Below, piece by piece: positions 1-64,000 of a stretch of DNA of 64,000 nucleotides. This stretch comes from Gammaproteobacteria bacterium (lineage in GTDB: Bacteria > Pseudomonadota > Gammaproteobacteria > Magnimaribacterales > Magnimaribacteraceae). The notes under the pieces are model-generated. The model searched no databases. It was not told the origin of the DNA and saw only the letters and a program-made list of their open reading frames with translations. The stretch's first letter is position 1, and each line of letters starts with the position of its first letter. The stretch covers positions 1 to 64,000 of the forward strand of contig SGZM01000004.1 in NCBI GenBank assembly GCA_004214065.1, read 5' to 3'. The translations under genes were made by a program, and so were the position numbers.

Positions 1-235
1 AGTCTGAAAGAGCAATAATTGCCTCTTCTTCTAAAGAAAACCAATCAAATTGATCGTCCCTAACAGTGATTCTTGAAGATGAGGCATAGGCTTTGCCTGA
101 TTCAATAAATAATGAATTTGTTGTCATGTAGAAAATTTGATGACTCCTACTTTGAGCTTCTAGCATCATGGCCAAAGTACTATCCTTTTTAAAATTGATA
201 GCCTCAATCGGATCCATAACAATTCCTAATTTCAT
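1..235 (-). CDS. gshB: Glutathione synthetase, 5' part only (runs off the window)
   Basis: The minus-strand frame starts with ATG at 235 and stays open to the window edge, giving about 78 residues. It opens with MKLGIVMDPIEAINFKKD and continues LAMMLEAQ, the typical amino end of bacterial glutathione synthetase. The enzyme joins gamma-glutamylcysteine to glycine using ATP in the cytosol; its ATP-grasp domain lies outside the window. The gene follows rsmE after a 22-bp gap on the same strand, and the rsmE-gshB pair is common in gammaproteobacteria. No clear Shine-Dalgarno sequence is visible before the start. Confidence 0.9.
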   Translation of the reverse strand, partial: MKLGIVMDPIEAINFKKDSTLAMMLEAQSRSHQIFYMTTNSLFIESGKAYASSSRITVRDDQFDWFSLEEEAIIALSD

Positions 236-257
236 TCTTTATTTTGATAACTTATAG

Positions 258-992
258 TTAAAATTCTTTTGCTCCATATCTTATAGCACTTACAACAGAT
301 ATAGCTGCCGTTTCTGCTCTCAATATACGCTTACCCATAGTAACAGGTATGAAACCACACTCTGATAATGTTGCAATCTCGTCTTCTGTGAAATCTCCTT
401 CTGGTCCAATAGCTATTGAAACTGAATTCTTAATATTAATGTTTGACAGTTTATCCTGTGCCTTTGGATAAAGTACTATCTTAGTTTCCGAATCAGAATT
501 AATAGCCCAATCTCTAATGCTAGCTGGTTCGTTAATCTCAGGTATCCAATTTTCTCCACATTGTTCACATGCTCCTATAGCAGTCTGTTTCCATTTTGCT
601 ATTCTACTAACTGAATAAGGATCTCGTCTCTTAACGACAACCCTTTGAGAGATTAGTGGTGTAAAACTCCTTACCCCTAGTTCCGTAGATTTTTGAATAG
701 CTAGATGGAATGGGTCATTTTTTATTAATGACTGACCTAAGTCTATATCAATGCCTTCTTTAGGAGAGGGTTGAAAAATTTCAAGCAGTTCAATATTGAA
801 AGACTTCTTATCTACTTCCTTTACCTCTGCCAAGGAAGAGTTGCCGATACCATCAAAAACAATAAATCTATCTCCAGTTTTTTTTCTAAGCACATTAATT
901 TCGTGATGAAAGTCTTTCTTACTTAAAGAGATAATCTCACCTTGAGTGTAGGGTTGATTAAGAAAAGTTCTTGTTAGATTAGTGTGCTTCAT
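258..992 (-). CDS. rsmE: 16S rRNA (uracil(1498)-N3)-methyltransferase RsmE
   Basis: The 244-residue product is a full-length SPOUT-class rRNA methyltransferase that methylates N3 of U1498 in helix 44 of 16S rRNA. The amino part (residues 1-70) matches the PUA-like RNA-binding domain. The carboxyl part holds the knot motifs GPEGDFT (196-202) and RILRAETAA (222-230), which form the SAM pocket in this family. It lies just upstream of gshB in the usual order, and fis diverges from it across a 199-bp gap. The start is the ATG at 992; an AT-rich stretch just upstream may hold its promoter. Confidence 0.95.
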   Translation of the reverse strand: MKHTNLTRTFLNQPYTQGEIISLSKKDFHHEINVLRKKTGDRFIVFDGIGNSSLAEVKEVDKKSFNIELLEIFQPSPKEGIDIDLGQSLIKNDPFHLAIQKSTELGVRSFTPLISQRVVVKRRDPYSVSRIAKWKQTAIGACEQCGENWIPEINEPASIRDWAINSDSETKIVLYPKAQDKLSNINIKNSVSIAIGPEGDFTEDEIATLSECGFIPVTMGKRILRAETAAISVVSAIRYGAKEF

Positions 993-1119
993 TAAATATA
1001 TATTAAATCATGGAGCCTATTTAGGGTGTATTGAATATTTAACAATCATATGTCTGGTTATATTTGAATAAGAGAAAATAAAGCATAGAAAACTGTTTTC
1101 CATTTATTAATTAAAATTG

Positions 1120-1147
1120 TTGAAAGATAAATTTTGTTAAGTATTAT
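1120..1147 (+). promoter_or_regulatory. Candidate sigma70 promoter for fis-purH-purD-coq7
   Basis: TTGAAA at 1120-1125 and TATTAT at 1142-1147 are 16 bp apart in the AT-rich divergent region between rsmE and fis. Transcription would start near 1155, giving a leader of about 37 bases before the fis start. This rests on sequence match alone, and AT-rich DNA gives such matches by chance. Confidence 0.4.
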
Positions 1148-1191
1148 TCATGTTCCATTTAGAAAAATAATACTGACTAATATTCAACCAA

Positions 1192-1455
1192 GTGACTCAA
1201 AACAGAAAAAAGAAATTTAACGGCGAAGGCAAGCAGCTTGGAGGTCAGGTTTCTAAAAGCATGCGTAAATATTTCAAAGAACTTGATGGTGAGAAACCAA
1301 CCGATATTTATAATATGGTTCTAAAAGAAGTAGAGTTACCTTTATTGGAAATTGTCATGAAAGAATGTAATGACAACCAATCTGAAGCTAGCAAAATTCT
1401 AGGTATAAATAGAGGTACTTTAAGAACCAAATTAAAAGAACACAAATTACTCTAG
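1192..1455 (+). CDS. fis: Fis family nucleoid-associated DNA-binding protein
   Basis: The 87-residue protein carries the Fis carboxyl-terminal helix-turn-helix, with NQSEASKILGINRGTLRTKL at about residues 62-81, nearly the conserved Fis sequence. The middle part (YNMVLKEVELPLLEIVM) fits the dimerisation helices. Fis bends DNA and adjusts transcription with growth state. The start is a GTG with no obvious Shine-Dalgarno; the amino arm is shorter than the 98 residues of E. coli Fis. The gene precedes purH by 7 bp, as in Pseudomonas (dusB-fis-purH-purD), but dusB is absent here. Confidence 0.92.
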   Translation: MTQNRKKKFNGEGKQLGGQVSKSMRKYFKELDGEKPTDIYNMVLKEVELPLLEIVMKECNDNQSEASKILGINRGTLRTKLKEHKLL

Positions 1456-1462
1456 TTTATAA

Positions 1463-3031
1463 ATGGCGCCAATTGCCAATCAAAAAATCAAAAGAGCTCT
1501 AGTTAGCGTCTCAAACAAAGAAGGTATTGTTGATCTTTGTTCTACTTTATCTAAAGATTTTGATGTTGAAATAATATCAACCGGAGGAACGCTTAAAACA
1601 TTATTAGATGCCGGTATCGAAGCTATAGATATTTCTAAACATACAGGATTTCCTGAGATTATGGATGGAAGAGTTAAAACACTCCACCCTAAAGTTCATG
1701 GGGGTATTCTTTCTCGAAGAGAAATCGATCAGCAAATCATGTCTGAAAATGGAATAGAAGAAATAGATTTAGTAATAGTTAATCTTTATCCCTTCATTGA
1801 AACAGTATCTAAAGAAGAAACAACCTTAGAAACTGCTATAGAGAATATTGATATTGGTGGGCCTAGTATGGTCAGGTCGGCAGCAAAAAATAATCTTTAC
1901 GTAGGCGTAGTCGTTGAGCCAACTGACTACCAAAATGTCATTACTGAAATGAAAGACAATGAGGGTGCATTATCTCTTGAGACTAGAAGAGAGCTTGCCG
2001 CAAAAGCTTTCAGTCATACTGCAAACTATGATTCAGCGATATCTAATTATTTGAATCAACAAGAAGATAAGAAGCCTAAATATCTTTTTGGAAGATATGA
2101 GCTTAAGCAAGAACTCAGATACGGAGAAAATCCACATCAATCTGCAGCCTTTTATGCTAATACTAGTATTGCCAAAGGCAGTAATATTGCTTCGGCAGAA
2201 CAAATACAAGGAAAAGAGCTTTCCTATAATAATATTGCAGATACCGATGCTGCCTATGAATGCGTTAAAACATTCTCCGACCCAGCTTGTGTAATAGTTA
2301 AACATGCAAATCCTTGCGGTATTGCTCTAGGAGCTACGATATTAGAAGCTTATGAAAAAGCATTTGCCTCTGATGAAACATCTGCTTTTGGAGGAATAAT
2401 AGCGTTCAATAAGCCCTTAGATGAATCAACTGCTAGCAAGATAATTGAGAATCAGTTTGTAGAAGTCATTATTGCACCTGGTGTAAATGATGAAGCACAA
2501 AATGTACTATCCACGAAAGAGAATATTAGACTTCTCAATACTCAGACCTTAGGTGAACCAGATACTGGTTCCAAGCTATTAAGTGTAAATGGAGGGTTGC
2601 TATTACAAGATAATGATATAGCTGTTCTCTCCAAACAAGATATAAAAGTAGTATCCGAACGTAAACCGACCGATGAAGAGATAGATAATTGTCTGTTTGC
2701 TTGGAAGGTTTGTAAATTCGTTAAGTCAAACGCTATTGTTTATACAAAAAATAATCAAACTGTGGGCATAGGTGCTGGACAGATGAGTAGGATTGACAGT
2801 GCTCAGATTGCAGCGTCGAAAGCTCTTGAAAGAGGTTTTGAAACTGCAGGTTGTTGTATGGCATCAGATGCATTTTTCCCTTTTAGAGACGGGATAGATG
2901 CTGCTGCAAAAATTGGCATAACTTCGGTAATTCAGCCGGGTGGCTCAATGCGTGATCAAGAAGTCATAGATGCAGCAAATGAAGCTGGCATGACAATGCT
3001 CTTCACAGGCATAAGACACTTCAGACATTAA
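1463..3031 (+). CDS. purH: Bifunctional AICAR formyltransferase / IMP cyclohydrolase
   Basis: The 522-residue product matches PurH along its whole length. It catalyses the last two steps of IMP synthesis: formylation of AICAR, then ring closure. The amino MGS-like cyclohydrolase domain (about 1-150) has STGGT and HPKVHGGIL. The carboxyl AICARFT domain has the catalytic KHANPCG near residue 276 and ends in GIRHFRH, typical of the family. It sits 7 bp after fis and 3 bp before purD, so the three genes are probably cotranscribed. Confidence 0.97.
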
Positions 3032-3034
3032 TCC

Positions 3035-4327
3035 ATGAAGGTCTTAATAGTTGGATCTGGTGGAAGAGAGCATGCACTATCTTGGAAAGTGTCTCAAAGC
3101 CCTAAAGTAGATAAAGTTTTTGTTGCTCCTGGCAACGGAGGGACTGAATTAGAAAAACAAATACATAATATTAATATTCAGCCTAATGACACAGAGGCCC
3201 TTGTTCAGTTCGCAATTAAGGAAGGTATTGATCTAACAATTGTCGGTCCTGAGGACCCTTTGGTAAATGGAATAACTGATAGATTTAAAGAAGAAGGATT
3301 GCGATGCTTTGGGCCATCAAAAGGAGCTGCTCAACTTGAAGGATCAAAAGAGTTTATGAAACAGTTTCTTCAAAATCATAATATTCCAACAGCAGAATAT
3401 GCAGTCTTCTCGAGTTCAGATGCGGCAATAAATTACGTCAAAGAAAAGGGGTGTCCGATTGTCATCAAAGCAGATGGTCTTGCTGCAGGAAAAGGTGTAA
3501 CTATTGCTTTTACAGTAGAAGAAGCAAAAATAGCTATAAATGAATCATTAGAATCAGGAGTATTCGGGGACGCAGGAAAGACAATAATCATTGAAGAATT
3601 TTTAACTGGAGAAGAAGCTAGTTTTATTGTTTTGACAGATGGTGAGATAGCAATTCCCTTTGCCTCTTCCCAAGATCATAAGGCGAGAGATGATCAAGAC
3701 AAAGGACCAAATACAGGCGGAATGGGAGCTTACTCTCCTGCTCCTATAGTTAATAAGGTTATACATAAAAAGATTATGGACGAGGTTATTTATCCTACCC
3801 TGAAAGGACTTAAAAAAGATGGCTTTACTTACTGCGGATTCTTATATGCAGGAATGATGATTGATTCTAAGAATAATTTAAAAGTACTGGAATTTAACTG
3901 TAGATTTGGAGACCCTGAAACACAGCCTATTATGATGAGACTGAAATCTGATTTAGCTGATCTATGCAATCAAGCTTGTAGCAATAGTCTTGAAGACTGT
4001 CCTCTTGAATGGGACGAAAGAAAAGCTCTAGGTGTAGTAATAGCTTCAGAAGGTTATCCATTCGAGTATGAGAAAAATAAAGAAATAAAGAATATTCCCT
4101 ACGAACAAGAAGATATTAAAGTTTTTCATGCGGGTACTAAATATGAAGCTGGAAAAATAAAATCAAATGGAGGAAGGGTATTGTGTGTAACTACTTTAGG
4201 AAATTCAGTACAATCAGCACAAGTTAAAGCCTATAACGCAATTACTAAAATTCAATGGGATGATGCCTATTACAGAAAAGACATAGGATACAGAGCCGTA
4301 GAAAGAGAAAAAAATGAACTTACTTGA
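3035..4327 (+). CDS. purD: Phosphoribosylamine-glycine ligase (GAR synthetase)
   Basis: The 430-residue ATP-grasp enzyme forms glycinamide ribonucleotide from phosphoribosylamine, glycine and ATP, an early step of purine synthesis. Visible motifs are GSGGREHAL at the amino end, KADGLAAGKGV in the ATP-grasp fold, GPNTGGMGAYSPAP, and EFNCRFGDPETQP at the metal and phosphate site. Length is normal. Its last 14 bases overlap the start of coq7. Confidence 0.97.
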   Translation: MKVLIVGSGGREHALSWKVSQSPKVDKVFVAPGNGGTELEKQIHNINIQPNDTEALVQFAIKEGIDLTIVGPEDPLVNGITDRFKEEGLRCFGPSKGAAQLEGSKEFMKQFLQNHNIPTAEYAVFSSSDAAINYVKEKGCPIVIKADGLAAGKGVTIAFTVEEAKIAINESLESGVFGDAGKTIIIEEFLTGEEASFIVLTDGEIAIPFASSQDHKARDDQDKGPNTGGMGAYSPAPIVNKVIHKKIMDEVIYPTLKGLKKDGFTYCGFLYAGMMIDSKNNLKVLEFNCRFGDPETQPIMMRLKSDLADLCNQACSNSLEDCPLEWDERKALGVVIASEGYPFEYEKNKEIKNIPYEQEDIKVFHAGTKYEAGKIKSNGGRVLCVTTLGNSVQSAQVKAYNAITKIQWDDAYYRKDIGYRAVEREKNELT

Positions 4328-4943
4328 TCAGATAATTTCAGAAATAGATAAAGGAATTAAATTTTCAATCCATAACTATCAAAAGGAATCAAGAGAATAT
4401 CCAGCCAAAGAGGTTATAGAAGATGATTTAACTGAAATTCAAAGAAATCATTCAGCTAATTTAATGAGAGTTAATCATTCTGGTGAGGTGGCGGCTCAAG
4501 GACTCTACCGAGGTCAAGCTATGACTGCTAGACTAGAAGGAACTAGGACAAAAATGGATCATGCAGCCCAGGAAGAGCTAGATCATCTTTCTTGGTGCAA
4601 TCAAAGATTAGAAGAACTAAATGATAAACCAAGCATTCTTAATCCCATATGGTATGGATTGTCTTTTGGCATGGGAGCTATAGCGGGGGCTGCTGGAGAT
4701 AAGTGGAGTCTTGGTTTTGTTCATGAAACAGAAGATCAAGTTGTAATTCACCTAGAAGAACATTTAAAAAAATTATCTTCTAAAGACAAGAAAACTATTG
4801 CGATTCTTGAGCAGATGAGAATAGATGAAGCAAAGCACAGTCAAGATGCATTGGATTCAGGGGCTGAGAATCTCCCAGAGGGAGTAAAAAAATTAATGGC
4901 TGTTGTTGCAAAAGTCATGACAAAATCAAGCTACTATGTTTAG
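4314..4943 (+). CDS. coq7: 3-demethoxyubiquinol 3-hydroxylase, COQ7 type
   Basis: The 209-residue protein matches the COQ7/CAT5 di-iron hydroxylase that performs the late ring hydroxylation of ubiquinone synthesis at the membrane. Di-iron ligand motifs are visible: NHSGEVAAQGLYRGQ, AQEELDHLSW, HETEDQVVIHLEEHL and IDEAKHS. The amino 40 residues are variable. COQ7 is used by several proteobacteria in place of UbiF. It overlaps purD by 14 bp, so it is probably translationally coupled to the purine genes, which share no pathway with it. Confidence 0.94.
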   Translation: MNLLDQIISEIDKGIKFSIHNYQKESREYPAKEVIEDDLTEIQRNHSANLMRVNHSGEVAAQGLYRGQAMTARLEGTRTKMDHAAQEELDHLSWCNQRLEELNDKPSILNPIWYGLSFGMGAIAGAAGDKWSLGFVHETEDQVVIHLEEHLKKLSSKDKKTIAILEQMRIDEAKHSQDALDSGAENLPEGVKKLMAVVAKVMTKSSYYV

Positions 4944-4968
4944 TGTCGATAAATTTTCAAATTACTTA

Positions 4969-4996
4969 TTGATAATTAAATATACACAGGTATAGT
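4969..4996 (+). promoter_or_regulatory. Strong candidate sigma70 promoter for the RRM protein gene
   Basis: TTGATA at 4969-4974 and TATAGT at 4991-4996 are spaced 16 bp apart, each one mismatch from consensus or better. The predicted start near 5003 falls on the first base of the stem-loop at 5003-5020, so the mRNA would begin with that hairpin. Confidence 0.55.
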
Positions 4997-5002
4997 TGCG
5001 CG

Positions 5003-5027
5003 CGTAGCAATAATGCTACGGTTTTTT
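5003..5027 (+). terminator. Stem-loop with T run in the leader of the RRM gene
   Basis: CGTAGCA (5003-5009) pairs perfectly with TGCTACG (5014-5020) around an ATAA loop and is followed by GTTTTTT. This has the form of an intrinsic terminator and could end the fis-purH-purD-coq7 transcript. It lies only 13 bp before the RRM start codon, with the AAAGGAAAAT ribosome-binding region directly after the T run, so it is also the whole 5' leader of the RRM mRNA. Confidence 0.7.
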
Positions 5028-5040
5028 AGAAAAGGAAAAT

Positions 5041-5286
5041 ATGAATATATACGTTGGAAACATTGCCTGGAGCACATCTGAGGATGACTTAGAAGCTCAT
5101 TTTGCTCAATATGGAAACGTCAACGCAGTCAGGATAATCACAGAAGGTCACTCAGGTAGATCGAAAGGTTTCGGATTTGTAGAGATGGAATCAAAAGAAG
5201 CAGGTCAAGCAGCAATAGAAGCACTTGATGGAACTGATTTTGGTGGAAGAGACTTAAGAGTCAACGAAGCTAAACCTAGAGATTAG
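5041..5286 (+). CDS. Small RRM-domain RNA-binding protein
   Basis: The 81-residue product is a single RNA recognition motif. RNP2 is IYVGNI (residues 3-8) and RNP1 is KGFGFVEM (about 42-49), with aromatic residues placed for stacking on RNA. It ends shortly after the fold (VNEAKPRD) with no glycine-rich tail. Related bacterial and cyanobacterial proteins of this size (Rbp family) bind single-stranded RNA and are often cold-induced; the target here is unknown. A good Shine-Dalgarno (AAAGGAAA) precedes the ATG, and the leader is only about 38 bases. Confidence 0.93.
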   Translation: MNIYVGNIAWSTSEDDLEAHFAQYGNVNAVRIITEGHSGRSKGFGFVEMESKEAGQAAIEALDGTDFGGRDLRVNEAKPRD

Positions 5287-5293
5287 TTTTATA

Positions 5294-5315
5294 AGAAGGA
5301 ATGTTCATTCCTTCT
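5294..5315. terminator. Perfect 9-bp hairpin between convergent genes
   Basis: AGAAGGAAT (5294-5302) pairs with ATTCCTTCT (5307-5315) around GTTC, 8 bp after the RRM stop. The run after it is only weakly T-rich on either strand, so it may be a terminator or an mRNA 3' end stabiliser. Confidence 0.5.
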
Positions 5316-5333
5316 ATTTCAAAAAATAATAAG

Positions 5334-5362
5334 ATAGAGCTGAGATATAATCTCGGCTCTAT
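5334..5362. terminator. Bidirectional intrinsic terminator, RRM gene / trp operon
   Basis: A 13-bp stem with one G-T pair runs from 5334 to 5346 and from 5350 to 5362 with a 3-base loop. T-rich tracts follow on both strands: TTCTATTTT on the plus strand and CTTATTATTTTTT on the minus strand. It sits between the convergent ends of the RRM gene and trpC and can serve both. Confidence 0.7.
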
Positions 5363-5396
5363 TTCTATTTTAAAATTGTATTAGTAAATAAATCTG

Positions 5397-6185
5397 TCAG
5401 GTAAAGAATAACTTCTTTAATTCTTTACCAGGGTCATCCGCTCTCATGAAGGATTCTCCTACCAGAAAATTTAGCACTTCGTAAGATATGATCTTATCAA
5501 TATCTTCCTTAGTCTGAATTCCGCTTTCTGTAACTACTAATTTATCTTTTATTAAAGAAGAAAGTTTTTTTGTTACTTCCAAGTCAACTTCAAAAGTACT
5601 TAGATTCCTATTATTTATACCTATAAGAGGAAACTCCATAGGCATAATCCGTTCAAGTTCTTCTTGATTATGAATTTCTACTAAAATATCCAAACCAAGT
5701 TCCTCGGCTATGTTCTTATATTCCAATAGTTGACTATCGGATAAGGCAGAGACAATTAGAAGGATGCAATCTGCACCATACAACTTACTTTGATAAATTT
5801 GATACTCATCAACAATAAAATCCTTTCTTAGTAAGGGGATATTAACCTCATCTCTTATACTCTTGAGGTAATCTAACGAACCCTGAAAGAATTCTTCATC
5901 TGTTAAGATACTTAAGCAAGTTGCACCATTTGATTCGTATTGCTTTGCAATTTCTTTTGGAGAAAAATCTTCTCTAATTATGCCTTTACTTGGGGAAGCT
6001 TTTTTTATTTCTGCTATTACTGAGATTAATCCTTTTACATTTCTTTCTTTAATGGAACTGATGAATCCTTTTGCAGGTAAAATAACATCAAGTCTCGATT
6101 TAATCTCATCTAGATTTAGTAAAGACTTCTGTTTCTTTACTACCTCAATTTTTGTACTTAAAATTTTGTCTAGGTAACTAGCCAT
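5397..6185 (-). CDS. trpC: Indole-3-glycerol phosphate synthase
   Basis: The 262-residue product is a monofunctional IGPS that closes the indole ring from CdRP. Family motifs are EIKKASPSKG (near residue 62), LLRKDFIVDEYQI, LVEIHNQEEL, GINNRNLSTFEVD and TESGI, covering the catalytic lysines and glutamate. There is no fused TrpF domain, unlike in E. coli. It is the last gene of the minus-strand operon; its ATG overlaps the trpD stop by one base, and the terminator at 5334-5362 lies downstream. Confidence 0.97.
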   Translation of the reverse strand: MASYLDKILSTKIEVVKKQKSLLNLDEIKSRLDVILPAKGFISSIKERNVKGLISVIAEIKKASPSKGIIREDFSPKEIAKQYESNGATCLSILTDEEFFQGSLDYLKSIRDEVNIPLLRKDFIVDEYQIYQSKLYGADCILLIVSALSDSQLLEYKNIAEELGLDILVEIHNQEELERIMPMEFPLIGINNRNLSTFEVDLEVTKKLSSLIKDKLVVTESGIQTKEDIDKIISYEVLNFLVGESFMRADDPGKELKKLFFT

Positions 6186-7201
6186 TAAAATTTAGAAGAA
6201 AACTCAACCAGTTGGTTTAGCTTTATAATTCCTCCACCCTCTTTTATACAGTCTTTTGCTAATTCCACACCAGAATCTAGAGAGTCCGCAATATCAGAAA
6301 TATAAAGTGCAGCTCCAGCCGTCATAGCAACCATTGCACTAGCCTCCTCATGCTCTCCGCGTAAGGCTAATTTTGCTATTTCTAAGCTTTGCTTAGGTGA
6401 ACTCACTTCTAGCCCATCTAAAGATGAAGTTTTGAAACCAAAATCCTCGGGAGAAATCTGGAATTCTGATATCGTTCCTTGTTTCATTTCCACGACTGAC
6501 GTAGGTGAGGCGATACTTATCTCATCTAAACCATCTTGTGAATGGACAATGAATAAATGTTCGCTTCCTAATTGTTTTAACACTTCAGCAATAGGTAGCA
6601 TCCATTTTTTATCATAGACGCCCATGAGCTGTCTTCTTGCTGAGGCAGGATTGGTTAATGGCCCCAAAACATTAAATATACTTTTTTGTCCAATTTCTTT
6701 TCTTGGACCTACAACATGTTTCATTGCACTATGGTGAGCCGGTGCAAACATAAATCCAATACCAACTTCTTCTATACATTTGGCTATTTCATCAGGTTGC
6801 AATGACAAGGAAACACCTGCTTGTTCGAGCAGATCAGCACTCCCGCTTTTTCTAGTGGCTGTTCTGTTTCCGTGTTTTGCAACTTTAGCTCCGCAATAGC
6901 TTGCTACAAAAGCTGAAGTAGTAGAAACATTAAAAATTCCTATTCCTGTTCCTCCTGTTCCGCATGTGTCTATCAAATTAGGAATAGCAACGGTTACCTT
7001 GGCAGATAACTGTCGCATAGCATTTACAGCTCCTAGAACTTCATCAACCGTTTCTCCTTTCATGGAAAGGGCTATTATAAAGGCACCTATCTGAGCATCA
7101 GTGGCACTGCCTTCCAGGATTTGTGTAGTAATAGCAAACATTTCATTCTGCTCAAGGTCCTGATTTGAAGTAACTTGTTTTATTCCTTCTTGTATATTCA
7201 T
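6185..7201 (-). CDS. trpD: Anthranilate phosphoribosyltransferase
   Basis: The 338-residue product transfers phosphoribose from PRPP to anthranilate. Motifs are DTCGTGGTG (PRPP binding, near residue 79), KHGNRT and FAPAHHSAMKHV. It is not fused to TrpG, so the arrangement is the split Pseudomonas-like one. It overlaps trpG by 4 bp and trpC by 1 bp, consistent with coupled translation. Confidence 0.97.
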   Translation of the reverse strand: MNIQEGIKQVTSNQDLEQNEMFAITTQILEGSATDAQIGAFIIALSMKGETVDEVLGAVNAMRQLSAKVTVAIPNLIDTCGTGGTGIGIFNVSTTSAFVASYCGAKVAKHGNRTATRKSGSADLLEQAGVSLSLQPDEIAKCIEEVGIGFMFAPAHHSAMKHVVGPRKEIGQKSIFNVLGPLTNPASARRQLMGVYDKKWMLPIAEVLKQLGSEHLFIVHSQDGLDEISIASPTSVVEMKQGTISEFQISPEDFGFKTSSLDGLEVSSPKQSLEIAKLALRGEHEEASAMVAMTAGAALYISDIADSLDSGVELAKDCIKEGGGIIKLNQLVEFSSKF

Positions 7202-7770
7202 TTTGAGTTATCGTCTAAAAAATTTTTTAGAATAGTCTTTCCATTTTCTGTTGCAATTGATTCAGGATGAAACTGCATTCCTGTAATTGGATCAGAAGAA
7301 TGTTGAATTGCCATAATTGTTCCATCTTCAGACCTTGCTGTTATTTCAAATTCTTTTGGAAGAGAAGCTTCTTCAATAACTAAAGAATGGTACCTGGTAG
7401 CCAAGAATTCATTATCTAAAGAATTAAAGATTCCTTCTCCGTTATGCTTAATCTTAGAAAGCTTTCCATGCATGACCTCGTTGGCTTTTATAATTTTTGC
7501 TCCAAAGGCAGACCCTATAGACTGATGACCAAGACAAACTCCTAGAATAGGTATCTTCCCAGAAAAAGCTTTGACTGCTTCAATAGATATTCCTGCTTCT
7601 TTTGGTGTGCAAGGTCCTGGCGAAATGACTAGATAGTCAGGAGATTTTTCAAGAATATCCGAAATTGTTATTTCATCGTTTCTATAGACTTCAACATCCT
7701 GATCCATTTCATAAAAGTATTGAACCAAGTTATAAGTAAAAGAGTCATAGTTATCTAGCATCAATAACAT
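7198..7770 (-). CDS. trpG: Anthranilate synthase component II (glutamine amidotransferase)
   Basis: The 190-residue class I amidotransferase supplies ammonia to TrpE. The nucleophile lies in GVCLGHQS (Cys near residue 78) and the His-Glu pair in FHPESI near 168. It opens with MLLMLDNYDSFTYNLVQYF, typical of TrpG/PabA. In some bacteria the same subunit also serves PabB for folate; no pabB is present here. It lies 3 bp after trpE and overlaps trpD by 4 bp. Confidence 0.96.
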   Translation of the reverse strand: MLLMLDNYDSFTYNLVQYFYEMDQDVEVYRNDEITISDILEKSPDYLVISPGPCTPKEAGISIEAVKAFSGKIPILGVCLGHQSIGSAFGAKIIKANEVMHGKLSKIKHNGEGIFNSLDNEFLATRYHSLVIEEASLPKEFEITARSEDGTIMAIQHSSDPITGMQFHPESIATENGKTILKNFLDDNSK

Positions 7771-7773
7771 ATA

Positions 7774-9216
7774 TCAACCATCCAACTTTTCTTGAACCAT
7801 TTCTGCGGCTTTAAAAATAGCTCTGCCTTTGTTTAGCGATTCCTTCCATTCTAATTCAGGAACAGAATCGGCAACCCAACCTCCTCCAGCCTGAATATAG
7901 AGTACCTCATCTTTTATCACCGCCGTCCTTATGGCTATCGCCATATCCATATTGCCTTGCCAAGACAGGTAGCCAATAGCTCCACCATAAATTCCTCTCT
8001 TTACAGGCTCAAACTCATCAATTATTTCCATTGCTCTTATTTTAGGAGCACCTGAAACCGTACCAGCAGGAAATGTAGCTCTGAATAAATCGATTGCCGA
8101 TAATTCCTTTCTGATCTCGGCCTCTACGTTAGAGACCATATGCATAACATGGCTGTATCTTTCTACTCCAAATTTTTCAGTTACATTTACGGACCCGGGC
8201 TTTGCAATTCTGCCAACATCATTTCGGCCAAGATCAATTAGCATCAGATGTTCTGCAATCTCTTTAGGATCATTAACCATATCCTCTTCCATTGCTATAT
8301 CATCTAATTCATCTTTTCCTCTTCTTCTGGTTCCAGCTATCGGCCTGACAGTGACTTTGTTGTCTTCAAGCCGAGCTAAAATCTCTGGAGAAGAGCCGAC
8401 TATGTAAAAATCTTTCAGGTTCAGATAATACATATAAGGAGAAGGGTTCAACTGTCTAATAGAACGATAAAGTGCAACAGGATCAGCAGTAAAAGGAAGT
8501 GACATTCGCTGCGAACAAACAACCTGCATAATGTCGCCCTCTTCAATATATTTTTTTGCCTTCTGAACTGACTGCTTAAAATCATCCTCACCAAATCCAG
8601 ACATAAAATCTGATTCACTTATGCTTTTTTCTGGTTTCTTAAAGTCTTGGAAAGGTAATGGATCTTTTAATTTTTCTTCAAGTTCATTTAGTCGCCTTTC
8701 TGCAGCATCGATCTGATCTTTAGAATCTACCAAGACAATTAAATGAAGTTTATTTTTTAAATTATCAAAAACTGCTACTTCTTCGGAAAGCATAAAGAGG
8801 GCATCAGGAGTTCCTAATGTATCTGGAGGTTCAGAATCAATTAATTTTCTTTCGATATACCTTACACAATCATATGAAAAGTAACCGACCAAACCTCCAT
8901 TGAACTTAGGTAAGTTTGAATCTTCTTCTAAAGAAAAACTTTTCTGGAGTTTCTCTATGTAAGCTAAAGGGTCCTCAGTTGTGATATTTTCTATAATATT
9001 TCCTTCTTCTAATATCTCAATTTCATTTTTTATTACTTTTATAATTCTTTTGGCATGCAAACCAATTAGGGAATACCTTGCCCATTTTTCTCCTCCTTCT
9101 ACAGATTCAAAAAGGTAGCTGTAAGAACAATTTGCTAATTTTCTATAGACACTTAAAGGAGTTTCCATGTCGGCTAGAATTTCTCTAGAAACAGGAATTT
9201 TTGTTCTGGTTTCCAC
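7774..9216 (-). CDS. trpE: Anthranilate synthase component I
   Basis: The 480-residue protein converts chorismate to anthranilate with TrpG. The amino domain has LFES within SYLFESVEGGEKWARYS, the region that binds tryptophan for feedback inhibition in this family. The carboxyl chorismate-binding domain shows PIAGTRRRG, LIDLGRNDVGR, FPAGTVSGAPK and GGAIGY. The ATG lies 4 bp after the rpe stop, which leaves no room for a trp leader peptide or attenuator immediately before trpE. Confidence 0.97.
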   Translation of the reverse strand: METRTKIPVSREILADMETPLSVYRKLANCSYSYLFESVEGGEKWARYSLIGLHAKRIIKVIKNEIEILEEGNIIENITTEDPLAYIEKLQKSFSLEEDSNLPKFNGGLVGYFSYDCVRYIERKLIDSEPPDTLGTPDALFMLSEEVAVFDNLKNKLHLIVLVDSKDQIDAAERRLNELEEKLKDPLPFQDFKKPEKSISESDFMSGFGEDDFKQSVQKAKKYIEEGDIMQVVCSQRMSLPFTADPVALYRSIRQLNPSPYMYYLNLKDFYIVGSSPEILARLEDNKVTVRPIAGTRRRGKDELDDIAMEEDMVNDPKEIAEHLMLIDLGRNDVGRIAKPGSVNVTEKFGVERYSHVMHMVSNVEAEIRKELSAIDLFRATFPAGTVSGAPKIRAMEIIDEFEPVKRGIYGGAIGYLSWQGNMDMAIAIRTAVIKDEVLYIQAGGGWVADSVPELEWKESLNKGRAIFKAAEMVQEKLDG

Positions 9217-9220
9217 TTTT

Positions 9221-9895
9221 CTAAATAGACTCTAAAGAGGATCTCATCTTCTTGATTACCTCAGAGTAATCTTCTTGATTAAAAATTGCAGAGCCTGCAA
9301 CAAATGTATCGGCTCCTTCTGACGCTACTTGAGCTATATTTGATAGATTAATACCACCATCAACCTCTAGCCTCATCTTTAGGTTGTTTTTATCAATCAT
9401 CGATCTTACTTTACTAACTTTCCTTAATACAGAATCAATGAATTTTTGTCCCCCAAAACCAGGATTAACGGTCATTAAGAGAATCATATCTAATTTATCC
9501 ATTGACTCTTCAATTAGACTGATAGGTGTCGCAGGGTTAAGAACTAAACCTGCTTTGCAATTATGACTTTTAATGAGATCAATTGATCTATCAATATGAT
9601 CAGAAGCTTCAGGGTGAAAAGTAATATACGTTGCTCCGGCTTCAGCAAAACTCTCTATTAACTTATCTACTGGCTTAACCATTAAATGAGCATCTATCGG
9701 CGCTTTAATTCCAAAATCTCTTAATGCCTTACAGACCATGGGACCAATAGTCAGATTTGGCACATAGTGATTATCCATCACATCAAAGTGTATCCAATCG
9801 GCGCCAGAAGCTAGAACATTTTTTGACTCTTCTCCAAGACAGGCAAAGTCTGCAGCCAGTATAGAAGGAGCAATTACATAGTCTTTGTTACTCAT
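9221..9895 (-). CDS. rpe: Ribulose-phosphate 3-epimerase
   Basis: The 224-residue TIM-barrel enzyme interconverts ribulose 5-phosphate and xylulose 5-phosphate. Visible motifs are [22 protein letters not shown] (metal-binding His and Asp), [18 protein letters not shown] and VDGGIN. In Pseudomonas rpe and gph lie upstream of trpE; here gph is missing and amgK-murU are placed directly before rpe. The gap to trpE is 4 bp, so it should be cotranscribed with trpEGDC. Confidence 0.96.
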
Positions 9896-9907
9896 TAAGT
9901 TGCAAGT

Positions 9908-10573
9908 TTACTCTGCACTCAGTGAAGCGTCTAATCTTTCGATATCATCTATTGTATTTAGATTCTCAAATTTCCCTTTATAGAGTTCACCGGAGACAAG
10001 GCCCTTCTCAGAAGCAGGTTTAAGAATCTCACTCCAAAGACCAAGCTCTCTATCATTGGGGTAATTAAATAATTTAGGTGAAACTATAGAGATTCCTGAG
10101 AAAGTGTAATGTTTTGATGGCTGTTTTTCTTTTACCAATCCATTAATTAGGGAAACATCCCCTTCTGGATTAGAGGATGTATTAGGAACGAGAACCATAT
10201 GGGCAAGGAGATTTCTTTTTAGTTTTAGACCACTAAAATCAAAATCTGTCCATATGTCACTGCTCAAGACTATAAAGGGATCTGCAAATTCATGTATAGA
10301 TTTTTGTATTCCTCCTCCTGTTCCTAAAAGCTGCCCCTCTATAGAATATGAAATCTTCAGACCGTATTTACTTCCATCACCAAGTAAATTTATTATCTTT
10401 TCTCCAAGGTGATGAATGTTAATAATCACCTCCAACACATTCCCTTTCTTTAAATTATATAAATTACGTTCGATAAGAGAGATTCCGCCAACTTTAACTA
10501 ATGGTTTAGGGGTCTCTTTGGTCAAAGGAAGTAATCTTTTACCTTTCCCAGCAGCTAAGAGAAAAGCTTTCAT
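9908..10573 (-). CDS. murU: N-acetylmuramate 1-phosphate uridylyltransferase
   Basis: The 221-residue nucleotidyltransferase has the signature LAAGKGKRLLPLTKETPKPL at the amino end, SSDIW as the metal-binding Asp region, and GTGGGI in the base pocket. Length and pairing with amgK fit MurU, which makes UDP-MurNAc from MurNAc 1-phosphate in the anabolic peptidoglycan-recycling route known from Pseudomonas. By sequence alone a different sugar-1-phosphate nucleotidyltransferase is possible, but the neighbour strongly favours MurU. It overlaps amgK by 4 bp. Confidence 0.88.
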   Translation of the reverse strand: MKAFLLAAGKGKRLLPLTKETPKPLVKVGGISLIERNLYNLKKGNVLEVIINIHHLGEKIINLLGDGSKYGLKISYSIEGQLLGTGGGIQKSIHEFADPFIVLSSDIWTDFDFSGLKLKRNLLAHMVLVPNTSSNPEGDVSLINGLVKEKQPSKHYTFSGISIVSPKLFNYPNDRELGLWSEILKPASEKGLVSGELYKGKFENLNTIDDIERLDASLSAE

Positions 10574-11583
10574 ATGATAGCCTTAAGAGTTTGTAAAAGT
10601 TTAGGCTCCACCTTTTTCTTAAGAAAGTCACTTAATCCTTTCAACTCTTCATAGTTAGCGGTATCGTCCATTAAAAACTTAAGCGTCTGGATTAAATCAT
10701 TGAGCCTAAAAGATTTTTTATCTCTGAGATGTAATCTTGCGAGTGTCCCTAAAATTCTTAATTGACGCTGGAAACCTCCAAAATCAATATCTCTTTTTAG
10801 CCCTTCAAAGGAAGGAATAGATATTTCAGAGCTGTCTAAGCCTACTAAACAGTGTTTTAAATAAGCTGATAAATCGGTATCTATTAAAGGATTTTCAATA
10901 TCTTTCAGGATAGATACAAAGTCTAATGTATAAGGACCAACGCATAAATCTTGAAAGTCTAATATTCCTATACTCCCATCCGATGTCAGCATAAGATTGC
11001 GGAATTCAAAATCAAAATGACACAAGACAAATGGCTGCTGTGCGCACTCTTTTGCAATAAAGTTGTAGGCCTCAAAAACTATACTTTTTTCATCATCAGA
11101 ATACTCTAAATCCAATAATCCAGCTAAAAACCATTCTTCAAACAGTTTCATTTGCTGCTTTAAGGTTTCCTCCGAGAGGATATTAAGTCCTTGAAATGGT
11201 TGAATATCCTGAATTTTATGGATTTGATTGATTGCCTCTTTGTAAAACTCTTTTTGGTTCTCTAGATTCATCTCTAATTGAAGCACTTTATCTCCAAAAT
11301 CTTCTACGATCATAAAACCCTTTCTATGATTGGATGCTTCTATTCTTGGGACCTTTATATTATTTCTTAATAAAGAAGATGATAATTCTTCAAATGTTGA
11401 ATTTACATTTGATTCAGGAACTGACACCACCCCCACTTTAGTTCCCATATCAGTTGTTAGCCTAAAGTAGCTTCTTAAACTGGCTTGTTCCCTAAGCGGA
11501 GTAATATTGACTATCTTGTTGCAATCTAAAGTACTCAATATTGAATTAGTCCAGTCGAGTAATTCTTTCTGCAAATTAGACAT
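10570..11583 (-). CDS. amgK: Anomeric MurNAc/GlcNAc kinase (APH-like fold)
   Basis: The 337-residue protein has an aminoglycoside phosphotransferase fold. The Brenner motif is CHFDFEFRNLML, with the metal-binding Asp in GILDFQDL. AmgK phosphorylates the anomeric carbon of recycled MurNAc or GlcNAc, feeding MurU. The pair upstream of lptD and divergent from it is the Pseudomonas arrangement. It is the first gene of the run amgK-murU-rpe-trpEGDC, with 89 bp separating it from lptD. Confidence 0.9.
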   Translation of the reverse strand: MSNLQKELLDWTNSILSTLDCNKIVNITPLREQASLRSYFRLTTDMGTKVGVVSVPESNVNSTFEELSSSLLRNNIKVPRIEASNHRKGFMIVEDFGDKVLQLEMNLENQKEFYKEAINQIHKIQDIQPFQGLNILSEETLKQQMKLFEEWFLAGLLDLEYSDDEKSIVFEAYNFIAKECAQQPFVLCHFDFEFRNLMLTSDGSIGILDFQDLCVGPYTLDFVSILKDIENPLIDTDLSAYLKHCLVGLDSSEISIPSFEGLKRDIDFGGFQRQLRILGTLARLHLRDKKSFRLNDLIQTLKFLMDDTANYEELKGLSDFLKKKVEPKLLQTLKAII

Positions 11584-11623
11584 TTAAATTTGACCTTTTC
11601 CTAGTAATAAACCGCAATCTTCT

Positions 11624-11652
11624 ATTATGATCTTTATAAGTTTATGGAACAA
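11624..11652 (-). promoter_or_regulatory. Candidate promoter for the amgK-murU-rpe-trp run
   Basis: On the minus strand TTGTTC (11652-11647) and CATAAT (11629-11624) are 17 bp apart, giving a start near 11617 and a leader of about 34 bases before amgK. The match is moderate and untested. Confidence 0.4.
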
Positions 11653-11672
11653 TCCGCTTTAGATACACTCTA

Positions 11673-13892
11673 ATGTGTAATATGCACAAAGAACACAACT
11701 TTATTGCACTGGCCATAGCAGTCTTCTTGTTTTCATCCCCTTTAAAGCTTGAAACTATTGAAGATCAGGAAATTATCATCAACTCACTTGATGCCCAAAT
11801 AATTGAGTCGCTAGATGAAGATTCGCTTAGGTTAATGGGTAAGGTTGTTGTGAAAACAGACTTAATGGAATTGTGGAGTGATTCTGCTATTTTCAACCGT
11901 TCTAGCAAAATACTTTTGCTAGAAGGTAATGTTAAGGCTCTATCAAAAAACCTAGATATAAATGCAGATACAGTAAAGACGAATCTATTAGAACGAACTT
12001 TTCTTTTATCAAATGCAAAATACTCTTTCTTGAATAGGGCCTTTGGAGAAGCAAAAAAAATAGAAATTAAGTCTAATGAAGAAATAGAGCTTCTAAATGT
12101 TTCCTTAACAAGTTGTGAAGTAGAGAGTCAAAGCTGGGATCTCAATGCTGAGGAAATCATTATCTTAAAGGATAAGAGGAATGTAATAGTCAGAAATGTT
12201 GAAGTAGAACTGAACGAGATACCTATTTTCTATTTACCGTATGTACGAACTGCAATTGGAACAGAAAAGTTTTCTGGTTTTTTGACTCCGACCGTCAAAC
12301 AAGGCAAGGACGGTCTAGATTTATCTTTACCCTATTTCATTGATTTAGCGACTAATTATGACTTAACCATCTCTCCTAGATTTATAGAAGAAAGGGGTTC
12401 TGGCTTCAGTGCAGAAGGAAGATATTTAACTAAAAACTCTAATGGCATTCTTAGAGTTGCTAATTTCTTTAAGGACCGTAAGTTTGAAAGTCTTACAGGG
12501 ATAACAGGTAATAGATGGTCAGGTAAATGGGACAATATCTCTAAGTTAAATCCTAATTTACTTCTTAGAATTAGCTCTGAACATGTAAGTGATAACCTTT
12601 TCTATGAAGATTTAAATGATGATATTTTGGGTACACAACAAAAAGATTATCTCTCTAGGAATATTAAAATCTACTGGAGCAGTCAAAACATTCGCTTGAA
12701 AGGTGAATTAAATAAATTTGAAAATCTAAATCCCTTTTCTTCTAATAATTATGATACCGAACCAAGTTTTGACTTAAATGTTAGAAAAAAGATAAATTAT
12801 TTAGATCTTAGGCTTGATGTTAATTACTCAAAATTTAAATTTAACCATTCTTTCAATCCATTTAATAAGAGTAATAATATAAAAAGAGTATCTGTAACAC
12901 CTTCGGTTGGGATAGATAAGCTAGGCACCAGTTCTTTAAGTACTTTTAGGGTAGGCAGGACTAAAAGCAATCATGATAAAAACACTTCGAATCTAAATAA
13001 CTCTAGAAATTGGGCTGAGATCTCTCATAAAGTATATTTAGATAAATACAGCGAAAAGCAATTCCGAAGTTTAAATCCTTTGCTGAAGATTATATGGATC
13101 GACGGAAAAAATAATACTGTAGATTCCATAGATTCAAGATTGTTGAACCTAGATTCCGAAACTATATATAGAAGAAACTTATATTCTGGTAATGATTTTT
13201 TTCTAGAAAATAACAGGATCATTCTGGGTTTTGAACACAACTTTATGAACCAGGTTACGGGTAATGAGAGTTCCGTCTCTGTAGCTAAAGCTTTCTTTTT
13301 AAACAAAGACTTTGTTCAAAATCAGGAAAAGAAACTCAGTTCATCAATTGTATCTGCATTTAATCTTGAGATAACTAGTAACTTTGAGATTAAGGGTTCA
13401 ATAGATATTGACTCTGATTTAAAAAATATGTTGGCTGGCTCTTTAGGCATGAAATTTAATAAAGGTCCTAGAAAGAGTATAGAGGTAAGATCTGTATATA
13501 AAAGAGAAGTTCTAGATCTTGATTCTTACCTTTGGCAGGATAGATATTTACCCATTAATCAATTTGAAGTTATATCCCAATGGGAAATATCGGATAGTAT
13601 TTTATTGTTTAGCAAAGTGCTAAGAGATGCACAATCTAACACTTCAAAAGATTTAACTTTTGGATTTGAATATTCTAATTGCTGCTTAAAAGCTGGTCTA
13701 ATGAAGAGAAAATGGACAGATCAGGATTACTATTCATTGACCGCAAGTCAATTCATAGGCTTAAATCATGGTTTTGAAAATTTACCTTTTGAGAAAGAAA
13801 GAGATAACATTTATTTTTTCTTTGAACTTATTGAACTAGGTAGATTTGGTAAAGAAATATCTGAAGTGCTTTCATCAAAATATTTTCAATAA
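11673..13892 (+). CDS. lptD: LPS-assembly outer membrane protein LptD
   Basis: The 739-residue protein has an amino export segment (FIALAIAVFLFSSP), then the LptA-like OstA domain (about 35-150), then the long LPS-assembly beta barrel. It inserts lipopolysaccharide into the outer leaflet with LptE. Cysteines are C148 and the vicinal pair C670-C671, matching E. coli C173, C724 and C725. The partner of E. coli C31 is missing, because the only other cysteine is C2, in the export signal. A second ATG at 11682 is a possible start. It lies upstream of surA, its barrel chaperone. Confidence 0.93.
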   Translation: MCNMHKEHNFIALAIAVFLFSSPLKLETIEDQEIIINSLDAQIIESLDEDSLRLMGKVVVKTDLMELWSDSAIFNRSSKILLLEGNVKALSKNLDINADTVKTNLLERTFLLSNAKYSFLNRAFGEAKKIEIKSNEEIELLNVSLTSCEVESQSWDLNAEEIIILKDKRNVIVRNVEVELNEIPIFYLPYVRTAIGTEKFSGFLTPTVKQGKDGLDLSLPYFIDLATNYDLTISPRFIEERGSGFSAEGRYLTKNSNGILRVANFFKDRKFESLTGITGNRWSGKWDNISKLNPNLLLRISSEHVSDNLFYEDLNDDILGTQQKDYLSRNIKIYWSSQNIRLKGELNKFENLNPFSSNNYDTEPSFDLNVRKKINYLDLRLDVNYSKFKFNHSFNPFNKSNNIKRVSVTPSVGIDKLGTSSLSTFRVGRTKSNHDKNTSNLNNSRNWAEISHKVYLDKYSEKQFRSLNPLLKIIWIDGKNNTVDSIDSRLLNLDSETIYRRNLYSGNDFFLENNRIILGFEHNFMNQVTGNESSVSVAKAFFLNKDFVQNQEKKLSSSIVSAFNLEITSNFEIKGSIDIDSDLKNMLAGSLGMKFNKGPRKSIEVRSVYKREVLDLDSYLWQDRYLPINQFEVISQWEISDSILLFSKVLRDAQSNTSKDLTFGFEYSNCCLKAGLMKRKWTDQDYYSLTASQFIGLNHGFENLPFEKERDNIYFFFELIELGRFGKEISEVLSSKYFQ

Positions 13893-13927
13893 TTGCATAC
13901 ATTAAAAAAAAGAAGACAATACTCGTT

Positions 13928-15244
13928 ATGAATTCATTATATAAATCTAAATTTGTTCACATATATAAAAAATTAACTATTTTCTTGGTATCTTGCATGA
14001 TCTCCCTGAATCTTTTCTCCAAAATCGAGTTAATAGATCGAGTGATAGCGGTAGTTGATTCTGGCGTAATTATGGAATCTCAATTGAACTCCAGGGTAGA
14101 AGAGATATTAATGAGGCTAAAAAATGATAAAACAGATTTACCTCCTCTAAATCTTCTTGAGGAACAAGTTTTAGATAGATTAATCATAGAAGAAATTCAA
14201 TTACAAATAGCCGACAGAGCAGGAATTAAAATTAGTGATTCTGAACTGAATCAAACACTCTCTAGAGTAGCGGGTCAAAATAACCTTAGCCTTGAAGAAT
14301 TTAGAATAAAACTTGAAACTGATGGAACGTCATATCGTTCATTTAGGGACACTATAAGGAAAGAATTAATACTTCAGAGAGTTCAAAGAGGAAAAGTAGG
14401 AGCAAAAATAGATATATCAGAGCAAGAAATTGAAAACTTTATTAACTCTGAAGAAGGTAAAACTCAACTCGCTGAACAATACAACGTTCAACATATTCTT
14501 TTGTCCGTCAAAAGCGGGCTTAAAGAGGAAGAGGTCTCAGTAATTCAAGATAATGCATCTTCTCTTATAGAAAGATTAAAAGAGGGAGAAAGCTTTGAAA
14601 AACTTGCCGCATCCTATTCATCTGGACAAAATTCTCTTGAAGGCGGTTTCCTGGGGTGGAGGACTTCAGCGGAATTGCCCTCGCTTTTTGCAGAGGTTGT
14701 CTCAAAATTAAAGGTAGGTGAAATAGCAGAGCCTGTAAGAAGTGGAGCAGGCTTTCATATTCTTAAATTAACTGATAAGAGAGGAAATACCGTAAAATTT
14801 CTAGATCAAACTCTAGCTAGACATATTCTAGTTCAGCCTTCAGAGATTAGAACTGAAAAGCAAGCGGAACTTCTCATAAATGATATCTTCAAAAGATTAC
14901 AAGAAGGTGAAGACTTCAAACAATTAGCTCGGCAGTTCTCAGAAGATCCAGGCTCAAAAATGGATGGTGGTGATTTGGGATGGAATAATCCTGGAGACTA
15001 TGACCCTGCATTTGAAAAAACTTTAAATGCTACAAAAATAGGAGAAATGTCGGAACCAATTCAGTCATCATTTGGGTGGCATATTATTGAAGTTCTAGAT
15101 CGAAGAAATGAAGATGTTAGCCAAGAAGAACAGAAAAATAGAGCTTTTCAAATTATCTTTGATAGAAAATTCGAGCAGGAGCTCCAAAGCACTCTAATCG
15201 AACTAAGAGCAGAAGCATACGTCGACATAAAACTTAACTCATGA
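13928..15244 (+). CDS. surA: Periplasmic chaperone / peptidyl-prolyl isomerase SurA
   Basis: The 438-residue product has an amino hydrophobic export segment (LTIFLVSCMISLNLFS), the SurA_N chaperone region opening with ELIDRVIAVVDSGVIMESQL, and two parvulin domains beginning at QHILLSVKSG and RHILVQPSEI. SurA escorts outer-membrane barrel proteins, including LptD, through the periplasm. It follows lptD by 35 bp and overlaps pdxA by 4 bp (ATGA), the usual lptD-surA-pdxA-rsmA order. Confidence 0.95.
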   Translation: MNSLYKSKFVHIYKKLTIFLVSCMISLNLFSKIELIDRVIAVVDSGVIMESQLNSRVEEILMRLKNDKTDLPPLNLLEEQVLDRLIIEEIQLQIADRAGIKISDSELNQTLSRVAGQNNLSLEEFRIKLETDGTSYRSFRDTIRKELILQRVQRGKVGAKIDISEQEIENFINSEEGKTQLAEQYNVQHILLSVKSGLKEEEVSVIQDNASSLIERLKEGESFEKLAASYSSGQNSLEGGFLGWRTSAELPSLFAEVVSKLKVGEIAEPVRSGAGFHILKLTDKRGNTVKFLDQTLARHILVQPSEIRTEKQAELLINDIFKRLQEGEDFKQLARQFSEDPGSKMDGGDLGWNNPGDYDPAFEKTLNATKIGEMSEPIQSSFGWHIIEVLDRRNEDVSQEEQKNRAFQIIFDRKFEQELQSTLIELRAEAYVDIKLNS

Positions 15245-16221
15245 CCAAGATTGCAGTCTCTTCAGGAGACCCTGCAGGCATAGGCCCAGATATATGTATC
15301 AAAGCATTTGGGCAAAAGAAATCTCTTGATTATGTCCCCGTAGTTTTCTGTGATGCAGATCTCATCAAAGAACGATGCGATCTTTTAAATATAAATTCGG
15401 ATATACAGATTTATTCTGGTGAAAGTATTGAAGAGCTTTCATCTAAATGCTTATGGGTGGATCATCATTCACTATGTGAAAAAGCTATACCTGGTAATCC
15501 GTCTACCAAGAATGCCAAATTTACTATCAATATATTTGAAAGTTCTGTTGAGAGAACAATCCTAAAAGAATTTGATGCTGTAGTGACCTGCCCTATAAAT
15601 AAAGAAGTTATTAATAAAGCCGGAATCCCCTTTACAGGTCATACTGAAGAGCTTGCCAGACTCTCAAATACAAAAAAAGTGGTTATGATGCTCGCATCTA
15701 ATAACTTACGAGTTGCCCTACTCACTACCCACATTGCACTTAAGGATGTGCATTCTCAGATAAATAATAAAAACATTGAAGATACAATCTCTATAATCTT
15801 AAAGTCTCTCAAAGGCGATTTTGGAATATCCGATCCTGTAATTAAAGTTTTGGGGCTAAATCCACACGCAGGAGACGGAGGTTATATAGGCACAGAAGAG
15901 AGAGAAATAATATCTCCTGTAATTGAAAGCCTAAAAAAAAGAGGTCAGAAAATTATTGGCCCTCTTTCAGCTGATACGGCTTTTATTGAAAAAGGGACAG
16001 ATATAAAAGCAGATGCTTTTTTGGCAATGTTTCATGATCAGGGTCTACCCGTGATAAAAACTTCAAACTTTGGAGAGATAGTTAATGTGACCCTAGGATT
16101 ACCATTTGTAAGAACATCCGTTGACCATGGAACTGCTTATGATAAAAGCGGAACAATAAGTGCAGATGAGTCCAGTCTTATTGCTGCTGCAGAAATGGCG
16201 TCTGTGATGGCAAAAAAATAA
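15241..16221 (+). CDS. pdxA: 4-hydroxythreonine-4-phosphate dehydrogenase
   Basis: The 326-residue enzyme oxidises 4-phosphohydroxy-L-threonine in the DXP-dependent pyridoxal phosphate pathway. Motifs are SSGDPAGIGPD at the start, GHTEELA, GLNPHAGDGG and MFHDQGLPVIK, which carry the metal-binding histidines. Length is normal. The ATG overlaps the surA stop, and rsmA starts 3 bp after its stop. Confidence 0.96.
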   Translation: MTKIAVSSGDPAGIGPDICIKAFGQKKSLDYVPVVFCDADLIKERCDLLNINSDIQIYSGESIEELSSKCLWVDHHSLCEKAIPGNPSTKNAKFTINIFESSVERTILKEFDAVVTCPINKEVINKAGIPFTGHTEELARLSNTKKVVMMLASNNLRVALLTTHIALKDVHSQINNKNIEDTISIILKSLKGDFGISDPVIKVLGLNPHAGDGGYIGTEEREIISPVIESLKKRGQKIIGPLSADTAFIEKGTDIKADAFLAMFHDQGLPVIKTSNFGEIVNVTLGLPFVRTSVDHGTAYDKSGTISADESSLIAAAEMASVMAKK

Positions 16222-16224
16222 AAA

Positions 16225-16986
16225 ATGGTTAAGGCTAAAAAAACCTTAGGACAAAATTTTTTAACAGAAACAACTGTTATAAATCAAATAATTAAATCGA
16301 TACATCCATTATCTCATGATAATTTCCTAGAAATAGGACCAGGAAGGGGTGCCATTACAAAACCTCTTTTAAAACTTATAAAAAACCTTCATGCAGTAGA
16401 AATCGATAAAGATCTTCTTCAGGATCTACAAAAACTGGAAAGCTCAAACCTTTCTATCCACAACCAAAGCATCTTAAACTTTAACCCCGAAGAGTACTTT
16501 GATAAGAAAATAAGAATTATTGGAAATCTGCCTTACAACATCTCTACTCAAATAATGTTATGGAGTTTTGAGAATCTGGAGAATTTCGAAGATATGCATT
16601 TTATGTTTCAAAAAGAGTTTGGCGAAAGACTATTATCAAAAAAAGATAAAAAGAGTTTTGGGAGAATCTCTGTGTTAACTCAATATCTGACTAAGGCTGA
16701 ATATTGTTTTGACATCAGCCCAGAAAGTTTCTCACCTGAACCTAAAGTTAAGAGCGTATTCATAAAATTTATACCAATAAAAAATAGAAGTTTTCACAAT
16801 CCAATTACACAAAAACTGCAAGAAGTTACGAGAATAGCTTTTATGCATAAAAGAAAAATGATTGGAAAATCTTTAAAAACTTTAATGAAAGAAGAAGATC
16901 TTGCAAATTTAAATATTGACTTGAAAGCTAGACCAGAAAATTTATCAGTTGAAGATTATGTAAAAATTTCAGAAACTCTTCTTTGA
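16225..16986 (+). CDS. rsmA: 16S rRNA dimethyladenosine transferase (KsgA)
   Basis: The 253-residue SAM-dependent enzyme dimethylates A1518 and A1519 of 16S rRNA. Visible are KKTLGQNFL at the amino end, the SAM motif EIGPGRGAIT near residue 37, and the catalytic NLPYN near 110. The lysine-rich carboxyl region (HKRKMIGKSLK) fits the RNA-binding part. It shares one base with the following apaH start (TGATG). Confidence 0.96.
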   Translation: MVKAKKTLGQNFLTETTVINQIIKSIHPLSHDNFLEIGPGRGAITKPLLKLIKNLHAVEIDKDLLQDLQKLESSNLSIHNQSILNFNPEEYFDKKIRIIGNLPYNISTQIMLWSFENLENFEDMHFMFQKEFGERLLSKKDKKSFGRISVLTQYLTKAEYCFDISPESFSPEPKVKSVFIKFIPIKNRSFHNPITQKLQEVTRIAFMHKRKMIGKSLKTLMKEEDLANLNIDLKARPENLSVEDYVKISETLL

Positions 16987-17819
16987 TGTCAAACTACGTT
17001 ATTGGAGATCTTCAAGGATGTTATGAGGAGTTTAAAGAGCTGCTTAATAAGATATCATTTGACCCAGAAAAAGATAGGCTATGGCTGTGCGGAGATCTAA
17101 TCAACAGAGGACCTGATTCCCTTGGCTGTCTTTCATTTTTATATTCTATTAAAGAAAGTTGTCATATTGTTTTAGGAAATCATGATCTGCATCTTTTGGC
17201 TGTAGCTCATGGCTCTAGAGATCTAGGGAAGACAGACACTTTTTCTGATATTTTAGAGAGTCCAGACCTTGATATATTGCTCGATTGGGTAAAAGAACTA
17301 CCTTTTCATTATATAAAAGAGGTAAAAACTGATCAGGGGAATATAGAGTTCATCATGACACATGCAGGGATTCCACCCATGTGGAGCAAAGCGGATCTTA
17401 TTAAAAACTCAAATGAGTTAAGTCAAGTTCTAAAGGGAGAAGAAAGCCGCAGATTCTTAAAGAATATGTATGGAAATAAACCCAATCTTCTCACTGATTG
17501 TAGAAACAAAGAAGAAAGACTCAGATTAAATGTAAATTACCTTACAAGAATGCGCTACATTTATCCAAATGGTGCGCTCGATCTCAAATACAAAGGAGTG
17601 GTAAAGGAAGCCCCAAAAAACCTTATGCCTTGGTTTAATTTAAACCCAAAAATAATCGATAGAAATACGCATCTTCTCTTTGGCCATTGGGCAGCACTAA
17701 ATGGAATGACAGGTGTTCCTAAGATTACAGCTTTAGATACAGGTTGCGTCTGGGGAAACAAATTAACCGCAATGAGACTTGAAGATTATAGGATCTTCAG
17801 TTGTGATAAGCTAAATTAA
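16986..17819 (+). CDS. apaH: Bis(5'-nucleosyl)-tetraphosphatase, symmetrical
   Basis: The product of 277 residues is a metallophosphatase that splits Ap4A into two ADP. Its metal-binding motifs are [21 protein letters not shown] and LGNHDLHL, all in the first 70 residues. I chose the ATG at 16986, which overlaps the rsmA stop as TGATG; an adjacent TTG at 16983 is the only alternative nearby. In most relatives apaG lies between rsmA and apaH; there is no space for it here. Confidence 0.93.
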
Positions 17820-17823
17820 TTCT

Positions 17824-18891
17824 ATGAAAATTTACTTAGTCGGTGGCGCAATAAGAGACTCTTTACTTGGTCTAGAAGTATTGGAAAAGGATTGGGTTGT
17901 AGTGGGCTCTTCAGAAGAAGAGCTTACTAAAAAAGGATACAAGAAAATCGGTAAAGATTTTCCTGTCTTCCTGCATCCAGATACCAAAGAAGAATACGCT
18001 TTAGCCAGAAAAGAAAAAAAATCTGGAAAAGGCCATAAGGCTTTCGAGTTTGCATTTGATGCAACTGTAACGCTAGAAGAAGATTTGTTACGAAGAGATT
18101 TAACGATAAATGCCATTGCTCAAGACGAGGAAGGTAATTTGATAGATCCTTACGGAGGAAAGCAGGATATACAGAAGAAAAATTTACAGCATGTTTCCGA
18201 AGCATTTGAAGAAGATCCTTTGAGAGTTCTGAGAGTGGCGAGATTTCATGCAAAATTAAAGTATTTAGACTTTAAAATCTCAAACGAAACGCTAGTTATG
18301 ATGGAAAGAGTATCTTCATCAGGTGAAATAGAGATGCTTAGCAAAGAGAGGTTTTGGATGGAGGCTCAAAAAGCCCTTTTGACAAATAATCCTGAAATTT
18401 TCTTTAAAACATTACAAGAAGTTGGCGCATTGGAAAGAATTACAAACCTAAAGAAACTGAATGATGAAGAAGTTAGATCAGCTTCAAAAGAAACTAAAGA
18501 TTTGGCTGTGATTTGGTCAGTTATGATTGCAAAAAATAATAATATAGAAGAGATAAATAATTCGTTTAATGTACCAAAAGAAGTATCTGAAATAAGCACA
18601 ATTTGTAATTCTTTAATAGCCTTTCAAAGTTCAGAGATCTCAGCCGAGTTAATGCTTAATGTAATTCAAAACTCTGACTTAGTTAGAAAGCCCGAAAGAT
18701 TTTTTATTGCTGCTAAGGCGGCTTCGTACTTTGAGGTTAAAGACTCTGCTAAAAATATTGATTGGAAGATCATTTCCGGATTATTAAATGAAATAGATGC
18801 AGATGTTTCTTTAAAAGACGGAAAGGCTATTGCAAAAAAATTATATGAAGATAGATTAAATGCTTTAGATAACTACCTATCAAATTTATGA
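17824..18891 (+). CDS. cca: CCA-adding tRNA nucleotidyltransferase, lacking the HD domain
   Basis: The 355-residue protein repairs or adds the 3' CCA of tRNAs. It begins [16 protein letters not shown] with the head-domain GGAIRD motif, has KDWVVVG as the metal-binding region, [10 protein letters not shown] (112-120 region), and the neck segment [16 protein letters not shown]. coli Cca has 412 residues with an HD phosphohydrolase domain at its carboxyl end; here that part is shorter and no HD metal site is visible. It lies between apaH and an SDR gene with which it overlaps by 4 bp. Confidence 0.92.
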
Positions 18892-19619
18892 CAAGAAAGT
18901 TTATCTTCCTAACAGGAGGTGCAAAAAGAATTGGAAAAGTAACGTGCAATGATTTTCATCAAAAAGGCTATGATGTCATATTTCATTACAATCAATCCTC
19001 TAAAGAAGCAAAAGAAATAGAAGATAGGTTGAACAAATTAAGAGAGAATTCTTGCTTTATCGTTCAAGCTGATTTTAATGATCCTGACTCCGTTCGAAAA
19101 CTCCAAGAAAACATTGCTCAAATTACAAATAAGTTAGATGTTTTAATAAACAATGCTTCAAGCTTCTACCCTACTCCGCTGGAAAATGCTACATCTCAAG
19201 AATGGTCTGATCTAATGAACACAAATGCGACTGCTCCATTATTTCTTACGCAAGCTCTGCTGCCCTTCATAAAAAATGCAAAAGGTTCAGTTATAAATAT
19301 TTCTGATACTCTTGCCCCCTCCGGAATTAAAAATTTTAGTCTTTATGCTGGTGCTAAATCTGCCCTTGAGGGTATAACCAAATCTTTGGCGAAAGAGCTG
19401 GCACCAGATATAAGAGTGAACGCTATTTCACCTGGAGCAATACTATGGCCAGAGGATGAAGATCTAACAGATGAACAAAAACAAGACAGACTCAAAAAGG
19501 TTGCTTTGGGAAGAATAGGCAAACCTGAAGATATTTCGTCTTTAGCGGTTTTCCTTTCATCTGCAAACTACATAACCGGACAGATAATTAAAGTAGATGG
19601 AGGGAGGTCCGTAATCTAA
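18888..19619 (+). CDS. SDR oxidoreductase, probable pteridine reductase (FolM-like)
   Basis: The 243-residue protein is a classical short-chain dehydrogenase: cofactor motif TGGAKRIG (residues 10-17), NNAS near 91, and the YAGAK active-site pair near 156. The TGGAKRIG and [11 protein letters not shown] sequences resemble pteridine reductases such as FolM, which reduce dihydrofolate or dihydromonapterin with NADPH. folK and folB lie 3.7 kb downstream on the other strand. Substrate assignment is inference from motifs; another SDR activity is possible. Confidence 0.75.
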
Positions 19620-19666
19620 TCTAAATTTTTCTTTTATCATATTTACATCTATCTTATTATTAATTC

Positions 19667-20731
19667 ATGACAAACGAACTGCATCAACCTGACGAAAATA
19701 CTGGGACTATGGAAGTCCTTGAGAGACACCAATTTGATGTCTCAAATCTTAAAGACTACATGCATGAACATGTTGAAGGTTTTGAAGGAGATATAAAAGT
19801 TGAGGAATTTAAAGGTGGGCAATCTAACCCAACTTATAAAATAGTCACTCCTGGACAGTCATATGTCTTAAGAAGAAAACCTCCAGGGAAATTACTTAAA
19901 TCTGCCCATGCAGTAGACAGAGAATATGCAGTTATTACAGCTCTTAACCAAACTGATGTTCCTGTTCCAAAAAGCTACGCACTTTGTGAAGATGATGATG
20001 TCATCGGAACTGCTTTTTATTTGATGGAATTCAAAGATGGTAGAGTGCTTTGGGATCCCGCAATGGAAACCAGCGACGCAGAAGAGGCTAGAGGCGTTTA
20101 TGAATCTATGAATGATTCAATGGCTAAATTACATAGCGTTGATCCCGATGCTGTAGGGCTATCTGAATTTGGCAAGCCTGGAAATTATGTTGGCAGGCAA
20201 GTTTCTAGATGGTCAAAACAATATATTGACTCTGAAACGGAAACTATTGAGTCCATGAATAATTTAATTGAGTGGTTACCTAATAATCTGCCTGCGGAAA
20301 AGAAAACCGGTATTGTCCATGGTGACTACAGTTTAACTAATGTAATGATTGGGAAAAATGATCCTAATGTTATTGCCATTCTTGACTGGGAATTATCAAC
20401 TCTCGGAGATCCTTGTGCTGACTTTAATTACCACTGCTTGCAATATACTATGAACCCAAAATTGGCCGATAAAGAATATTGTAAGGCTCAAGGCATTCCT
20501 GTTATTGATGATTATGTAAAAATGTACTCTGAAAAAATCAACATCGATCTTACCGAAGAGTGGGATCTTTACTCTGCATATAATCTATTTAAGCTTGCAG
20601 GTATATTACAAGGTATATTGGGAAGAGTAAGAGATGGTACTGCAGCCCATGAGAATGCTGCAGAAAGAGCTAGTGGAGTGAAAAATCTCTCAGATACAGC
20701 CTGGGCTTTAGTTGAAAAGAATTTTATATAG
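19667..20731 (+). CDS. Aminoglycoside-phosphotransferase-like kinase, ACAD10/11 type
   Basis: The 354-residue protein has a choline-kinase/APH fold. The glycine-rich ATP loop region is EFKGGQSNPTY, the Brenner motif is VHGDYSLTNVM, and the metal-binding Asp is in ILDWELSTLGDP. This subfamily matches the amino-terminal kinase domain of mammalian ACAD10 and ACAD11, which phosphorylate 4-hydroxy acyl-CoAs. It precedes two MaoC-type hydratase genes by 10 bp, so a role in hydroxyacyl-CoA catabolism is the most likely inference. Antibiotic modification is unlikely. Confidence 0.82.
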   Translation: MTNELHQPDENTGTMEVLERHQFDVSNLKDYMHEHVEGFEGDIKVEEFKGGQSNPTYKIVTPGQSYVLRRKPPGKLLKSAHAVDREYAVITALNQTDVPVPKSYALCEDDDVIGTAFYLMEFKDGRVLWDPAMETSDAEEARGVYESMNDSMAKLHSVDPDAVGLSEFGKPGNYVGRQVSRWSKQYIDSETETIESMNNLIEWLPNNLPAEKKTGIVHGDYSLTNVMIGKNDPNVIAILDWELSTLGDPCADFNYHCLQYTMNPKLADKEYCKAQGIPVIDDYVKMYSEKINIDLTEEWDLYSAYNLFKLAGILQGILGRVRDGTAAHENAAERASGVKNLSDTAWALVEKNFI

Positions 20732-20740
20732 GAGAAAATT

Positions 20741-21244
20741 ATGGCTATTGATAAATTTTTAGTCGAAGCAAGTCATATTATGATGTTTGCAAGATCTGTT
20801 GGAGATGCAAACCCAATATATCATGATGCTGAATATGCTGAAGGCACTGAACTGGGTGGAATCATAGCTCCCCCAACCTTTGCTCAGTCAAGTGCTCAGT
20901 TTGATCCAAATTACTTTCTCAGACCTAAAGTTGGTGGAGATGGATGGTTTGGTTCAGGAAAAGAAGCTACTGGAGCGAAACCTTCAAAAGAATCTGGAGA
21001 CTCTGGTGGAGGCGCGGCAATGGGGTTGCATGCTGAACAACATTTTGAGTATCACATGACTCTCAAGGCTGGAGATATTTTGACCGCAACAACCAAACCT
21101 GGAAATTCGTGGGAAAAAGAAAGTAAAAGAGCCGGTAAATTGAAATTCAGTGAAAGTGTTACTGAATATAGAAATCAAGATGGAGAGTTGGTGATAACAG
21201 CCACAGGAGTTGGTGTCCAAACAGAAAGGGCCGTAGATAGCTAG
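20741..21244 (+). CDS. MaoC-like dehydratase, FAS1-type amino-terminal half
   Basis: The 167-residue protein has a single hot-dog fold with VGDANPIYHD near residue 20 and GGIIAPPTFAQ following, as in MaoC_dehydrat_N domains. Such subunits pair with a catalytic MaoC partner to form a split (R)-enoyl-CoA hydratase, as in mycobacterial HadAB-type enzymes or eukaryotic HTD2. The partner gene begins 9 bp downstream. A good Shine-Dalgarno (TAGGAGAAAATT) precedes the start. Confidence 0.82.
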   Translation: MAIDKFLVEASHIMMFARSVGDANPIYHDAEYAEGTELGGIIAPPTFAQSSAQFDPNYFLRPKVGGDGWFGSGKEATGAKPSKESGDSGGGAAMGLHAEQHFEYHMTLKAGDILTATTKPGNSWEKESKRAGKLKFSESVTEYRNQDGELVITATGVGVQTERAVDS

Positions 21245-21253
21245 GAGAGAAAC

Positions 21254-21673
21254 ATGCTTAAAGAAAATGAAATACAAGTCGGTGATACACATTCAGCTGT
21301 ATTAGTAGAAGATCTAAAAAGAACACAAATAGTTCAATACGCTGGGGCATCAGGAGATTATAATCCTTTGCATACAGACGAAATTTTTACTACTCAGATT
21401 GCAGGATATCCAAGTGTATTTGCTCATGGAATGTTATCTATGGGATTAACTGGAACAATGCTAACTGATTATGTTGGTGACGGAGCTTTAAAGAAATATG
21501 GTGTAAGGTTCACCAATCAGGTTTGGCCTGGAGATACTCTTACTGGCAAAACTACCATTATAGAAATCAGAGAAGAAGATGGTGGTAAAGTCATTGATTT
21601 AATGATTGAGACAACAAATCAAAATGATGTGGCCGTGATTACTGGAAATGCTACAGCAAAAATAGAGTCTTAA
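21254..21673 (+). CDS. MaoC-family (R)-enoyl-CoA hydratase subunit
   Basis: The 139-residue hot-dog protein carries the hydratase-2 motif AGASGDYNPLHTDE (Asp-His catalytic pair, near residues 31-44) followed by FAHGMLSMGL. It is expected to hydrate trans-2-enoyl-CoA to (R)-3-hydroxyacyl-CoA together with the preceding subunit. A strong Shine-Dalgarno (TAGGAGAGAAAC) lies before the ATG. The chain length or ring system of the substrate cannot be read from the sequence. Confidence 0.87.
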   Translation: MLKENEIQVGDTHSAVLVEDLKRTQIVQYAGASGDYNPLHTDEIFTTQIAGYPSVFAHGMLSMGLTGTMLTDYVGDGALKKYGVRFTNQVWPGDTLTGKTTIIEIREEDGGKVIDLMIETTNQNDVAVITGNATAKIES

Positions 21674-21700
21674 AATAAATATTTAAAAAGGGGAGAAATT

Positions 21701-23275
21701 TTGTCAGAAGAAAAAAATTCTGAGGTCGGAGGCTATCACGCCAAAGTTGCCCTAAGTCTTCTTGTCTTAGTGTATATATTCAATTTTGTAGACAGACAGA
21801 TACTCTCGATACTTGCAGAAGATATTAAAGCCGATTTAGGAATTTCCAATAGCGACATAGGCTTCTTGTTTGGAACAGCTTTTGGAGTATTTTATTCTGT
21901 AGTGGGAATACCTATGGGTAAACTTGCAGATTCTTGGAATAGAAAAAATTTGATAAGTGCAGGATTAGCCTTTTGGAGTCTTATGACTTTCCTCTCTGGA
22001 ACGGCTAAGTCATTTTTAAGTCTCTCAATTTACAGGTTTGGTGTAGGCATAGGAGAATCCAGCGCAACCCCCTCTGCTTACTCATTACTTTCAGACTACT
22101 TTTCACCGAAAGTAAGAGCAACGGTCCTCTCTATTTACTCTAGCGGGCTATATATAGGAGCAGGAATAGGTCTATTTTTGGGAGGTGCTATTCTAGATAC
22201 ATGGAATTCAGCTTATCCTGATCATACCCAGGCTCCATTTGGACTCAAGGGCTGGCAAGCTGCTTTTATGGGTGTTGGATTCCCAGGAATTTTATTATCG
22301 ATAATTACTTTCACATTTATAAAAGAGCCTGTTCGAGGTCTAAGTGAAGGAATTACTACAGAGCCCAGTAAAGAACCATTCAAAGATACCTTTAAGGAAT
22401 TTATAGGGCTAACTCCCATATCTTTATTAGGTAATAAAGATACCCTGAAATCCCTAGGTATAAATACACTCATAGCCTCTGTTATTTTTTTATTATGTTT
22501 TTCGCTTTATAAAGTTACTGGAGACTTTCTTCAATGGATAGCTTGGGGCATTGGAACCTATCTTGTCTGCACCTGGATTCAAAGTCTCAGTAAAAGAGAT
22601 ATAGTTGCTTTCACTTTAATGTTCCGAAGTAAGGCTATCATTTATTCATTTATTTCGTTTCCTTGTATACCCTTTGTTGGCTATGCCTATTCAGCCTTCA
22701 CACCTTCCTTTTACATAAACTATCACGGCATGACTGCTTTAGAAATAGGCACTCTAATTGGTTTAATAACAGCAATAGGATCTTTTATTGGTGTGATTGG
22801 AGGTGGTTACTTCGGCGATAAACTGAGAGAAAAGTATGCAGGAGGAAGACTCTATGTAATTTTTGTAGGCGGTGTCCTCATAACAACTTTTGGATGTTTT
22901 GGAATGATCTATTCTGAAACAAAAAATATGTCCCTGTTGTTTAATTTTATATATCACATAGGGAGTTCAGTCTATGTAGGATGCGCCGCAACCACGGTTA
23001 CAAATCTAGTCCTGCCCAGAATGCGCGCCATGGCAGGTGCATTCTTCATTCTAACGCTCAGTATGATTGGCCTAGCTCTAGGACCCTACACATTAGGAAG
23101 AATTAGTGATCTTTTTGAGTATCAAGGTTATGCCCCTGGAGATGCAATGCAAACCTCAATGGCTCTCATACTTGTAATATTGATTATTCCAACTATAACT
23201 TTATTTTTAGCCGCTAAGAATCTCAAGGCGGACGAAGAGTCGGTCATGGAAAGAGCTAAAGCATTAGGGGAATGA
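21701..23275 (+). CDS. MFS transporter, Spinster-like
   Basis: The 524-residue protein has about 12 hydrophobic segments and an MFS signature: FNFVDRQILSILAEDIK in helix 1 and GKLADSWNRKNLI in the loop between helices 2 and 3. The NFVDRQ sequence and loop pattern resemble Spinster-type MFS proteins that move lipids or organic acids. It starts with TTG, supported by a strong AAAGGGGAGAAATT ribosome site. Being 28 bp after the hydratase gene, it may import the substrate of that module. Confidence 0.85.
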   Translation: MSEEKNSEVGGYHAKVALSLLVLVYIFNFVDRQILSILAEDIKADLGISNSDIGFLFGTAFGVFYSVVGIPMGKLADSWNRKNLISAGLAFWSLMTFLSGTAKSFLSLSIYRFGVGIGESSATPSAYSLLSDYFSPKVRATVLSIYSSGLYIGAGIGLFLGGAILDTWNSAYPDHTQAPFGLKGWQAAFMGVGFPGILLSIITFTFIKEPVRGLSEGITTEPSKEPFKDTFKEFIGLTPISLLGNKDTLKSLGINTLIASVIFLLCFSLYKVTGDFLQWIAWGIGTYLVCTWIQSLSKRDIVAFTLMFRSKAIIYSFISFPCIPFVGYAYSAFTPSFYINYHGMTALEIGTLIGLITAIGSFIGVIGGGYFGDKLREKYAGGRLYVIFVGGVLITTFGCFGMIYSETKNMSLLFNFIYHIGSSVYVGCAATTVTNLVLPRMRAMAGAFFILTLSMIGLALGPYTLGRISDLFEYQGYAPGDAMQTSMALILVILIIPTITLFLAAKNLKADEESVMERAKALGE

Positions 23276-23282
23276 AAAAGAC

Positions 23283-23741
23283 TTAAGGCTTAATTTTCAA
23301 GTCACTAAGAGATTGAGTGAAAGTTTTATTGGTTTCCGGATGTATATAATCTCCGGCGATCTCCACTAAAGGCTCCAAGACAAATTTATATTTAGTTATA
23401 TCTGAACTTGGAACTTCGATACCATCCCGATTTTGGATTAGATCTCCGTAAAGTATAAGATCTAAATCTATAATTCTATCTGACATACCTTTTTGAGATA
23501 TAGTCCGACCCATACTTTTCTCTATCTTTTTTAAGAGAAGAGTGAGCTCATTGGGACTAAGTTGAGTATCAAAAAAACAGACCAAATTTAAAAAATCTTT
23601 ACCTTTGAAGCCTTCAGCAGATGTTTGAATAATACTTGAGTAAGTTACGTCAAAATAAGAATCTAAAATAAGTTTAACTTTATTTATATTAGTCTTAGCA
23701 TCTATATTTGATCCTATGCTGAGGAACGCTTTCTGACTCAA
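23283..23741 (-). CDS. folK: 2-amino-4-hydroxy-6-hydroxymethyldihydropteridine diphosphokinase
   Basis: The 152-residue HPPK transfers pyrophosphate from ATP to the pterin in folate synthesis. It has LSIGSNIDAK at the amino end and the metal-site motif DRIIDLDLILYGD near residues 88-100. The start overlaps the folB stop by 4 bp. Its 3' end faces the MFS gene with a 7-bp gap. Confidence 0.94.
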   Translation of the reverse strand: MSQKAFLSIGSNIDAKTNINKVKLILDSYFDVTYSSIIQTSAEGFKGKDFLNLVCFFDTQLSPNELTLLLKKIEKSMGRTISQKGMSDRIIDLDLILYGDLIQNRDGIEVPSSDITKYKFVLEPLVEIAGDYIHPETNKTFTQSLSDLKIKP

Positions 23742-24085
23742 GGGCGTGTAATTGATATGCCAACTGAATCAGATCCTCGTAACGCTCCAGGTTTCGACAA
23801 AGTCACTTTAACAGTAGTTACTGGAAATTCTTTGAGGATGATTTTGGATATATTTTCTGCAAGTGTTTCTACTAATTGAAATTTAGAATTTTTTATAAAG
23901 GAAGTTATTCTCTTACCTACTAATTTATAATTGAGCGCATCTTCTATGGAATCTGACTTGGCAGCCTTCTTGTTATCAAAATCCATCTCGATATCAACAG
24001 ATATAATCTGCCTTACTTCACGCTCCCACTTGAATATTCCAATTATTCCTTCTACCTCTAAACCTCTTATAAAAACCTTGTCCAT
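23738..24085 (-). CDS. folB: Dihydroneopterin aldolase
   Basis: The 115-residue protein cleaves dihydroneopterin to hydroxymethyl-dihydropterin, the step just before FolK. It has VEGIIGIFKWEREVRQ near the amino end, ALNYK in the middle, and the catalytic region LVETLAENIS, with TLSKPGALRGSDSVGI at the carboxyl end. It is placed between tsaD (1 bp gap) and folK (4 bp overlap). Confidence 0.94.
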   Translation of the reverse strand: MDKVFIRGLEVEGIIGIFKWEREVRQIISVDIEMDFDNKKAAKSDSIEDALNYKLVGKRITSFIKNSKFQLVETLAENISKIILKEFPVTTVKVTLSKPGALRGSDSVGISITRP

Positions 24086-24086
24086 G

Positions 24087-25088
24087 TTACAGCTCCGAAA
24101 GAGGCCAACGCGGCTTAATATTTAGACTTAAATTTTTATCAGCTTTATTTAAGTAGTAACTTCCAGCATAAGCAATCATAGCTCCGTTATCAGTGCATCT
24201 TGCAATGGGTGGAAAGAAAATATTTTTATCACTCAATCCAGCAACTAAAATCTCTCTAATATATTTATTAGATGCAACACCTCCTCCTATAACTAATTCC
24301 TTTAAACCAGTCTCTTGTAAAGCACTTCTTGTTTTAAATAACAAAGTATCTGCAACGGCAGCTTGAAACGAAGCAGCGATGTCAGCCTTTTGAGAAGATG
24401 AGATTTCTTTAGTTTTTTTAGATTCATAAAAGACAGCTGTTTTGAGACCGCTAAAACTAAAATTATGATTATTTTTATCTGTCATGGGCCTGGGGAAATT
24501 AAAAGCTGCTGGATTACCCTCTTTTGCTAAGGTTTCAATCTTAGGACCTCCCGGATATCCTAATTCTAAAATTTTAGCAACCTTATCAAAGGCCTCTCCA
24601 ACAGCATCATCGAGAGTCTGTCCTATAATTTCATAATTTCCAAGCGACTTTGCATTTATCAGTAAACAGTGACCGCCAGATATTAATAAAGTTAAAAAAG
24701 GAAATGAAGGTGCCGGGTTCTCTAATAAATTAATTAACAAGTGCGCTTCCATGTGATGAACCCCAATGGAAGGTTTGTTTAAACTTAAAGCAATAGCTTT
24801 AGCAGTTGAAGACCCAATTAAGAGAGGTCCTCTCAATCCTGGGCCGGCAGTATAAGCAATCCCATCGATATCCTTTAATGTATATCCAGAATCTTTCATG
24901 GTTAAGTTTATCAAGGGAATTAGTTTTTTTAGATGGTCTCGAGAGGCTATTTCTGGAACTACTCCTCCATATTCGGCATGCTTTGATGCTTGGCTAAATA
25001 ACTGTTCAGAAACAATAGCATTTGTATCACTATCAAAGATAGCTACTCCAGTTTCATCGCAAGATGTCTCAATTCCTAAAACTTTCAT
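24087..25088 (-). CDS. tsaD: tRNA N6-adenosine threonylcarbamoyltransferase TsaD
   Basis: The 333-residue ASKHA-fold protein transfers threonylcarbamoyl to A37 of ANN-decoding tRNAs with TsaB and TsaE. It opens MKVLGIETSCDETG, has the iron-binding HHMEAHLL, and the ATP motif VIGGGVASNKYIR. I chose the ATG at 25088; a TTG two codons earlier (25094) is less likely. Its divergence from rpsU is the usual gammaproteobacterial arrangement. Confidence 0.95.
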   Translation of the reverse strand: MKVLGIETSCDETGVAIFDSDTNAIVSEQLFSQASKHAEYGGVVPEIASRDHLKKLIPLINLTMKDSGYTLKDIDGIAYTAGPGLRGPLLIGSSTAKAIALSLNKPSIGVHHMEAHLLINLLENPAPSFPFLTLLISGGHCLLINAKSLGNYEIIGQTLDDAVGEAFDKVAKILELGYPGGPKIETLAKEGNPAAFNFPRPMTDKNNHNFSFSGLKTAVFYESKKTKEISSSQKADIAASFQAAVADTLLFKTRSALQETGLKELVIGGGVASNKYIREILVAGLSDKNIFFPPIARCTDNGAMIAYAGSYYLNKADKNLSLNIKPRWPLSEL

Positions 25089-25133
25089 GATCAAGTAAAG
25101 CTATTTTCGTTGAAAATAAAAAAAAAGAAACAC

Positions 25134-25162
25134 TTTCCAAATTAAAAATGGTTCTATAGAAT
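25134..25162 (+). promoter_or_regulatory. Candidate promoter for rpsU
   Basis: TTTCCA (25134-25139) and TAGAAT (25157-25162) are 17 bp apart in the tsaD/rpsU divergent gap. A start near 25169 would give a 17-base leader beginning at the small CCC-TAA-GGG hairpin that overlaps the ribosome site. Confidence 0.35.
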
Positions 25163-25185
25163 TGCGCATCCCTAAGGGGTTATTT

Positions 25186-25401
25186 ATGCCATCAATAAAA
25201 ATAAGACCAAATGAATCTTTTGACGTAGGACTAAGAAAGTTCAAGAGAGCTTGTGAAAAAGCAGGAATTATTCCTGAAGTAAGAAAAAGAGAATTCTACG
25301 AAAAACCAACTTCAGTTCTTAAAAGAAAAAAAGCTGCTGCCGTTAAAAGAGAACAAAAGAATCAAAGAAAGAACAGATTAGGAAGACCTCCTAGATTCTA
25401 G
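25186..25401 (+). CDS. rpsU: 30S ribosomal protein S21
   Basis: The 71-residue basic protein is S21, beginning [21 protein letters not shown], the standard start, and ending RLGRPPRF. The ATG at 25186 follows the strong Shine-Dalgarno TAAGGGG by 6 bases; frames opening earlier in the same phase lack this support. S21 assists initiation on the 30S subunit. In relatives rpsU is followed by yqeY, dnaG and rpoD; only yqeY is kept here. Confidence 0.96.
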
Positions 25402-25413
25402 ATCTATAGCCTA

Positions 25414-25866
25414 ATGGCAAATACTATAAGACCCCTAATAGAGGAAGCTGTCAAACTCTCTATGCGAGAGAGAAATAAAGACAAAACCTCTACTCTAAGA
25501 ATGGCTGTTTCTGAGCTCAAAAAAGAAGAAATAGACACTCGCACTGAAATTACTGATGAAACTTCTATAAGAATTCTTCAAAGAATGATCAAACAGAGGA
25601 AGGAGTCAATGTCTCAATTTAATGATGCTGGCAGAGAGGAATTAGCAGAAAAAGAAGCGCTTGAAATTTCAATACTGGAAGAGTTTATGCCACAACAAAT
25701 GGAGGAAGACGAAATTAGAATAATAGTCTCAAAGGTAATAGAAACTTCAGGAGCTACAAATCCACAAGATATGGGCAAGGTTATGGGAATGCTCAAATCT
25801 GAATTTCAAGGGAATGCAGATATGGGTCTAGTGAGTAAAATAGTAAAAGAAAGTCTAACTATCTAA
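25414..25866 (+). CDS. yqeY: GatB/YqeY domain protein
   Basis: The 150-residue protein matches the YqeY family (KTSTLRMAVSELKKEEID, MIKQRKESMSQF, FMPQQMEEDEI, GKVMGMLK). The fold resembles the tail domain of GatB, which contacts tRNA, but the role of free-standing YqeY is not settled. It follows rpsU by 12 bp. Its TAA interlocks with the stop of ribE on the other strand within CTAA. Confidence 0.92.
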   Translation: MANTIRPLIEEAVKLSMRERNKDKTSTLRMAVSELKKEEIDTRTEITDETSIRILQRMIKQRKESMSQFNDAGREELAEKEALEISILEEFMPQQMEEDEIRIIVSKVIETSGATNPQDMGKVMGMLKSEFQGNADMGLVSKIVKESLTI

Positions 25867-26465
25867 TTTTTGCTGATTAAAGATTCAGCAGCATTAATAG
25901 TAGCGTAAGTAGTTTGGTCTATCTCTAAATTCAATAAATCCCCATCGGAAACTTTTGAAAGGTTTGTAGCATCAAGTGTTTCGGGTATTAAAAATACAGA
26001 AAATGAGTTAGATGTCTTTTTTGCAATTGTTAAACTTGCACCATTTATAGCGATATAACCTTTAAGAAGTATATATTTACTCCACTCTTCAGGGCATTCA
26101 ATTACCAACTCTGTTTCCTCTTTTGACTTAATTAGTCTTGAAGAAGCCTTACAAGATATATGGCCAGATAATATATGACCTCCTACTTCATCACCAAATT
26201 TTAATGAACGTTCAAGATTAACTTTAGACCCCTCAGAAACGAATTCTAAATTAGTTACTCGCAAGGTTTCTGGGATTACATCAAACGATACGCAGTCTTC
26301 AGTAAATTTAACAACAGTTAGACAAACACCATTAACTGCCAGGCTAGCACCTATCTTCAGGTCCTTCAGAAGGTCTGGTTGAGTCTTCACCTCAAGAAAA
26401 ACTCCTGAATCAGTTTCTTTTTTACAAGAGATAAGGCCAATATCTTGTACTATTCCAGTAAACAT
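25863..26465 (-). CDS. ribE: Riboflavin synthase, alpha subunit
   Basis: The 200-residue protein catalyses dismutation of two 6,7-dimethyl-8-ribityllumazines to riboflavin. It starts MFTGIVQDIG and contains two lumazine-binding repeats with matching cores GASLAVNGVCLTV (about 38-50) and GYIAINGASLTI (about 135-146). It overlaps pyrE by one base and shares its stop tetranucleotide with yqeY. The gene is called ribC or ribE in different species. Confidence 0.95.
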   Translation of the reverse strand: MFTGIVQDIGLISCKKETDSGVFLEVKTQPDLLKDLKIGASLAVNGVCLTVVKFTEDCVSFDVIPETLRVTNLEFVSEGSKVNLERSLKFGDEVGGHILSGHISCKASSRLIKSKEETELVIECPEEWSKYILLKGYIAINGASLTIAKKTSNSFSVFLIPETLDATNLSKVSDGDLLNLEIDQTTYATINAAESLISKN

Positions 26466-27094
26466 TATAAATCTGCCAAATAATTTTTTATTATAGTTGC
26501 CTGACTGGTTTTTCCAGATTTATCGAAAAAATCTACAAGTTGCGAAATTTTGGCAAGGGATAAAATATCGATATCAAATTCTTGCTGAATTTTTTCCCTA
26601 GCAACAACACCGTCTATTTTTTCTTCTCTATCTAAAGCTACAAGGCAACCAGAAACTTCACCACCCGACTTTGATATAATTCTCAATGATTGTTTTAAGG
26701 CAGTGCCCGCAGTCAAAACGTCATCTATAACAAGAACTTTTTTATTTTTAATATCCCCAACCAAACTTCCTCCTTCGCCATGAGATTTTTCTTCCTTCCT
26801 ATCAAAGGCGAAAGGAATAGGTCTAGATATTTTTACGCTTAGTGAGGCAGAAATAGCTGCGGCTAGGGGTATCCCTTTGTAAGCCGGTCCGAAAATTACA
26901 TCGAAACTTAGAGAATTATCAAGAATATGGCTTGAGTAAAGGTCGGCAAGCTTTGCTATATGTCCTTCAGAAAAAAAAGATCCTACATTAAAGAAATAAG
27001 GACTCTTTTTACCTGATTTCAGTGTGAAATCTCCCATTAATAGGGAATTCGACTCTAGAGCAAGCTCAAAGAATATGTTTTCTTTTTTTGTCAT
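26465..27094 (-). CDS. pyrE: Orotate phosphoribosyltransferase
   Basis: The 209-residue enzyme makes OMP from orotate and PRPP in pyrimidine synthesis. It shows the FTLKSGKKSPYFFNVG substrate region, GPAYKGIPLA, RKEEKSHGEGGSLVG (flexible loop) and the PRPP motif VLVIDDVLTAGTA. It is the first gene of a two-gene run with ribE and diverges from gmk across 59 bp. Confidence 0.96.
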   Translation of the reverse strand: MTKKENIFFELALESNSLLMGDFTLKSGKKSPYFFNVGSFFSEGHIAKLADLYSSHILDNSLSFDVIFGPAYKGIPLAAAISASLSVKISRPIPFAFDRKEEKSHGEGGSLVGDIKNKKVLVIDDVLTAGTALKQSLRIISKSGGEVSGCLVALDREEKIDGVVAREKIQQEFDIDILSLAKISQLVDFFDKSGKTSQATIIKNYLADL

Positions 27095-27153
27095 AAACTA
27101 TAAAAACTTAGATATTTTAAAGGTATTTCACCTACAATAAACTTTTTTTAAAC

Positions 27154-27768
27154 ATGGGCAAATTATTTGTAATATCTGCACCGTCGGGTACGGGCAAAAC
27201 TTCACTTATTAAATCGCTTCTAGAAGATCCTATGTCTTCTAATACAAAACTTGGTATTTCTTGCACAACGAGAGAGAAAAGGCCTAAAGAAAAAGATGGA
27301 ATTTCATACTTCTTTATATCTGAAGAAGAGTTTAAAGAGAGAGTAAATAATAAAAATTTTCTTGAATATGCTGAAGTTTTTGGAAATCTTTATGGCACAC
27401 CCAAGGACTGGGTCCTATCGATTCTTGCAAAGGATGAAAATGTCATTCTGGAATTAGATATACAAGGTGCACTGCAAGTTAAGGAAACATTTCCAAATAC
27501 TCAAACTATATTCATTATTCCTCCCTCATATGAAGATCTAACAAAAAGGCTTGAGCAAAGAGCTCAAGACTCAACTGAAGAAATACAAAGAAGGCTGAAT
27601 GAAGCAAGAAAAGAAATAACTATCGGCAAGGACTTTGACCAGATTATTGTTAATAATAATTTTGATGATGCATTAGGTGACTTAAAGAAATTTATTTTCT
27701 TAGATGAAGGTCCCTCAAAAAAAAGGAGTGAAGCGAATAAAAACTCTTTAAATCTATTGCTGGATTGA
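27154..27768 (+). CDS. gmk: Guanylate kinase
   Basis: The 204-residue enzyme phosphorylates GMP to GDP. The P-loop is [11 protein letters not shown] (residues 8-18), followed by [18 protein letters not shown] in the GMP-binding lobe and [12 protein letters not shown]. It begins the conserved run gmk-rpoZ-spoT-ridA-recG. Some 50 bp separate it from rpoZ. Confidence 0.96.
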
Positions 27769-27818
27769 ATATAGAGTTTGCTTTAGAATGCCCACCCTCA
27801 CAATTAAATGATATACAA

Positions 27819-28091
27819 ATGGCTAGAATTACAGTTGAAGAAGCATTAGAAAAAGTAACCACAAGGTATGAGTTAATTATACTTGCAGCTAAAAGAGCAA
27901 GGCAGCTAGCCACCGGTGGTAGACGTCCAACCCTAGAATGGGAAGATGACAAACCAACCGTTATGGCGCTAAGAGAAATTGAAGCTGGAACGGTCACGGT
28001 TGATAATATCAATGACTTGAAGGTAGATATAGCTGACCTAGAGCAAGAGTTTTCTGATGAGCTTGCAGCAGAAGACTTGCCACAATCTTAA
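27819..28091 (+). CDS. rpoZ: RNA polymerase omega subunit
   Basis: The 90-residue protein begins [13 protein letters not shown] and has [18 protein letters not shown], both typical of omega, which helps assemble and stabilise the beta' subunit and forms part of a ppGpp site. The ATG at 27819 is chosen because it gives the conserved amino end; the frame extends further upstream without homologous sequence. It is acidic at the carboxyl end. Confidence 0.95.
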
Positions 28092-28122
28092 TAAATCCAA
28101 AAAAATTCGCTTTAACTTCTAA

Positions 28123-28147
28123 AAACAGAGATACTTAATCTCTGTTT
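28123..28147 (+). terminator. 10-bp hairpin between rpoZ and spoT
   Basis: AAACAGAGAT (28123-28132) pairs perfectly with ATCTCTGTTT (28138-28147) around ACTTA. It resembles an intrinsic terminator with a weak T run and ends only 10 bp before the spoT ATG. It could reduce readthrough into spoT or stall initiation there. Confidence 0.5.
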
Positions 28148-28157
28148 GAGTAATGTT

Positions 28158-30302
28158 ATGGAATCAATTGGAGCCTTATCAAAAAAACTTTCTGACTATT
28201 TAGATCCTAAGAAAGTTAAACAAGTAAATAAAGCATATAACTTTGCTTGTGAGGCTCATTCTGGTCAATATAGATCCAGTGGTGATCCTTATGTCACGCA
28301 CCCAATAGCGGTAGCATCTATTTTAAGTTCTTTTAGGATGGATGAAGACAGTCTCTCTGCTGCCATGCTTCATGATGTCATTGAAGATACTGGGATACCA
28401 AAAAGCCTAATAGAAGAAAAATTCAATAAGGAAGTTGCTGACCTGGTAGATGGAGTGAGCAAACTTGATAAGTTATCAATTTCTAATAGGACAGAAGCAC
28501 AGGCAGAAAATCTTCAAAAGATGGTTCTGGCTATGTCTAAAGACATAAGAGTGATAGTGGTTAAACTGGCTGATAGATTACATAACATGAGAACTCTTCT
28601 ATATCTAAAAAGAGATAAACAAATAACAATTGCAAAAGAAACTCTGGAAATATATGCACCCATTGCTCATCGAATTGGTATGAATAATGTCTATCGTGAG
28701 TTAGAAGATTTAGCTTTCAAAGTTATCTATCCTACCCGTTATGAGAGACTCACGGCAGCAGTAAAAAAAAATAGAGGTGGGCAAAAAAGAACTCTAAACA
28801 AGATACAGAAAGAGTTAAGCAAAAAACTTATGGATCAAGGAATTCCAGCCCTAGTTGAAGGAAGAGAAAAACATATCTACAGCATCTATAGAAAGATGAA
28901 AGAAAGGCAGAGATCATTTGAAGAAATAATGGATGTATATGCTATAAAGATCATAGTAGATACTCCAGAAAATTGTTATCGAACTCTAGGCCACATACAT
29001 AATCTCTATAAACCTGTTGAAGGAAGATTTAAGGACTACATAGCAATTCCTAAGTCAAATGGTTACCAATCTTTACACACTGGTGTGGTTGGTTTAAAAG
29101 GCTTTCCTGTTGAGGTGCAAATAAAAACTCAAGAAATGAATGATATGGCCGAAAATGGAATTGCCTCTCACTGGTTATATAAATCAGGCAATCAATCTGA
29201 TACCAGTCCACAGATAAGAGCCAGGAGATGGGTTGCAGGTCTTCTTGAGATGAGAGATAACTATGAATCTACTGAAGAATTTATTGAATCCGTAAAAACA
29301 GATATATTTCCTGACGAAATATATGTATTCACACCTCAGGGAAAAATTATAGAAATGTCAGGCGGCTCCACAGCCATTGATTTTGCGTATGCAGTCCATA
29401 CAGATATCGGTCATCATTGCAGAGCTTGCAGAATAAATAGAAGATTAGCCCCACTTAGCGTCCCATTAGAAAGTGGTCAAACAGTTGAGATACTTACTGA
29501 GAAGGTGCCTCAGACCTCTCCTGCCTGGTTAAATTTTGCTGTAACACCAAGGGCTAGAAATAGCATACGCCACTACCTAAGTAATCTTAAGACCTCCGAA
29601 GCGAGGAAATTTGGAAAGAGACTACTAGATCAATCTCTTGGCAATATGAATATAAAACTTAGAGATATAGATAAAAATGAGCTCAGGAAAGTTTTAAATA
29701 ATATAGGTGTTAGAAGTCTGAATAGATTACTTGAAGAGATAGGGTTAGGTCTTAGAGTTGGAAATATTGTAGCCCAACAAATCACCGGTTTTCTAAAAGA
29801 AAATCATAGTGTAAAGCAAAAAGAACTTGTTCCTTTAGAAATAACAGGTTCTGAAGGTTTGATAGTAAATTATGCGGTTTGTTGTAAACCCATACCGGGA
29901 GATTCAGTCATAGGACATTTTACTGCTGAAAGAGGATTAGTTATTCATCAGGAAAGATGTAAAAACATACTCTCAGTAAGAGAGGATCCTCAACAATGTT
30001 TTCCAGTAAATTGGGGAGAACCGTCTGGCAGATCTTTCACAGCTCAAATAAAGGTAGTAGCGAGAGATGAGCCAGGTCTATTAGCGAACCTAGCTTCAGT
30101 TATTACAGGTCAGGAGGCCAATATAGCTTCTATTCAAACAATGGAAATAAATATAGGAATGCATGAATTCATTTTAGATCTTGAAGTTACCGACAGGCTC
30201 CATCTCTCAAGAATATTAAGGAAAATAAAAACCCTAAATAATATTGTCTCAGTCACACGTATTCATGATTGGGAAATGAGACAAGCAACAGCGATGCATT
30301 AA
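28158..30302 (+). CDS. spoT: Bifunctional (p)ppGpp synthetase/hydrolase
   Basis: The 714-residue RSH protein has all domains in order: HD hydrolase (AMLHDVIEDTG near residue 70), synthetase (GREKHIYSIYRKM and EGRFKDYIAIPKSNGYQSLH), TGS (YVFTPQGKIIEM) and a carboxyl ACT domain. The RFKD sequence in the synthetase loop is the RxKD type of bifunctional enzymes. I chose the ATG at 28158 because MESIGALSKKLSDYL aligns with the SpoT amino end; a TTG at 28146 lies inside the hairpin. It overlaps no neighbour, and ridA starts 2 bp after it. Confidence 0.94.
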   Translation: MESIGALSKKLSDYLDPKKVKQVNKAYNFACEAHSGQYRSSGDPYVTHPIAVASILSSFRMDEDSLSAAMLHDVIEDTGIPKSLIEEKFNKEVADLVDGVSKLDKLSISNRTEAQAENLQKMVLAMSKDIRVIVVKLADRLHNMRTLLYLKRDKQITIAKETLEIYAPIAHRIGMNNVYRELEDLAFKVIYPTRYERLTAAVKKNRGGQKRTLNKIQKELSKKLMDQGIPALVEGREKHIYSIYRKMKERQRSFEEIMDVYAIKIIVDTPENCYRTLGHIHNLYKPVEGRFKDYIAIPKSNGYQSLHTGVVGLKGFPVEVQIKTQEMNDMAENGIASHWLYKSGNQSDTSPQIRARRWVAGLLEMRDNYESTEEFIESVKTDIFPDEIYVFTPQGKIIEMSGGSTAIDFAYAVHTDIGHHCRACRINRRLAPLSVPLESGQTVEILTEKVPQTSPAWLNFAVTPRARNSIRHYLSNLKTSEARKFGKRLLDQSLGNMNIKLRDIDKNELRKVLNNIGVRSLNRLLEEIGLGLRVGNIVAQQITGFLKENHSVKQKELVPLEITGSEGLIVNYAVCCKPIPGDSVIGHFTAERGLVIHQERCKNILSVREDPQQCFPVNWGEPSGRSFTAQIKVVARDEPGLLANLASVITGQEANIASIQTMEINIGMHEFILDLEVTDRLHLSRILRKIKTLNNIVSVTRIHDWEMRQATAMH

Positions 30303-30304
30303 AT

Positions 30305-30685
30305 ATGAAGAAAAAGATTAGCACAAAAAAAGCTCCTGAAGCTATAGGGCCATATTCTCAGGGAATTGAAACTGAAAGCCTAATATTTTTATCAGGCCAG
30401 ATTCCTTTAGATCCTGAAAATATGAAACTCGTTGAAGGGGATGAGAATCAAATCCGACAAGTTTTTAAAAATATTGAAGCTCTTTGTGAAGAGGCAGGTC
30501 TGAGTTTGAATCACATAATTAAGCTTAATGTTTCGTTACAAGATCTAGGTTCATTTAATTTAGTCAACGAAATTATGAAAGAACTCTTTGATGAACCCTT
30601 CCCGGCAAGAGCAGCTCTACAAGTTGCTAGATTGCCTTTAGATTCTTCTATTGAAGTAGAGGCCATAGTAGCTAAGACAATATAA
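30305..30685 (+). CDS. ridA: RidA family enamine/imine deaminase
   Basis: The 126-residue protein matches RidA (YjgF/YER057c/UK114), which hydrolyses reactive enamines from PLP enzymes. It has the substrate loop AIGPYSQGIE at the start and ARAALQVARLPLDSSIEVEA at the end, including the conserved Arg. The ATG at 30305 gives the family length; a frame extension into spoT is not conserved. It sits between spoT and recG, as in Pseudomonas. Confidence 0.94.
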   Translation: MKKKISTKKAPEAIGPYSQGIETESLIFLSGQIPLDPENMKLVEGDENQIRQVFKNIEALCEEAGLSLNHIIKLNVSLQDLGSFNLVNEIMKELFDEPFPARAALQVARLPLDSSIEVEAIVAKTI

Positions 30686-30688
30686 AAT

Positions 30689-32773
30689 ATGAATGAAGAA
30701 TCTAAAGATCTTCAATCAATACAAAACTTAAAGGGGGTTGGTCCTAAAGGTGCATCTTCTTTAAATAATTTAGGAATATTTACTATTCCTGACGCTGCTT
30801 TTCATCTCCCATTTCGATATGAAGATAGAAGCTTCATTACTCCAATAACTGAAGCCAATTATCAAACTCCTGTTCTGATAGAAGGTGAGATCATGAAATC
30901 AACAGTAGTGTTCAGGGGAAGAAGAATGCTTTTTTCTGAAATTTATGATGGCACTGGAAAACTGACCATGAGAATGTTTAATTTCGCTATGGCTCAGCAC
31001 AAGGCTTTAGAAGAAGGCAAGATGATTAGATGTTTTGGAACTATTACTCCTGGTCCAAATGGAAAACAAATGATTCATCCTCAATATCAAGTATTTACAA
31101 AACAAGACACAATTGAAGTAGAAAAGAATCTCACCCCAATATATCCAACTACATCTGGGCTCCAACAAAATAAATTAAAGAAAATTATAGAGAGCGCTTT
31201 ATCTTACTGCGACAAAAATAATTTACTAAAAGAAGAGTCCAAGAATAAAAAATATTCAGAATATGGCAACCTTCTAGAAACGTTACAATTTCTTCATAAA
31301 CCTCCCGTAGAAACAAATCTAAATGAATTAATTGAAGGCAAACATCCCGCTCAACAAGCATTAATTAAAGAAGAGCTTGTAGCACATATGCTTTGCGCAG
31401 GCATATTAAAAAATGAACTAGAAGGAAGAACTGGTCCTTCTATGAAGGATATTTCAATGCATGAAAGCGTTTTCCTTGATTCACTTCCCTTTGAACTAAC
31501 CAATGCACAAAATGTGGTGTGGGGTGAAATTAAAAATGACTTACTTGCTAACATACCTATGAGAAGACTGCTTCAGGGAGATGTTGGATCGGGAAAAACG
31601 CTTGTAGGGGCTTTATCTGCCCTTCATGCCTCATCTAATGGCTATCAAACTGCCTTGTTATGCCCAACCGAAATTCTTGCAGAACAGCATTTCACTTCAT
31701 TTTCAGATTGGTTTAAAAAATTAGGTATAAAGGTAATGTTGCTTACTGGATCTACGAAAGCAAAAGAAAGAAAAATCATAATAGAAGATCTTGCAGCAGG
31801 AAAAATTGATATCTTAATTGGTACTCATGCAATCTTTCAGTCAGGTATAGAATTTAATAGTCTTGGCTTAACAGTTATTGATGAGCAGCACAGATTTGGT
31901 GTGCATCAAAGATTTTCGATGCTGGAAAAAGGAGGAAAAACCAACCAAAGTCCACATCAACTAATCATGACTGCAACACCAATTCCTAGAACATTAGCAA
32001 TGACAGTTTATGGATCTCTTGAAACATCTATAATTGATGAACTGCCTCCAGGAAGAAACCCTGTTCAGACATCATCTAGGCCTGATTCGTTTAGAGAAAA
32101 AGTTATTAAAAGAGTAGAGGAAGTCTGTTTAACAGGAAAAAGGGCTTATTGGGTTTGTACTTTAATTGAGGACTCTGATGAATTAGAGGCTCAATCAGCG
32201 GAAGAGTTATATAAAGAAATATCAAATTCTTTACCGAAACTTAAAGTTGGTCTTGTACATGGAAGACTCAAAAAAGAACAAAAAGATTCTGTAATAGAGC
32301 AATTTAGAAAAGGAGATATTCAACTTTTGGTTTGTACTACGGTTATAGAAGTTGGCGTTGATGTACCTGAAGCAACTCTGATGATTATAGAAAATCCTGA
32401 GAGATTAGGTCTGTCTCAATTACATCAATTAAGAGGAAGGGTTGGAAGAAAGGCTAACACTGATTCTCATTGTCTTTTGCTCTATAAAGAACCTTTATCT
32501 GGATTAGCAGAGGAAAGAATTAAGACTATGGAAGCTACGAATGATGGCTTCCAAATTGCAGAAAAAGACCTTGAACTTAGAGGTGCTGGTGATATTTATG
32601 GCCTAAGACAGTCTGGCTTAATGGACCTAAAGATAGCAAATCCAATAAGAGATTCAAGCTTGTTATTGGACGCTCAAAATGAAGCTATTGAATTAGGTAA
32701 AAATGAAACAGGATTTGCTAAAACACTTGTAGAAAGGTGGATTGGCAATAGAGTGGACTATTCAGATTCTTAG
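30689..32773 (+). CDS. recG: ATP-dependent DNA helicase RecG
   Basis: The 694-residue protein regresses stalled forks and branch-migrates Holliday junctions. The amino wedge/OB domain occupies about residues 1-230. Helicase motifs follow: Walker A GDVGSGKT, DEQHRFG (the RecG form of motif II), TATPIPRTL and QLRGRVGRK. Length is typical. Its TAG interlocks with the stop of cmoB on the other strand in TTAG. Confidence 0.96.
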   Translation: MNEESKDLQSIQNLKGVGPKGASSLNNLGIFTIPDAAFHLPFRYEDRSFITPITEANYQTPVLIEGEIMKSTVVFRGRRMLFSEIYDGTGKLTMRMFNFAMAQHKALEEGKMIRCFGTITPGPNGKQMIHPQYQVFTKQDTIEVEKNLTPIYPTTSGLQQNKLKKIIESALSYCDKNNLLKEESKNKKYSEYGNLLETLQFLHKPPVETNLNELIEGKHPAQQALIKEELVAHMLCAGILKNELEGRTGPSMKDISMHESVFLDSLPFELTNAQNVVWGEIKNDLLANIPMRRLLQGDVGSGKTLVGALSALHASSNGYQTALLCPTEILAEQHFTSFSDWFKKLGIKVMLLTGSTKAKERKIIIEDLAAGKIDILIGTHAIFQSGIEFNSLGLTVIDEQHRFGVHQRFSMLEKGGKTNQSPHQLIMTATPIPRTLAMTVYGSLETSIIDELPPGRNPVQTSSRPDSFREKVIKRVEEVCLTGKRAYWVCTLIEDSDELEAQSAEELYKEISNSLPKLKVGLVHGRLKKEQKDSVIEQFRKGDIQLLVCTTVIEVGVDVPEATLMIIENPERLGLSQLHQLRGRVGRKANTDSHCLLLYKEPLSGLAEERIKTMEATNDGFQIAEKDLELRGAGDIYGLRQSGLMDLKIANPIRDSSLLLDAQNEAIELGKNETGFAKTLVERWIGNRVDYSDS

Positions 32774-33699
32774 TGAGTTTTTTGCAAAATATAAAATTTT
32801 CTTTGTGGAGCAGGATAACCTTCTACAGTCACAGATTTATCCTCTTCTTTTAAAGCTGATTCAAAAGACTTAAATGGCATCCATTTTGTTTTTCTTTGCT
32901 CTGTAAGATTAGTAGCTACTAAATCAGTTTCAGCAATTAGCTTCAAATTAAGTTCCTCAAAAATTGAGCTACATCCTCGATGAGTATGAACATAATGAAC
33001 ATTTGGCATTGAAGCGTACCTACCATCTTCAGGTACTAAAGCTAATCCATATTCTTCCGTTGCAATAATTGTCTCAAGAATGAGTTTGCCTTCGTTTTTT
33101 AGCAAACCTATCAATTTTAATAAATGCTCTTTTGGATTTCTCTGATGATACAAAAGGCCCATACTAAAAATTAAATCAAATCTTGTATCTTTTAATCCTG
33201 CATCTTCAAGACGTTCCGGAACCATTCTTATATTTTCTGTACCAATAAAATGATTTACAGCAGTGAATTGTGATACGTGCATTAAATTTGGCTCTAAACA
33301 AAGTACCTGATTTGCACCCATACCTAACATTCTAAAAGCGTAATATCCGTTGCCAGACCCTACATCTAGAATTGACTTACCTGATAAATCAAGGCTTAGT
33401 TCTTGGAATCGTTTCCACTTTCTTGCTGAATCCCATTCACTATCAATAAAAATATCATTGATCCTAAAAGGCCCCTTCCTCCAAGGCATAAGCTGCAAAA
33501 ATAACTCCTCTATTTCATTGTCCTGATCAGATCGAAAATCCACAGTCACTTCATCAGTCAAATGAATCTTGGCCTCTTTAATCTCAGGCAGGTCATTAAA
33601 AACATTTAACCAACTTTCTATCCTCTTATCCTTCTTATTACCAAAAGGTAAAGTTGTGTATTGGCGAGACAGTAGTTCTACTTCTTCAGATATAAACAT
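32770..33699 (-). CDS. cmoB: tRNA U34 carboxymethyltransferase
   Basis: The 309-residue protein attaches the carboxymethyl group from carboxy-SAM to 5-hydroxyuridine at tRNA position 34. The SAM motif is ILDVGSGNGYYAFRM near residue 116, and RKWKRFQ and MGLLYHQRNP are family signatures. It is 14 residues shorter than E. coli CmoB. It is 2 bp after cmoA, which makes the carboxy-SAM cofactor. Confidence 0.94.
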   Translation of the reverse strand: MFISEEVELLSRQYTTLPFGNKKDKRIESWLNVFNDLPEIKEAKIHLTDEVTVDFRSDQDNEIEELFLQLMPWRKGPFRINDIFIDSEWDSARKWKRFQELSLDLSGKSILDVGSGNGYYAFRMLGMGANQVLCLEPNLMHVSQFTAVNHFIGTENIRMVPERLEDAGLKDTRFDLIFSMGLLYHQRNPKEHLLKLIGLLKNEGKLILETIIATEEYGLALVPEDGRYASMPNVHYVHTHRGCSSIFEELNLKLIAETDLVATNLTEQRKTKWMPFKSFESALKEEDKSVTVEGYPAPQRKFYILQKTH

Positions 33700-33701
33700 A
33701 C

Positions 33702-34433
33702 TTATTTTAAAAATTTGAAAGTTCTAAAATTTAAGTTAGATAGGATTTTCTCTGAATTAATAAACCCAGCCTTTTTAGCACGAAGAATATGATCTTCTTC
33801 ACATTCTGTTAACAGGACACCTTCTAAAGAATCTCTCTTTCCTGAAATTTCAAGATCTGAATACCCATTAGAAGATTTAAACTTATGATGTGTTTTAAAA
33901 ATTCTTTCACTTTCAAAATTATTCTTATGATGAATTTTCTCTGAAAGAATTAAGATACCTCCAGGCAAGAGTGCATTATAAATTTTCTCTAAAAGTGTGT
34001 CTCTTTGCTCTAAATCTAAAAATTGAATTACATAATTTACAACAACTATTGAAGCATCGCTTAAGCTACTATCCATAATATCTTCACATATAAACTTGAT
34101 ATGGAAAGATTCTGTTAAATTTTTAAATCTGCGCTCGCACTCTTCTATCATGGCTTCAGAATTATCAATTGCTGTAACTTTCGCATCCTTCGCACCTTGA
34201 AGTATTGATAAGCTTGAAGCACCTAGGGAACAGCCTACATCGTAGCAATTCGTATTAGATTGATAATATCTTCTGGCATTATGAGCAATTAAACTTAAGC
34301 TTGTTTTGTAACCAGGAACTGACCTGTCGATCATATCTTCAAATACTTCTGTTACTTCTTGATTGAAAGTGAAAGGCAAACCACTTAAATTACCTCCTTC
34401 AAAAATATTATCCTGCTTTCCCATGTGAGCCAT
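33702..34433 (-). CDS. cmoA: Carboxy-SAM synthase
   Basis: The 243-residue SAM-dependent enzyme converts SAM and prephenate to carboxy-SAM for CmoB. It has the family start FNQEVTEVFEDMIDRSVPGY and the SAM motif YDVGCSLGASSLS near residue 63. ATG at 34433 matches the E. coli amino end; an inner ATG at 34424 is an alternative. Only 21 bp separate it from the divergent acetyltransferase gene. Confidence 0.94.
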   Translation of the reverse strand: MAHMGKQDNIFEGGNLSGLPFTFNQEVTEVFEDMIDRSVPGYKTSLSLIAHNARRYYQSNTNCYDVGCSLGASSLSILQGAKDAKVTAIDNSEAMIEECERRFKNLTESFHIKFICEDIMDSSLSDASIVVVNYVIQFLDLEQRDTLLEKIYNALLPGGILILSEKIHHKNNFESERIFKTHHKFKSSNGYSDLEISGKRDSLEGVLLTECEEDHILRAKKAGFINSEKILSNLNFRTFKFLK

Positions 34434-34454
34434 TGTAAAATCTAATGCCTAAAT

Positions 34455-34898
34455 ATGCCTAATTACTCAATAAAATCTCCAGAAAATAAAGAAGAGTGGG
34501 ATAGTTATCTTTTGTTCAGGTGGGAAGTTCTCAGAAAACCTCTGGGCATGTCAAAAGACTCACTGGCCGATTCTATTGAAGACGAAAGTTTTCACTTGAT
34601 GGGAATAGATGAAGAAAAAAATGTCATTGCATCTGGTAGAGTTCATTTTAATTCTAAAAATGAAGCTCAGATTAGGTATATGGCAGTAGATGAGAACTTT
34701 AAAAGAAAAGGTGTCGGTACTGAAATTGTTAAAGAACTTGAAAATTATGCTATATCTAAAGGCATAGTAAATATGATTTTAAATGCGCGAGAAAACGCAA
34801 TAAGTTTCTATTTAAGTCTTGGTTATGAAGAAGTAGGCCCATATCAGTCTGATACAGGCATACCTCACAAGACTATGAAAAAGAGCCTAGTATCCTAA
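34455..34898 (+). CDS. GNAT family N-acetyltransferase
   Basis: The 147-residue protein has the GNAT fold with motif A IRYMAVDENFKRKGVGTEIV (acetyl-CoA pyrophosphate loop RKGVGT near residue 83) and the carboxyl SFYLSLGYEE. It resembles the ElaA/YjcF-like group of small free-standing GNATs. The substrate cannot be told. Its stop interlocks with that of hppA on the other strand in CTAA. Confidence 0.88.
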   Translation: MPNYSIKSPENKEEWDSYLLFRWEVLRKPLGMSKDSLADSIEDESFHLMGIDEEKNVIASGRVHFNSKNEAQIRYMAVDENFKRKGVGTEIVKELENYAISKGIVNMILNARENAISFYLSLGYEEVGPYQSDTGIPHKTMKKSLVS

Positions 34899-36901
34899 AG
34901 TAAAGGTGCAATTACCAAACTAACAATTGCCATCACATTAATTAAGATATTCATAGAAGGTCCAGATGTGTCCTTAAAAGGGTCACCTACAGTATCACCA
35001 ACTACAGCAGCCGAGTGAGTATCGGTTCCTTTACCTCCAAGATTTCCTTTTTCTATGTACTTTTTAGCATTATCCCAAGCGCCTCCGGCATTTGCCATGA
35101 AAAGTGCCATTAATACACAAACTAGCAGCCCCCCTGCAAGCATTCCACCCAAAGCTTCAGCGCCAATGCCTAGTCCAACCAAAGGAGGAGCAGACACTGC
35201 AATGATTCCTGGCAGTAACATTTTCTTCAAAGCAGCTGCAGTGGCTATATCAACGCATTTAGCTGTATCAGGCTCAGCATTGCCTTCAAGAAGTCCTGGA
35301 ATTTCTTTAAATTGCCTTCTTATTTCATTAATCATTTCAAATGCAGCATCCCCAACAGCTGTCATAGTTATCGAAGCTATCAAGAAAGGTATAGCACCAC
35401 CAATAAATATTCCTATGAGAACTATTGGGTTTGATAGTATAAGCTCCAGCGGTTCGGCTCTATTTGCAGAAACTGTTTCAACAAATGCGGAGATAATTGC
35501 TAGAGCTGCTAAGGCAGCAGCTCCTATAGCAAAACCTTTACCTATGGCAGCCGTAGTATTACCTTGTTCATCTAACTCATCTGTAATCACTCTAGTTTCA
35601 GCTGGCATACCAGCCATTTCTGCAATTCCTCCTGCGTTATCAGCAACAGGTCCATATGCATCTATTGCCATTGTAATACCGACTGTAGATAACATACCTA
35701 CTGCGGCAATACCTACGCCATAAAGCCCTGTTAATTCAGTTGAAATAAAGATAATAAGAATGATACAAGCTATAGGAAGTACGACAGATTGCATGCCTAC
35801 TGAGAGACCTGTGATCATGACAGTAGCAGAACCAGTTTGTCCAGCTTCCGCTATCTTAATTACAGGACTAGATCCTGTGTAATATTCAGTAATTAAACCA
35901 ATTGCTATCCCCCCTACTGAGCCACAAACTACGGCCAACCATACATCGACACCATTAGTTCCAACTAAAGCATTGGTTAAAAAATAAGCAGCAATGATGA
36001 AGATTAATGGTGCTCCCATAGTTCCCCATCTCATAGCATTGGCTGGTGAGGATTTTGAAAATAGTCTTACTATAACGATTCCTAGAATAGATGCTATTAA
36101 ACCTATTGAGGCTAAAGCCAAAGGTAAAAACATCATTCCATCTTTATCTGCTTGAGAAAATTCAGAGGTTATTAGGTAGGTCGAAGCTATAGCTATACAA
36201 GCAACCATAGACCCACAATAGGATTCGAATATATCTGATCCCATTCCAGCTATATCTCCTACATTGTCTCCTACATTGTCTGCTATTACTCCTGGATTCC
36301 TAGGATCATCTTCTGGAATACCTGCTTCAACTTTTCCTACCAGATCTGCACCGACATCAGCACTTTTTGTATAGATTCCTCCACCAACTCTTGAGAAGAG
36401 CGCAACGATGGAAGCACCCATAGCGAAGCCTTCAATAGAGTGAGCATCACCGCTTAACACATAAAAAAGAGTTCCAAGACCTATCAGACCAAGAGAAGCC
36501 ACACACAGACCCATTATCGAGCCCCCGTAAAATGCAACTGATAATGCTGCTTCTGCACCTGATTCAGAAGCTGCTGTTGCTGTTCTTACATTAGCTTTTG
36601 TAGCTGAATACATACCTATCCAACCAGCGACAGAAGAAGACAAAGCACCTGCAAAGACAGCTATAGCAGTTCCTTCACCCAAGGAAAGCCACACCAGGAC
36701 TATGACCACTAAAGCAAAAATACTTAAATAGGTATATTCGGTCTTCATAAATGTCATTGCGCCTAGATGTATTTGATCACCAATTTTCTTAACACTTTCA
36801 TCCCCCTCTGGGAACCTAGTAACAACTACATATATGCCTAGGGCAACTAACAGTCCCAAAACACCCAATAAAGGTGGTAAATAAAGATAACTTTCTAACA
36901 T
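34895..36901 (-). CDS. hppA: Membrane pyrophosphatase, K+-dependent type
   Basis: The 668-residue protein has about 16 hydrophobic segments and the substrate-site motifs [29 protein letters not shown] and DNAGGIAEM. It couples pyrophosphate hydrolysis to cation transport across the inner membrane. The sequence GNTTAA has alanine where K+-independent enzymes have lysine, so it belongs to the K+-dependent class, which includes H+ pumps and Na+ pumps; which one this is cannot be decided here. A strong Shine-Dalgarno (GAGGAG) precedes the ATG. Confidence 0.95.
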
Positions 36902-36973
36902 TTTTTCTCCTCAAAAAATTGGAATACTCTTTCTCAGCGCGTAGTCTAACGGTATAGCTGTTTAATTAAAATA

Positions 36974-38236
36974 TTAATTTTTTGCATGAAAAGTATCTGA
37001 ATCAAATTCATCTTCAGATACCGCAACTACACAAGAAACCATTGCGTCACCACATACATTCACTGCAGTACGAGTCATATCTAACAACCTATCTACACCT
37101 ATTATTAGCGCTATGCCTTCAACAGGTAATCCAACTTGTTCAAGAACCATTGCCAACATAATGAGACCTACACCTGGAACTCCTGCTGTACCTATTGATG
37201 CCAATGTAGCAGTTAAAATAACCATCAAATAATCAATCATCGAAAGATCAATATTGTAGGCTTGAGATATAAATACAGTCGCTATACCTTGCATGATAGC
37301 GGTACCATCCATATTGATAGTAGCGCCGAGAGGTACAGTAAAAGAACCTATAGAAGATCTAACTCCGAGGTTGTTCTTAACAGTGTCTAGTGTTACCGGC
37401 ATTGTTGCACTACTTGACGAAGTGCTGAAAGCAAAAACTGCAAGCGATCTAACTTTCATAAAGAATCTAATTGGATTGAGTCTCGCTAAAAGAGATAAAA
37501 GACTGCCATATGTTACAAAAGCATGAAAAATTAAAACAAAAACAAGTAAAAAGAAGTATTTTGCTAAATCTGCAATCATGCCAAATCCTTGGACAGCAAA
37601 TAGGGAAAACAGTAGTGCAAAAATACCATAAGGTGCAAGTTCAATCAGCATTCTAACTAGGTTTAAGATAACGTTATTTATTAGCTCAAAAGAATTTTTG
37701 AGTGAATCCCCGGCAGATCCTAAACTTTTTAATGCAATACCAAATAAAAGAGAAAAGACAATGATTTGGAGCATATTTCCCTCTGCCATTGCCGCTACAG
37801 GATTAGTAGGAAAAATATTAATTAGTACTTCTTTTAAGGAAGGTGCTGCAGTAGATTCAAATGCCGTCGGTAAAGCAAGGTCTATACCAATACCAGGCTT
37901 AAATATTAAGGCAAATGTTAATGCAACTGATATAGCTATAGCTGTTGTTAAAAGGTATAAGGATAAAGTTTTGAGACTGATTGTCCCTATTCTGGAAGTT
38001 GAAGAGATCGATACAACACCACAAACAAGAGAGAAAAAAACTAAGGGCACAATAACTAATCTTAATGAAGCTATGAAAATTTGACCTACAACATCCAATA
38101 ATCCTTCAGTAAAAAAATCTATGAGTATTAATTGCCCTATTTCTCCTAGAAAACCTGCGTCATTGATTAATTTTAATAAAACGCCTCCCGCCATAGCCAA
38201 AACCATGGATAAAATAATTCTAGAAGTAAGACTCAT
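36974..38236 (-). CDS. Na+/H+:dicarboxylate or amino-acid symporter (DAACS family)
   Basis: The 420-residue protein has the DAACS fold: serine-rich hairpin FSTSSSSATMPVT, unwound helix NMDGTAIMQG, and DRLLDMTRTAVNVCGD in the last helix. The family imports glutamate, aspartate, C4-dicarboxylates or other small amino acids with Na+ or H+. The conserved Arg in RLLDMTRT fits acidic substrates, though neutral ones are not excluded. It is 72 bp after hppA's start side and 3 bp from rubredoxin on the same strand. Confidence 0.9.
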   Translation of the reverse strand: MSLTSRIILSMVLAMAGGVLLKLINDAGFLGEIGQLILIDFFTEGLLDVVGQIFIASLRLVIVPLVFFSLVCGVVSISSTSRIGTISLKTLSLYLLTTAIAISVALTFALIFKPGIGIDLALPTAFESTAAPSLKEVLINIFPTNPVAAMAEGNMLQIIVFSLLFGIALKSLGSAGDSLKNSFELINNVILNLVRMLIELAPYGIFALLFSLFAVQGFGMIADLAKYFFLLVFVLIFHAFVTYGSLLSLLARLNPIRFFMKVRSLAVFAFSTSSSSATMPVTLDTVKNNLGVRSSIGSFTVPLGATINMDGTAIMQGIATVFISQAYNIDLSMIDYLMVILTATLASIGTAGVPGVGLIMLAMVLEQVGLPVEGIALIIGVDRLLDMTRTAVNVCGDAMVSCVVAVSEDEFDSDTFHAKN

Positions 38237-38239
38237 AAG

Positions 38240-38407
38240 TTAATCTATTTCTACCATCTCGAAATCCTCTTTGCCAACTCCACAGTCAGGACAAATCCAG
38301 TCTTCTGGTACATCTTCCCATTTTGTTCCAGGCTCAATACCATCATCAGGCCAACCTTCTTCTTCATCATAAATTAGTCCGCAAACAATACATTCCCACT
38401 TTTTCAA
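38240..38407 (-). CDS. Rubredoxin
   Basis: The 55-residue protein starts [19 protein letters not shown] and has two CxxCG knuckles, CIVCG and CPDCG, that bind a single iron. I chose the TTG at 38407, since AAGGAG lies 6 bases before it and the product has the standard rubredoxin length; a TTG six codons upstream lacks that support. It carries electrons for redox enzymes not seen nearby. It precedes the symporter gene by 3 bp. Confidence 0.93.
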
Positions 38408-38500
38408 TGCATACTCCTTAGTCAAAAAAAGACATTCTAACTCAACTTTATTATCAACTTAGACTAAAGTATCAATCTTCTGCAAAAGTATTCAATACCA

Positions 38501-39361
38501 ATGTTACAAAGAGAGAAATATTTTAGTCTTTTTAAATTAATGAGAGCCGATAAGCCAATCGGTACTGCGCTTTTGTTGTGGCCCACTCTAACTGCTTTCT
38601 TCATACTGACCAATGGAAACCCTGATTTTGTTCTGGTAGTTTTATTTATAATAGGAACCTTTCTTATGCGATCTGCAGGTTGTGTAATAAATGATTACTT
38701 CGATAAAGATTTTGATGGGAAAGTCGATCGCACTAAAGATAGACCGATAGTTACCGGAGAGATTAGCCCCAAAGAAGCATTAGTCTTGTTTGCAGTATTG
38801 GTATTATCTTCAACTTCTTTACTGTTATGGATGAATCCATTTACTTTTTTTATTGCCGTGATTGGTTTTGCTTTAGCAACCATATACCCACTTAGTAAAA
38901 GGTTTTTTTCAGTACCACAAGTATTTTTAGGTTTGGCTTTTTCGTGGGGAATAATGATGGTATCTGCTGCTGAATTGAATGAGATAAACACAACAAGTCT
39001 TTTATTATTTGGTTCATGTTTTTTTTGGATTATTGCATATGATACTGCTTATGCGCTTTGCGATAAGGATGATGATCTCAATTTAGGAATAAATTCTTCT
39101 GCAATAGCTTTAGGAGAAAATGTTGTTATCTTCTTTTTCCTATTTCATACAATCTCATTATTTATATTACTTTATGTAGGATTCTCATTAAGTTTTCATC
39201 CTAGTTTTTACTTTTTTGCACTCATGGCATTTATCTTAGCCATCTATCAATGTTTTCTTATCAAAGAACAGGAAAGCAAACAGTGCTTAAAGGCCTTCAA
39301 AAATAATAACTGGCTCGGCCTTACTATTTTTCTAGGTTCTATCATGGGTGTTTCTTTATGA
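38501..39361 (+). CDS. ubiA: 4-hydroxybenzoate polyprenyltransferase
   Basis: The 286-residue membrane protein joins the polyprenyl tail to 4-hydroxybenzoate in ubiquinone synthesis. It has eight to nine hydrophobic segments and the two Asp-rich motifs NDYFDKDFD (near residue 65) and DKDDDLNLGINS (near 190). It diverges from rubredoxin and overlaps the next gene by 4 bp (ATGA). chorismate lyase (ubiC), its frequent partner, is absent here. Confidence 0.94.
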   Translation: MLQREKYFSLFKLMRADKPIGTALLLWPTLTAFFILTNGNPDFVLVVLFIIGTFLMRSAGCVINDYFDKDFDGKVDRTKDRPIVTGEISPKEALVLFAVLVLSSTSLLLWMNPFTFFIAVIGFALATIYPLSKRFFSVPQVFLGLAFSWGIMMVSAAELNEINTTSLLLFGSCFFWIIAYDTAYALCDKDDDLNLGINSSAIALGENVVIFFFLFHTISLFILLYVGFSLSFHPSFYFFALMAFILAIYQCFLIKEQESKQCLKAFKNNNWLGLTIFLGSIMGVSL

Positions 39362-40521
39362 AGATTAATTTTTTAGATTCTATAGAAGAAATAACAAAAG
39401 ATGACTGGGATGCCGTTCTAAAAAATAAATATCCCTTTTTAAAATATGATTTTCTTAAAGCCCTGGAGACAACTAAATGTGTGTCAGCGGAACAAGGATG
39501 GTCGCCCTTGCATATAGTGGTTTCAGAGAACAAGAAGATAATCGCAGTTATGCCTCTTTATATAAAAACTGATTCTCAAGGAGAATTTATTTTTGATTGG
39601 TCATGGGCTGATGCCTACTATCGAAACGGGCTAGAATATTATCCGAAGCTAGTTAGCTCTATTCCATTCACTCCTGCTAGCGGTCCTAGAATTTTGATGG
39701 CAGAAGAAAAAAGAAGTCCTGAGATAGTTAAGGCAATCTCTGATGCTTTAAAGCAGATTTCAGAAGATAATAATTTCTCTAGTGTTCATGTTCTGCTCCC
39801 TGAAAAAAAAGAAATAGAAAATTTCTCAAACGAAGATTTCAGCTTAAGAACTAGCTATTCATTTCATTGGTTCAATAAAAGTTATAAAAATTTTGATCAG
39901 TTCCTAGATGATATGACGTCGCGACAAAGAAAAAATATAAGGAAGGAAAGAGCAAAAATTACTGACCAAGGTATCAGTGTTTTGAAAATTACGGGAGATG
40001 AAATAACCACAGAAATGATTGAAACTTTCTATCAATTCTACCAAGTTACCTACTTAAAAAGAGGAATGCGAGGTTATTTGAACTTTGATTTTTTTAAAAA
40101 AATAATAGAATTAATTCCCGAATCAATATTATTAGTAATGGCTAAGAATAGTATTGGAGAGTATGTAGCAGGCGCTTTAAACTTTTTTGATGATAAAAAA
40201 CTTTATGGAAGATATTGGGGATGTCTGGAGGAATATGATTCTCTTCATTTTGAGACTTGCTACTATCAAGGCATAGAATTTTGTATTGCAGAAAACTTAG
40301 AATCTTTTGATCCAGGTGTTCAAGGTGAGCATAAAATTAAAAGAGGATTTTGTCCTATAGAAACTTATTCGGCCCATTGGATTAAAGATATCAGATTTAA
40401 AGAGGCTATTGATGATTTTCTTGATAGAGAAAGGGAGCATGTGCTTGAGTATAACTTTGACAGAAGAGCTCTTCTTCCATTTAAAAAAGAAGTAACTTTA
40501 GATTTATATGACAGGCTTTAA
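39358..40521 (+). CDS. COG3146-type acetyltransferase-like protein (DUF482)
   Basis: The 387-residue protein has two GNAT-like halves as in the peptidoglycan biosynthesis/recognition group COG3146. Recognisable pieces are FDWSWADAYYRNG near residue 78, SRQRKNIRKER near 190, GRYWGCLEEYDSLHFE near 280 and CYYQGIEFCI. The biochemical role of this family is not established; FemAB-like amino-acyl transfer is a structural guess. It overlaps ubiA by 4 bp and the glycosylase by 14 bp. Confidence 0.8.
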   Translation: MKINFLDSIEEITKDDWDAVLKNKYPFLKYDFLKALETTKCVSAEQGWSPLHIVVSENKKIIAVMPLYIKTDSQGEFIFDWSWADAYYRNGLEYYPKLVSSIPFTPASGPRILMAEEKRSPEIVKAISDALKQISEDNNFSSVHVLLPEKKEIENFSNEDFSLRTSYSFHWFNKSYKNFDQFLDDMTSRQRKNIRKERAKITDQGISVLKITGDEITTEMIETFYQFYQVTYLKRGMRGYLNFDFFKKIIELIPESILLVMAKNSIGEYVAGALNFFDDKKLYGRYWGCLEEYDSLHFETCYYQGIEFCIAENLESFDPGVQGEHKIKRGFCPIETYSAHWIKDIRFKEAIDDFLDREREHVLEYNFDRRALLPFKKEVTLDLYDRL

Positions 40522-41134
40522 AACTTTAGATAAAAACACATTACAAGAGGGATTCCTGTATCTATCTAAAAAGGAACCAGAATTTAAGAGGATACTTATA
40601 GAAAAAAATTACAAAATTAATCCTTTCAATAAAGCAGATGGTTTTGAGGGATTAATAAGCCTGATAGTTGAACAGCAATTATCAGTAGCTTCTGCCAAAG
40701 CTATTTTTGGAAGACTAAAAGATCTAGTGAAACCATTTAAACCAATCAAATTCTTAGCTATTGATCCACAGGAATTTAAAAAGGCTGGATTGAGTAAACA
40801 GAAGATAGATTATTGTAACGGGATTGCAAATAAAATTATTAATAAAGAATTAAATCTAAAAGAGCTCACAGACAAAGAAGACTCTGAAGTCATTACAGAA
40901 CTAACAAAGATTAAAGGAATTGGGGAATGGACAGCACAATGTTATCTGATGGCCTGTTTAAAAAGACTAGATGCTTGGCCTTCTTCCGATTTAGGTCTCT
41001 TAGTTGCCATACAAAGACTAAAAGGTCTAAAAAATAGACCAGATTATTTGACAATAGAAAAAATGTCAGAACCCTGGTCTCCCTATAGATCAATAGCTGC
41101 GTTAATATTGTGGTCAACATATGACAAAGACTAA
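40508..41134 (+). CDS. DNA-3-methyladenine glycosylase II (AlkA type)
   Basis: The 208-residue HhH-GPD protein removes alkylated bases. It has LIVEQQLSVASA near residue 52, the helix-hairpin-helix TKIKGIGEWTAQCYL near 133 and the catalytic Asp in WPSSDLGL near 160. It lacks an iron-sulfur cluster motif and lacks the amino-terminal domain of E. coli AlkA, as in the short bacterial forms. It overlaps its neighbours on both sides by 14 bp. Confidence 0.9.
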   Translation: MTGFKTLDKNTLQEGFLYLSKKEPEFKRILIEKNYKINPFNKADGFEGLISLIVEQQLSVASAKAIFGRLKDLVKPFKPIKFLAIDPQEFKKAGLSKQKIDYCNGIANKIINKELNLKELTDKEDSEVITELTKIKGIGEWTAQCYLMACLKRLDAWPSSDLGLLVAIQRLKGLKNRPDYLTIEKMSEPWSPYRSIAALILWSTYDKD

Positions 41135-41576
41135 GGTAAATAAATCTAAAAATAGCCAGAGGGGTTTAAACCAGCTTCTACGTTTATACGAAAGAAACTA
41201 CCAAAGAATAATTGCATTTTTTCCAATTCAGGATTCAAAAAACAATATTAACTACTTAATTCCTGAAGGAGTATTTGACTCAGAAATAAAATTATCATGC
41301 AAAAAACTCTCTAGTCACACATCGGTTGTTGAAATAAAAAAAAATAAATCAATCTCTTTATTACCTGACACAGAAATTGAGATATATATTTATCATGACG
41401 CAAAAATGGCTGAAGTCAGAAAATTTAATGGCAAGAAACAATTCTGGTTAAGGAATAAATATCCAAATAGAAACATGTTGAGTAAAGATGAAAAATTTCA
41501 ATGGAACTATTTTCTGGAAGAATTTTTAGTCTACACAAAGAAGTATGGCTTAAGCGTACTTAATAATGCACTATAG
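41121..41576 (+). CDS. DUF1249 (YqiB-like) protein
   Basis: The 151-residue protein matches YqiB of E. coli: YERNYQRIIAFFP near the start, YHDAKMAEVRKF near 95 and PNRNMLSKDEKFQWNYFL near 113. The function of YqiB is unknown; in E. coli it lies near nudF. Here it overlaps the glycosylase by 14 bp and ends inside the palindrome upstream of glnA (its TAG is part of TGCACTATAG). Confidence 0.85.
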   Translation: MTKTKVNKSKNSQRGLNQLLRLYERNYQRIIAFFPIQDSKNNINYLIPEGVFDSEIKLSCKKLSSHTSVVEIKKNKSISLLPDTEIEIYIYHDAKMAEVRKFNGKKQFWLRNKYPNRNMLSKDEKFQWNYFLEEFLVYTKKYGLSVLNNAL

Positions 41577-41602
41577 TAGTGCAATTGCACTTATTAAGTA
41601 CG
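41555..41602. repeat. Nested palindrome upstream of the glutamine synthetase gene
   Basis: A perfect 12-bp inverted repeat, CGTACTTAATAA (41555-41566) and TTATTAAGTACG (41591-41602), encloses two more palindromes: TGCACTATAGTAGTGCA (41567-41583) and GTGCAATTGCAC (41579-41590). It begins in the last codons of the DUF1249 gene. No T run follows on either strand, so an operator is more likely than a terminator. Confidence 0.8.
41567..41583 (+). promoter_or_regulatory. Probable NtrC binding site
   Basis: TGCACTATAGTAGTGCA fits the enterobacterial NtrC consensus TGCAC-N7-GTGCA exactly and is a perfect palindrome around TAG. It lies about 120 bp before the glnA ATG and about 60 bp from the sigma54-like element, a normal enhancer position. 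ntrB-ntrC are directly downstream of glnA. Confidence 0.7.
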
Positions 41603-41626
41603 AAATAATCAAAATATACAATATTC

Positions 41627-41642
41627 TTGCACAAAAATTGTT
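41627..41642 (+). promoter_or_regulatory. Degenerate sigma54-like promoter for glnA
   Basis: TTGCAC (41627-41632), 5 bases, then TTGTT (41638-41642) has the spacing of the -24/-12 consensus TGGCAC-N5-TTGCA, with one change in the GG and one in the GC. A start near 41654 fits. The match is weaker than E. coli glnAp2. Confidence 0.4.
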
Positions 41643-41702
41643 CTTTTATAGTATTTTGCATGATAAAATTCTCCAACTTTTAATTATGAATGGAGAAAGT
41701 AA

Positions 41703-42674
41703 ATGACAAAGTATGAATATATATGGCTTGATGGGTACGAACCAGAAGCTAATTTAAGAAGCAAAGTAAAAGTAACAGATGGTGAACCGCCTGAATGGTC
41801 ATTTGATGGATCTTCTACTTTACAAGCAGAAGGTGGAAGCTCAGATTGTATATTGCTTCCTGTGCAACAATATGAAAATCCAACTAATGAAGGATCTCTT
41901 GTTATGTGTGAGGTACAGACTGGTGAGCATGAAACACACCCTTCTAATTCAAGAGCTGCTGCAGAAGCAGTTGTTAGTGATGAGTGGTGGTTTGGTTTCG
42001 AACAAGAATATTTCTTAACTGACAAAGATGGAACAATTCTTGGATGGGAAGATGGAACACCTAGCAGGCCTCAAGGGGAATATTACTGTGCTGTAGGTGC
42101 GAGTAATGTTGTTGGAAGAGAAATTAGTGATGCTCACTTAGACGCATGTTTGGATGCCGGAATTGAATTAACCGGTACAAATGCTGAGGTTGCCCTTGGA
42201 CAATGGGAATATCAATGCTTAGGAAAGGGAATAAAAGCAGGAGATGATCTATGGGTAAGCAGATACTTACTTCATAAGGTAGCCGAAGAATTCGGTGTTT
42301 CGGTAAACATACACCCTAAGCCTAAGACTGGTGACTGGAATGGTTCTGGTATGCACACAAACTTCTCTAACGAAGCTATGAGATCGTCTGGAACAGAAGA
42401 TATGTTCACATCAATGTGTGAAAAGCTTGGTGAAGTCCACAAAGATGGTATTGCGTTATATGGTTCTGACAACGACATGAGACTAACCGGTCTTCATGAA
42501 ACACAAAGCATCGATCAGTTTTCTTACGGTGTAAGTGATAGAGGGGCAAGTATCAGAATACCTATCTATACAGTCGAGCATAATTGGAATGGATACTTAG
42601 AAGACAGAAGACCTGCCTCTAATGCAGATCCATACAAGATTATTGCCCACATTGTTGGCACTTTAACTTCATAA
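41703..42674 (+). CDS. glnII: Glutamine synthetase, type II (eukaryotic-like)
   Basis: The 323-residue protein matches GSII (glnII or eukaryotic GLN1), not bacterial GSI. It has the beta-grasp start KYEYIWLDGYEP, PEWSFDGSSTLQAEG, GFEQEYFL (metal), NGSGMHTN, GSDNDMRLTG, DRGASIRIP and EDRRPASNADPY. It forms glutamine from glutamate, ammonia and ATP. GSII lacks the adenylylation tyrosine loop of GSI. It has a GGAG ribosome site, an NtrC-like palindrome upstream and ntrBC downstream, and is a little shorter than the usual 340-350 residues. Confidence 0.93.
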   Translation: MTKYEYIWLDGYEPEANLRSKVKVTDGEPPEWSFDGSSTLQAEGGSSDCILLPVQQYENPTNEGSLVMCEVQTGEHETHPSNSRAAAEAVVSDEWWFGFEQEYFLTDKDGTILGWEDGTPSRPQGEYYCAVGASNVVGREISDAHLDACLDAGIELTGTNAEVALGQWEYQCLGKGIKAGDDLWVSRYLLHKVAEEFGVSVNIHPKPKTGDWNGSGMHTNFSNEAMRSSGTEDMFTSMCEKLGEVHKDGIALYGSDNDMRLTGLHETQSIDQFSYGVSDRGASIRIPIYTVEHNWNGYLEDRRPASNADPYKIIAHIVGTLTS

Positions 42675-42690
42675 TTATCTTTAATAATTT

Positions 42691-42721
42691 ATCCGGAGAC
42701 TAAGTCTCCGGATATTTATTT
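42691..42721 (+). terminator. Intrinsic terminator between glnA and ntrB
   Basis: ATCCGGAGAC (42691-42700) pairs perfectly with GTCTCCGGAT (42704-42713) around TAA, followed by ATTTATTTT. It ends 9 bp before the TTG start of ntrB, so ntrBC would be made only by partial readthrough, as in E. coli glnALG. Confidence 0.85.
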
Positions 42722-42729
42722 TAAATAAA

Positions 42730-43815
42730 TTGAATCAATCTCTCCTTTCCGAACTTAACACAGGAATTATCATTCTAGATACATCGTTGAAAGTTAAGTT
42801 CATTAATCCTTCAGCTACTACTATATTAGATACTACAGAGAAATCTTCTATGGGACAGAAAATCGATCAGCTCTTTTATGAAGAGCCTGACAGCTTTTAT
42901 GATTTTGAAGAATCTATTGATGAAAAAAGAAGCTTTACTAAAACTGATGCGGTATTGAATCTAAAGAGAGGCAACAAAGTTCTATGTACTTATATAGTCC
43001 ATCCTTTTAGTAATTCTGAAGAGACAGGCTTACTGTTAGAGATTATAAATAAAGAAGCCTCATCTGAACTGATAGAAAGATACAGAATGAGAGCTAATCA
43101 ACAAATCTCCCAAGATTTTGTGAGAGGTCTAGCACACGAAATAAAAAATCCTTTGAGTGGAATAAGAGGTTCTGCACAGCTTTTAAGGAATAAACTGAGC
43201 AGTGAAAACTTAAGAGAATATACGGACATAGTTATCAAGCAAACTGATAGATTAACTTCATTGGTTGATAACATTCTAGGCCCTAATAAAAAACCAGATT
43301 TTAAATATCAAAATATCCACTATCCAATAGAGAATGTTTTAAATCTAATTGAGAATGAATCAGGATATGAGAATATTAAAATAATAAAAGATTTTGATCC
43401 GAGTATTCCAGATTTATATATCGATAGTTATTTGATAGAAAATAGCATTTTGAATCTTACAAAAAATGCCAGAGATGCACTCATTGATGCCAATACTTCT
43501 AGTGCGGAGATAAATATCATTACAAGGATTTCTCATGGAGAAATAATTGATGGAGAGAGGAATTCTACCGTTTGCAAAATTTCTGTTGTAGATAACGGGC
43601 CTGGTATAGATGATGAAATCAAAGACTCAATTTTCTTCCCAATGATTACGGGTAAAGATAAAGGAACGGGATTAGGATTATCCATCACTCAAGGGATTAT
43701 TTCTCAACATAAAGGTAATATTCATTTCACGAGTGAACCTGATCGAACAGAGTTCTTCATAAATATCCCCATAAATGGCAATAAAGACTTAGACTTGCAA
43801 ATAGCTAATGGATAA
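42730..43815 (+). CDS. ntrB: Nitrogen-regulation sensor kinase NtrB
   Basis: The 361-residue soluble kinase has an amino PAS-like domain, the H-box RGLAHEIKNPLSGIRGSAQLL (phosphorylated His near residue 135), the N-box NLTKNARDAL, DNGPGI and GTGLGLSI. In the Ntr system it phosphorylates or dephosphorylates NtrC under PII control. No membrane segment is visible, as expected. The start is TTG with no clear Shine-Dalgarno. It overlaps ntrC by 8 bp. Confidence 0.93.
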   Translation: MNQSLLSELNTGIIILDTSLKVKFINPSATTILDTTEKSSMGQKIDQLFYEEPDSFYDFEESIDEKRSFTKTDAVLNLKRGNKVLCTYIVHPFSNSEETGLLLEIINKEASSELIERYRMRANQQISQDFVRGLAHEIKNPLSGIRGSAQLLRNKLSSENLREYTDIVIKQTDRLTSLVDNILGPNKKPDFKYQNIHYPIENVLNLIENESGYENIKIIKDFDPSIPDLYIDSYLIENSILNLTKNARDALIDANTSSAEINIITRISHGEIIDGERNSTVCKISVVDNGPGIDDEIKDSIFFPMITGKDKGTGLGLSITQGIISQHKGNIHFTSEPDRTEFFINIPINGNKDLDLQIANG

Positions 43816-45187
43816 GAATATTTGGGTTGTTGATGATGATGAATCTATAAGGTGGGTTCTTGATAAGGGTCTTAGCGAAAACGGCATGGATGTGCAAACC
43901 TTTGATTCGGCAAATAAAGTTATTAAGAAATTAGAAACAGAAAATCCTCATCTAATACTTACCGATATAAGAATGCCTGGACCCAGCGGAATAGATCTTC
44001 TTGATAAAGTTAAAGAACTGCGACCAGACATACCTGTAATTATAATGACCGCACACTCAGATCTTGATAGCGCGGTTGAATCTTTCGAACATGGAGCATG
44101 GGAATATCTTCCTAAGCCTTTTGATATTGAAGAAGCTGTATCTATGGTCCAGAGGGCCACAACCACAGATGAAGTCAATAATGATGAAAAGCTGGACTCT
44201 CAAGCTGAAGTTATAGGCGAAGCCCCAGCAATGCAAGAAGTCTTTAGGGCTATTGGTAAATTATCAAATTCAAACTCCACTGTGCTATTGATAGGAGAAT
44301 CTGGGACGGGAAAAGAACTAGTTGCGAGAGCCCTATTCCAACATAGTCCTAGAAAAGATAAACCTTTTATCGCCCTTAATATGGCAGACATACCAAAAGA
44401 ACTTCTGGAAGCCGAACTTTTTGGTCATGAGAAAGGAGCATTTACCGGTGCAGATGAAAAAAGAATAGGAAGATTTGAACAAGCAGACGGAGGTACGCTA
44501 TTTCTGGACGAAATTGGAGATATGCAGTTAGAAACACAAACGAGACTTCTTAGGGTTCTATCGAATGGAGAATTTTACAGAGTTGGAGGTAGAGAGCCTA
44601 TAAAAGTAGATGTAAGAATAATAACTGCGACACATCAAAATATAGAAAATCTTGTTAAAGCTGGAAACTTTAGAGAGGATCTTTTTCATAGACTAAATGT
44701 TATTAAACTATCTCTACCAAAGTTAAATGAAAGAAAAGAAGACATACCAGACTTAGTAAAACATTTCTTTCAGAAATCTTCAGATGATCTTAAAGAAGAG
44801 AAGAAATTTCTTTCTGCAGAGGTAGAAGAATATTTTATGACACTAGCATGGCCGGGTAATGTTAGACAGCTTGAGAATACTTGCCGCTGGCTTACAGTTA
44901 TGTCTCCTACAAGAGAGGTAAAGCTAGAAGACCTTCCTGATGATCTTAAAGTAGAAAATGTTGAAAATTTAAATGACTGGACTAGGGTTCTTCAAAGTTG
45001 GTCAGAGAACTATTTAGCGAAAGGAAAAGATAATCTTCTTGAAGAGGCCATTCCGGAGTTTGAAAGAACTATCATTAAGGTAGCTCTTAATAAAACTATG
45101 GGCAGAAAAAAGGAAGCTGCTGAATTATTGGGATGGGGAAGAAATACTCTTACAAGGAAAATCAAAGAACTTGGAATAGATAGCTGA
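43808..45187 (+). CDS. ntrC: Nitrogen-regulation response regulator NtrC
   Basis: The 459-residue protein has a receiver domain (phosphorylated Asp in LTDIRMPG near residue 54), a sigma54-interacting AAA+ domain with Walker [15 protein letters not shown] and DEIGDM, and a carboxyl Fis-like helix-turn-helix ([20 protein letters not shown]). GAFTGA shows that it works with sigma54. It is expected to bind the palindrome before glnA. It ends 2 bp from the converging rhodanese gene. Confidence 0.95.
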
Positions 45188-45189
45188 CA

Positions 45190-45606
45190 TTAATTTTTTA
45201 CCAGTGGCATCCCGCTCTGTGTCCAATTCATCATACCTCCAGACAAAACATTAATATTTGTATAGCCTGCTTTCTTAAGATCACCTGCAGCTTTTGAAGA
45301 ATTAGTGCCCGTCTTACAAATTAAAATTATGCAGTCCTCTTCAGTTGCCTTGAAAAGAGCGTCACCTTTAACTAAATTAGAAACCTGTATATTTTGAGCT
45401 CCAGCTACAGAGCCAACTCCATATTCTGCAGCGCTTCTAAGATCATACACAAAAGGGTTCCCCTTATTGATAAGCCTTGTCATTTCTGAAGTATCAACTT
45501 TGGTTCCACCTTTTCTTCTTTCGTAGATAATTAAAATTGATATAAGGGATAGCAAGACAATAACTGCCAAAAAATTATCACTTATAAACAAGAAGAATTT
45601 ATTCAT
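45190..45606 (-). CDS. Membrane-anchored rhodanese-like protein
   Basis: The 138-residue protein has one amino transmembrane segment (LAVIVLLSLISILII, about residues 13-27) and a rhodanese domain with VYDLRSAAEYGVGSVAGA and the active-site loop CKTGTNSSKA, where the Cys is present. It resembles E. coli YibN, near gpmM and secB. It may be a sulfurtransferase at the inner membrane; the acceptor is unknown. gpmA diverges from it across 55 bp. Confidence 0.88.
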   Translation of the reverse strand: MNKFFLFISDNFLAVIVLLSLISILIIYERRKGGTKVDTSEMTRLINKGNPFVYDLRSAAEYGVGSVAGAQNIQVSNLVKGDALFKATEEDCIILICKTGTNSSKAAGDLKKAGYTNINVLSGGMMNWTQSGMPLVKN

Positions 45607-45661
45607 AACGGAACGGGATTATATAGATTACTAAGTTAAAATATAAAAAACTTTTAAAAAT

Positions 45662-46270
45662 ATGAAGCAAACAAATCTAGTACTAGTCAGACATGGGCAA
45701 AGTGAATGGAATAAAAAGAATTTATTTACTGGCTGGAAAGATCCTAATCTAACTGATCTTGGGATTGAAGAAGCAAAGAAGGCTGGAAACTTATTAAAAG
45801 AAAGAGGCTTAGCTTTCGATATTATGTTCACCTCTGATCTTTTTAGAGCCCAAGAGACTGGTCGTATAATTCTTGAGCAAATGAACTTGGGTCATATAGA
45901 AGTAGTTAAAGATCAAAGTTTAAATGAAAGAAATTATGGTGATTTAGCCGGATTAAATAAAGACGAAGCCAGAGTAAAATGGGGAGAAGAGCAAGTCCAT
46001 ATATGGAGAAGGTCTTATGATATTCCCCCTCCAGGTGGAGAAAGTCTTAAGAATACAGCAGAGAGAGTTTTGCCTTATTTTAATTCTGAAATCCTACCAA
46101 AAATTAAAGAAAGTCAGAATATCCTTGTAGCTGCTCACGGTAATTCTCTCAGAGCGCTTGTTATGGAACTTGAAAAAATTAGCTCAGATGAGATTGTTAA
46201 ATTAGAGATAGCTACTGGAGATCCGTTGACTTATAAATGCTCTGATCAAGGGATTATAAGAATCGACTAA
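45662..46270 (+). CDS. gpmA: 2,3-bisphosphoglycerate-dependent phosphoglycerate mutase
   Basis: The 202-residue histidine-phosphatase enzyme interconverts 3- and 2-phosphoglycerate. It has VRHGQSEWN (phosphorylated His near 11), [24 protein letters not shown] and [10 protein letters not shown]. The GDLAGLNK sequence separates dPGM from mere phosphatases. It is shorter than the E. coli enzyme, as is usual for the form of about 200 residues. Its stop interlocks with that of hisF in CTAA. Confidence 0.94.
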
Positions 46271-47025
46271 AATCGAACATTTATTCCTGCATCTCGCATT
46301 GCTTCCTTCGCCTCCCTAATAGAATACTCAGAATAATGAAAAATGCTTGCTGCTAAGACTGCTTCAGCTCCTCCTATCTTAATACCATCTACTAAATGGT
46401 CTAGATTCCCAACTCCACCTGAAGCTATTACCGGTATAGAAATACCAGACGAAACCCTCGATACAAGTTTATTATCAAAGCCTTCTTTGGTTCCATCTCT
46501 GTCCATACTAGTTAGTAGAATCTCTCCAGCGCCGAATTCCGTAACCTGTTGAGTCCATTCAAGAGCATCAAGACCAGTCCTATTCCTGCCCCCATAGGTA
46601 ACTACCTCCCAAGAATTTGAAGTAGCTTTTGCATCAACAGCAACAACAATACATTGCGATCCAAATTTATCAGCTGCCTCTTTGATAAAATCAGGATTCT
46701 CAACGGCCGAAGTATTGATGCTGACTTTATCTGCTCCGGATCTAAGTAATTTCTTAATATCATCTAATTTTCTTACCCCGCCTCCAACCGTAAGGGGAAT
46801 AAACACCTGACTTGCTATGCTCTCTACTGTTTTATAAGTGGTTTCTCTGGTTTCGTGACTAGCAGTTATATCAAGCATGGTGATCTCATCTGCCCCTTCA
46901 TGATCATATCTTTTTGCTACTTCAATAGGGTCACCAGCATCTCTAATGTCTAAGAAATTTACACCTTTAACCACTCTGCCTTGGTCAACATCAAGACATG
47001 GGATTATTCTTTTTGCAACGGACAT
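46267..47025 (-). CDS. hisF: Imidazole glycerol phosphate synthase, cyclase subunit
   Basis: The 252-residue TIM barrel uses ammonia from HisH to make IGP and AICAR. It starts [21 protein letters not shown] and has [22 protein letters not shown] and [11 protein letters not shown]. Its AICAR by-product re-enters purine synthesis at PurH, encoded elsewhere in the window. It is separated from hisA by the quinoprotein gene. Confidence 0.97.
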
Positions 47026-47033
47026 TATTTTAA

Positions 47034-48830
47034 TTATTCAATTGAGAACGCTAGGATAACATTTCCTGCCATCTGGGCATGTTGAGCATAACCACTATTA
47101 ATAAAAATCCAATTATCGGATATTACTGGCCCTGCCGCGTCAATAGATCCACCTACGGCAGGTTGTTTATTTACTGTCTGAAAAGTTCTCAAAGTATCGA
47201 ATTCCCATAATTTAGTTCCATCTTTTGTGGAATGTACCGAAAATCTTCCATCAAGGGAGCCTGCAAATAATAAGTCGTTTGCTATAGAAATTGGTGCAGA
47301 AAATCCAGGGAAACAATAACCTTCTCCATATAAAGGTTTTCTATCTTTACAAATATCATCGGACATAACTGACCAAAGAATAGCTCCACTCTCTAAATCA
47401 ACCGCATATAAACCAGGTCTAGCAAACTCATCATAGTCTCTGTTCACCCACCTATCAGAAATTGGCACATATAATTTTGATTGATCTGTTGCCATTCCAA
47501 AATGAACTCCACCTAAAAGTCCTCCATTGCCTATTCGACTCTTCCAAACTATTTCTCCATTCTCTGGGTTAAGTCTAAATACCTCACCTGACTTTTGTCC
47601 TGCTAAAAGTATTTTATTTCCATTAAAATCCAAAGATTGTATTACTGAAGCCCCGAAATCAAAATCAGGTCCGTTTTCCTTTGGACAAACCATTCTTCGT
47701 ACAACAGGAACTTCGCAGCCTACATTATAGGCATCGCCTGCAAGAGTTTGAGTACTCCATATTCGTTTACCGGTTTCAAGATCTAAGGTGATTATAGCGT
47801 CACTAAAATTAGAAGCTGGAGACTGAAGGCTTTGTCCTGTTCCAAAAAATACTCTTCTCTCTTCTATATCAACACCAGGGGAATTCCAAACTGCCGAGCC
47901 TGAGGGGGCATATTTTTTACTCCTAGAGATTAAACCTTTTCCTATGCTTTTAGGTTTTTGCTCTACTCGGTGATTCCAAAGAATATTCCCGGTTGCAGTA
48001 TCAATGGCAACCATTGCTCCACTACTCTTGCAGCACTCGTATCTTGGATCCATGGCCATAACTGTTTCATAAGTAGACACTGGAATTAATAAATACCTAT
48101 CTACTTGGAGTGGTGAAGCGGAAGGAGTATTGGATTCATGCTCTTTAGGAATCTTAGTTTTCCAGACGATAGTTCCGTCTACGGCATTTAATTTATAAAC
48201 TATAAAGTCATTATCTATGATGTAAATTGCATCCTCTGTTAGCTTATCAAAAGCAGCAGAGTTTCTTATTTGAGCCTTTGATTTAAAGGACCAATAGACA
48301 CAGCCCTTTTCTTTATCAACAGCATATAGAGTATTGGCACCTGAGAGCAAAACCATCTTCCCAATAACTACTGGCTGAGACCTTACTTGCACATTCTTTA
48401 TTCCGAATGACCATCTAAGTTCAAGTTTTTCTATATTACTAGAACTTATTGTCGTATTAGTTTGATTTCTGGAATTTGATGCATCAAAGCCGAAACTTGG
48501 CCAATGAGCACCTACAAAAAGGTCAGCAAGCGAAAGATCATTATTACAAATATTGGCTTCCTCTTTTGCAGGAATATTATTTTCTGAGATGTGCCCGGCA
48601 ATAGCTTGTATTTCTTCTGTTGAGAGATGTTCTGCTTGAGCCTTCATTTTGCCTTGTTGGAGGATATTTATAAGATCCTCTTCTGAATATATAGACATAG
48701 AATCTAATGAAATTAGATTAAGGCTTTTATCATCATGACAAGCAGCGCAATTTTCTTGAGTAAGCTTTTCTCCTTCCGAGGGATACAGAAAAGTGGAGAG
48801 GAAAATTAAAGATATAAAATAAACTCTCAC
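47034..48830 (-). CDS. PQQ-binding quinoprotein with amino-terminal cytochrome c domain
   Basis: The 598-residue exported protein has a signal peptide ([20 protein letters not shown]), a cytochrome c domain with heme motif CAACH (C28, C31, H32) and a likely Met62 ligand, then an eight-blade PQQ-type propeller (repeats such as [13 protein letters not shown] and LVIVWKT-like sheets). The layout resembles polyvinyl-alcohol-dehydrogenase-type quinohaemoproteins. A vicinal Cys pair is at 266-267, a feature also found next to PQQ in alcohol dehydrogenases. It lies between hisA and hisF, 21 and 8 bp away. The substrate is unknown and no PQQ synthesis gene is present. Confidence 0.85.
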
Positions 48831-48851
48831 GATCGTTTTATACTAGTTTAA

Positions 48852-49571
48852 TTACTCTAAAACTTCTAATGCGTCTTTGTAGCTAAACGCATTTTCATAA
48901 AGGGCTCTTCCGCAAATTACAGCCGAGATAATCTGTTGGTCAGCAAGGTTCTTTATATGCGTAAGGGAGGATACTCCTCCTGAGGCTATAACGGGTATTT
49001 TTGTTTGTCTTGCTAGATCACAAGTTGCTTCAATATTAGGTCCTGCCATCATCCCATCCTTGGAAATATCTGTAAAAACTATTGCAGCAACAGCATGTCC
49101 CTCGAATTCTTTTACAAGCTCTAGAGGAGTTATATCAGAACCCTTTACCCAACCTTGAGTTTTAACTAAACCGTTGAGAGCGTCTATTCCTAAAACAAGT
49201 CTATTAGGATATTGCTCACAAAACTCCTTCAAAACTTCTGGGTTGTCTACCGCAGATGTGCCCATTATTACCCTTTCTATGCCGGCATCCAAGTATTGAG
49301 ATGCAGAAGAAAAATTTCTTACGCCTCCTCCAACTTGTATTCTTTTTTTAGGAAACTCAGAAGCTATAGAGAAGATAATTTCATCATTAATAGGTCTACC
49401 TTCAATAGCTCCATCTAAATCAACTATATGCAGAATTTCTGCACCTTGAGAGAACCAAGAATTTGCAGTTGCAATTGGGTCTTCAGAAAAAATTGTTTCT
49501 TCTTCCATCTTACCCTCCTTTAAGCGAACACACTTTCCATCTTTGAGGTCTATAGCTGGTATTACTAACAT
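48852..49571 (-). CDS. hisA: Phosphoribosylformimino-5-aminoimidazole carboxamide ribotide isomerase
   Basis: The 239-residue TIM-barrel isomerase of histidine synthesis begins MLVIPAIDLKDGKCVRLKEG and has ILHIVDLDGA, QVGGGVRN, GMMAGPNIE and [10 protein letters not shown]. It overlaps hisH by one base and feeds PRFAR to HisF-HisH. Confidence 0.97.
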   Translation of the reverse strand: MLVIPAIDLKDGKCVRLKEGKMEEETIFSEDPIATANSWFSQGAEILHIVDLDGAIEGRPINDEIIFSIASEFPKKRIQVGGGVRNFSSASQYLDAGIERVIMGTSAVDNPEVLKEFCEQYPNRLVLGIDALNGLVKTQGWVKGSDITPLELVKEFEGHAVAAIVFTDISKDGMMAGPNIEATCDLARQTKIPVIASGGVSSLTHIKNLADQQIISAVICGRALYENAFSYKDALEVLE

Positions 49572-50182
49572 CAGATACTCCAGTCTAAAAAATTCTTATA
49601 AAGTTGTAAGCCAGAATTCTGACTTTTTTCAGGATGAAATTGGACAGCAAATATATTATCTTTTGCTAGAGCAGATATAAATTTATTTCCATGCGTTGTT
49701 TCTGTGATTGCATCTTCAGATTTCAAACAACAATAACTATGTACAAAATAAAAGGAGCTCTCATCAGGTATATCTCTAAGGAGGAAATGATCTCCCAGGC
49801 GTTTAACTTTGTTCCATCCCATGTGAGGGACTTTTACGTCATGAGATGAGTTAATTTTTGTAATACTTCCATTAAGTATATTCAAACCTTCGACACCGCC
49901 ATTTTCTTCGCTGAATTTAAGAAGCATTTGCATGCCCACACAAATTGCCAAAGTAGGTTTATTTTCTAGTTCTTCAATTACCCTCTCTTTAAGATCTAAA
50001 GAGAAAGCCTCCATGCAGTCTTTGATGCCTCCTACTCCAGGTAATACTATTTTATCGGCTGATTTAATAATTTTATGATCAGAAGAAATGACAATTTCTT
50101 CTGAGGTGGAGACTGCTTCCAATGCCTTACTTACGGAATGAAGATTACCCATACCGTAGTCAATAACAACAACTCGTGTCAT
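49571..50182 (-). CDS. hisH: Imidazole glycerol phosphate synthase, glutaminase subunit
   Basis: The 203-residue class I amidotransferase has the catalytic Cys in LAICVGMQML near residue 80 and the His-Glu pair in VQFHPEKSQ near 185. It starts RVVVIDYGMGNLHSVSKAL. It produces ammonia for HisF. It sits between hisB (10 bp gap) and hisA (1 bp overlap). Confidence 0.96.
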   Translation of the reverse strand: MTRVVVIDYGMGNLHSVSKALEAVSTSEEIVISSDHKIIKSADKIVLPGVGGIKDCMEAFSLDLKERVIEELENKPTLAICVGMQMLLKFSEENGGVEGLNILNGSITKINSSHDVKVPHMGWNKVKRLGDHFLLRDIPDESSFYFVHSYCCLKSEDAITETTHGNKFISALAKDNIFAVQFHPEKSQNSGLQLYKNFLDWSI

Positions 50183-50192
50183 TGTTTAAACC

Positions 50193-50780
50193 CTACAAAG
50201 CTCCTTTTGTAGAAGGGATAACATCCTCTTGTTTTGAGTCTATTTCTAAAGCCATTCTAAGAGCTCTTCCGAAAGCTTTAAATATAGTTTCTATCTGGTG
50301 GTGAGTATTCTCTCCAGAAAAGTTCTCTATATGTAAAGTAAGAAATGCATGATTACAAAGAGATTGAAAAAAATGTTCAAACATATTTACATCAATCCCA
50401 CCTACCTCTTCTTTAACAAAATCTACTTTCATATGTAACCCAGGTCGACCTGATAGGTCTAATACAACCCTAGAAAGGGCCTCGTCTAAAGGAACATAAG
50501 AATGTCCATATCGCTTAATACCTTTTTTATCGCCCACAGCTTTATTCAGAGCTTCTCCTAAAGAAATTCCTATGTCTTCAATTGTATGGTGATCGTCAAT
50601 ATGTAAATCACCCTTGGCTTGGATTTTGAGGTCAATCATCCCGTGTCTGCCAATTTGGTCTAACATATGCTCTAGAAAAGGTAGTCCTGTATCAAACTCC
50701 GTCTGCCCTGTTCCATCAAGATTTAACTCAATATTGATTTGGGTTTCCGATGTATCTCTATTTATAGTAACTTTTCTCAT
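50193..50780 (-). CDS. hisB: Imidazoleglycerol-phosphate dehydratase
   Basis: The 195-residue manganese enzyme dehydrates IGP. It has the metal motifs [20 protein letters not shown] and ENTHHQIE. It is monofunctional; the histidinol-phosphatase half of E. coli HisB is absent. I chose ATG at 50780, which gives the usual start [13 protein letters not shown]; the frame extends 17 codons upstream without conserved sequence and across the promoter-like region. Confidence 0.95.
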
Positions 50781-50802
50781 AATAAATCCATAAGGGTCGC
50801 GC

Positions 50803-50808
50803 ATTATA
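50803..50808 (-). promoter_or_regulatory. Candidate -10 element for the hisB operon
   Basis: A perfect TATAAT on the minus strand (50808-50803) lies 23 bp before the hisB ATG in the hisB/mutY gap. The expected -35 position holds only a weak match, so the assignment is tentative. Confidence 0.35.
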
Positions 50809-50857
50809 GCTAATATGCCCAACTTGTTCATTACTTGTACAATTACATATTAATTTC

Positions 50858-51889
50858 ATGTCTGTCTTAAGTACAAATCTTATAAAATGGCACAAGCGAT
50901 TTGGCCGTAAGGACCTGCCATGGCAACTTCAAACAAACCCCTACAAAGTATGGATATCAGAAGTCATGCTACAACAGACTCAAGTCCAGACAGTCATTCC
51001 TTATTTCTTAAGATTTATGGAAAGGTATCCAGATATAGAGTCACTGGCAAATTCTAATGAGGATGAGGTCCTAAGTTATTGGTCAGGGTTGGGCTATTAC
51101 TCCAGAGGAAGAAATCTACTCAAGGCTGCAAGAATGCTTAAGGCTGAAAATGATTCTGTCATGCCTAAGTCCTCAGAGGAGCTTCAATTACTTCCTGGGA
51201 TTGGAAGATCCACTGCTGGAGCTATCCTGTCTCTAGGCTTCAAGGTTAAAGCGCCCATATTGGATGGAAATGCAAAAAGAGTTTTAGTTAGATATTTTCT
51301 AATTAGAGATTCCATTGATCTAACAAGTACCTCAAAAAAATTATGGAAGGTAGCTGAAGATAACCTTCCAGATAAAGAATGTGATATTTATACTCAAGCG
51401 ATTATGGATGTGGGTGCTTTGATATGTAAGCGAACAAACCCTGAGTGCCCTGAATGCCCTTTAAATAAAAATTGTCTTGCCTTAAAGAAAAACAAGCAGC
51501 AATCCCTTCCCGCCAGGTCCCCAAAAAAAGAAAAACCCATCAAGAAAGTGCATTGGTTAATTGTGCAAAATATGGCTGGCGAATTTTTATTAGAAAACAG
51601 AACTGCAAAAGGTGTATGGGAAGGACTTTGGGCTTTTTTAGAGTTTGAAGAAGAGAGTGCCAGACAAGAATATATTAAACATTTACCAAAAGACTATGTG
51701 GTTTTAGATGAAAATAACAAGCTTAAGCATACATTCTCACATTACAAACTAGATATAAACCTTCTATCTATTAAGTTAAAACAAAATATACAAAATTTTG
51801 ATAACAATAAAGTATGGTTTAATACAGAAGAATTGAAAAGTGTGGGCCTGCCTTCACCTGTTAGTAAAATTTTGAAAGAGATGAAATAA
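50858..51889 (+). CDS. mutY: A/G-specific adenine DNA glycosylase
   Basis: The 343-residue protein removes adenine mispaired with 8-oxoguanine. It has the catalytic Glu in SEVMLQQTQVQTV near residue 34, the helix-hairpin-helix LLPGIGRSTAGAIL, catalytic Asp in ILDGNAKRVL, the iron-sulfur cysteines CKRTNPECPECPLNKNC near 188-204 and a carboxyl NUDIX-like domain for 8-oxoG recognition. It is followed after 1 bp by yggX, as in E. coli. Confidence 0.96.
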   Translation: MSVLSTNLIKWHKRFGRKDLPWQLQTNPYKVWISEVMLQQTQVQTVIPYFLRFMERYPDIESLANSNEDEVLSYWSGLGYYSRGRNLLKAARMLKAENDSVMPKSSEELQLLPGIGRSTAGAILSLGFKVKAPILDGNAKRVLVRYFLIRDSIDLTSTSKKLWKVAEDNLPDKECDIYTQAIMDVGALICKRTNPECPECPLNKNCLALKKNKQQSLPARSPKKEKPIKKVHWLIVQNMAGEFLLENRTAKGVWEGLWAFLEFEEESARQEYIKHLPKDYVVLDENNKLKHTFSHYKLDINLLSIKLKQNIQNFDNNKVWFNTEELKSVGLPSPVSKILKEMK

Positions 51890-51890
51890 A

Positions 51891-52160
51891 ATGACACGAA
51901 CTGTTTTTTGTAAGAAGTATAAAGAAGAATTGGAAGGCTTAATATCAGCTCCATTTCCAGGCGAGAAAGGTGAGGAAATACTTAATAATGTATCCAAGAG
52001 AGCGTGGGAGGATTGGTTAGAACATCAGAAAATGCTGATTAATGAAGGTCAAATGAATCTGGCAGACAGGGAGTCAAGGAAATGGCTCAATGAGCAAATG
52101 GAACTTTTTCTTTCCGGAGAAGATTATGCCAAACCTTCAGGCTTTAAACCGGTTGAGTAA
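51891..52160 (+). CDS. yggX: YggX family Fe(II)-trafficking protein
   Basis: The 89-residue protein matches YggX: MTRTVFCKKYKEE with the conserved Cys, APFPGEKGEEI, VSKRAWEDWLEHQKMLINE and LNLADRESRKWL-like sequence. It protects iron-sulfur enzymes such as MutY from oxidation in enteric bacteria. It is placed 1 bp after mutY. The tRNA-Phe gene starts 52 bp after it. Confidence 0.95.
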   Translation: MTRTVFCKKYKEELEGLISAPFPGEKGEEILNNVSKRAWEDWLEHQKMLINEGQMNLADRESRKWLNEQMELFLSGEDYAKPSGFKPVE

Positions 52161-52190
52161 AACTTGCTTTTTTAGAATCAATTAATTGTA

Positions 52191-52196
52191 TACAAT
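52191..52196 (+). promoter_or_regulatory. Candidate -10 element for tRNA-Phe
   Basis: TACAAT within TTGTATACAAT lies 16 bp before the tRNA, so it would give a short 5' leader. The -35 region is poor (TTGCTT is 21 bp away). Confidence 0.3.
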
Positions 52197-52211
52197 CGCA
52201 ACACCTTTAGT

Positions 52212-52287
52212 GCCCAGATAGCTCAGTCGGTAGAGCAAAGGACTGAAAATCCTTGTGTCGGTGGTTCGATTCCACCTCTGGGCACCA
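52212..52287 (+). tRNA. tRNA-Phe: tRNA-Phe (anticodon GAA)
   Basis: The 76 bases form a full cloverleaf: acceptor GCCCAGA paired with TCTGGGC, D-arm GCTCAGTCGGTAGAGC, anticodon stem around CTGAAAA with anticodon GAA, T-arm GGTTCGATTCC, and an encoded 3' CCA. It closely resembles E. coli tRNA-Phe. It marks the edge of the small-protein region. Confidence 0.97.
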
Positions 52288-52475
52288 CTTCCCAAGCATG
52301 TTTCAGCTTCCTTGTACTCATACAATGTGTAATGGGTCATCACTAGGTCATCATAAACATATCAAAAGCTTTCGCATTCAATAAATCTGTCGGGTTAGTT
52401 TCATCTCCTCTTTGGCTCCCACGCAGGAGCACCATAGCCCCCTCCCCCTATATATACTCATGCTCAAACATTTTT
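52288..52475. other. Non-coding stretch after tRNA-Phe
   Basis: No convincing frame on either strand. It contains a short direct repeat GGTCATCA (52334-52356 region), a GCTCC...GGAGC hairpin near 52416-52429 and a C-rich run CCCCCTCCCCC (52438-52448) that stands out in this AT-rich DNA. No clear copy of the tRNA 3' end and no terminator was seen. Confidence 0.5.
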
Positions 52476-52520
52476 AGCCAAAAAGGTTTGTAAAGTAGTA
52501 GAGTAAGAATCATGTCTAAA
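52476..52520 (+). repeat. Duplicated leader, copy 1
   Basis: 45 bases ending in ATGTCTAAA agree at 39 positions with 52962-53006. It contains TTTGTAAAGTAGTAGAGTAAGAA just before the start codon and covers the leader and first three codons (MSK) of the gene at 52512. Confidence 0.8.
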
Positions 52521-52736
52521 CCAAAATACTGGACTAAAAAATACAAAGTTGCATTTGTTGTAGGAGGATTAATTGCGTCCGGAGCTGTTTCTTGGGGAAT
52601 TGGCATCTATGATTTCTTAATCTCTCCTTTAAGGAGTCTTGTTGTTATTCTTTTATTTTTCGTAGTTGGAGGTTTGGTATCTGTATTTATTGTAGCTATG
52701 GAAACTTTAGATGAGAAGCCAACTGGCTATCATTAG
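52512..52736 (+). CDS. Small two-segment membrane protein, unknown function
   Basis: The 74-residue protein starts MSKPKYWTKKYKV and has two hydrophobic segments (about 14-35, FVVGGLIASGAVSWGIG, and 42-63, LVVILLFFVVGGLVSVFIV). I do not recognise a family. The lysine-rich amino end suggests it lies in the cytoplasm. Its leader and first three codons are duplicated before the gene at 52998, while the rest of the protein differs. Confidence 0.65.
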   Translation: MSKPKYWTKKYKVAFVVGGLIASGAVSWGIGIYDFLISPLRSLVVILLFFVVGGLVSVFIVAMETLDEKPTGYH

Positions 52737-52804
52737 AAATAAGTAAATAAGAATGAACTCAAAAATAAATATTTTTAGATTCATGACTTAGAGGAGTTTG
52801 ATTA

Positions 52805-52945
52805 ATGGGTATATTTCTAATAGCACTCTCAGTTGCTTTCGGATGTTTCTATTTCTTTAAAGATAAAAAGGACAGAGGTGATGTTCCGGAGGCTGCAATT
52901 GCTTTCGCTATTGTCATGTTCTTTATGGGCTTATTCGCACTCTAG
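52805..52945 (+). CDS. Very small membrane protein (46 residues)
   Basis: The frame begins at an ATG after TAGAGGAG and encodes two hydrophobic stretches, GIFLIALSVAFGCFYFF and AIAFAIVMFFMGLFAL, joined by the charged loop KDKKDRGDVPE. The ribosome site and membrane pattern support translation despite the short length. No family recognised. Confidence 0.6.
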   Translation: MGIFLIALSVAFGCFYFFKDKKDRGDVPEAAIAFAIVMFFMGLFAL

Positions 52946-52961
52946 ATTGATGGACATATTA

Positions 52962-53006
52962 AGCCGAAAAAAGTTGTAAAGTAGTAAAGTAAGAAACATG
53001 TCTAAA
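52962..53006 (+). repeat. Duplicated leader, copy 2
   Basis: Second copy of the 45-bp element at 52476, again ending in ATGTCTAAA. It starts 16 bp after the stop of the 46-residue gene. Differences are at 6 positions, mostly in the A-rich part. Confidence 0.8.
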
Positions 53007-53267
53007 TTACCCGACCCTAGGATTAAGTTTCTTTACAAGGAAGTAATTTATAAAAGAGCAAATTTTGCATTTAAGTATGTTTTTTGGACTCTTTTTCTTA
53101 TTTTTATTATTTTTTTATTATCTTACCTACCTACACCGTATGAAGGCCCAGATAGTTATAGAAATGGAATAGACCCTGGTTACTTTACTTATACTGAATT
53201 TTGGATTGGGATATTTTTTTTATGGGTAGGTGTTTTTTTTAAACCTAATTTTTTTAGATTTTGGTAA
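52998..53267 (+). CDS. Small two-segment membrane protein, unknown function
   Basis: The 89-residue protein begins MSKLPDPRIKFLYKE and has hydrophobic segments at about 28-45 (WTLFLIFIIFLLSYLP) and 70-86 (WIGIFFLWVGVFFKP), with a polar, Tyr-rich loop between. It shares the leader and MSK start with the gene at 52512 but no further similarity that I can see. Unknown function. Confidence 0.6.
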   Translation: MSKLPDPRIKFLYKEVIYKRANFAFKYVFWTLFLIFIIFLLSYLPTPYEGPDSYRNGIDPGYFTYTEFWIGIFFLWVGVFFKPNFFRFW

Positions 53268-53277
53268 GGTTACTAAG

Positions 53278-53709
53278 ATGAAAAAACTAATACTAATAAC
53301 CGGGATACTGCTTTCAACTAGCCTGTGGGCTGATAATTATGAAAATGAAATCATTTTCTACGAAGAGTTTAGCCCACTTAAAAGTGAGCAAGAAACTGCT
53401 AAGTTTTCGGAATACTATCAGAGCATAGTAGATAAAAATGAGCCAGATACTCTCGGATGGAAGTTCTTTAAAGCGGAAGACAAAGTCATAGCCATACTAA
53501 GATGGAAAGATTCACAAGCAATAGTGAGACACTTAGAAAATGTTTCTGAAGGCGGAATCCTTGAAGAGGACTTTAAAGCTTTTAATGAACACTTTGCTAT
53601 TAACAGTATTGCAGTTTACGGAAATGTAGATGCTGATGTTAAAAAAATGCTTATGGACTTTGGACTGCCATTTGAATTCAATCCATTAATTGCTGGATAT
53701 AGTAGATAA
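53278..53709 (+). CDS. Secreted protein, possible ABM-like barrel
   Basis: The 143-residue protein has a signal peptide MKKLILITGILLSTSLWA with cleavage likely before DNYENE. The mature part (about 125 residues) has the alternating pattern of a dimeric alpha/beta barrel like antibiotic biosynthesis monooxygenase or NIPSNAP proteins (WKFFKAEDKVIAILRWKD, GGILEEDFKAFNEHF), but this is a weak call. I chose ATG at 53278 because it starts the signal peptide; earlier in-frame codons have no such pattern. Its signal peptide resembles those at 53710 and 54320. Confidence 0.65.
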   Translation: MKKLILITGILLSTSLWADNYENEIIFYEEFSPLKSEQETAKFSEYYQSIVDKNEPDTLGWKFFKAEDKVIAILRWKDSQAIVRHLENVSEGGILEEDFKAFNEHFAINSIAVYGNVDADVKKMLMDFGLPFEFNPLIAGYSR

Positions 53710-53778
53710 ATGAAACGCTATACCCTCCTACTAACCTTGCAAGTCTCTGGAAGTTTGTGGTCTGATGAAAAAAAGTAA
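53710..53778 (+). pseudogene. Signal-peptide remnant, 22 residues
   Basis: Directly after the previous stop, an ATG opens MKRYTLLLTLQVSGSLWSDE followed by KK and a stop. The end GSLWSDE resembles SLWADN and SLWASP of the neighbours, so this looks like a decayed copy of a secreted protein gene. A true micropeptide is possible. Confidence 0.4.
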
Positions 53779-53832
53779 CTAGAAAGTAACTTTATTGCAC
53801 TAGAAAATTATAAAAAAAAGTATTATCTTATC

Positions 53833-54354
53833 TTGGTGTCGGCGGATTGTTTGATATTGAATAGAGATGGAAGGCCTCTGAGCTTTTTTCCACTTTCAGT
53901 CGTCGACTGGCATTCTGCTATTAAACTGACTTTAAACCGAAAAGTCTTCGTTGTGAAAGATCACAGCGATTGGGTCGTCAGGTCTCCAAGCGTGGCCTTA
54001 AATGTGCCGAGCATAATCATGCTCTCTAATTATCATAATCTCAAGAAAGAGGTAAAGTTTTCAAGATCAAATGTTTTTTCCAGAGATAACTACGTTTGCC
54101 AGTACTGCGAGGAAAAATTTCCAAAGAATGATCTTACTCTAGATCATGTTATTCCAATTTCAAAAGGAGGTGATACTTCTTGGGAGAATGTCACTACATC
54201 ATGCAAAGTTTGCAATAACAAAAAAGGCAATTCTGATCTGAAACCAATGACGACGCCTAAGAAACCAACCTTAAAGCATATGATGAAATCCTATTTAGAT
54301 TTATCTTATAACTTCAAAGATGAGGAATGGACTAAATACATTGATATCGATTGA
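53833..54354 (+). CDS. HNH endonuclease
   Basis: The 173-residue protein carries a zinc-stabilised HNH domain: CQYCEEKF (two Cys), LDHVIPISKGGDTSWENV (catalytic His) and SCKVCNNKKGN (two Cys). The amino half (LILNRDGRPLSFFPLSVVDW) matches a widespread stand-alone bacterial HNH family whose role is not defined. The start is TTG at 53833 or GTG at 53836, with no clear ribosome site. No restriction, intein or phage partner is nearby. Confidence 0.85.
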   Translation: MVSADCLILNRDGRPLSFFPLSVVDWHSAIKLTLNRKVFVVKDHSDWVVRSPSVALNVPSIIMLSNYHNLKKEVKFSRSNVFSRDNYVCQYCEEKFPKNDLTLDHVIPISKGGDTSWENVTTSCKVCNNKKGNSDLKPMTTPKKPTLKHMMKSYLDLSYNFKDEEWTKYIDID

Positions 54355-54676
54355 AATTTACAGATTAGTAAAGTTAATACTTACAACCAGTGTCTTTCTT
54401 TCAACTAGTCTGTGGGCTAGTCCAAAGGACACTATTTGCTTTATTGACCTTAAGGAGGATAGGGTTTTTTCGGGAAAGCATTCACTCCTAGTGAGTGAAA
54501 ACTGTGAGAGGAATAATATATTTAATGTATATGCCAATAAAAGTTACCTTAATGCTGACGCTGTTGTGACTAGTTGGTGCAGATACGATAGACATATTAA
54601 TATATATAGAGTTGAGGAAATATTTACTGTTAATTGTGTTCTTTACGATAATAAGCCAAGAGAACTCATAGAGTAA
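54320..54676 (+). CDS. Secreted small protein with cysteines, unknown function
   Basis: The 118-residue frame contains VKLILTTSVFLSTSLWAS, a signal peptide nearly matching the one at 53278, then about 85 residues with four Cys (CFIDLKED, NCERNN, WCRYD, NCVLYD) that could form disulfides in the periplasm. The proper start is unclear: the only ATG (54320) lies within the HNH gene and adds 15 residues before the signal core. Relative to the 53278 copy, the segment with the original ATG seems deleted. Confidence 0.5.
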   Translation: MRNGLNTLISIEIYRLVKLILTTSVFLSTSLWASPKDTICFIDLKEDRVFSGKHSLLVSENCERNNIFNVYANKSYLNADAVVTSWCRYDRHINIYRVEEIFTVNCVLYDNKPRELIE

Positions 54677-54711
54677 ACTTCCCCACTACATTACATTCCT
54701 CAAAGTCTTCC

Positions 54712-54760
54712 TTGTTATGATAACAATACAGGATTTATTGAATCTAAGATCTTGAGATTC
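54712..54760. other. Two short inverted repeats between convergent genes
   Basis: TTGTTAT-G-ATAACAA (54712-54726) and GAATCT...AGATTC (54740-54760, around AAGATCTTG) lie between the ends of the genes at 54320 and 54760. They may help end transcription, but T runs are poor. Confidence 0.3.
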
Positions 54761-55218
54761 TAAATCTGAGAAAAATGAGAATGGGATATTCCCCATTTTC
54801 CTTTTTCTTTTATAAGAATCATAGTTGCATGATTAAAAACAGGCGGGGAAACATCTCCTACTCCCGCTATAAAATCAAATCTTCTTTGAAAATGTGCAAC
54901 CGCAACATTTCCATATATTCTGACTTCAGGAGAAATAATAGTTTGTATGATTTTCCAATCAGGATCTCTTTTTAAAGTCGCTGACCTTCTTTCCTTTTGG
55001 ATCATCAAATTATCAACCTGATTAGGCCATTTATCTGAACCAGAAATCATCACCCTATCATCTCTTATTAAGTTCGCTTGAGCATCAAGGTCACTTTCTA
55101 AGGAAGCCCATTCCTTTATAAACTGAACTACCTCTTCTTCTTCAGAGCTATAAATTTGTCCTGAGACAGCAGATATTAATAACGAAAGTAAAATTAATTT
55201 TGGCAATTTTTTGTTCAT
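54760..55218 (-). CDS. Secreted SnoaL/DUF4440-like protein
   Basis: The 152-residue protein has a signal peptide (MNKKLPKLILLSLLISAVSG) and a nuclear-transport-factor-2-like domain: VVQFIKEWASLESDLDAQ near the start, VRIYGNVAVAHFQRRF and TMILIKEKGKWGISHSHFS at the end, as in SnoaL or DUF4440 proteins. The ligand is unknown. A strong ribosome site (AAAGGAGT) precedes the ATG. It is the only minus-strand gene in the small-protein region. Confidence 0.8.
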   Translation of the reverse strand: MNKKLPKLILLSLLISAVSGQIYSSEEEEVVQFIKEWASLESDLDAQANLIRDDRVMISGSDKWPNQVDNLMIQKERRSATLKRDPDWKIIQTIISPEVRIYGNVAVAHFQRRFDFIAGVGDVSPPVFNHATMILIKEKGKWGISHSHFSQI

Positions 55219-55392
55219 GATATTACTCCTTTAAAGATAGAATTTTAAATTTTTAACATAAGAATCTTATCACTATAGGTCTTGAGTTTATATCGTTAAC
55301 TAATATATGCACTATGAAAGTTTTAAATGACGATATTCATCGTAAAATAGGAAGTTATGAAAGAGAATACTCAATAAAAAAGAGTGGAATTA

Positions 55393-55578
55393 ATGTGGAT
55401 TATTCTAATTATTGTATTAATGTGCTGGGAGGCTTACTGGACCTACCATGCATGTTGGATAGCTTCTAAACTGGATGAAAAAAAATCTTTCTTTTTTTTT
55501 CTAGTCTTCAATCTATTAGGAATTCCAGAGATAATTTATATTTACAAAAAGAAAAAAGAGTTTGATGCAACCCTGTGA
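55393..55578 (+). CDS. Small two-segment membrane protein, unknown function
   Basis: The 61-residue protein from ATG 55393 has two hydrophobic segments (MWIILIIVLMCWEAYW and FFFFLVFNLLGIPEIIYI) and ends in a lysine-rich tail. The second half resembles the pattern of PLDc_N-like integral segments, but I do not assign a family. A GTG three codons upstream (55384) is a possible start. A 164-bp AT-rich gap precedes it. Confidence 0.55.
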   Translation: MWIILIIVLMCWEAYWTYHACWIASKLDEKKSFFFFLVFNLLGIPEIIYIYKKKKEFDATL

Positions 55579-55624
55579 CGGTTTCACTTAATCGGAGTAA
55601 TTATCACGTATTTAGGAAAGGACT

Positions 55625-55822
55625 ATGATCGAATTAATATTACTTGCTATCTTGATATTTGTTGGAGTTCTCTGGTTTAGAAATTTATCAAAAAAACAAG
55701 ACCAAGAAGAAACTGAGGTTGAAGGAAACTTGCAGGCAAATAAATGGGGAACTTATTTTTCTATAATTATAGTGAGCGGTTTCTTCATTTGGCTTTTAAT
55801 AACTAATGGTAATTTGAATTAA
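55625..55822 (+). CDS. Small two-segment membrane protein, unknown function
   Basis: The 65-residue protein has hydrophobic ends (IELILLAILIFVGVLWF and YFSIIIVSGFFIWLLI) around a charged middle (SKKQDQEETEVEG). The ATG follows the ribosome site AGGAAAGGA. It lies 13 bp before the next small gene, so the two are probably cotranscribed. No family recognised. Confidence 0.6.
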   Translation: MIELILLAILIFVGVLWFRNLSKKQDQEETEVEGNLQANKWGTYFSIIIVSGFFIWLLITNGNLN

Positions 55823-55835
55823 GGGAGATTATTTA

Positions 55836-56066
55836 ATGGATAAAGGTAAAGTTTTTACAATTGGGTTATGGGCGATTCTGGGAGTTAACTATCTATTTGA
55901 TTTTTCTAGTTGGGTAAATTATTTTGCCGTTTTATTATTAGCGATACACCTAATTGAATACGTTGTTTTTTTTAAAAGAATCAAAGACTCTGAAGATAAC
56001 TTATTTTATGGATTTTTAATGACACTAATCTTTGGCGTTTTATATATTCAACCCTTAAAGAAATAA
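55836..56066 (+). CDS. Small membrane protein, DUF1145-like
   Basis: The 76-residue protein has three hydrophobic segments and the pattern W...GVNY, LLLAIHLIEYVVFF and LIFGVLYIQPLKK, which resembles the DUF1145 (YhhL) family with its conserved His and FG-hydrophobic-LQ end. Function of that family is unknown. A GGGAGATT ribosome site precedes the ATG. Confidence 0.6.
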   Translation: MDKGKVFTIGLWAILGVNYLFDFSSWVNYFAVLLLAIHLIEYVVFFKRIKDSEDNLFYGFLMTLIFGVLYIQPLKK

Positions 56067-56117
56067 TGAGTTCAATATCTGTACTTCCCGTGACTGATCA
56101 ATAATCGGAATAGATAG

Positions 56118-56306
56118 ATGAAGAAGATTTTATCCTTTTTGCTTTTCGCCTTTTGCATATTTTTCCTCTTAATAGGCCTATATCTGTCCGGATATTCTTT
56201 TCTTAACTTTTCAGGTAAGTTACTTATAGTCAACTTATTGTCCTCCCTTATGTGCCTTGCGATTTCAAGTGCCTTGTATTTTTTAAGGATTAAGTTGAAC
56301 AGTTGA
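56118..56306 (+). CDS. Small two-segment membrane protein, unknown function
   Basis: The 62-residue protein is almost wholly hydrophobic, with segments at about 4-25 and 33-55 and short basic ends (MKK and RIKLNS). No family recognised. It is the last of the tiny genes before pip, 51 bp after the DUF1145-like gene. Confidence 0.5.
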   Translation: MKKILSFLLFAFCIFFLLIGLYLSGYSFLNFSGKLLIVNLLSSLMCLAISSALYFLRIKLNS

Positions 56307-56354
56307 AATCGTCCACTAATCTAGTTATAAATTAATTAGTAATAATCTAAAAAG

Positions 56355-57314
56355 ATGAAGTTGTTTAATAAAAAAAATAAATTATTTCCTGCTATAGAAC
56401 CATATGATTCTGGGTTCATTAAGAAAGGAATTCATGAAATTTATTATGAACAAAGTGGTAATCCCAAAGGCAAACCGGCTATCTTTCTTCATGGTGGTCC
56501 AGGAGGCGGTGCTGGAGGCTTCTCCAGAAGATTCTTTAATCCAAAGAAGTACAGGATAGTCCTTTTTGATCAAAGAGGATGTGGAAAAAGTAAACCGCAT
56601 GCCTCCTTAGAAGACAATACTACTTGGCATTTGGTAGAAGATATCGAATCTATAAGAGAACAATTAGATATTGAAAAATGGCTAGTCTTTGGTGGGTCTT
56701 GGGGAAGTACCTTAGCTTTAGCTTACGCACAAAGTCATCCTCAGCGCGTCAGTGAGCTCGTGCTAAGGGGAATATTCATGCTCAGAGAAAAAGAACTTCA
56801 ATGGTTTTATCAGTATGGTGCAAGTGAAATATATCCTGAGGCGTGGCAAGGATTTTTAGAAGAGATCCCTCAAGAGAAGAGAACTAATCTTATCGAAGCT
56901 TATAGAGAAATCTTTGGTGGTGATGATGAAGAAAAAAAGCTATCTGCAGCAAAAGCATGGTCGAAATGGGAGGCTTCTACCAGCTTCATTAACCACAATC
57001 CAGAAGCAGTTAAAGAATCTATCAATAATCAATTTGCTTTAGCTTTCGCACTTATTGAAAATCATTATTTTGTTAATAAAGGCTTCTTAGATCATGAAAA
57101 TCAACTTTTAGATAATATTGAAAAAATTAGACATATACCGGCAGTTATTGTCCAAGGTAGATATGATGTTGTATGCCCTCCAACAACAGCTTATGAATTA
57201 CATCAAAGATGGCCTGAATCAGAATTAAAGATAGCCCCTTTCTCGGGTCATTCAGCATTTGAAGAGGAAATCACGGATTTGCTCATAGAGACTACAAATA
57301 ATTTCAGCAAATAA
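56355..57314 (+). CDS. pip: Proline iminopeptidase (alpha/beta hydrolase)
   Basis: The 319-residue enzyme removes amino-terminal proline from peptides. It shows LHGGPGGGAGGFSRRFF (oxyanion region), DQRGCGKSKP, the nucleophile elbow GGSWGSTLALAYA near residue 115, QGRYDVVCPP with the Asp, and FSGHSAFE with the His. These match the classical Pip family (S33). It stands alone, with 56 bp before the next gene. Confidence 0.93.
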   Translation: MKLFNKKNKLFPAIEPYDSGFIKKGIHEIYYEQSGNPKGKPAIFLHGGPGGGAGGFSRRFFNPKKYRIVLFDQRGCGKSKPHASLEDNTTWHLVEDIESIREQLDIEKWLVFGGSWGSTLALAYAQSHPQRVSELVLRGIFMLREKELQWFYQYGASEIYPEAWQGFLEEIPQEKRTNLIEAYREIFGGDDEEKKLSAAKAWSKWEASTSFINHNPEAVKESINNQFALAFALIENHYFVNKGFLDHENQLLDNIEKIRHIPAVIVQGRYDVVCPPTTAYELHQRWPESELKIAPFSGHSAFEEEITDLLIETTNNFSK

Positions 57315-57370
57315 ATTTTCTTCTCATTCTAAAATTTAATATTTTTGAATAATTCGTTTAAACTAAATTC

Positions 57371-58261
57371 ATGGGAGAAATTAGGCACGTTTCAATAGAC
57401 ACCCCTATCGAAGAGATACTCAGCATTTTAGAAGAAGATGCAGGATTAATTATCGACAACTATCTTAGTAAGGAAAACGTAAATTTAATCAAAGACGACC
57501 TGAGACCTTATCTAGAGGTAACTAGACATGGGCAAGATGAGTTTACAGGTTTTGAGACTAAAAGAGTTGGTGCACTAATGGCAAGATCTAAAACTTGCCA
57601 AGATTTAGCGTTAGATCCATTAATCAATGACATGGTTGATAATTTCCTTGGACCTCATTGTGAGAACTATCAATTACATTTCACATCAGCCATACAAATA
57701 GGCCCTGGGGAATCAAGCCAGATTCTCCACAGAGATAGAGGATTATGGGGTGGGTATATCCCAAGAAGAATAGAAACTCAATTCAGTACCGTCTGGGCAA
57801 TTACTGACTTCACTAAAGAGAATGGCGCTACTCAAGTTGTACCTGGATCTCACAAATGGGATAAAAATAGACAACCTCTTCCTGAAGAAATAGCTTACGC
57901 TGAGATGGAGGCAGGTTCTGTCTTTATATATACAGGATCTGTCTTACACGGAGGTGGTACCAATACGACTAGAGAATCAAGATTAGGAGTGTTTCTTCAC
58001 TATGCTCCTGGCTGGCTTAGACAAGAGGAAAATCAGTATTTATCTTGCCCTCCGGAAATAGCTAAAACTTTTAGCCCTGAACTGAGATCTTTAATAGGTT
58101 ATTCTAAAGGTGGTTATGTTTTAGGCTTTTTTTCAGATCCAACTGATGAAGAGGGAAAACTTGAATCAGTATCCCCTGAAAAGTTATTTGGTGAATCAAA
58201 TGACAAATACGAAAACCTAGCTACTCCAGAAAATTTAGTAAAAGAATCTACGAAACAATAA
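57371..58261 (+). CDS. Phytanoyl-CoA dioxygenase family protein
   Basis: The 296-residue protein is an Fe(II)/2-oxoglutarate oxygenase of PhyH type. Its iron site is HRDRG (near residue 121, HxD) and the distal His in LHGGGTNT near 196, followed by the Arg in RESRLG that binds 2-oxoglutarate. The substrate is unknown. It is 12 bp before a MATE exporter, hinting that the product may be exported. It has low similarity to the second PhyH protein at 59630. Confidence 0.88.
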   Translation: MGEIRHVSIDTPIEEILSILEEDAGLIIDNYLSKENVNLIKDDLRPYLEVTRHGQDEFTGFETKRVGALMARSKTCQDLALDPLINDMVDNFLGPHCENYQLHFTSAIQIGPGESSQILHRDRGLWGGYIPRRIETQFSTVWAITDFTKENGATQVVPGSHKWDKNRQPLPEEIAYAEMEAGSVFIYTGSVLHGGGTNTTRESRLGVFLHYAPGWLRQEENQYLSCPPEIAKTFSPELRSLIGYSKGGYVLGFFSDPTDEEGKLESVSPEKLFGESNDKYENLATPENLVKESTKQ

Positions 58262-58273
58262 ACTAAAGGATTA

Positions 58274-59623
58274 GTGGACAATAGAACTCAAGAGTTCCTT
58301 TCGCAACCTGTAATGCCCTTGCTGATAAGAATGTCAGCACCAAATACTATTGCTTTTTTTATTCAGTCGATAGTTGTACTCACGGAAGTTTGGTTTATAA
58401 GTAAGCTAGGGACAAATTCTCTAGCAGCTGTGGCTCTTGCTTTTCCTTTATTGATGATCACTCAGACTATGTCTGGAGGTGCCCTTGGGGGAGCAGTAAC
58501 ATCTGCCATAGCTCGTAGCATGGGTGCAAATGATATTGATAAAGCTGAAAAATTGATTTGGCATTCGATTGTTATTTCTCTTGGTGGGGCCCTAACCTTC
58601 TTAATGATTTTTTTATTATTTGGAAAGCAACTGCTTTTCTTACTAGGAGGGAGAGGAGATATTCTTCAAGAGTCATATATGTATTGTTCTGTGCTGTTTT
58701 TTGGAGGCCTAATACTCTGGTTATCCGGAAGTCTAAGTGCAGTATTAAGAGGAATGGGAAATATGCGCTTTCCAGCAACTCTCATGGTTTGCACCTCTTT
58801 TTTACAAGTTCTTCTCTCAGGTGGATTTATCTTAGGATGGTATGGATTTCCTCAAATAGGTGTTCCTGGTGCGGCAGTTGCAACTCTAATAAGTGCAAGT
58901 TTAATGGTCGCAATCATAATAATGAAACTAGTAAGTAAGTCCGTTCCTGTTAGATTAAGAATTAGTAAATTCTTATTTAGTAAACATTTATTCAATAATA
59001 TTTTTGAAGTTGCAGTACCGGCCTCAGTATCACCATTGCTTACAGTAGGTACCATATTAGTTCTCACTGGGTTGGTAGGAACTTTTGGTACCGAGGCATT
59101 AGCAGGCTATGGGATTGGATCTAGAGTGGAGTTTCTTATGATTCCTCTGATTTTCGGTATAGGAACAGCAATGACTTCAATAGTTGGAGCGAATATTGGA
59201 GCACAAAATATAGAAAGAGCCGAAACAGTTGGAATCTATGGAGGAACCACTGCTGGAATTGTTTCAATCTTTATAGGTCTCACTTTAGCAATATTCCCAG
59301 ATGCTTGGATTCAGTTTTTTACAGATGACCCAAAAGCTTATGAAGTTACGAAGAAATATATTCAAATTGTTGGTCCATTTTATATATTTCAGGGCATAGG
59401 CCTCTCTCTTTACTTCGCATCGCAAGGAGCAAATGCCATGAAATGGCCAACTGTAGCAACAATAGCTAGATTTTTAATAGCGAGTATTGGTGGAGGAATT
59501 TCTATCTATTGGCTGGATCTCGGTATTGAATCAATATTTATCTCTTCATCTTTAGCAATGATGGTGTTTGGTACCATGATCTTTATATCAATCAAAAGAG
59601 GGGCTTGGAGGATAAATACCTGA
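58274..59623 (+). CDS. MATE family efflux transporter
   Basis: The 449-residue protein has about 12 hydrophobic segments in two similar halves and the MATE pattern (PLLIRMSAPNTIAFF at the start, VWFISKLGTNSLAAVALAFP, GAAVATLIS and GIGTAMTSIVGANIGAQN). It exchanges Na+ or H+ for an exported compound. Start is GTG at 58274, 12 bp after the dioxygenase. Its end is 6 bp from the converging second PhyH gene. Confidence 0.9.
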   Translation: MDNRTQEFLSQPVMPLLIRMSAPNTIAFFIQSIVVLTEVWFISKLGTNSLAAVALAFPLLMITQTMSGGALGGAVTSAIARSMGANDIDKAEKLIWHSIVISLGGALTFLMIFLLFGKQLLFLLGGRGDILQESYMYCSVLFFGGLILWLSGSLSAVLRGMGNMRFPATLMVCTSFLQVLLSGGFILGWYGFPQIGVPGAAVATLISASLMVAIIIMKLVSKSVPVRLRISKFLFSKHLFNNIFEVAVPASVSPLLTVGTILVLTGLVGTFGTEALAGYGIGSRVEFLMIPLIFGIGTAMTSIVGANIGAQNIERAETVGIYGGTTAGIVSIFIGLTLAIFPDAWIQFFTDDPKAYEVTKKYIQIVGPFYIFQGIGLSLYFASQGANAMKWPTVATIARFLIASIGGGISIYWLDLGIESIFISSSLAMMVFGTMIFISIKRGAWRINT

Positions 59624-59629
59624 AGTTTC

Positions 59630-60406
59630 TTATATATTCTGAATTTCTCCTGATTTTAATGCAGCCCTTTCTGTAGGTTGATAAGTAATTATATATGCCC
59701 TTCTCTCTTGATCAGATCGATTTGCGGATGAACCATGAACTAAGTGAGGGTTAAAGAAGATTAGAGAACCTGCCTCAGCTTCAAGATCTACAGAATGCTT
59801 GATATTGAAACATTCTTTGTCAGTATAAAATCCGCCCAGCTGCGAATCATCAAAAGTTCCCGGCAAGCAACCTTTCTTATGACTGCCTCGAATAACACTA
59901 AAACACCCATTATTTTTATCAGATGAATCGAGACATAAGTAAACATTAGGTAAAGAATCTACATCCTTACTATCGTGAATCCAATAGGGAGAATCTTGAT
60001 GCCAGCCAAAGCCCGATCCAACTTTTGGTCTTTTAAGATTCAATTTATCAGTCCAAAGGCTAAGATTATCAACAGATAAGATCGACTTGATCGGATCCGT
60101 TAGTCTTTTATCTGCAATTACTTTATCCAGCTCATTATTTAAGAAGTGAGCAGGTTCTATAACTTTTAGATATTGACTGTATGGATCCGGTTCATATTGA
60201 AGAGTTAAATAATCTATATCAACAAATTTTTTTTTGTCTAAAAAATATTCTTTACCACTATCAGAAACGGAATGAGCCTTGAGTACAGTAGCCTCAAATA
60301 TATCCCTAAGATTTTCTAGCTCCTCTGATACGAATTGATTTGGTCGAACAAGAAAGCCATCCTCAAGGTATCGACTATGCTCTTTATCAGTAAGAAAAAA
60401 GGACAC
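59630..60406 (-). CDS. Phytanoyl-CoA dioxygenase family protein, second type
   Basis: The 258-residue protein is another PhyH-type Fe(II)/2OG oxygenase, with FGWHQDSPYW (HxD near residue 137) and HLVHGSSANRSDQERRAY (distal His and 2-oxoglutarate Arg). It resembles the ectoine-hydroxylase-like branch in overall shape, but no ectoine genes are nearby. Start is GTG at 60406 after AAGGTAA. It lies 6 bp after the MAPEG gene on the same strand. Confidence 0.88.
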   Translation of the reverse strand: MSFFLTDKEHSRYLEDGFLVRPNQFVSEELENLRDIFEATVLKAHSVSDSGKEYFLDKKKFVDIDYLTLQYEPDPYSQYLKVIEPAHFLNNELDKVIADKRLTDPIKSILSVDNLSLWTDKLNLKRPKVGSGFGWHQDSPYWIHDSKDVDSLPNVYLCLDSSDKNNGCFSVIRGSHKKGCLPGTFDDSQLGGFYTDKECFNIKHSVDLEAEAGSLIFFNPHLVHGSSANRSDQERRAYIITYQPTERAALKSGEIQNI

Positions 60407-60412
60407 TTACCT

Positions 60413-60775
60413 TTAGATAAGTGAAATACCCATCATAATTAGACAAATGATGGAAACAAACCAAAGGATTGTTCTTAGATATAAAATGCCAAACATATAG
60501 GAAAAGTAATAAAGCACTCTAGAACCTAGCCAGAACATTGCTAGATTGAAGTTATCTATATCGAGCATTATGGATAAAAGGCTTAAGGCTAAGAATGCGG
60601 GTAAGCTTTCAAGGATATTATTTCCAGCTCTTCTTGTTCGGCCAACAATGGACGCCTCTTCCACTGAACCTTCTCTGTTAGAAATAAGAAAGTCTAAGTT
60701 TTTACTATTTAGTAAAGCTGGAGTTAATAATTGTATAAGGGTTAATAATAAGGCGAGAAGAATTAATGTAATCAT
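60413..60775 (-). CDS. MAPEG family membrane protein
   Basis: The 120-residue protein has four hydrophobic segments and the MAPEG motif GRTRRAGNNILESLPAFLAL near residue 45. MAPEG members use glutathione in lipid and xenobiotic metabolism, but many bacterial ones are uncharacterised. It is the first gene of a pair with the PhyH gene. Confidence 0.88.
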   Translation of the reverse strand: MITLILLALLLTLIQLLTPALLNSKNLDFLISNREGSVEEASIVGRTRRAGNNILESLPAFLALSLLSIMLDIDNFNLAMFWLGSRVLYYFSYMFGILYLRTILWFVSIICLIMMGISLI

Positions 60776-60851
60776 TATAAATATCCTGTGTTAGTCTCAC
60801 CTAAAGATTAAACTAGATTAACCTTAAATTAAACCCCAATTTAAAAGATAA

Positions 60852-61520
60852 ATGAGATTCCTAAATAGAATTTTTACGATTAAGAATGTACCTTCTGTTA
60901 ATTGGAGCTCTGAATTTCCTCTAAATACCAGACCAAGATTTATCACGTTGCTGATGCTTGTAATTGGTCTTTTCTTATTTGGCTTAGGTGAGGCTATTAT
61001 TATAGGAAGCGGTTCTGGAGTTAGTCCTTGGACCGTATTAGCCCAAGGAATTTCTTCAAAGTCTGGCCTCTCAATTGGAATGGCTACCTTTCTAATTAGC
61101 GTATCTATTCTTGTGTTCTGGATACCTTTGAAACAGGTTCCAGGGATAGGAACTATTCTAAATGCTATCATTATTGCTTCTGCTATAGACTTAACTCTTC
61201 CTTACTTGCCTCATCCTGATTCCTTGGTCTTAAAAATATTACAAGCGTGTTTTGGTATCTTAATTGTGGGAATTGGAAGTGGTATCTATCTCTCTAGCAA
61301 TCTGGGTCCGGGACCAAGAGATGGTCTAATGGTTGGACTACAGAAAAAAACCGATACTTCAATAGCTACCATCAGAACTATTATTGAACTTTCCGCAGTA
61401 CTAATGGGATGGATGCTTGGAGGGCTAGTCGGGATTGGAACAATTCTATTTGTCTTCGGAATTGGTCCATGTGTTGGTATTGGACTAACTTTAGTTGAAA
61501 AATTTTCAAAACGACCTTGA
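60852..61520 (+). CDS. YczE/YitT-like integral membrane protein (COG2364)
   Basis: The 222-residue protein has about six hydrophobic segments. Repeated motifs SGSGVSPWTVLAQGIS and SNLGPGPRDGLMVGLQKK, one in each half, mark the YczE group of membrane proteins. The transported or bound molecule is unknown. It has 76 bp before it and 64 bp after it. Confidence 0.82.
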   Translation: MRFLNRIFTIKNVPSVNWSSEFPLNTRPRFITLLMLVIGLFLFGLGEAIIIGSGSGVSPWTVLAQGISSKSGLSIGMATFLISVSILVFWIPLKQVPGIGTILNAIIIASAIDLTLPYLPHPDSLVLKILQACFGILIVGIGSGIYLSSNLGPGPRDGLMVGLQKKTDTSIATIRTIIELSAVLMGWMLGGLVGIGTILFVFGIGPCVGIGLTLVEKFSKRP

Positions 61521-61584
61521 TTTAAATTACTTGAAAAGTAACTTATTGTCTCTTCTAATGGACTATCAACAACATTAAATTATT

Positions 61585-62454
61585 ATGAAAAGAAGCGTAA
61601 CCATTCCATCTACAATTATTTCAATTGCTTTAGGGATACTTATTGCCACTGCAGGAAGCCAAGGTTCAGAAAGCTATAATGGGATAGCGTTATTTGCTAT
61701 CTGTGCATCAGTTAGCTTTTTATTACATTGGATAATATTCATACCTTCATATATTTATCAAACCGAACACTATTTTGATTTAACTGGATCAATCTCTTAT
61801 CTGAGTGCAATAGCCTTAGGGTTTTATCTAAATCCATCGATGGATCCGAGAGATCTCCTAATAGGAGCTTTAATTTCTATTTGGGCACTAAGGCTGGGTT
61901 CTTTCCTTTTTATGAGAGTTAAGCAAGATGGAAAAGACGATAGATTTACAATCATGAAAACTCAATTTCACTGGTACATAATGACGTGGACCATAGGTGG
62001 ACTCTGGGTTTTCCTCACCATGGCAGCAGGTCTTGCTGCAATCACTTCTAATGTTAATGTACCTCTAGGTGTAATGGCGTATTTAGGTTTATCTCTATGG
62101 ATTTTTGGTTTTTCTATTGAAGTAATAGCAGATAGGCAAAAAAGAAATTTTAAAAAGCGACAGAATAAAGATAAAGAATTTATTACCAGTGGACTTTGGG
62201 CCTGGTCGAGGCATCCTAATTATTTTGGCGAGATTACCTTATGGTTAGGGCTTACTCTAATAGCCTTTCCAGTTTTAAGTGGTTGGCAACTAGTTACCCT
62301 CATATCTCCTGTCTTCGTTTATATACTTCTGACTAGAATTAGTGGAATACCATTGTTAGAAAATAGAGGTATGAAAAAGTGGGGTTCTGATCCGGAATAT
62401 ATCGACTATTTAGAAAGAACACCTTCCTTGGTGATGAGAAAACCTAAAAAATAA
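61585..62454 (+). CDS. DUF1295 / steroid 5-alpha-reductase-like membrane protein
   Basis: The 289-residue protein has seven to eight hydrophobic segments and the family signature GLWAWSRHPNYFGEITLWLG near residue 214, an NADPH-binding region of the steroid reductase/isoprenylcysteine methyltransferase superfamily. It carries charged motifs RVKQDGKDDRF. The substrate cannot be told; bacterial DUF1295 proteins are mostly uncharacterised. Confidence 0.87.
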   Translation: MKRSVTIPSTIISIALGILIATAGSQGSESYNGIALFAICASVSFLLHWIIFIPSYIYQTEHYFDLTGSISYLSAIALGFYLNPSMDPRDLLIGALISIWALRLGSFLFMRVKQDGKDDRFTIMKTQFHWYIMTWTIGGLWVFLTMAAGLAAITSNVNVPLGVMAYLGLSLWIFGFSIEVIADRQKRNFKKRQNKDKEFITSGLWAWSRHPNYFGEITLWLGLTLIAFPVLSGWQLVTLISPVFVYILLTRISGIPLLENRGMKKWGSDPEYIDYLERTPSLVMRKPKK

Positions 62455-62472
62455 AAAATTGGAGTTATTAAA

Positions 62473-62895
62473 ATGACGAGACAAGAACAAACCGGTGGAT
62501 GTTTATGCGGAAAAGTAAGCTATCTTTTCAATAAAGATGAAGTGATATCAGCTCATCATTGTCACTGTGTTGACTGTAAAAAAAGCACTGGTAGCGGTAA
62601 AGCAACAATACTATTAATTCCCAATAATTCCCTAAAAGTAAAAGGTAGCCTAAAATTCTTTACTGTTACTGGTTCGGCTGGTTCAAATGTTTCAAGAGGG
62701 TTTTGTGAAGAGTGTGGGTCACCTCTCATTTCCTTCGTAGAAGAAAACCCAGATATCAAATTCATCAAAGCGGGGAGTATTGATGACTCTTCTTGGGTTA
62801 CTGCTAACTCTAATTTTTGGAGCTCCACTGCAAGTCCTTGGTCGCCTGCAGATGAAAAGATAAATAACTTTACACATAATCCTGATTTCGTATAA
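62473..62895 (+). CDS. GFA domain protein (glutathione-dependent formaldehyde-activating-like)
   Basis: The 140-residue protein binds zinc through GGCLCGKVSY, HHCHCVDCKKSTGS and FCEECGSPL, the Cys pattern of the GFA/CENP-V fold. Despite the family name, most members have no proven link to formaldehyde. A GGAGTTATT ribosome site precedes the ATG. It is 3 bp before zapE. Confidence 0.9.
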   Translation: MTRQEQTGGCLCGKVSYLFNKDEVISAHHCHCVDCKKSTGSGKATILLIPNNSLKVKGSLKFFTVTGSAGSNVSRGFCEECGSPLISFVEENPDIKFIKAGSIDDSSWVTANSNFWSSTASPWSPADEKINNFTHNPDFV

Positions 62896-62898
62896 ACA

Positions 62899-63957
62899 TT
62901 GAAACCATCCGATCTCTACTCCAAGTTAATTGAAGATGGGCAACTGAGCTTTGACGAAGCGCAAGCTGCTCTCTTAGATGAACTTGATAAACTAAGTGAT
63001 AATCTCGCTAAACGATCTAGATCTTGGTTTAGTCGAAAACCAATCAATGGCTTTTATATCAGAGGTGAAGTTGGAAGAGGGAAAACTCAAATCATGGATA
63101 TTTTCTTTGAAACTCTGGATGTTAAGAAAAAAAAGAGAGTTCATTTTCATAGATTCATGAAAATACTTCATGATGATTTAGATAAGATATCGGGACAAAA
63201 AGATCCCTTAAAAATAGCTGCAAAGAATATTTCAAATGAAACAGAAGTCCTTTGCTTTGATGAGTTTTATGTTGAAGATATTGGAGATGCAATGTTACTT
63301 GGGAGATTTATAAATGAGTTATTCGAAAATCAAGTAACACTCATTACAACTTCAAATACCCATCCTGATAATCTATATAAAGATGGACTTCATCGGTCTA
63401 GATTCCTTCCGGCAATAGAATCCATAAAAAAGCACTGTGAGATATATGAATTAAACTCGGCCCAAGATTATCGTCTTAGAACACTTGAACAGTTAGAAAT
63501 ATTTACTGTAGGAGAGCAGGCTGAAGGAAGGAAAAAATTGGAATCTAATTTCTCTGAACTAACTAATAATGAATTTATAGAAGATGGGAATATACAGATT
63601 CTAGGAAGAAAAATTAAAACTATTAGACTAGCTAAAGGATCTGTCTGGTTGTCATTTCATGAGATCTGTGAAGGACCAAGAAGCGCGAAAGATTATATTG
63701 AGGTATGTAGTGAGTTCCATACTCTCTTTGTATCTGGCATTCCAGTCATGAGGGCTGAAAATGATGACTCAGCGAGAAGGTTTATTGCCTTGGTAGATGA
63801 ATGCTACGAAAGGAATGTGAACTTAATCCTATCTATGGAAGCAGACTTGAAAGAAATTTATATAGGTGAACGATTATTTGAACCCTTTAAAAGAACTATC
63901 AGTAGATTAGAAGAAATGAGGTCAAGAGAATATCTCTCAAGACCTCATCTAATATAA
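62899..63957 (+). CDS. zapE: Cell division ATPase ZapE (AFG1-like)
   Basis: The 352-residue AAA+-type protein has Walker A GEVGRGKTQIMD near residue 57, the following VHFHRFM, Walker B VLCFDEFYVEDIGDAM near 115 and TTSNTHPDNLY. ZapE associates with the divisome in E. coli, and the mitochondrial relative AFG1 acts in respiratory-complex quality control. The start is TTG at 62899. The gene normally lies near rplM-rpsI, which are not in the window. Confidence 0.92.
   Translation: MKPSDLYSKLIEDGQLSFDEAQAALLDELDKLSDNLAKRSRSWFSRKPINGFYIRGEVGRGKTQIMDIFFETLDVKKKKRVHFHRFMKILHDDLDKISGQKDPLKIAAKNISNETEVLCFDEFYVEDIGDAMLLGRFINELFENQVTLITTSNTHPDNLYKDGLHRSRFLPAIESIKKHCEIYELNSAQDYRLRTLEQLEIFTVGEQAEGRKKLESNFSELTNNEFIEDGNIQILGRKIKTIRLAKGSVWLSFHEICEGPRSAKDYIEVCSEFHTLFVSGIPVMRAENDDSARRFIALVDECYERNVNLILSMEADLKEIYIGERLFEPFKRTISRLEEMRSREYLSRPHLI
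63916..63948 (-). terminator. Hairpin at the zapE 3' end
   Basis: ATGAGGTC (63916-63923) pairs with GACCTCAT (63941-63948), enclosing an inner AGAGA/TCTCT stem. On the minus strand it is followed by ATTTCTTCT, so it could end the gene entering from the right edge. It overlaps the last codons of zapE. Confidence 0.35.
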
Positions 63958-64000
63958 CTAGACCGATTGCAGCATCTTTATTTCAGGTGCACCTGCCATA
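63958..64000 (-). CDS. Likely carboxyl end of a minus-strand gene (cut by the window)
   Basis: On the minus strand only one frame is open from the edge to a TAG at 63960-63958, giving MAGAPEIKMLQSV at the end. The first base pairs lie outside the window, so neither product nor certainty can be given; it could be chance. Confidence 0.3.
   Translation of the reverse strand, partial: MAGAPEIKMLQSV

Follow-up and report, generated by a model that had tools for sequence, protein, structure and literature searches.

Several ways in which bacteria accumulate genes at a fixed chromosomal place have been described. Additive flexible genomic islands, where cassettes are gained and lost at one locus, are known from Alteromonas (PMC5217437) and from Methylophilaceae, whose fGI-2 carries repeated tRNA-Lys ends (PMC10872708). 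Accretion of cis-mobilizable elements (CIMEs), which keep attL and attR and have no integrase, is reported for streptococcal elements and for the ssrA islands of Dehalococcoides (PMC5704250, PMC3146451). Tycheposons, in the description consulted, are tRNA-anchored elements of 4–200 kb that combine a tyrosine recombinase with cargo in streamlined aquatic hosts (PMC10872708). For SAR86, a single-cell paper describes another hypervariable region, one that contains outer-membrane genes (PMC3569297), and no report of an island at tRNA-Phe was found in the literature searched.

The locus compared here with these systems lies in a window of 64,000 nucleotides on contig C34 of a 1.13-Mb genome that is 73% complete. 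The closest relatives by pip, a proline iminopeptidase-like gene (56355–57314; the name is taken from the initial annotation), come from the SAR86 cluster and include many single-cell genomes, and by this marker the host probably belongs to SAR86; matches of pip in IMG/VR are only 55–56% relatives. An intact tRNA-Phe(gaa) gene occupies 52212–52287 and is followed directly, as first noticed, by a cluster of about 4 kb: 4.07 kb with 11 ORFs separate it from the start of pip, the conserved right flank. Genes lie on the plus strand unless stated otherwise. The interval was said to hold six membrane micropeptides of 46–89 residues; the sizes hold but the count turned out to be seven (46, 62, 64, 65, 74, 76 and 89 aa), each having a hydrophobic segment according to a hydropathy heuristic rather than a trained predictor. 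By the same heuristic such ORFs make up 7/11 in the interval vs. 0/67 elsewhere in the window (Fisher 1.2e-7), so that the enrichment, and with it the suspected contrast to the surrounding genes, is not due to chance. The median ORF length is 76 aa inside vs. 252 aa outside.

In five SAR86 genomes of the same genus, not one of the 11 ORFs of the interval is present throughout, while the other 67 window genes are nearly all syntenic where the stretches cover them, the exceptions being 47034–48830 and 62473–62895. The frame mutY, yggX-like gene, tRNA-Phe, variable segment, pip is conserved across family f1 and, for the most part, across the order, and the length between tRNA-Phe and pip ranges from tens of bp to >7 kb. 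The comparison of relatives proposed in the initial annotation therefore reveals variable content, and the outcome it had named as contrary to an island, identical genes in identical order in all relatives, was clearly not seen. Since several of the relatives are single-cell genomes, binning error is not the cause. Among 47 SAR86 tRNA-Phe/pip sites, which are not phylogenetically independent, 11 are empty (<110 bp), 13 carry copies of the tRNA-Phe 3′ half, of 25–52 bp, downstream of the intact gene, and 23 are filled without a copy.

The elements at this site measure 0.2–9.5 kb and mostly have no integrase; the well-preserved ones end at their far side in a 44–52-bp copy of the tRNA 3′ end. 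Behind the last copy, sites L129 and L136 continue with a sequence (CAAAATTTTAATCCTTTTTAAGGT...) that equals, to within 1–2 bases, the post-tRNA flank of L146, an empty site, and is very similar to that of another empty site, L132; together these give an attB/attL/attR picture. By comparison, the empty and filled sites show classic tRNA-targeted integration. Each of L129 and L136 holds a tandem of two units that includes the 1.85-kb unit of L128, which encodes heavy-metal-associated domain, MerT-like and metal repressor proteins. In G013 a gene-less unit of ~220 bp is followed by a second left end.

A candidate source of the recombination activity is visible in two relatives. G006 encodes a 489-aa tyrosine integrase (PF00589, Arm-DNA-bind_3) adjoining a 50-bp tRNA copy, and the 220 bp behind this copy are the flank found in the window immediately after the tRNA. 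In G056 a 9.5-kb element, with several small membrane and secreted ORFs in its interior, lies between the tRNA and a 50-bp copy and has a 493-aa integrase at the copy end. The two integrases are 58% identical and belong to elements of the same arm-repeat class (class A, below), in each case beside attR; two patterns used to search IMG/VR for this family gave no match. The initial statement that neither an integrase nor a repeated tRNA end is visible is right for the window but does not extend to the same site in relatives, where both occur. Because both a tRNA copy and an integrase are missing from the window, and the genome, at 73% completeness, yields a single tyrosine-recombinase match, of Xer size, the window element is unlikely to be mobile at present.

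Two classes of putative arm-type repeats accompany these junctions, the duplicated core in relatives being nt 25/31–76 of the tRNA. Class A has a core of nt 27–76 and arms near AAGTMATCA with a period of 11; they begin 45–47 bp downstream of the tRNA and stand ~50 bp ahead of the copy. Class B has a core of nt 31–76 and arms near TTTGAACA with a period of 10–12, placed 27–31 bp after the tRNA and likewise ~50 bp before the copy. Several arm pairs are individually non-significant against shuffles, and the case is made by the constant offsets. The class A pair of the window, GTCATCA-N4-GTCATCA at 52336–52353, 48 bp after the tRNA, occurs once in 64 kb and in 0 of 100 shuffles. The diagnostic motif GTMATCA-N4-GTMATCA gives 10 matches in 61 genomes, 8 of them at the tRNA-Phe hotspot, and its reversed control gives 0; the window was among the sites inspected when the consensus was drawn up, and the sites of the relatives alone yield the same one. 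This genome scan covers class A, the class B motif being too degenerate. In the homologous left ends both repeats of a pair change together: GTCATCA in the window and G015, GTAATCA in G010, GTCACCA in G005 and G006. In G006 the arms differ between the two ends, which lie on separate contigs, so that these ends may come from different elements.

Comparison with relatives shows that the window keeps a class A left end and has no attR. The putative attL flank and leader of the integrated element (52288–52511) are conserved in G005, G010 and G015 and stand behind the tRNA copy in G006; the common leader precedes different first genes in relatives. Without these relatives the arm pair of the window is not recognisable as part of an att site. 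A structured leader RNA was also considered: above the Rfam cut-off only the tRNA is found, and a five-genome consensus fold, with mostly invariant pairs and an unfavourable covariation term, gave it no support. A promoter and terminator scan of the locus performed no better than on shuffles.

These observations are best accounted for, with a probability of roughly 0.86, if the interval is taken as a hotspot of additive integration whose current cargo is the micropeptides and secreted proteins; the crowd of tiny proteins would be there because the site gains and loses very small mobile gene packets. Comparison of sites shows the 3′ half of tRNA-Phe to be the insertion point of small elements, which leave the gene intact. 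The integrase would bind the arm pairs, units lacking one would be moved by the integrase of another element, and loss of attR would fix the cargo. New units would be inserted on the tRNA side, displacing older ones in the direction of pip, and genes would be reshuffled by exchange between short common leaders and signal-peptide segments.

The divergence of the genes agrees with such layering. Between the window and G006 pS is 0.09 for the HNH gene and 0.03 for both SP103 and the SnoaL gene, as compared to 0.77 for mutY and 0.74 for pip. It is 0.21 for ORF46 to G013, and 0.17 for ORF74 and 0.30 for SP143 to G004; overall the tRNA-side genes show 0.03–0.39 against a saturated core. On the pip side, M64 (55384–55578), M65 (55625–55822), M76 (55836–56066) and M62 (56118–56306), all old residents, have core-like values (pS 0.62–1.12, pN/pS 0.12–0.28). 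The tRNA-side genes thus appear to be recent transfers and the M64-M65-M76-M62 group an old one under purifying selection. Two apparent exchange blocks, A (53727–54720, HNH and SP103) and B (54728–55307, SnoaL), share 97% and 98% DNA identity with G006, where their order is reversed. The pS layering together with these reordered blocks fits the entry of new units beside the tRNA.

The joints between shared blocks are placed unevenly: 63/100 block ends fall between genes (25 expected) and 25/100 in the first 60 nt or signal-peptide part (12 expected), and only 12/100 in the interior of coding sequences, although this makes up 65% of the sequence; the p values of these breakpoints are optimistic because the sites are related. 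For SP143 (53278–53709), the G005 and G010 versions are 98% identical in the mature part and 59% in the signal peptide, and the window copy has a swapped signal peptide relative to both. Within the window, the signal-peptide DNA of SP143 and SP103 (54368–54676, start approximate, GTG start likely) is 78% alike and the mature parts are unlike. A second leader copy at 52954–53006, 85% identical to 52468–52520, precedes ORF89, and an orphan 22-aa signal-peptide ORF (53710–53778) looks like a junction scar. The three or four signal-peptide proteins first proposed are accounted for by three, SP143, SP103 and the SnoaL-like protein, plus this orphan.

Homologous recombination between the conserved flanks alone, as in a replacement-type island with the tRNA merely incidental, could explain the lack of a tRNA copy in the window and the 23/47 sites filled without one, and blocks A and B do resemble local recombination. 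It does not account for the tRNA 3′ copies, the fixed-offset arm pairs, the empty and filled junctions and the adjoining integrases in relatives, nor for the arm pair in the window itself. As the sole mechanism it is strongly disfavoured. A degraded prophage or phage satellite would agree with the tRNA-targeted tyrosine integrases of relatives and with the HNH protein (53833–54354, TTG start), which matches phage families. No structural, packaging or satellite replication genes were recognised, however, in the window or among the genes of the G056 element; the small ORFs have no PHROG match save a marginal one, and the two patterns used on IMG/VR did not find the integrase family, which leaves such an origin quite improbable. 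The idea of a defence island fares about the same. It could draw on the HNH domain and on the C5 cytosine methylase that the L126 element carries with two neighbours of no recognised role, but PADLOC returned generic HNH similarity at low scores and no other assignment, and cargo in relatives otherwise comprises metal response, MazG-like and oxidoreductase genes. With a methylase in one element and a metal-responsive operon in another, the cargo is mixed. Envelope adaptation or defence, the role suggested in the initial annotation, stays a conjecture. Least probable is a cassette array of the integron or CALIN type, with attC sites and IntI, which the small, mostly one-stranded, shuffled ORFs and the common leader ahead of different first genes would suit, since a general repeat search shows no attC-like recurring repeat between ORFs, the junctions in relatives are tRNA copies and the genome's one tyrosine-recombinase match is of Xer size.

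The additive integration hotspot belongs to an island kind that is already known, an additive genomic island with CIME-like accretion, of which SAR86 has a fine-grained variant whose very small units and paired repeats can be resolved unusually clearly. As in additive islands, a tRNA locus that stays in place gains and loses cassettes; tRNA 3′-end repeats lie between units in relatives, and the window shows the arm pair alone. The SAR86 units differ in that they are often 0.2–3 kb long and carry one to four small genes, and the site in having two resolved arm-repeat classes and micropeptide-rich cargo. Elements with attL and attR and no integrase, as in CIMEs, were found in L126, L128, L129 and L136, and tandem arrangement with an integrase-bearing element at one site in G006, whereas the window unit has lost attR and retains attL only. 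No conjugative parent was seen, the SAR86 elements are far smaller, and a tyrosine integrase at tRNA-Phe stands against the serine recombinase at ssrA of the CIME example. Compared by description, the likeness to tycheposons extends to the tRNA anchor, tyrosine recombinase, cargo and streamlined aquatic host, but the SAR86 elements are mostly <4 kb and without recombinase; the interval of the window, at 4.07 kb and lacking a recombinase, falls outside that description, and the G056 element would agree with it through its size of 9.5 kb and its integrase. Integron arrays share the pool of small, shuffled genes, possibly read from a common leader, and differ by the tRNA-copy junctions, no attC or IntI having been seen. 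Within the literature searched, the host, the very small units, the two arm classes with their covarying repeats and the joints at signal peptides are, as far as shown, new.

Cargo homologues also adjoin other tRNA genes, in single cases that give no rate. They lie next to tRNA-Val in G004 and G003, on its 5′ rather than 3′ side, the G004 one being a 76% homologue of ORF74 (52512–52736). A 59% homologue of ORF89 (52998–53267), with one stop, is found 3′ of tRNA-Glu in G030, where repeats TTGTTGTCATAT occur in the 3′ flank; a further homologue adjoins tRNA-Gly in the same genome. The SnoaL-like secreted protein (54760–55218, minus strand), 99% identical in G006, has a 63% homologue adjoining tRNA-Lys in G015. 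The HNH protein is 98% identical in G006 and 94% at another locus in G005 and G015, not close to any tRNA. It is tempting, though at this stage doubtful, to suppose that SAR86 runs an integron-like tRNA-gene system: integrase-less packets of <3 kb with matched arm repeats would form a shared pool, and rare elements that carry an integrase would move them in trans among several tRNA loci. Coding joints would lie at signal peptides, which would let a mature protein acquire a new leader and export signal.

Purifying selection is evident in M64, M65, M76, M62, SP143, the HNH gene and the SnoaL gene, and ORF46 (52805–52945; 93% in G013 with dN/dS 0.12, 49% in G005) agrees. ORF74 and ORF89 appear to be the least secure coding ORFs of the interval, since the selection signal of the former is weak (dN/dS 0.69 over 74 codons) and the latter has a single distant homologue, interrupted by a stop. 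The HNH nuclease was correctly named (PF14279 8e-17, PF01844 1.5e-16). The DUF1145-like match was taken as the only recognised one; it exists in M76 (PF06611, 23.2 bits, E 6.5e-5), above the Pfam gathering cut-off of 21 but weak, and is not the only one, as M64 fits DUF5652 better (39.1 vs. a cut-off of 23.4). Profile searches gave no informative match for the membrane ORFs, and those tested match no PADLOC model and at most one PHROG, marginally. SP143 is predicted to adopt an antibiotic-biosynthesis-monooxygenase-type alpha/beta fold (mean pLDDT 65; nearest PDB entry MupZ, 6fxd, E 2e-6). The older M64-M65-M76-M62 group is conserved and presumably useful; that it acts in the envelope is a guess.

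The variable island suspected at the tRNA end is thus borne out by synteny, empty and filled sites, tRNA 3′-end copies, integrases and arm repeats. The motif GTMATCA-N4-GTMATCA serves as a diagnostic to locate att sites, and an integrase, together with an att pair, is now a candidate for laboratory testing. Conserved, nameless small membrane proteins are placed in a mobile-gene context. For SAR86, which is abundant, uncultured and streamlined, the hotspot would be a concrete route for the uptake of single genes.

The tRNA-Phe/pip site varies among the relatives. In L089 (2424–2850), a locus of genome G013m, a unit of about 220 bp without genes is bounded by tRNA-Phe and a copy of the tRNA 3' half, and the same left arm appears again behind it. 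In L085 (relative G009), pip together with an island is preceded by tRNA-Thr instead of tRNA-Phe, which reflects either a rearrangement or an assembly error. Genome G002 carries near-identical cassette runs containing ambiguous bases on two contigs (L087 and L093), which suggests a strain mixture at this site.

Two matches of the arm-pair motif lie outside the hotspot, and one of them is in the window's own genome (G000:C2:30818-30835, L219), where no tRNA was found in the surrounding stretch. In the 3' flank of tRNA-Glu in relative G030 (L218, 4505–4634), TTGTTGTCATAT occurs repeatedly, resembling arm repeats with another specificity. Elsewhere in the window, a 598-aa PQQ beta-propeller/cytochrome c protein (47034–48830, minus strand) has no counterpart in any of the five compared stretches, and a GFA-family gene (62473–62895, plus strand) is shared, among the relatives compared, with G003 only.

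Signal-peptide segments appear to have been swapped among secreted proteins that are otherwise near-identical or unrelated (window 53278–53331 and 54370–54418; L064, 4282; L067, 4469).

A conserved leader (...TTGTAAAGTAGTAGAGTAAGAATCATG) is present in two copies in the window (52468–52520 and 52954–53006), the second being a duplicate that precedes the membrane ORF ORF89. In relatives, varied first genes stand behind this leader. It might serve as a shared expression leader.
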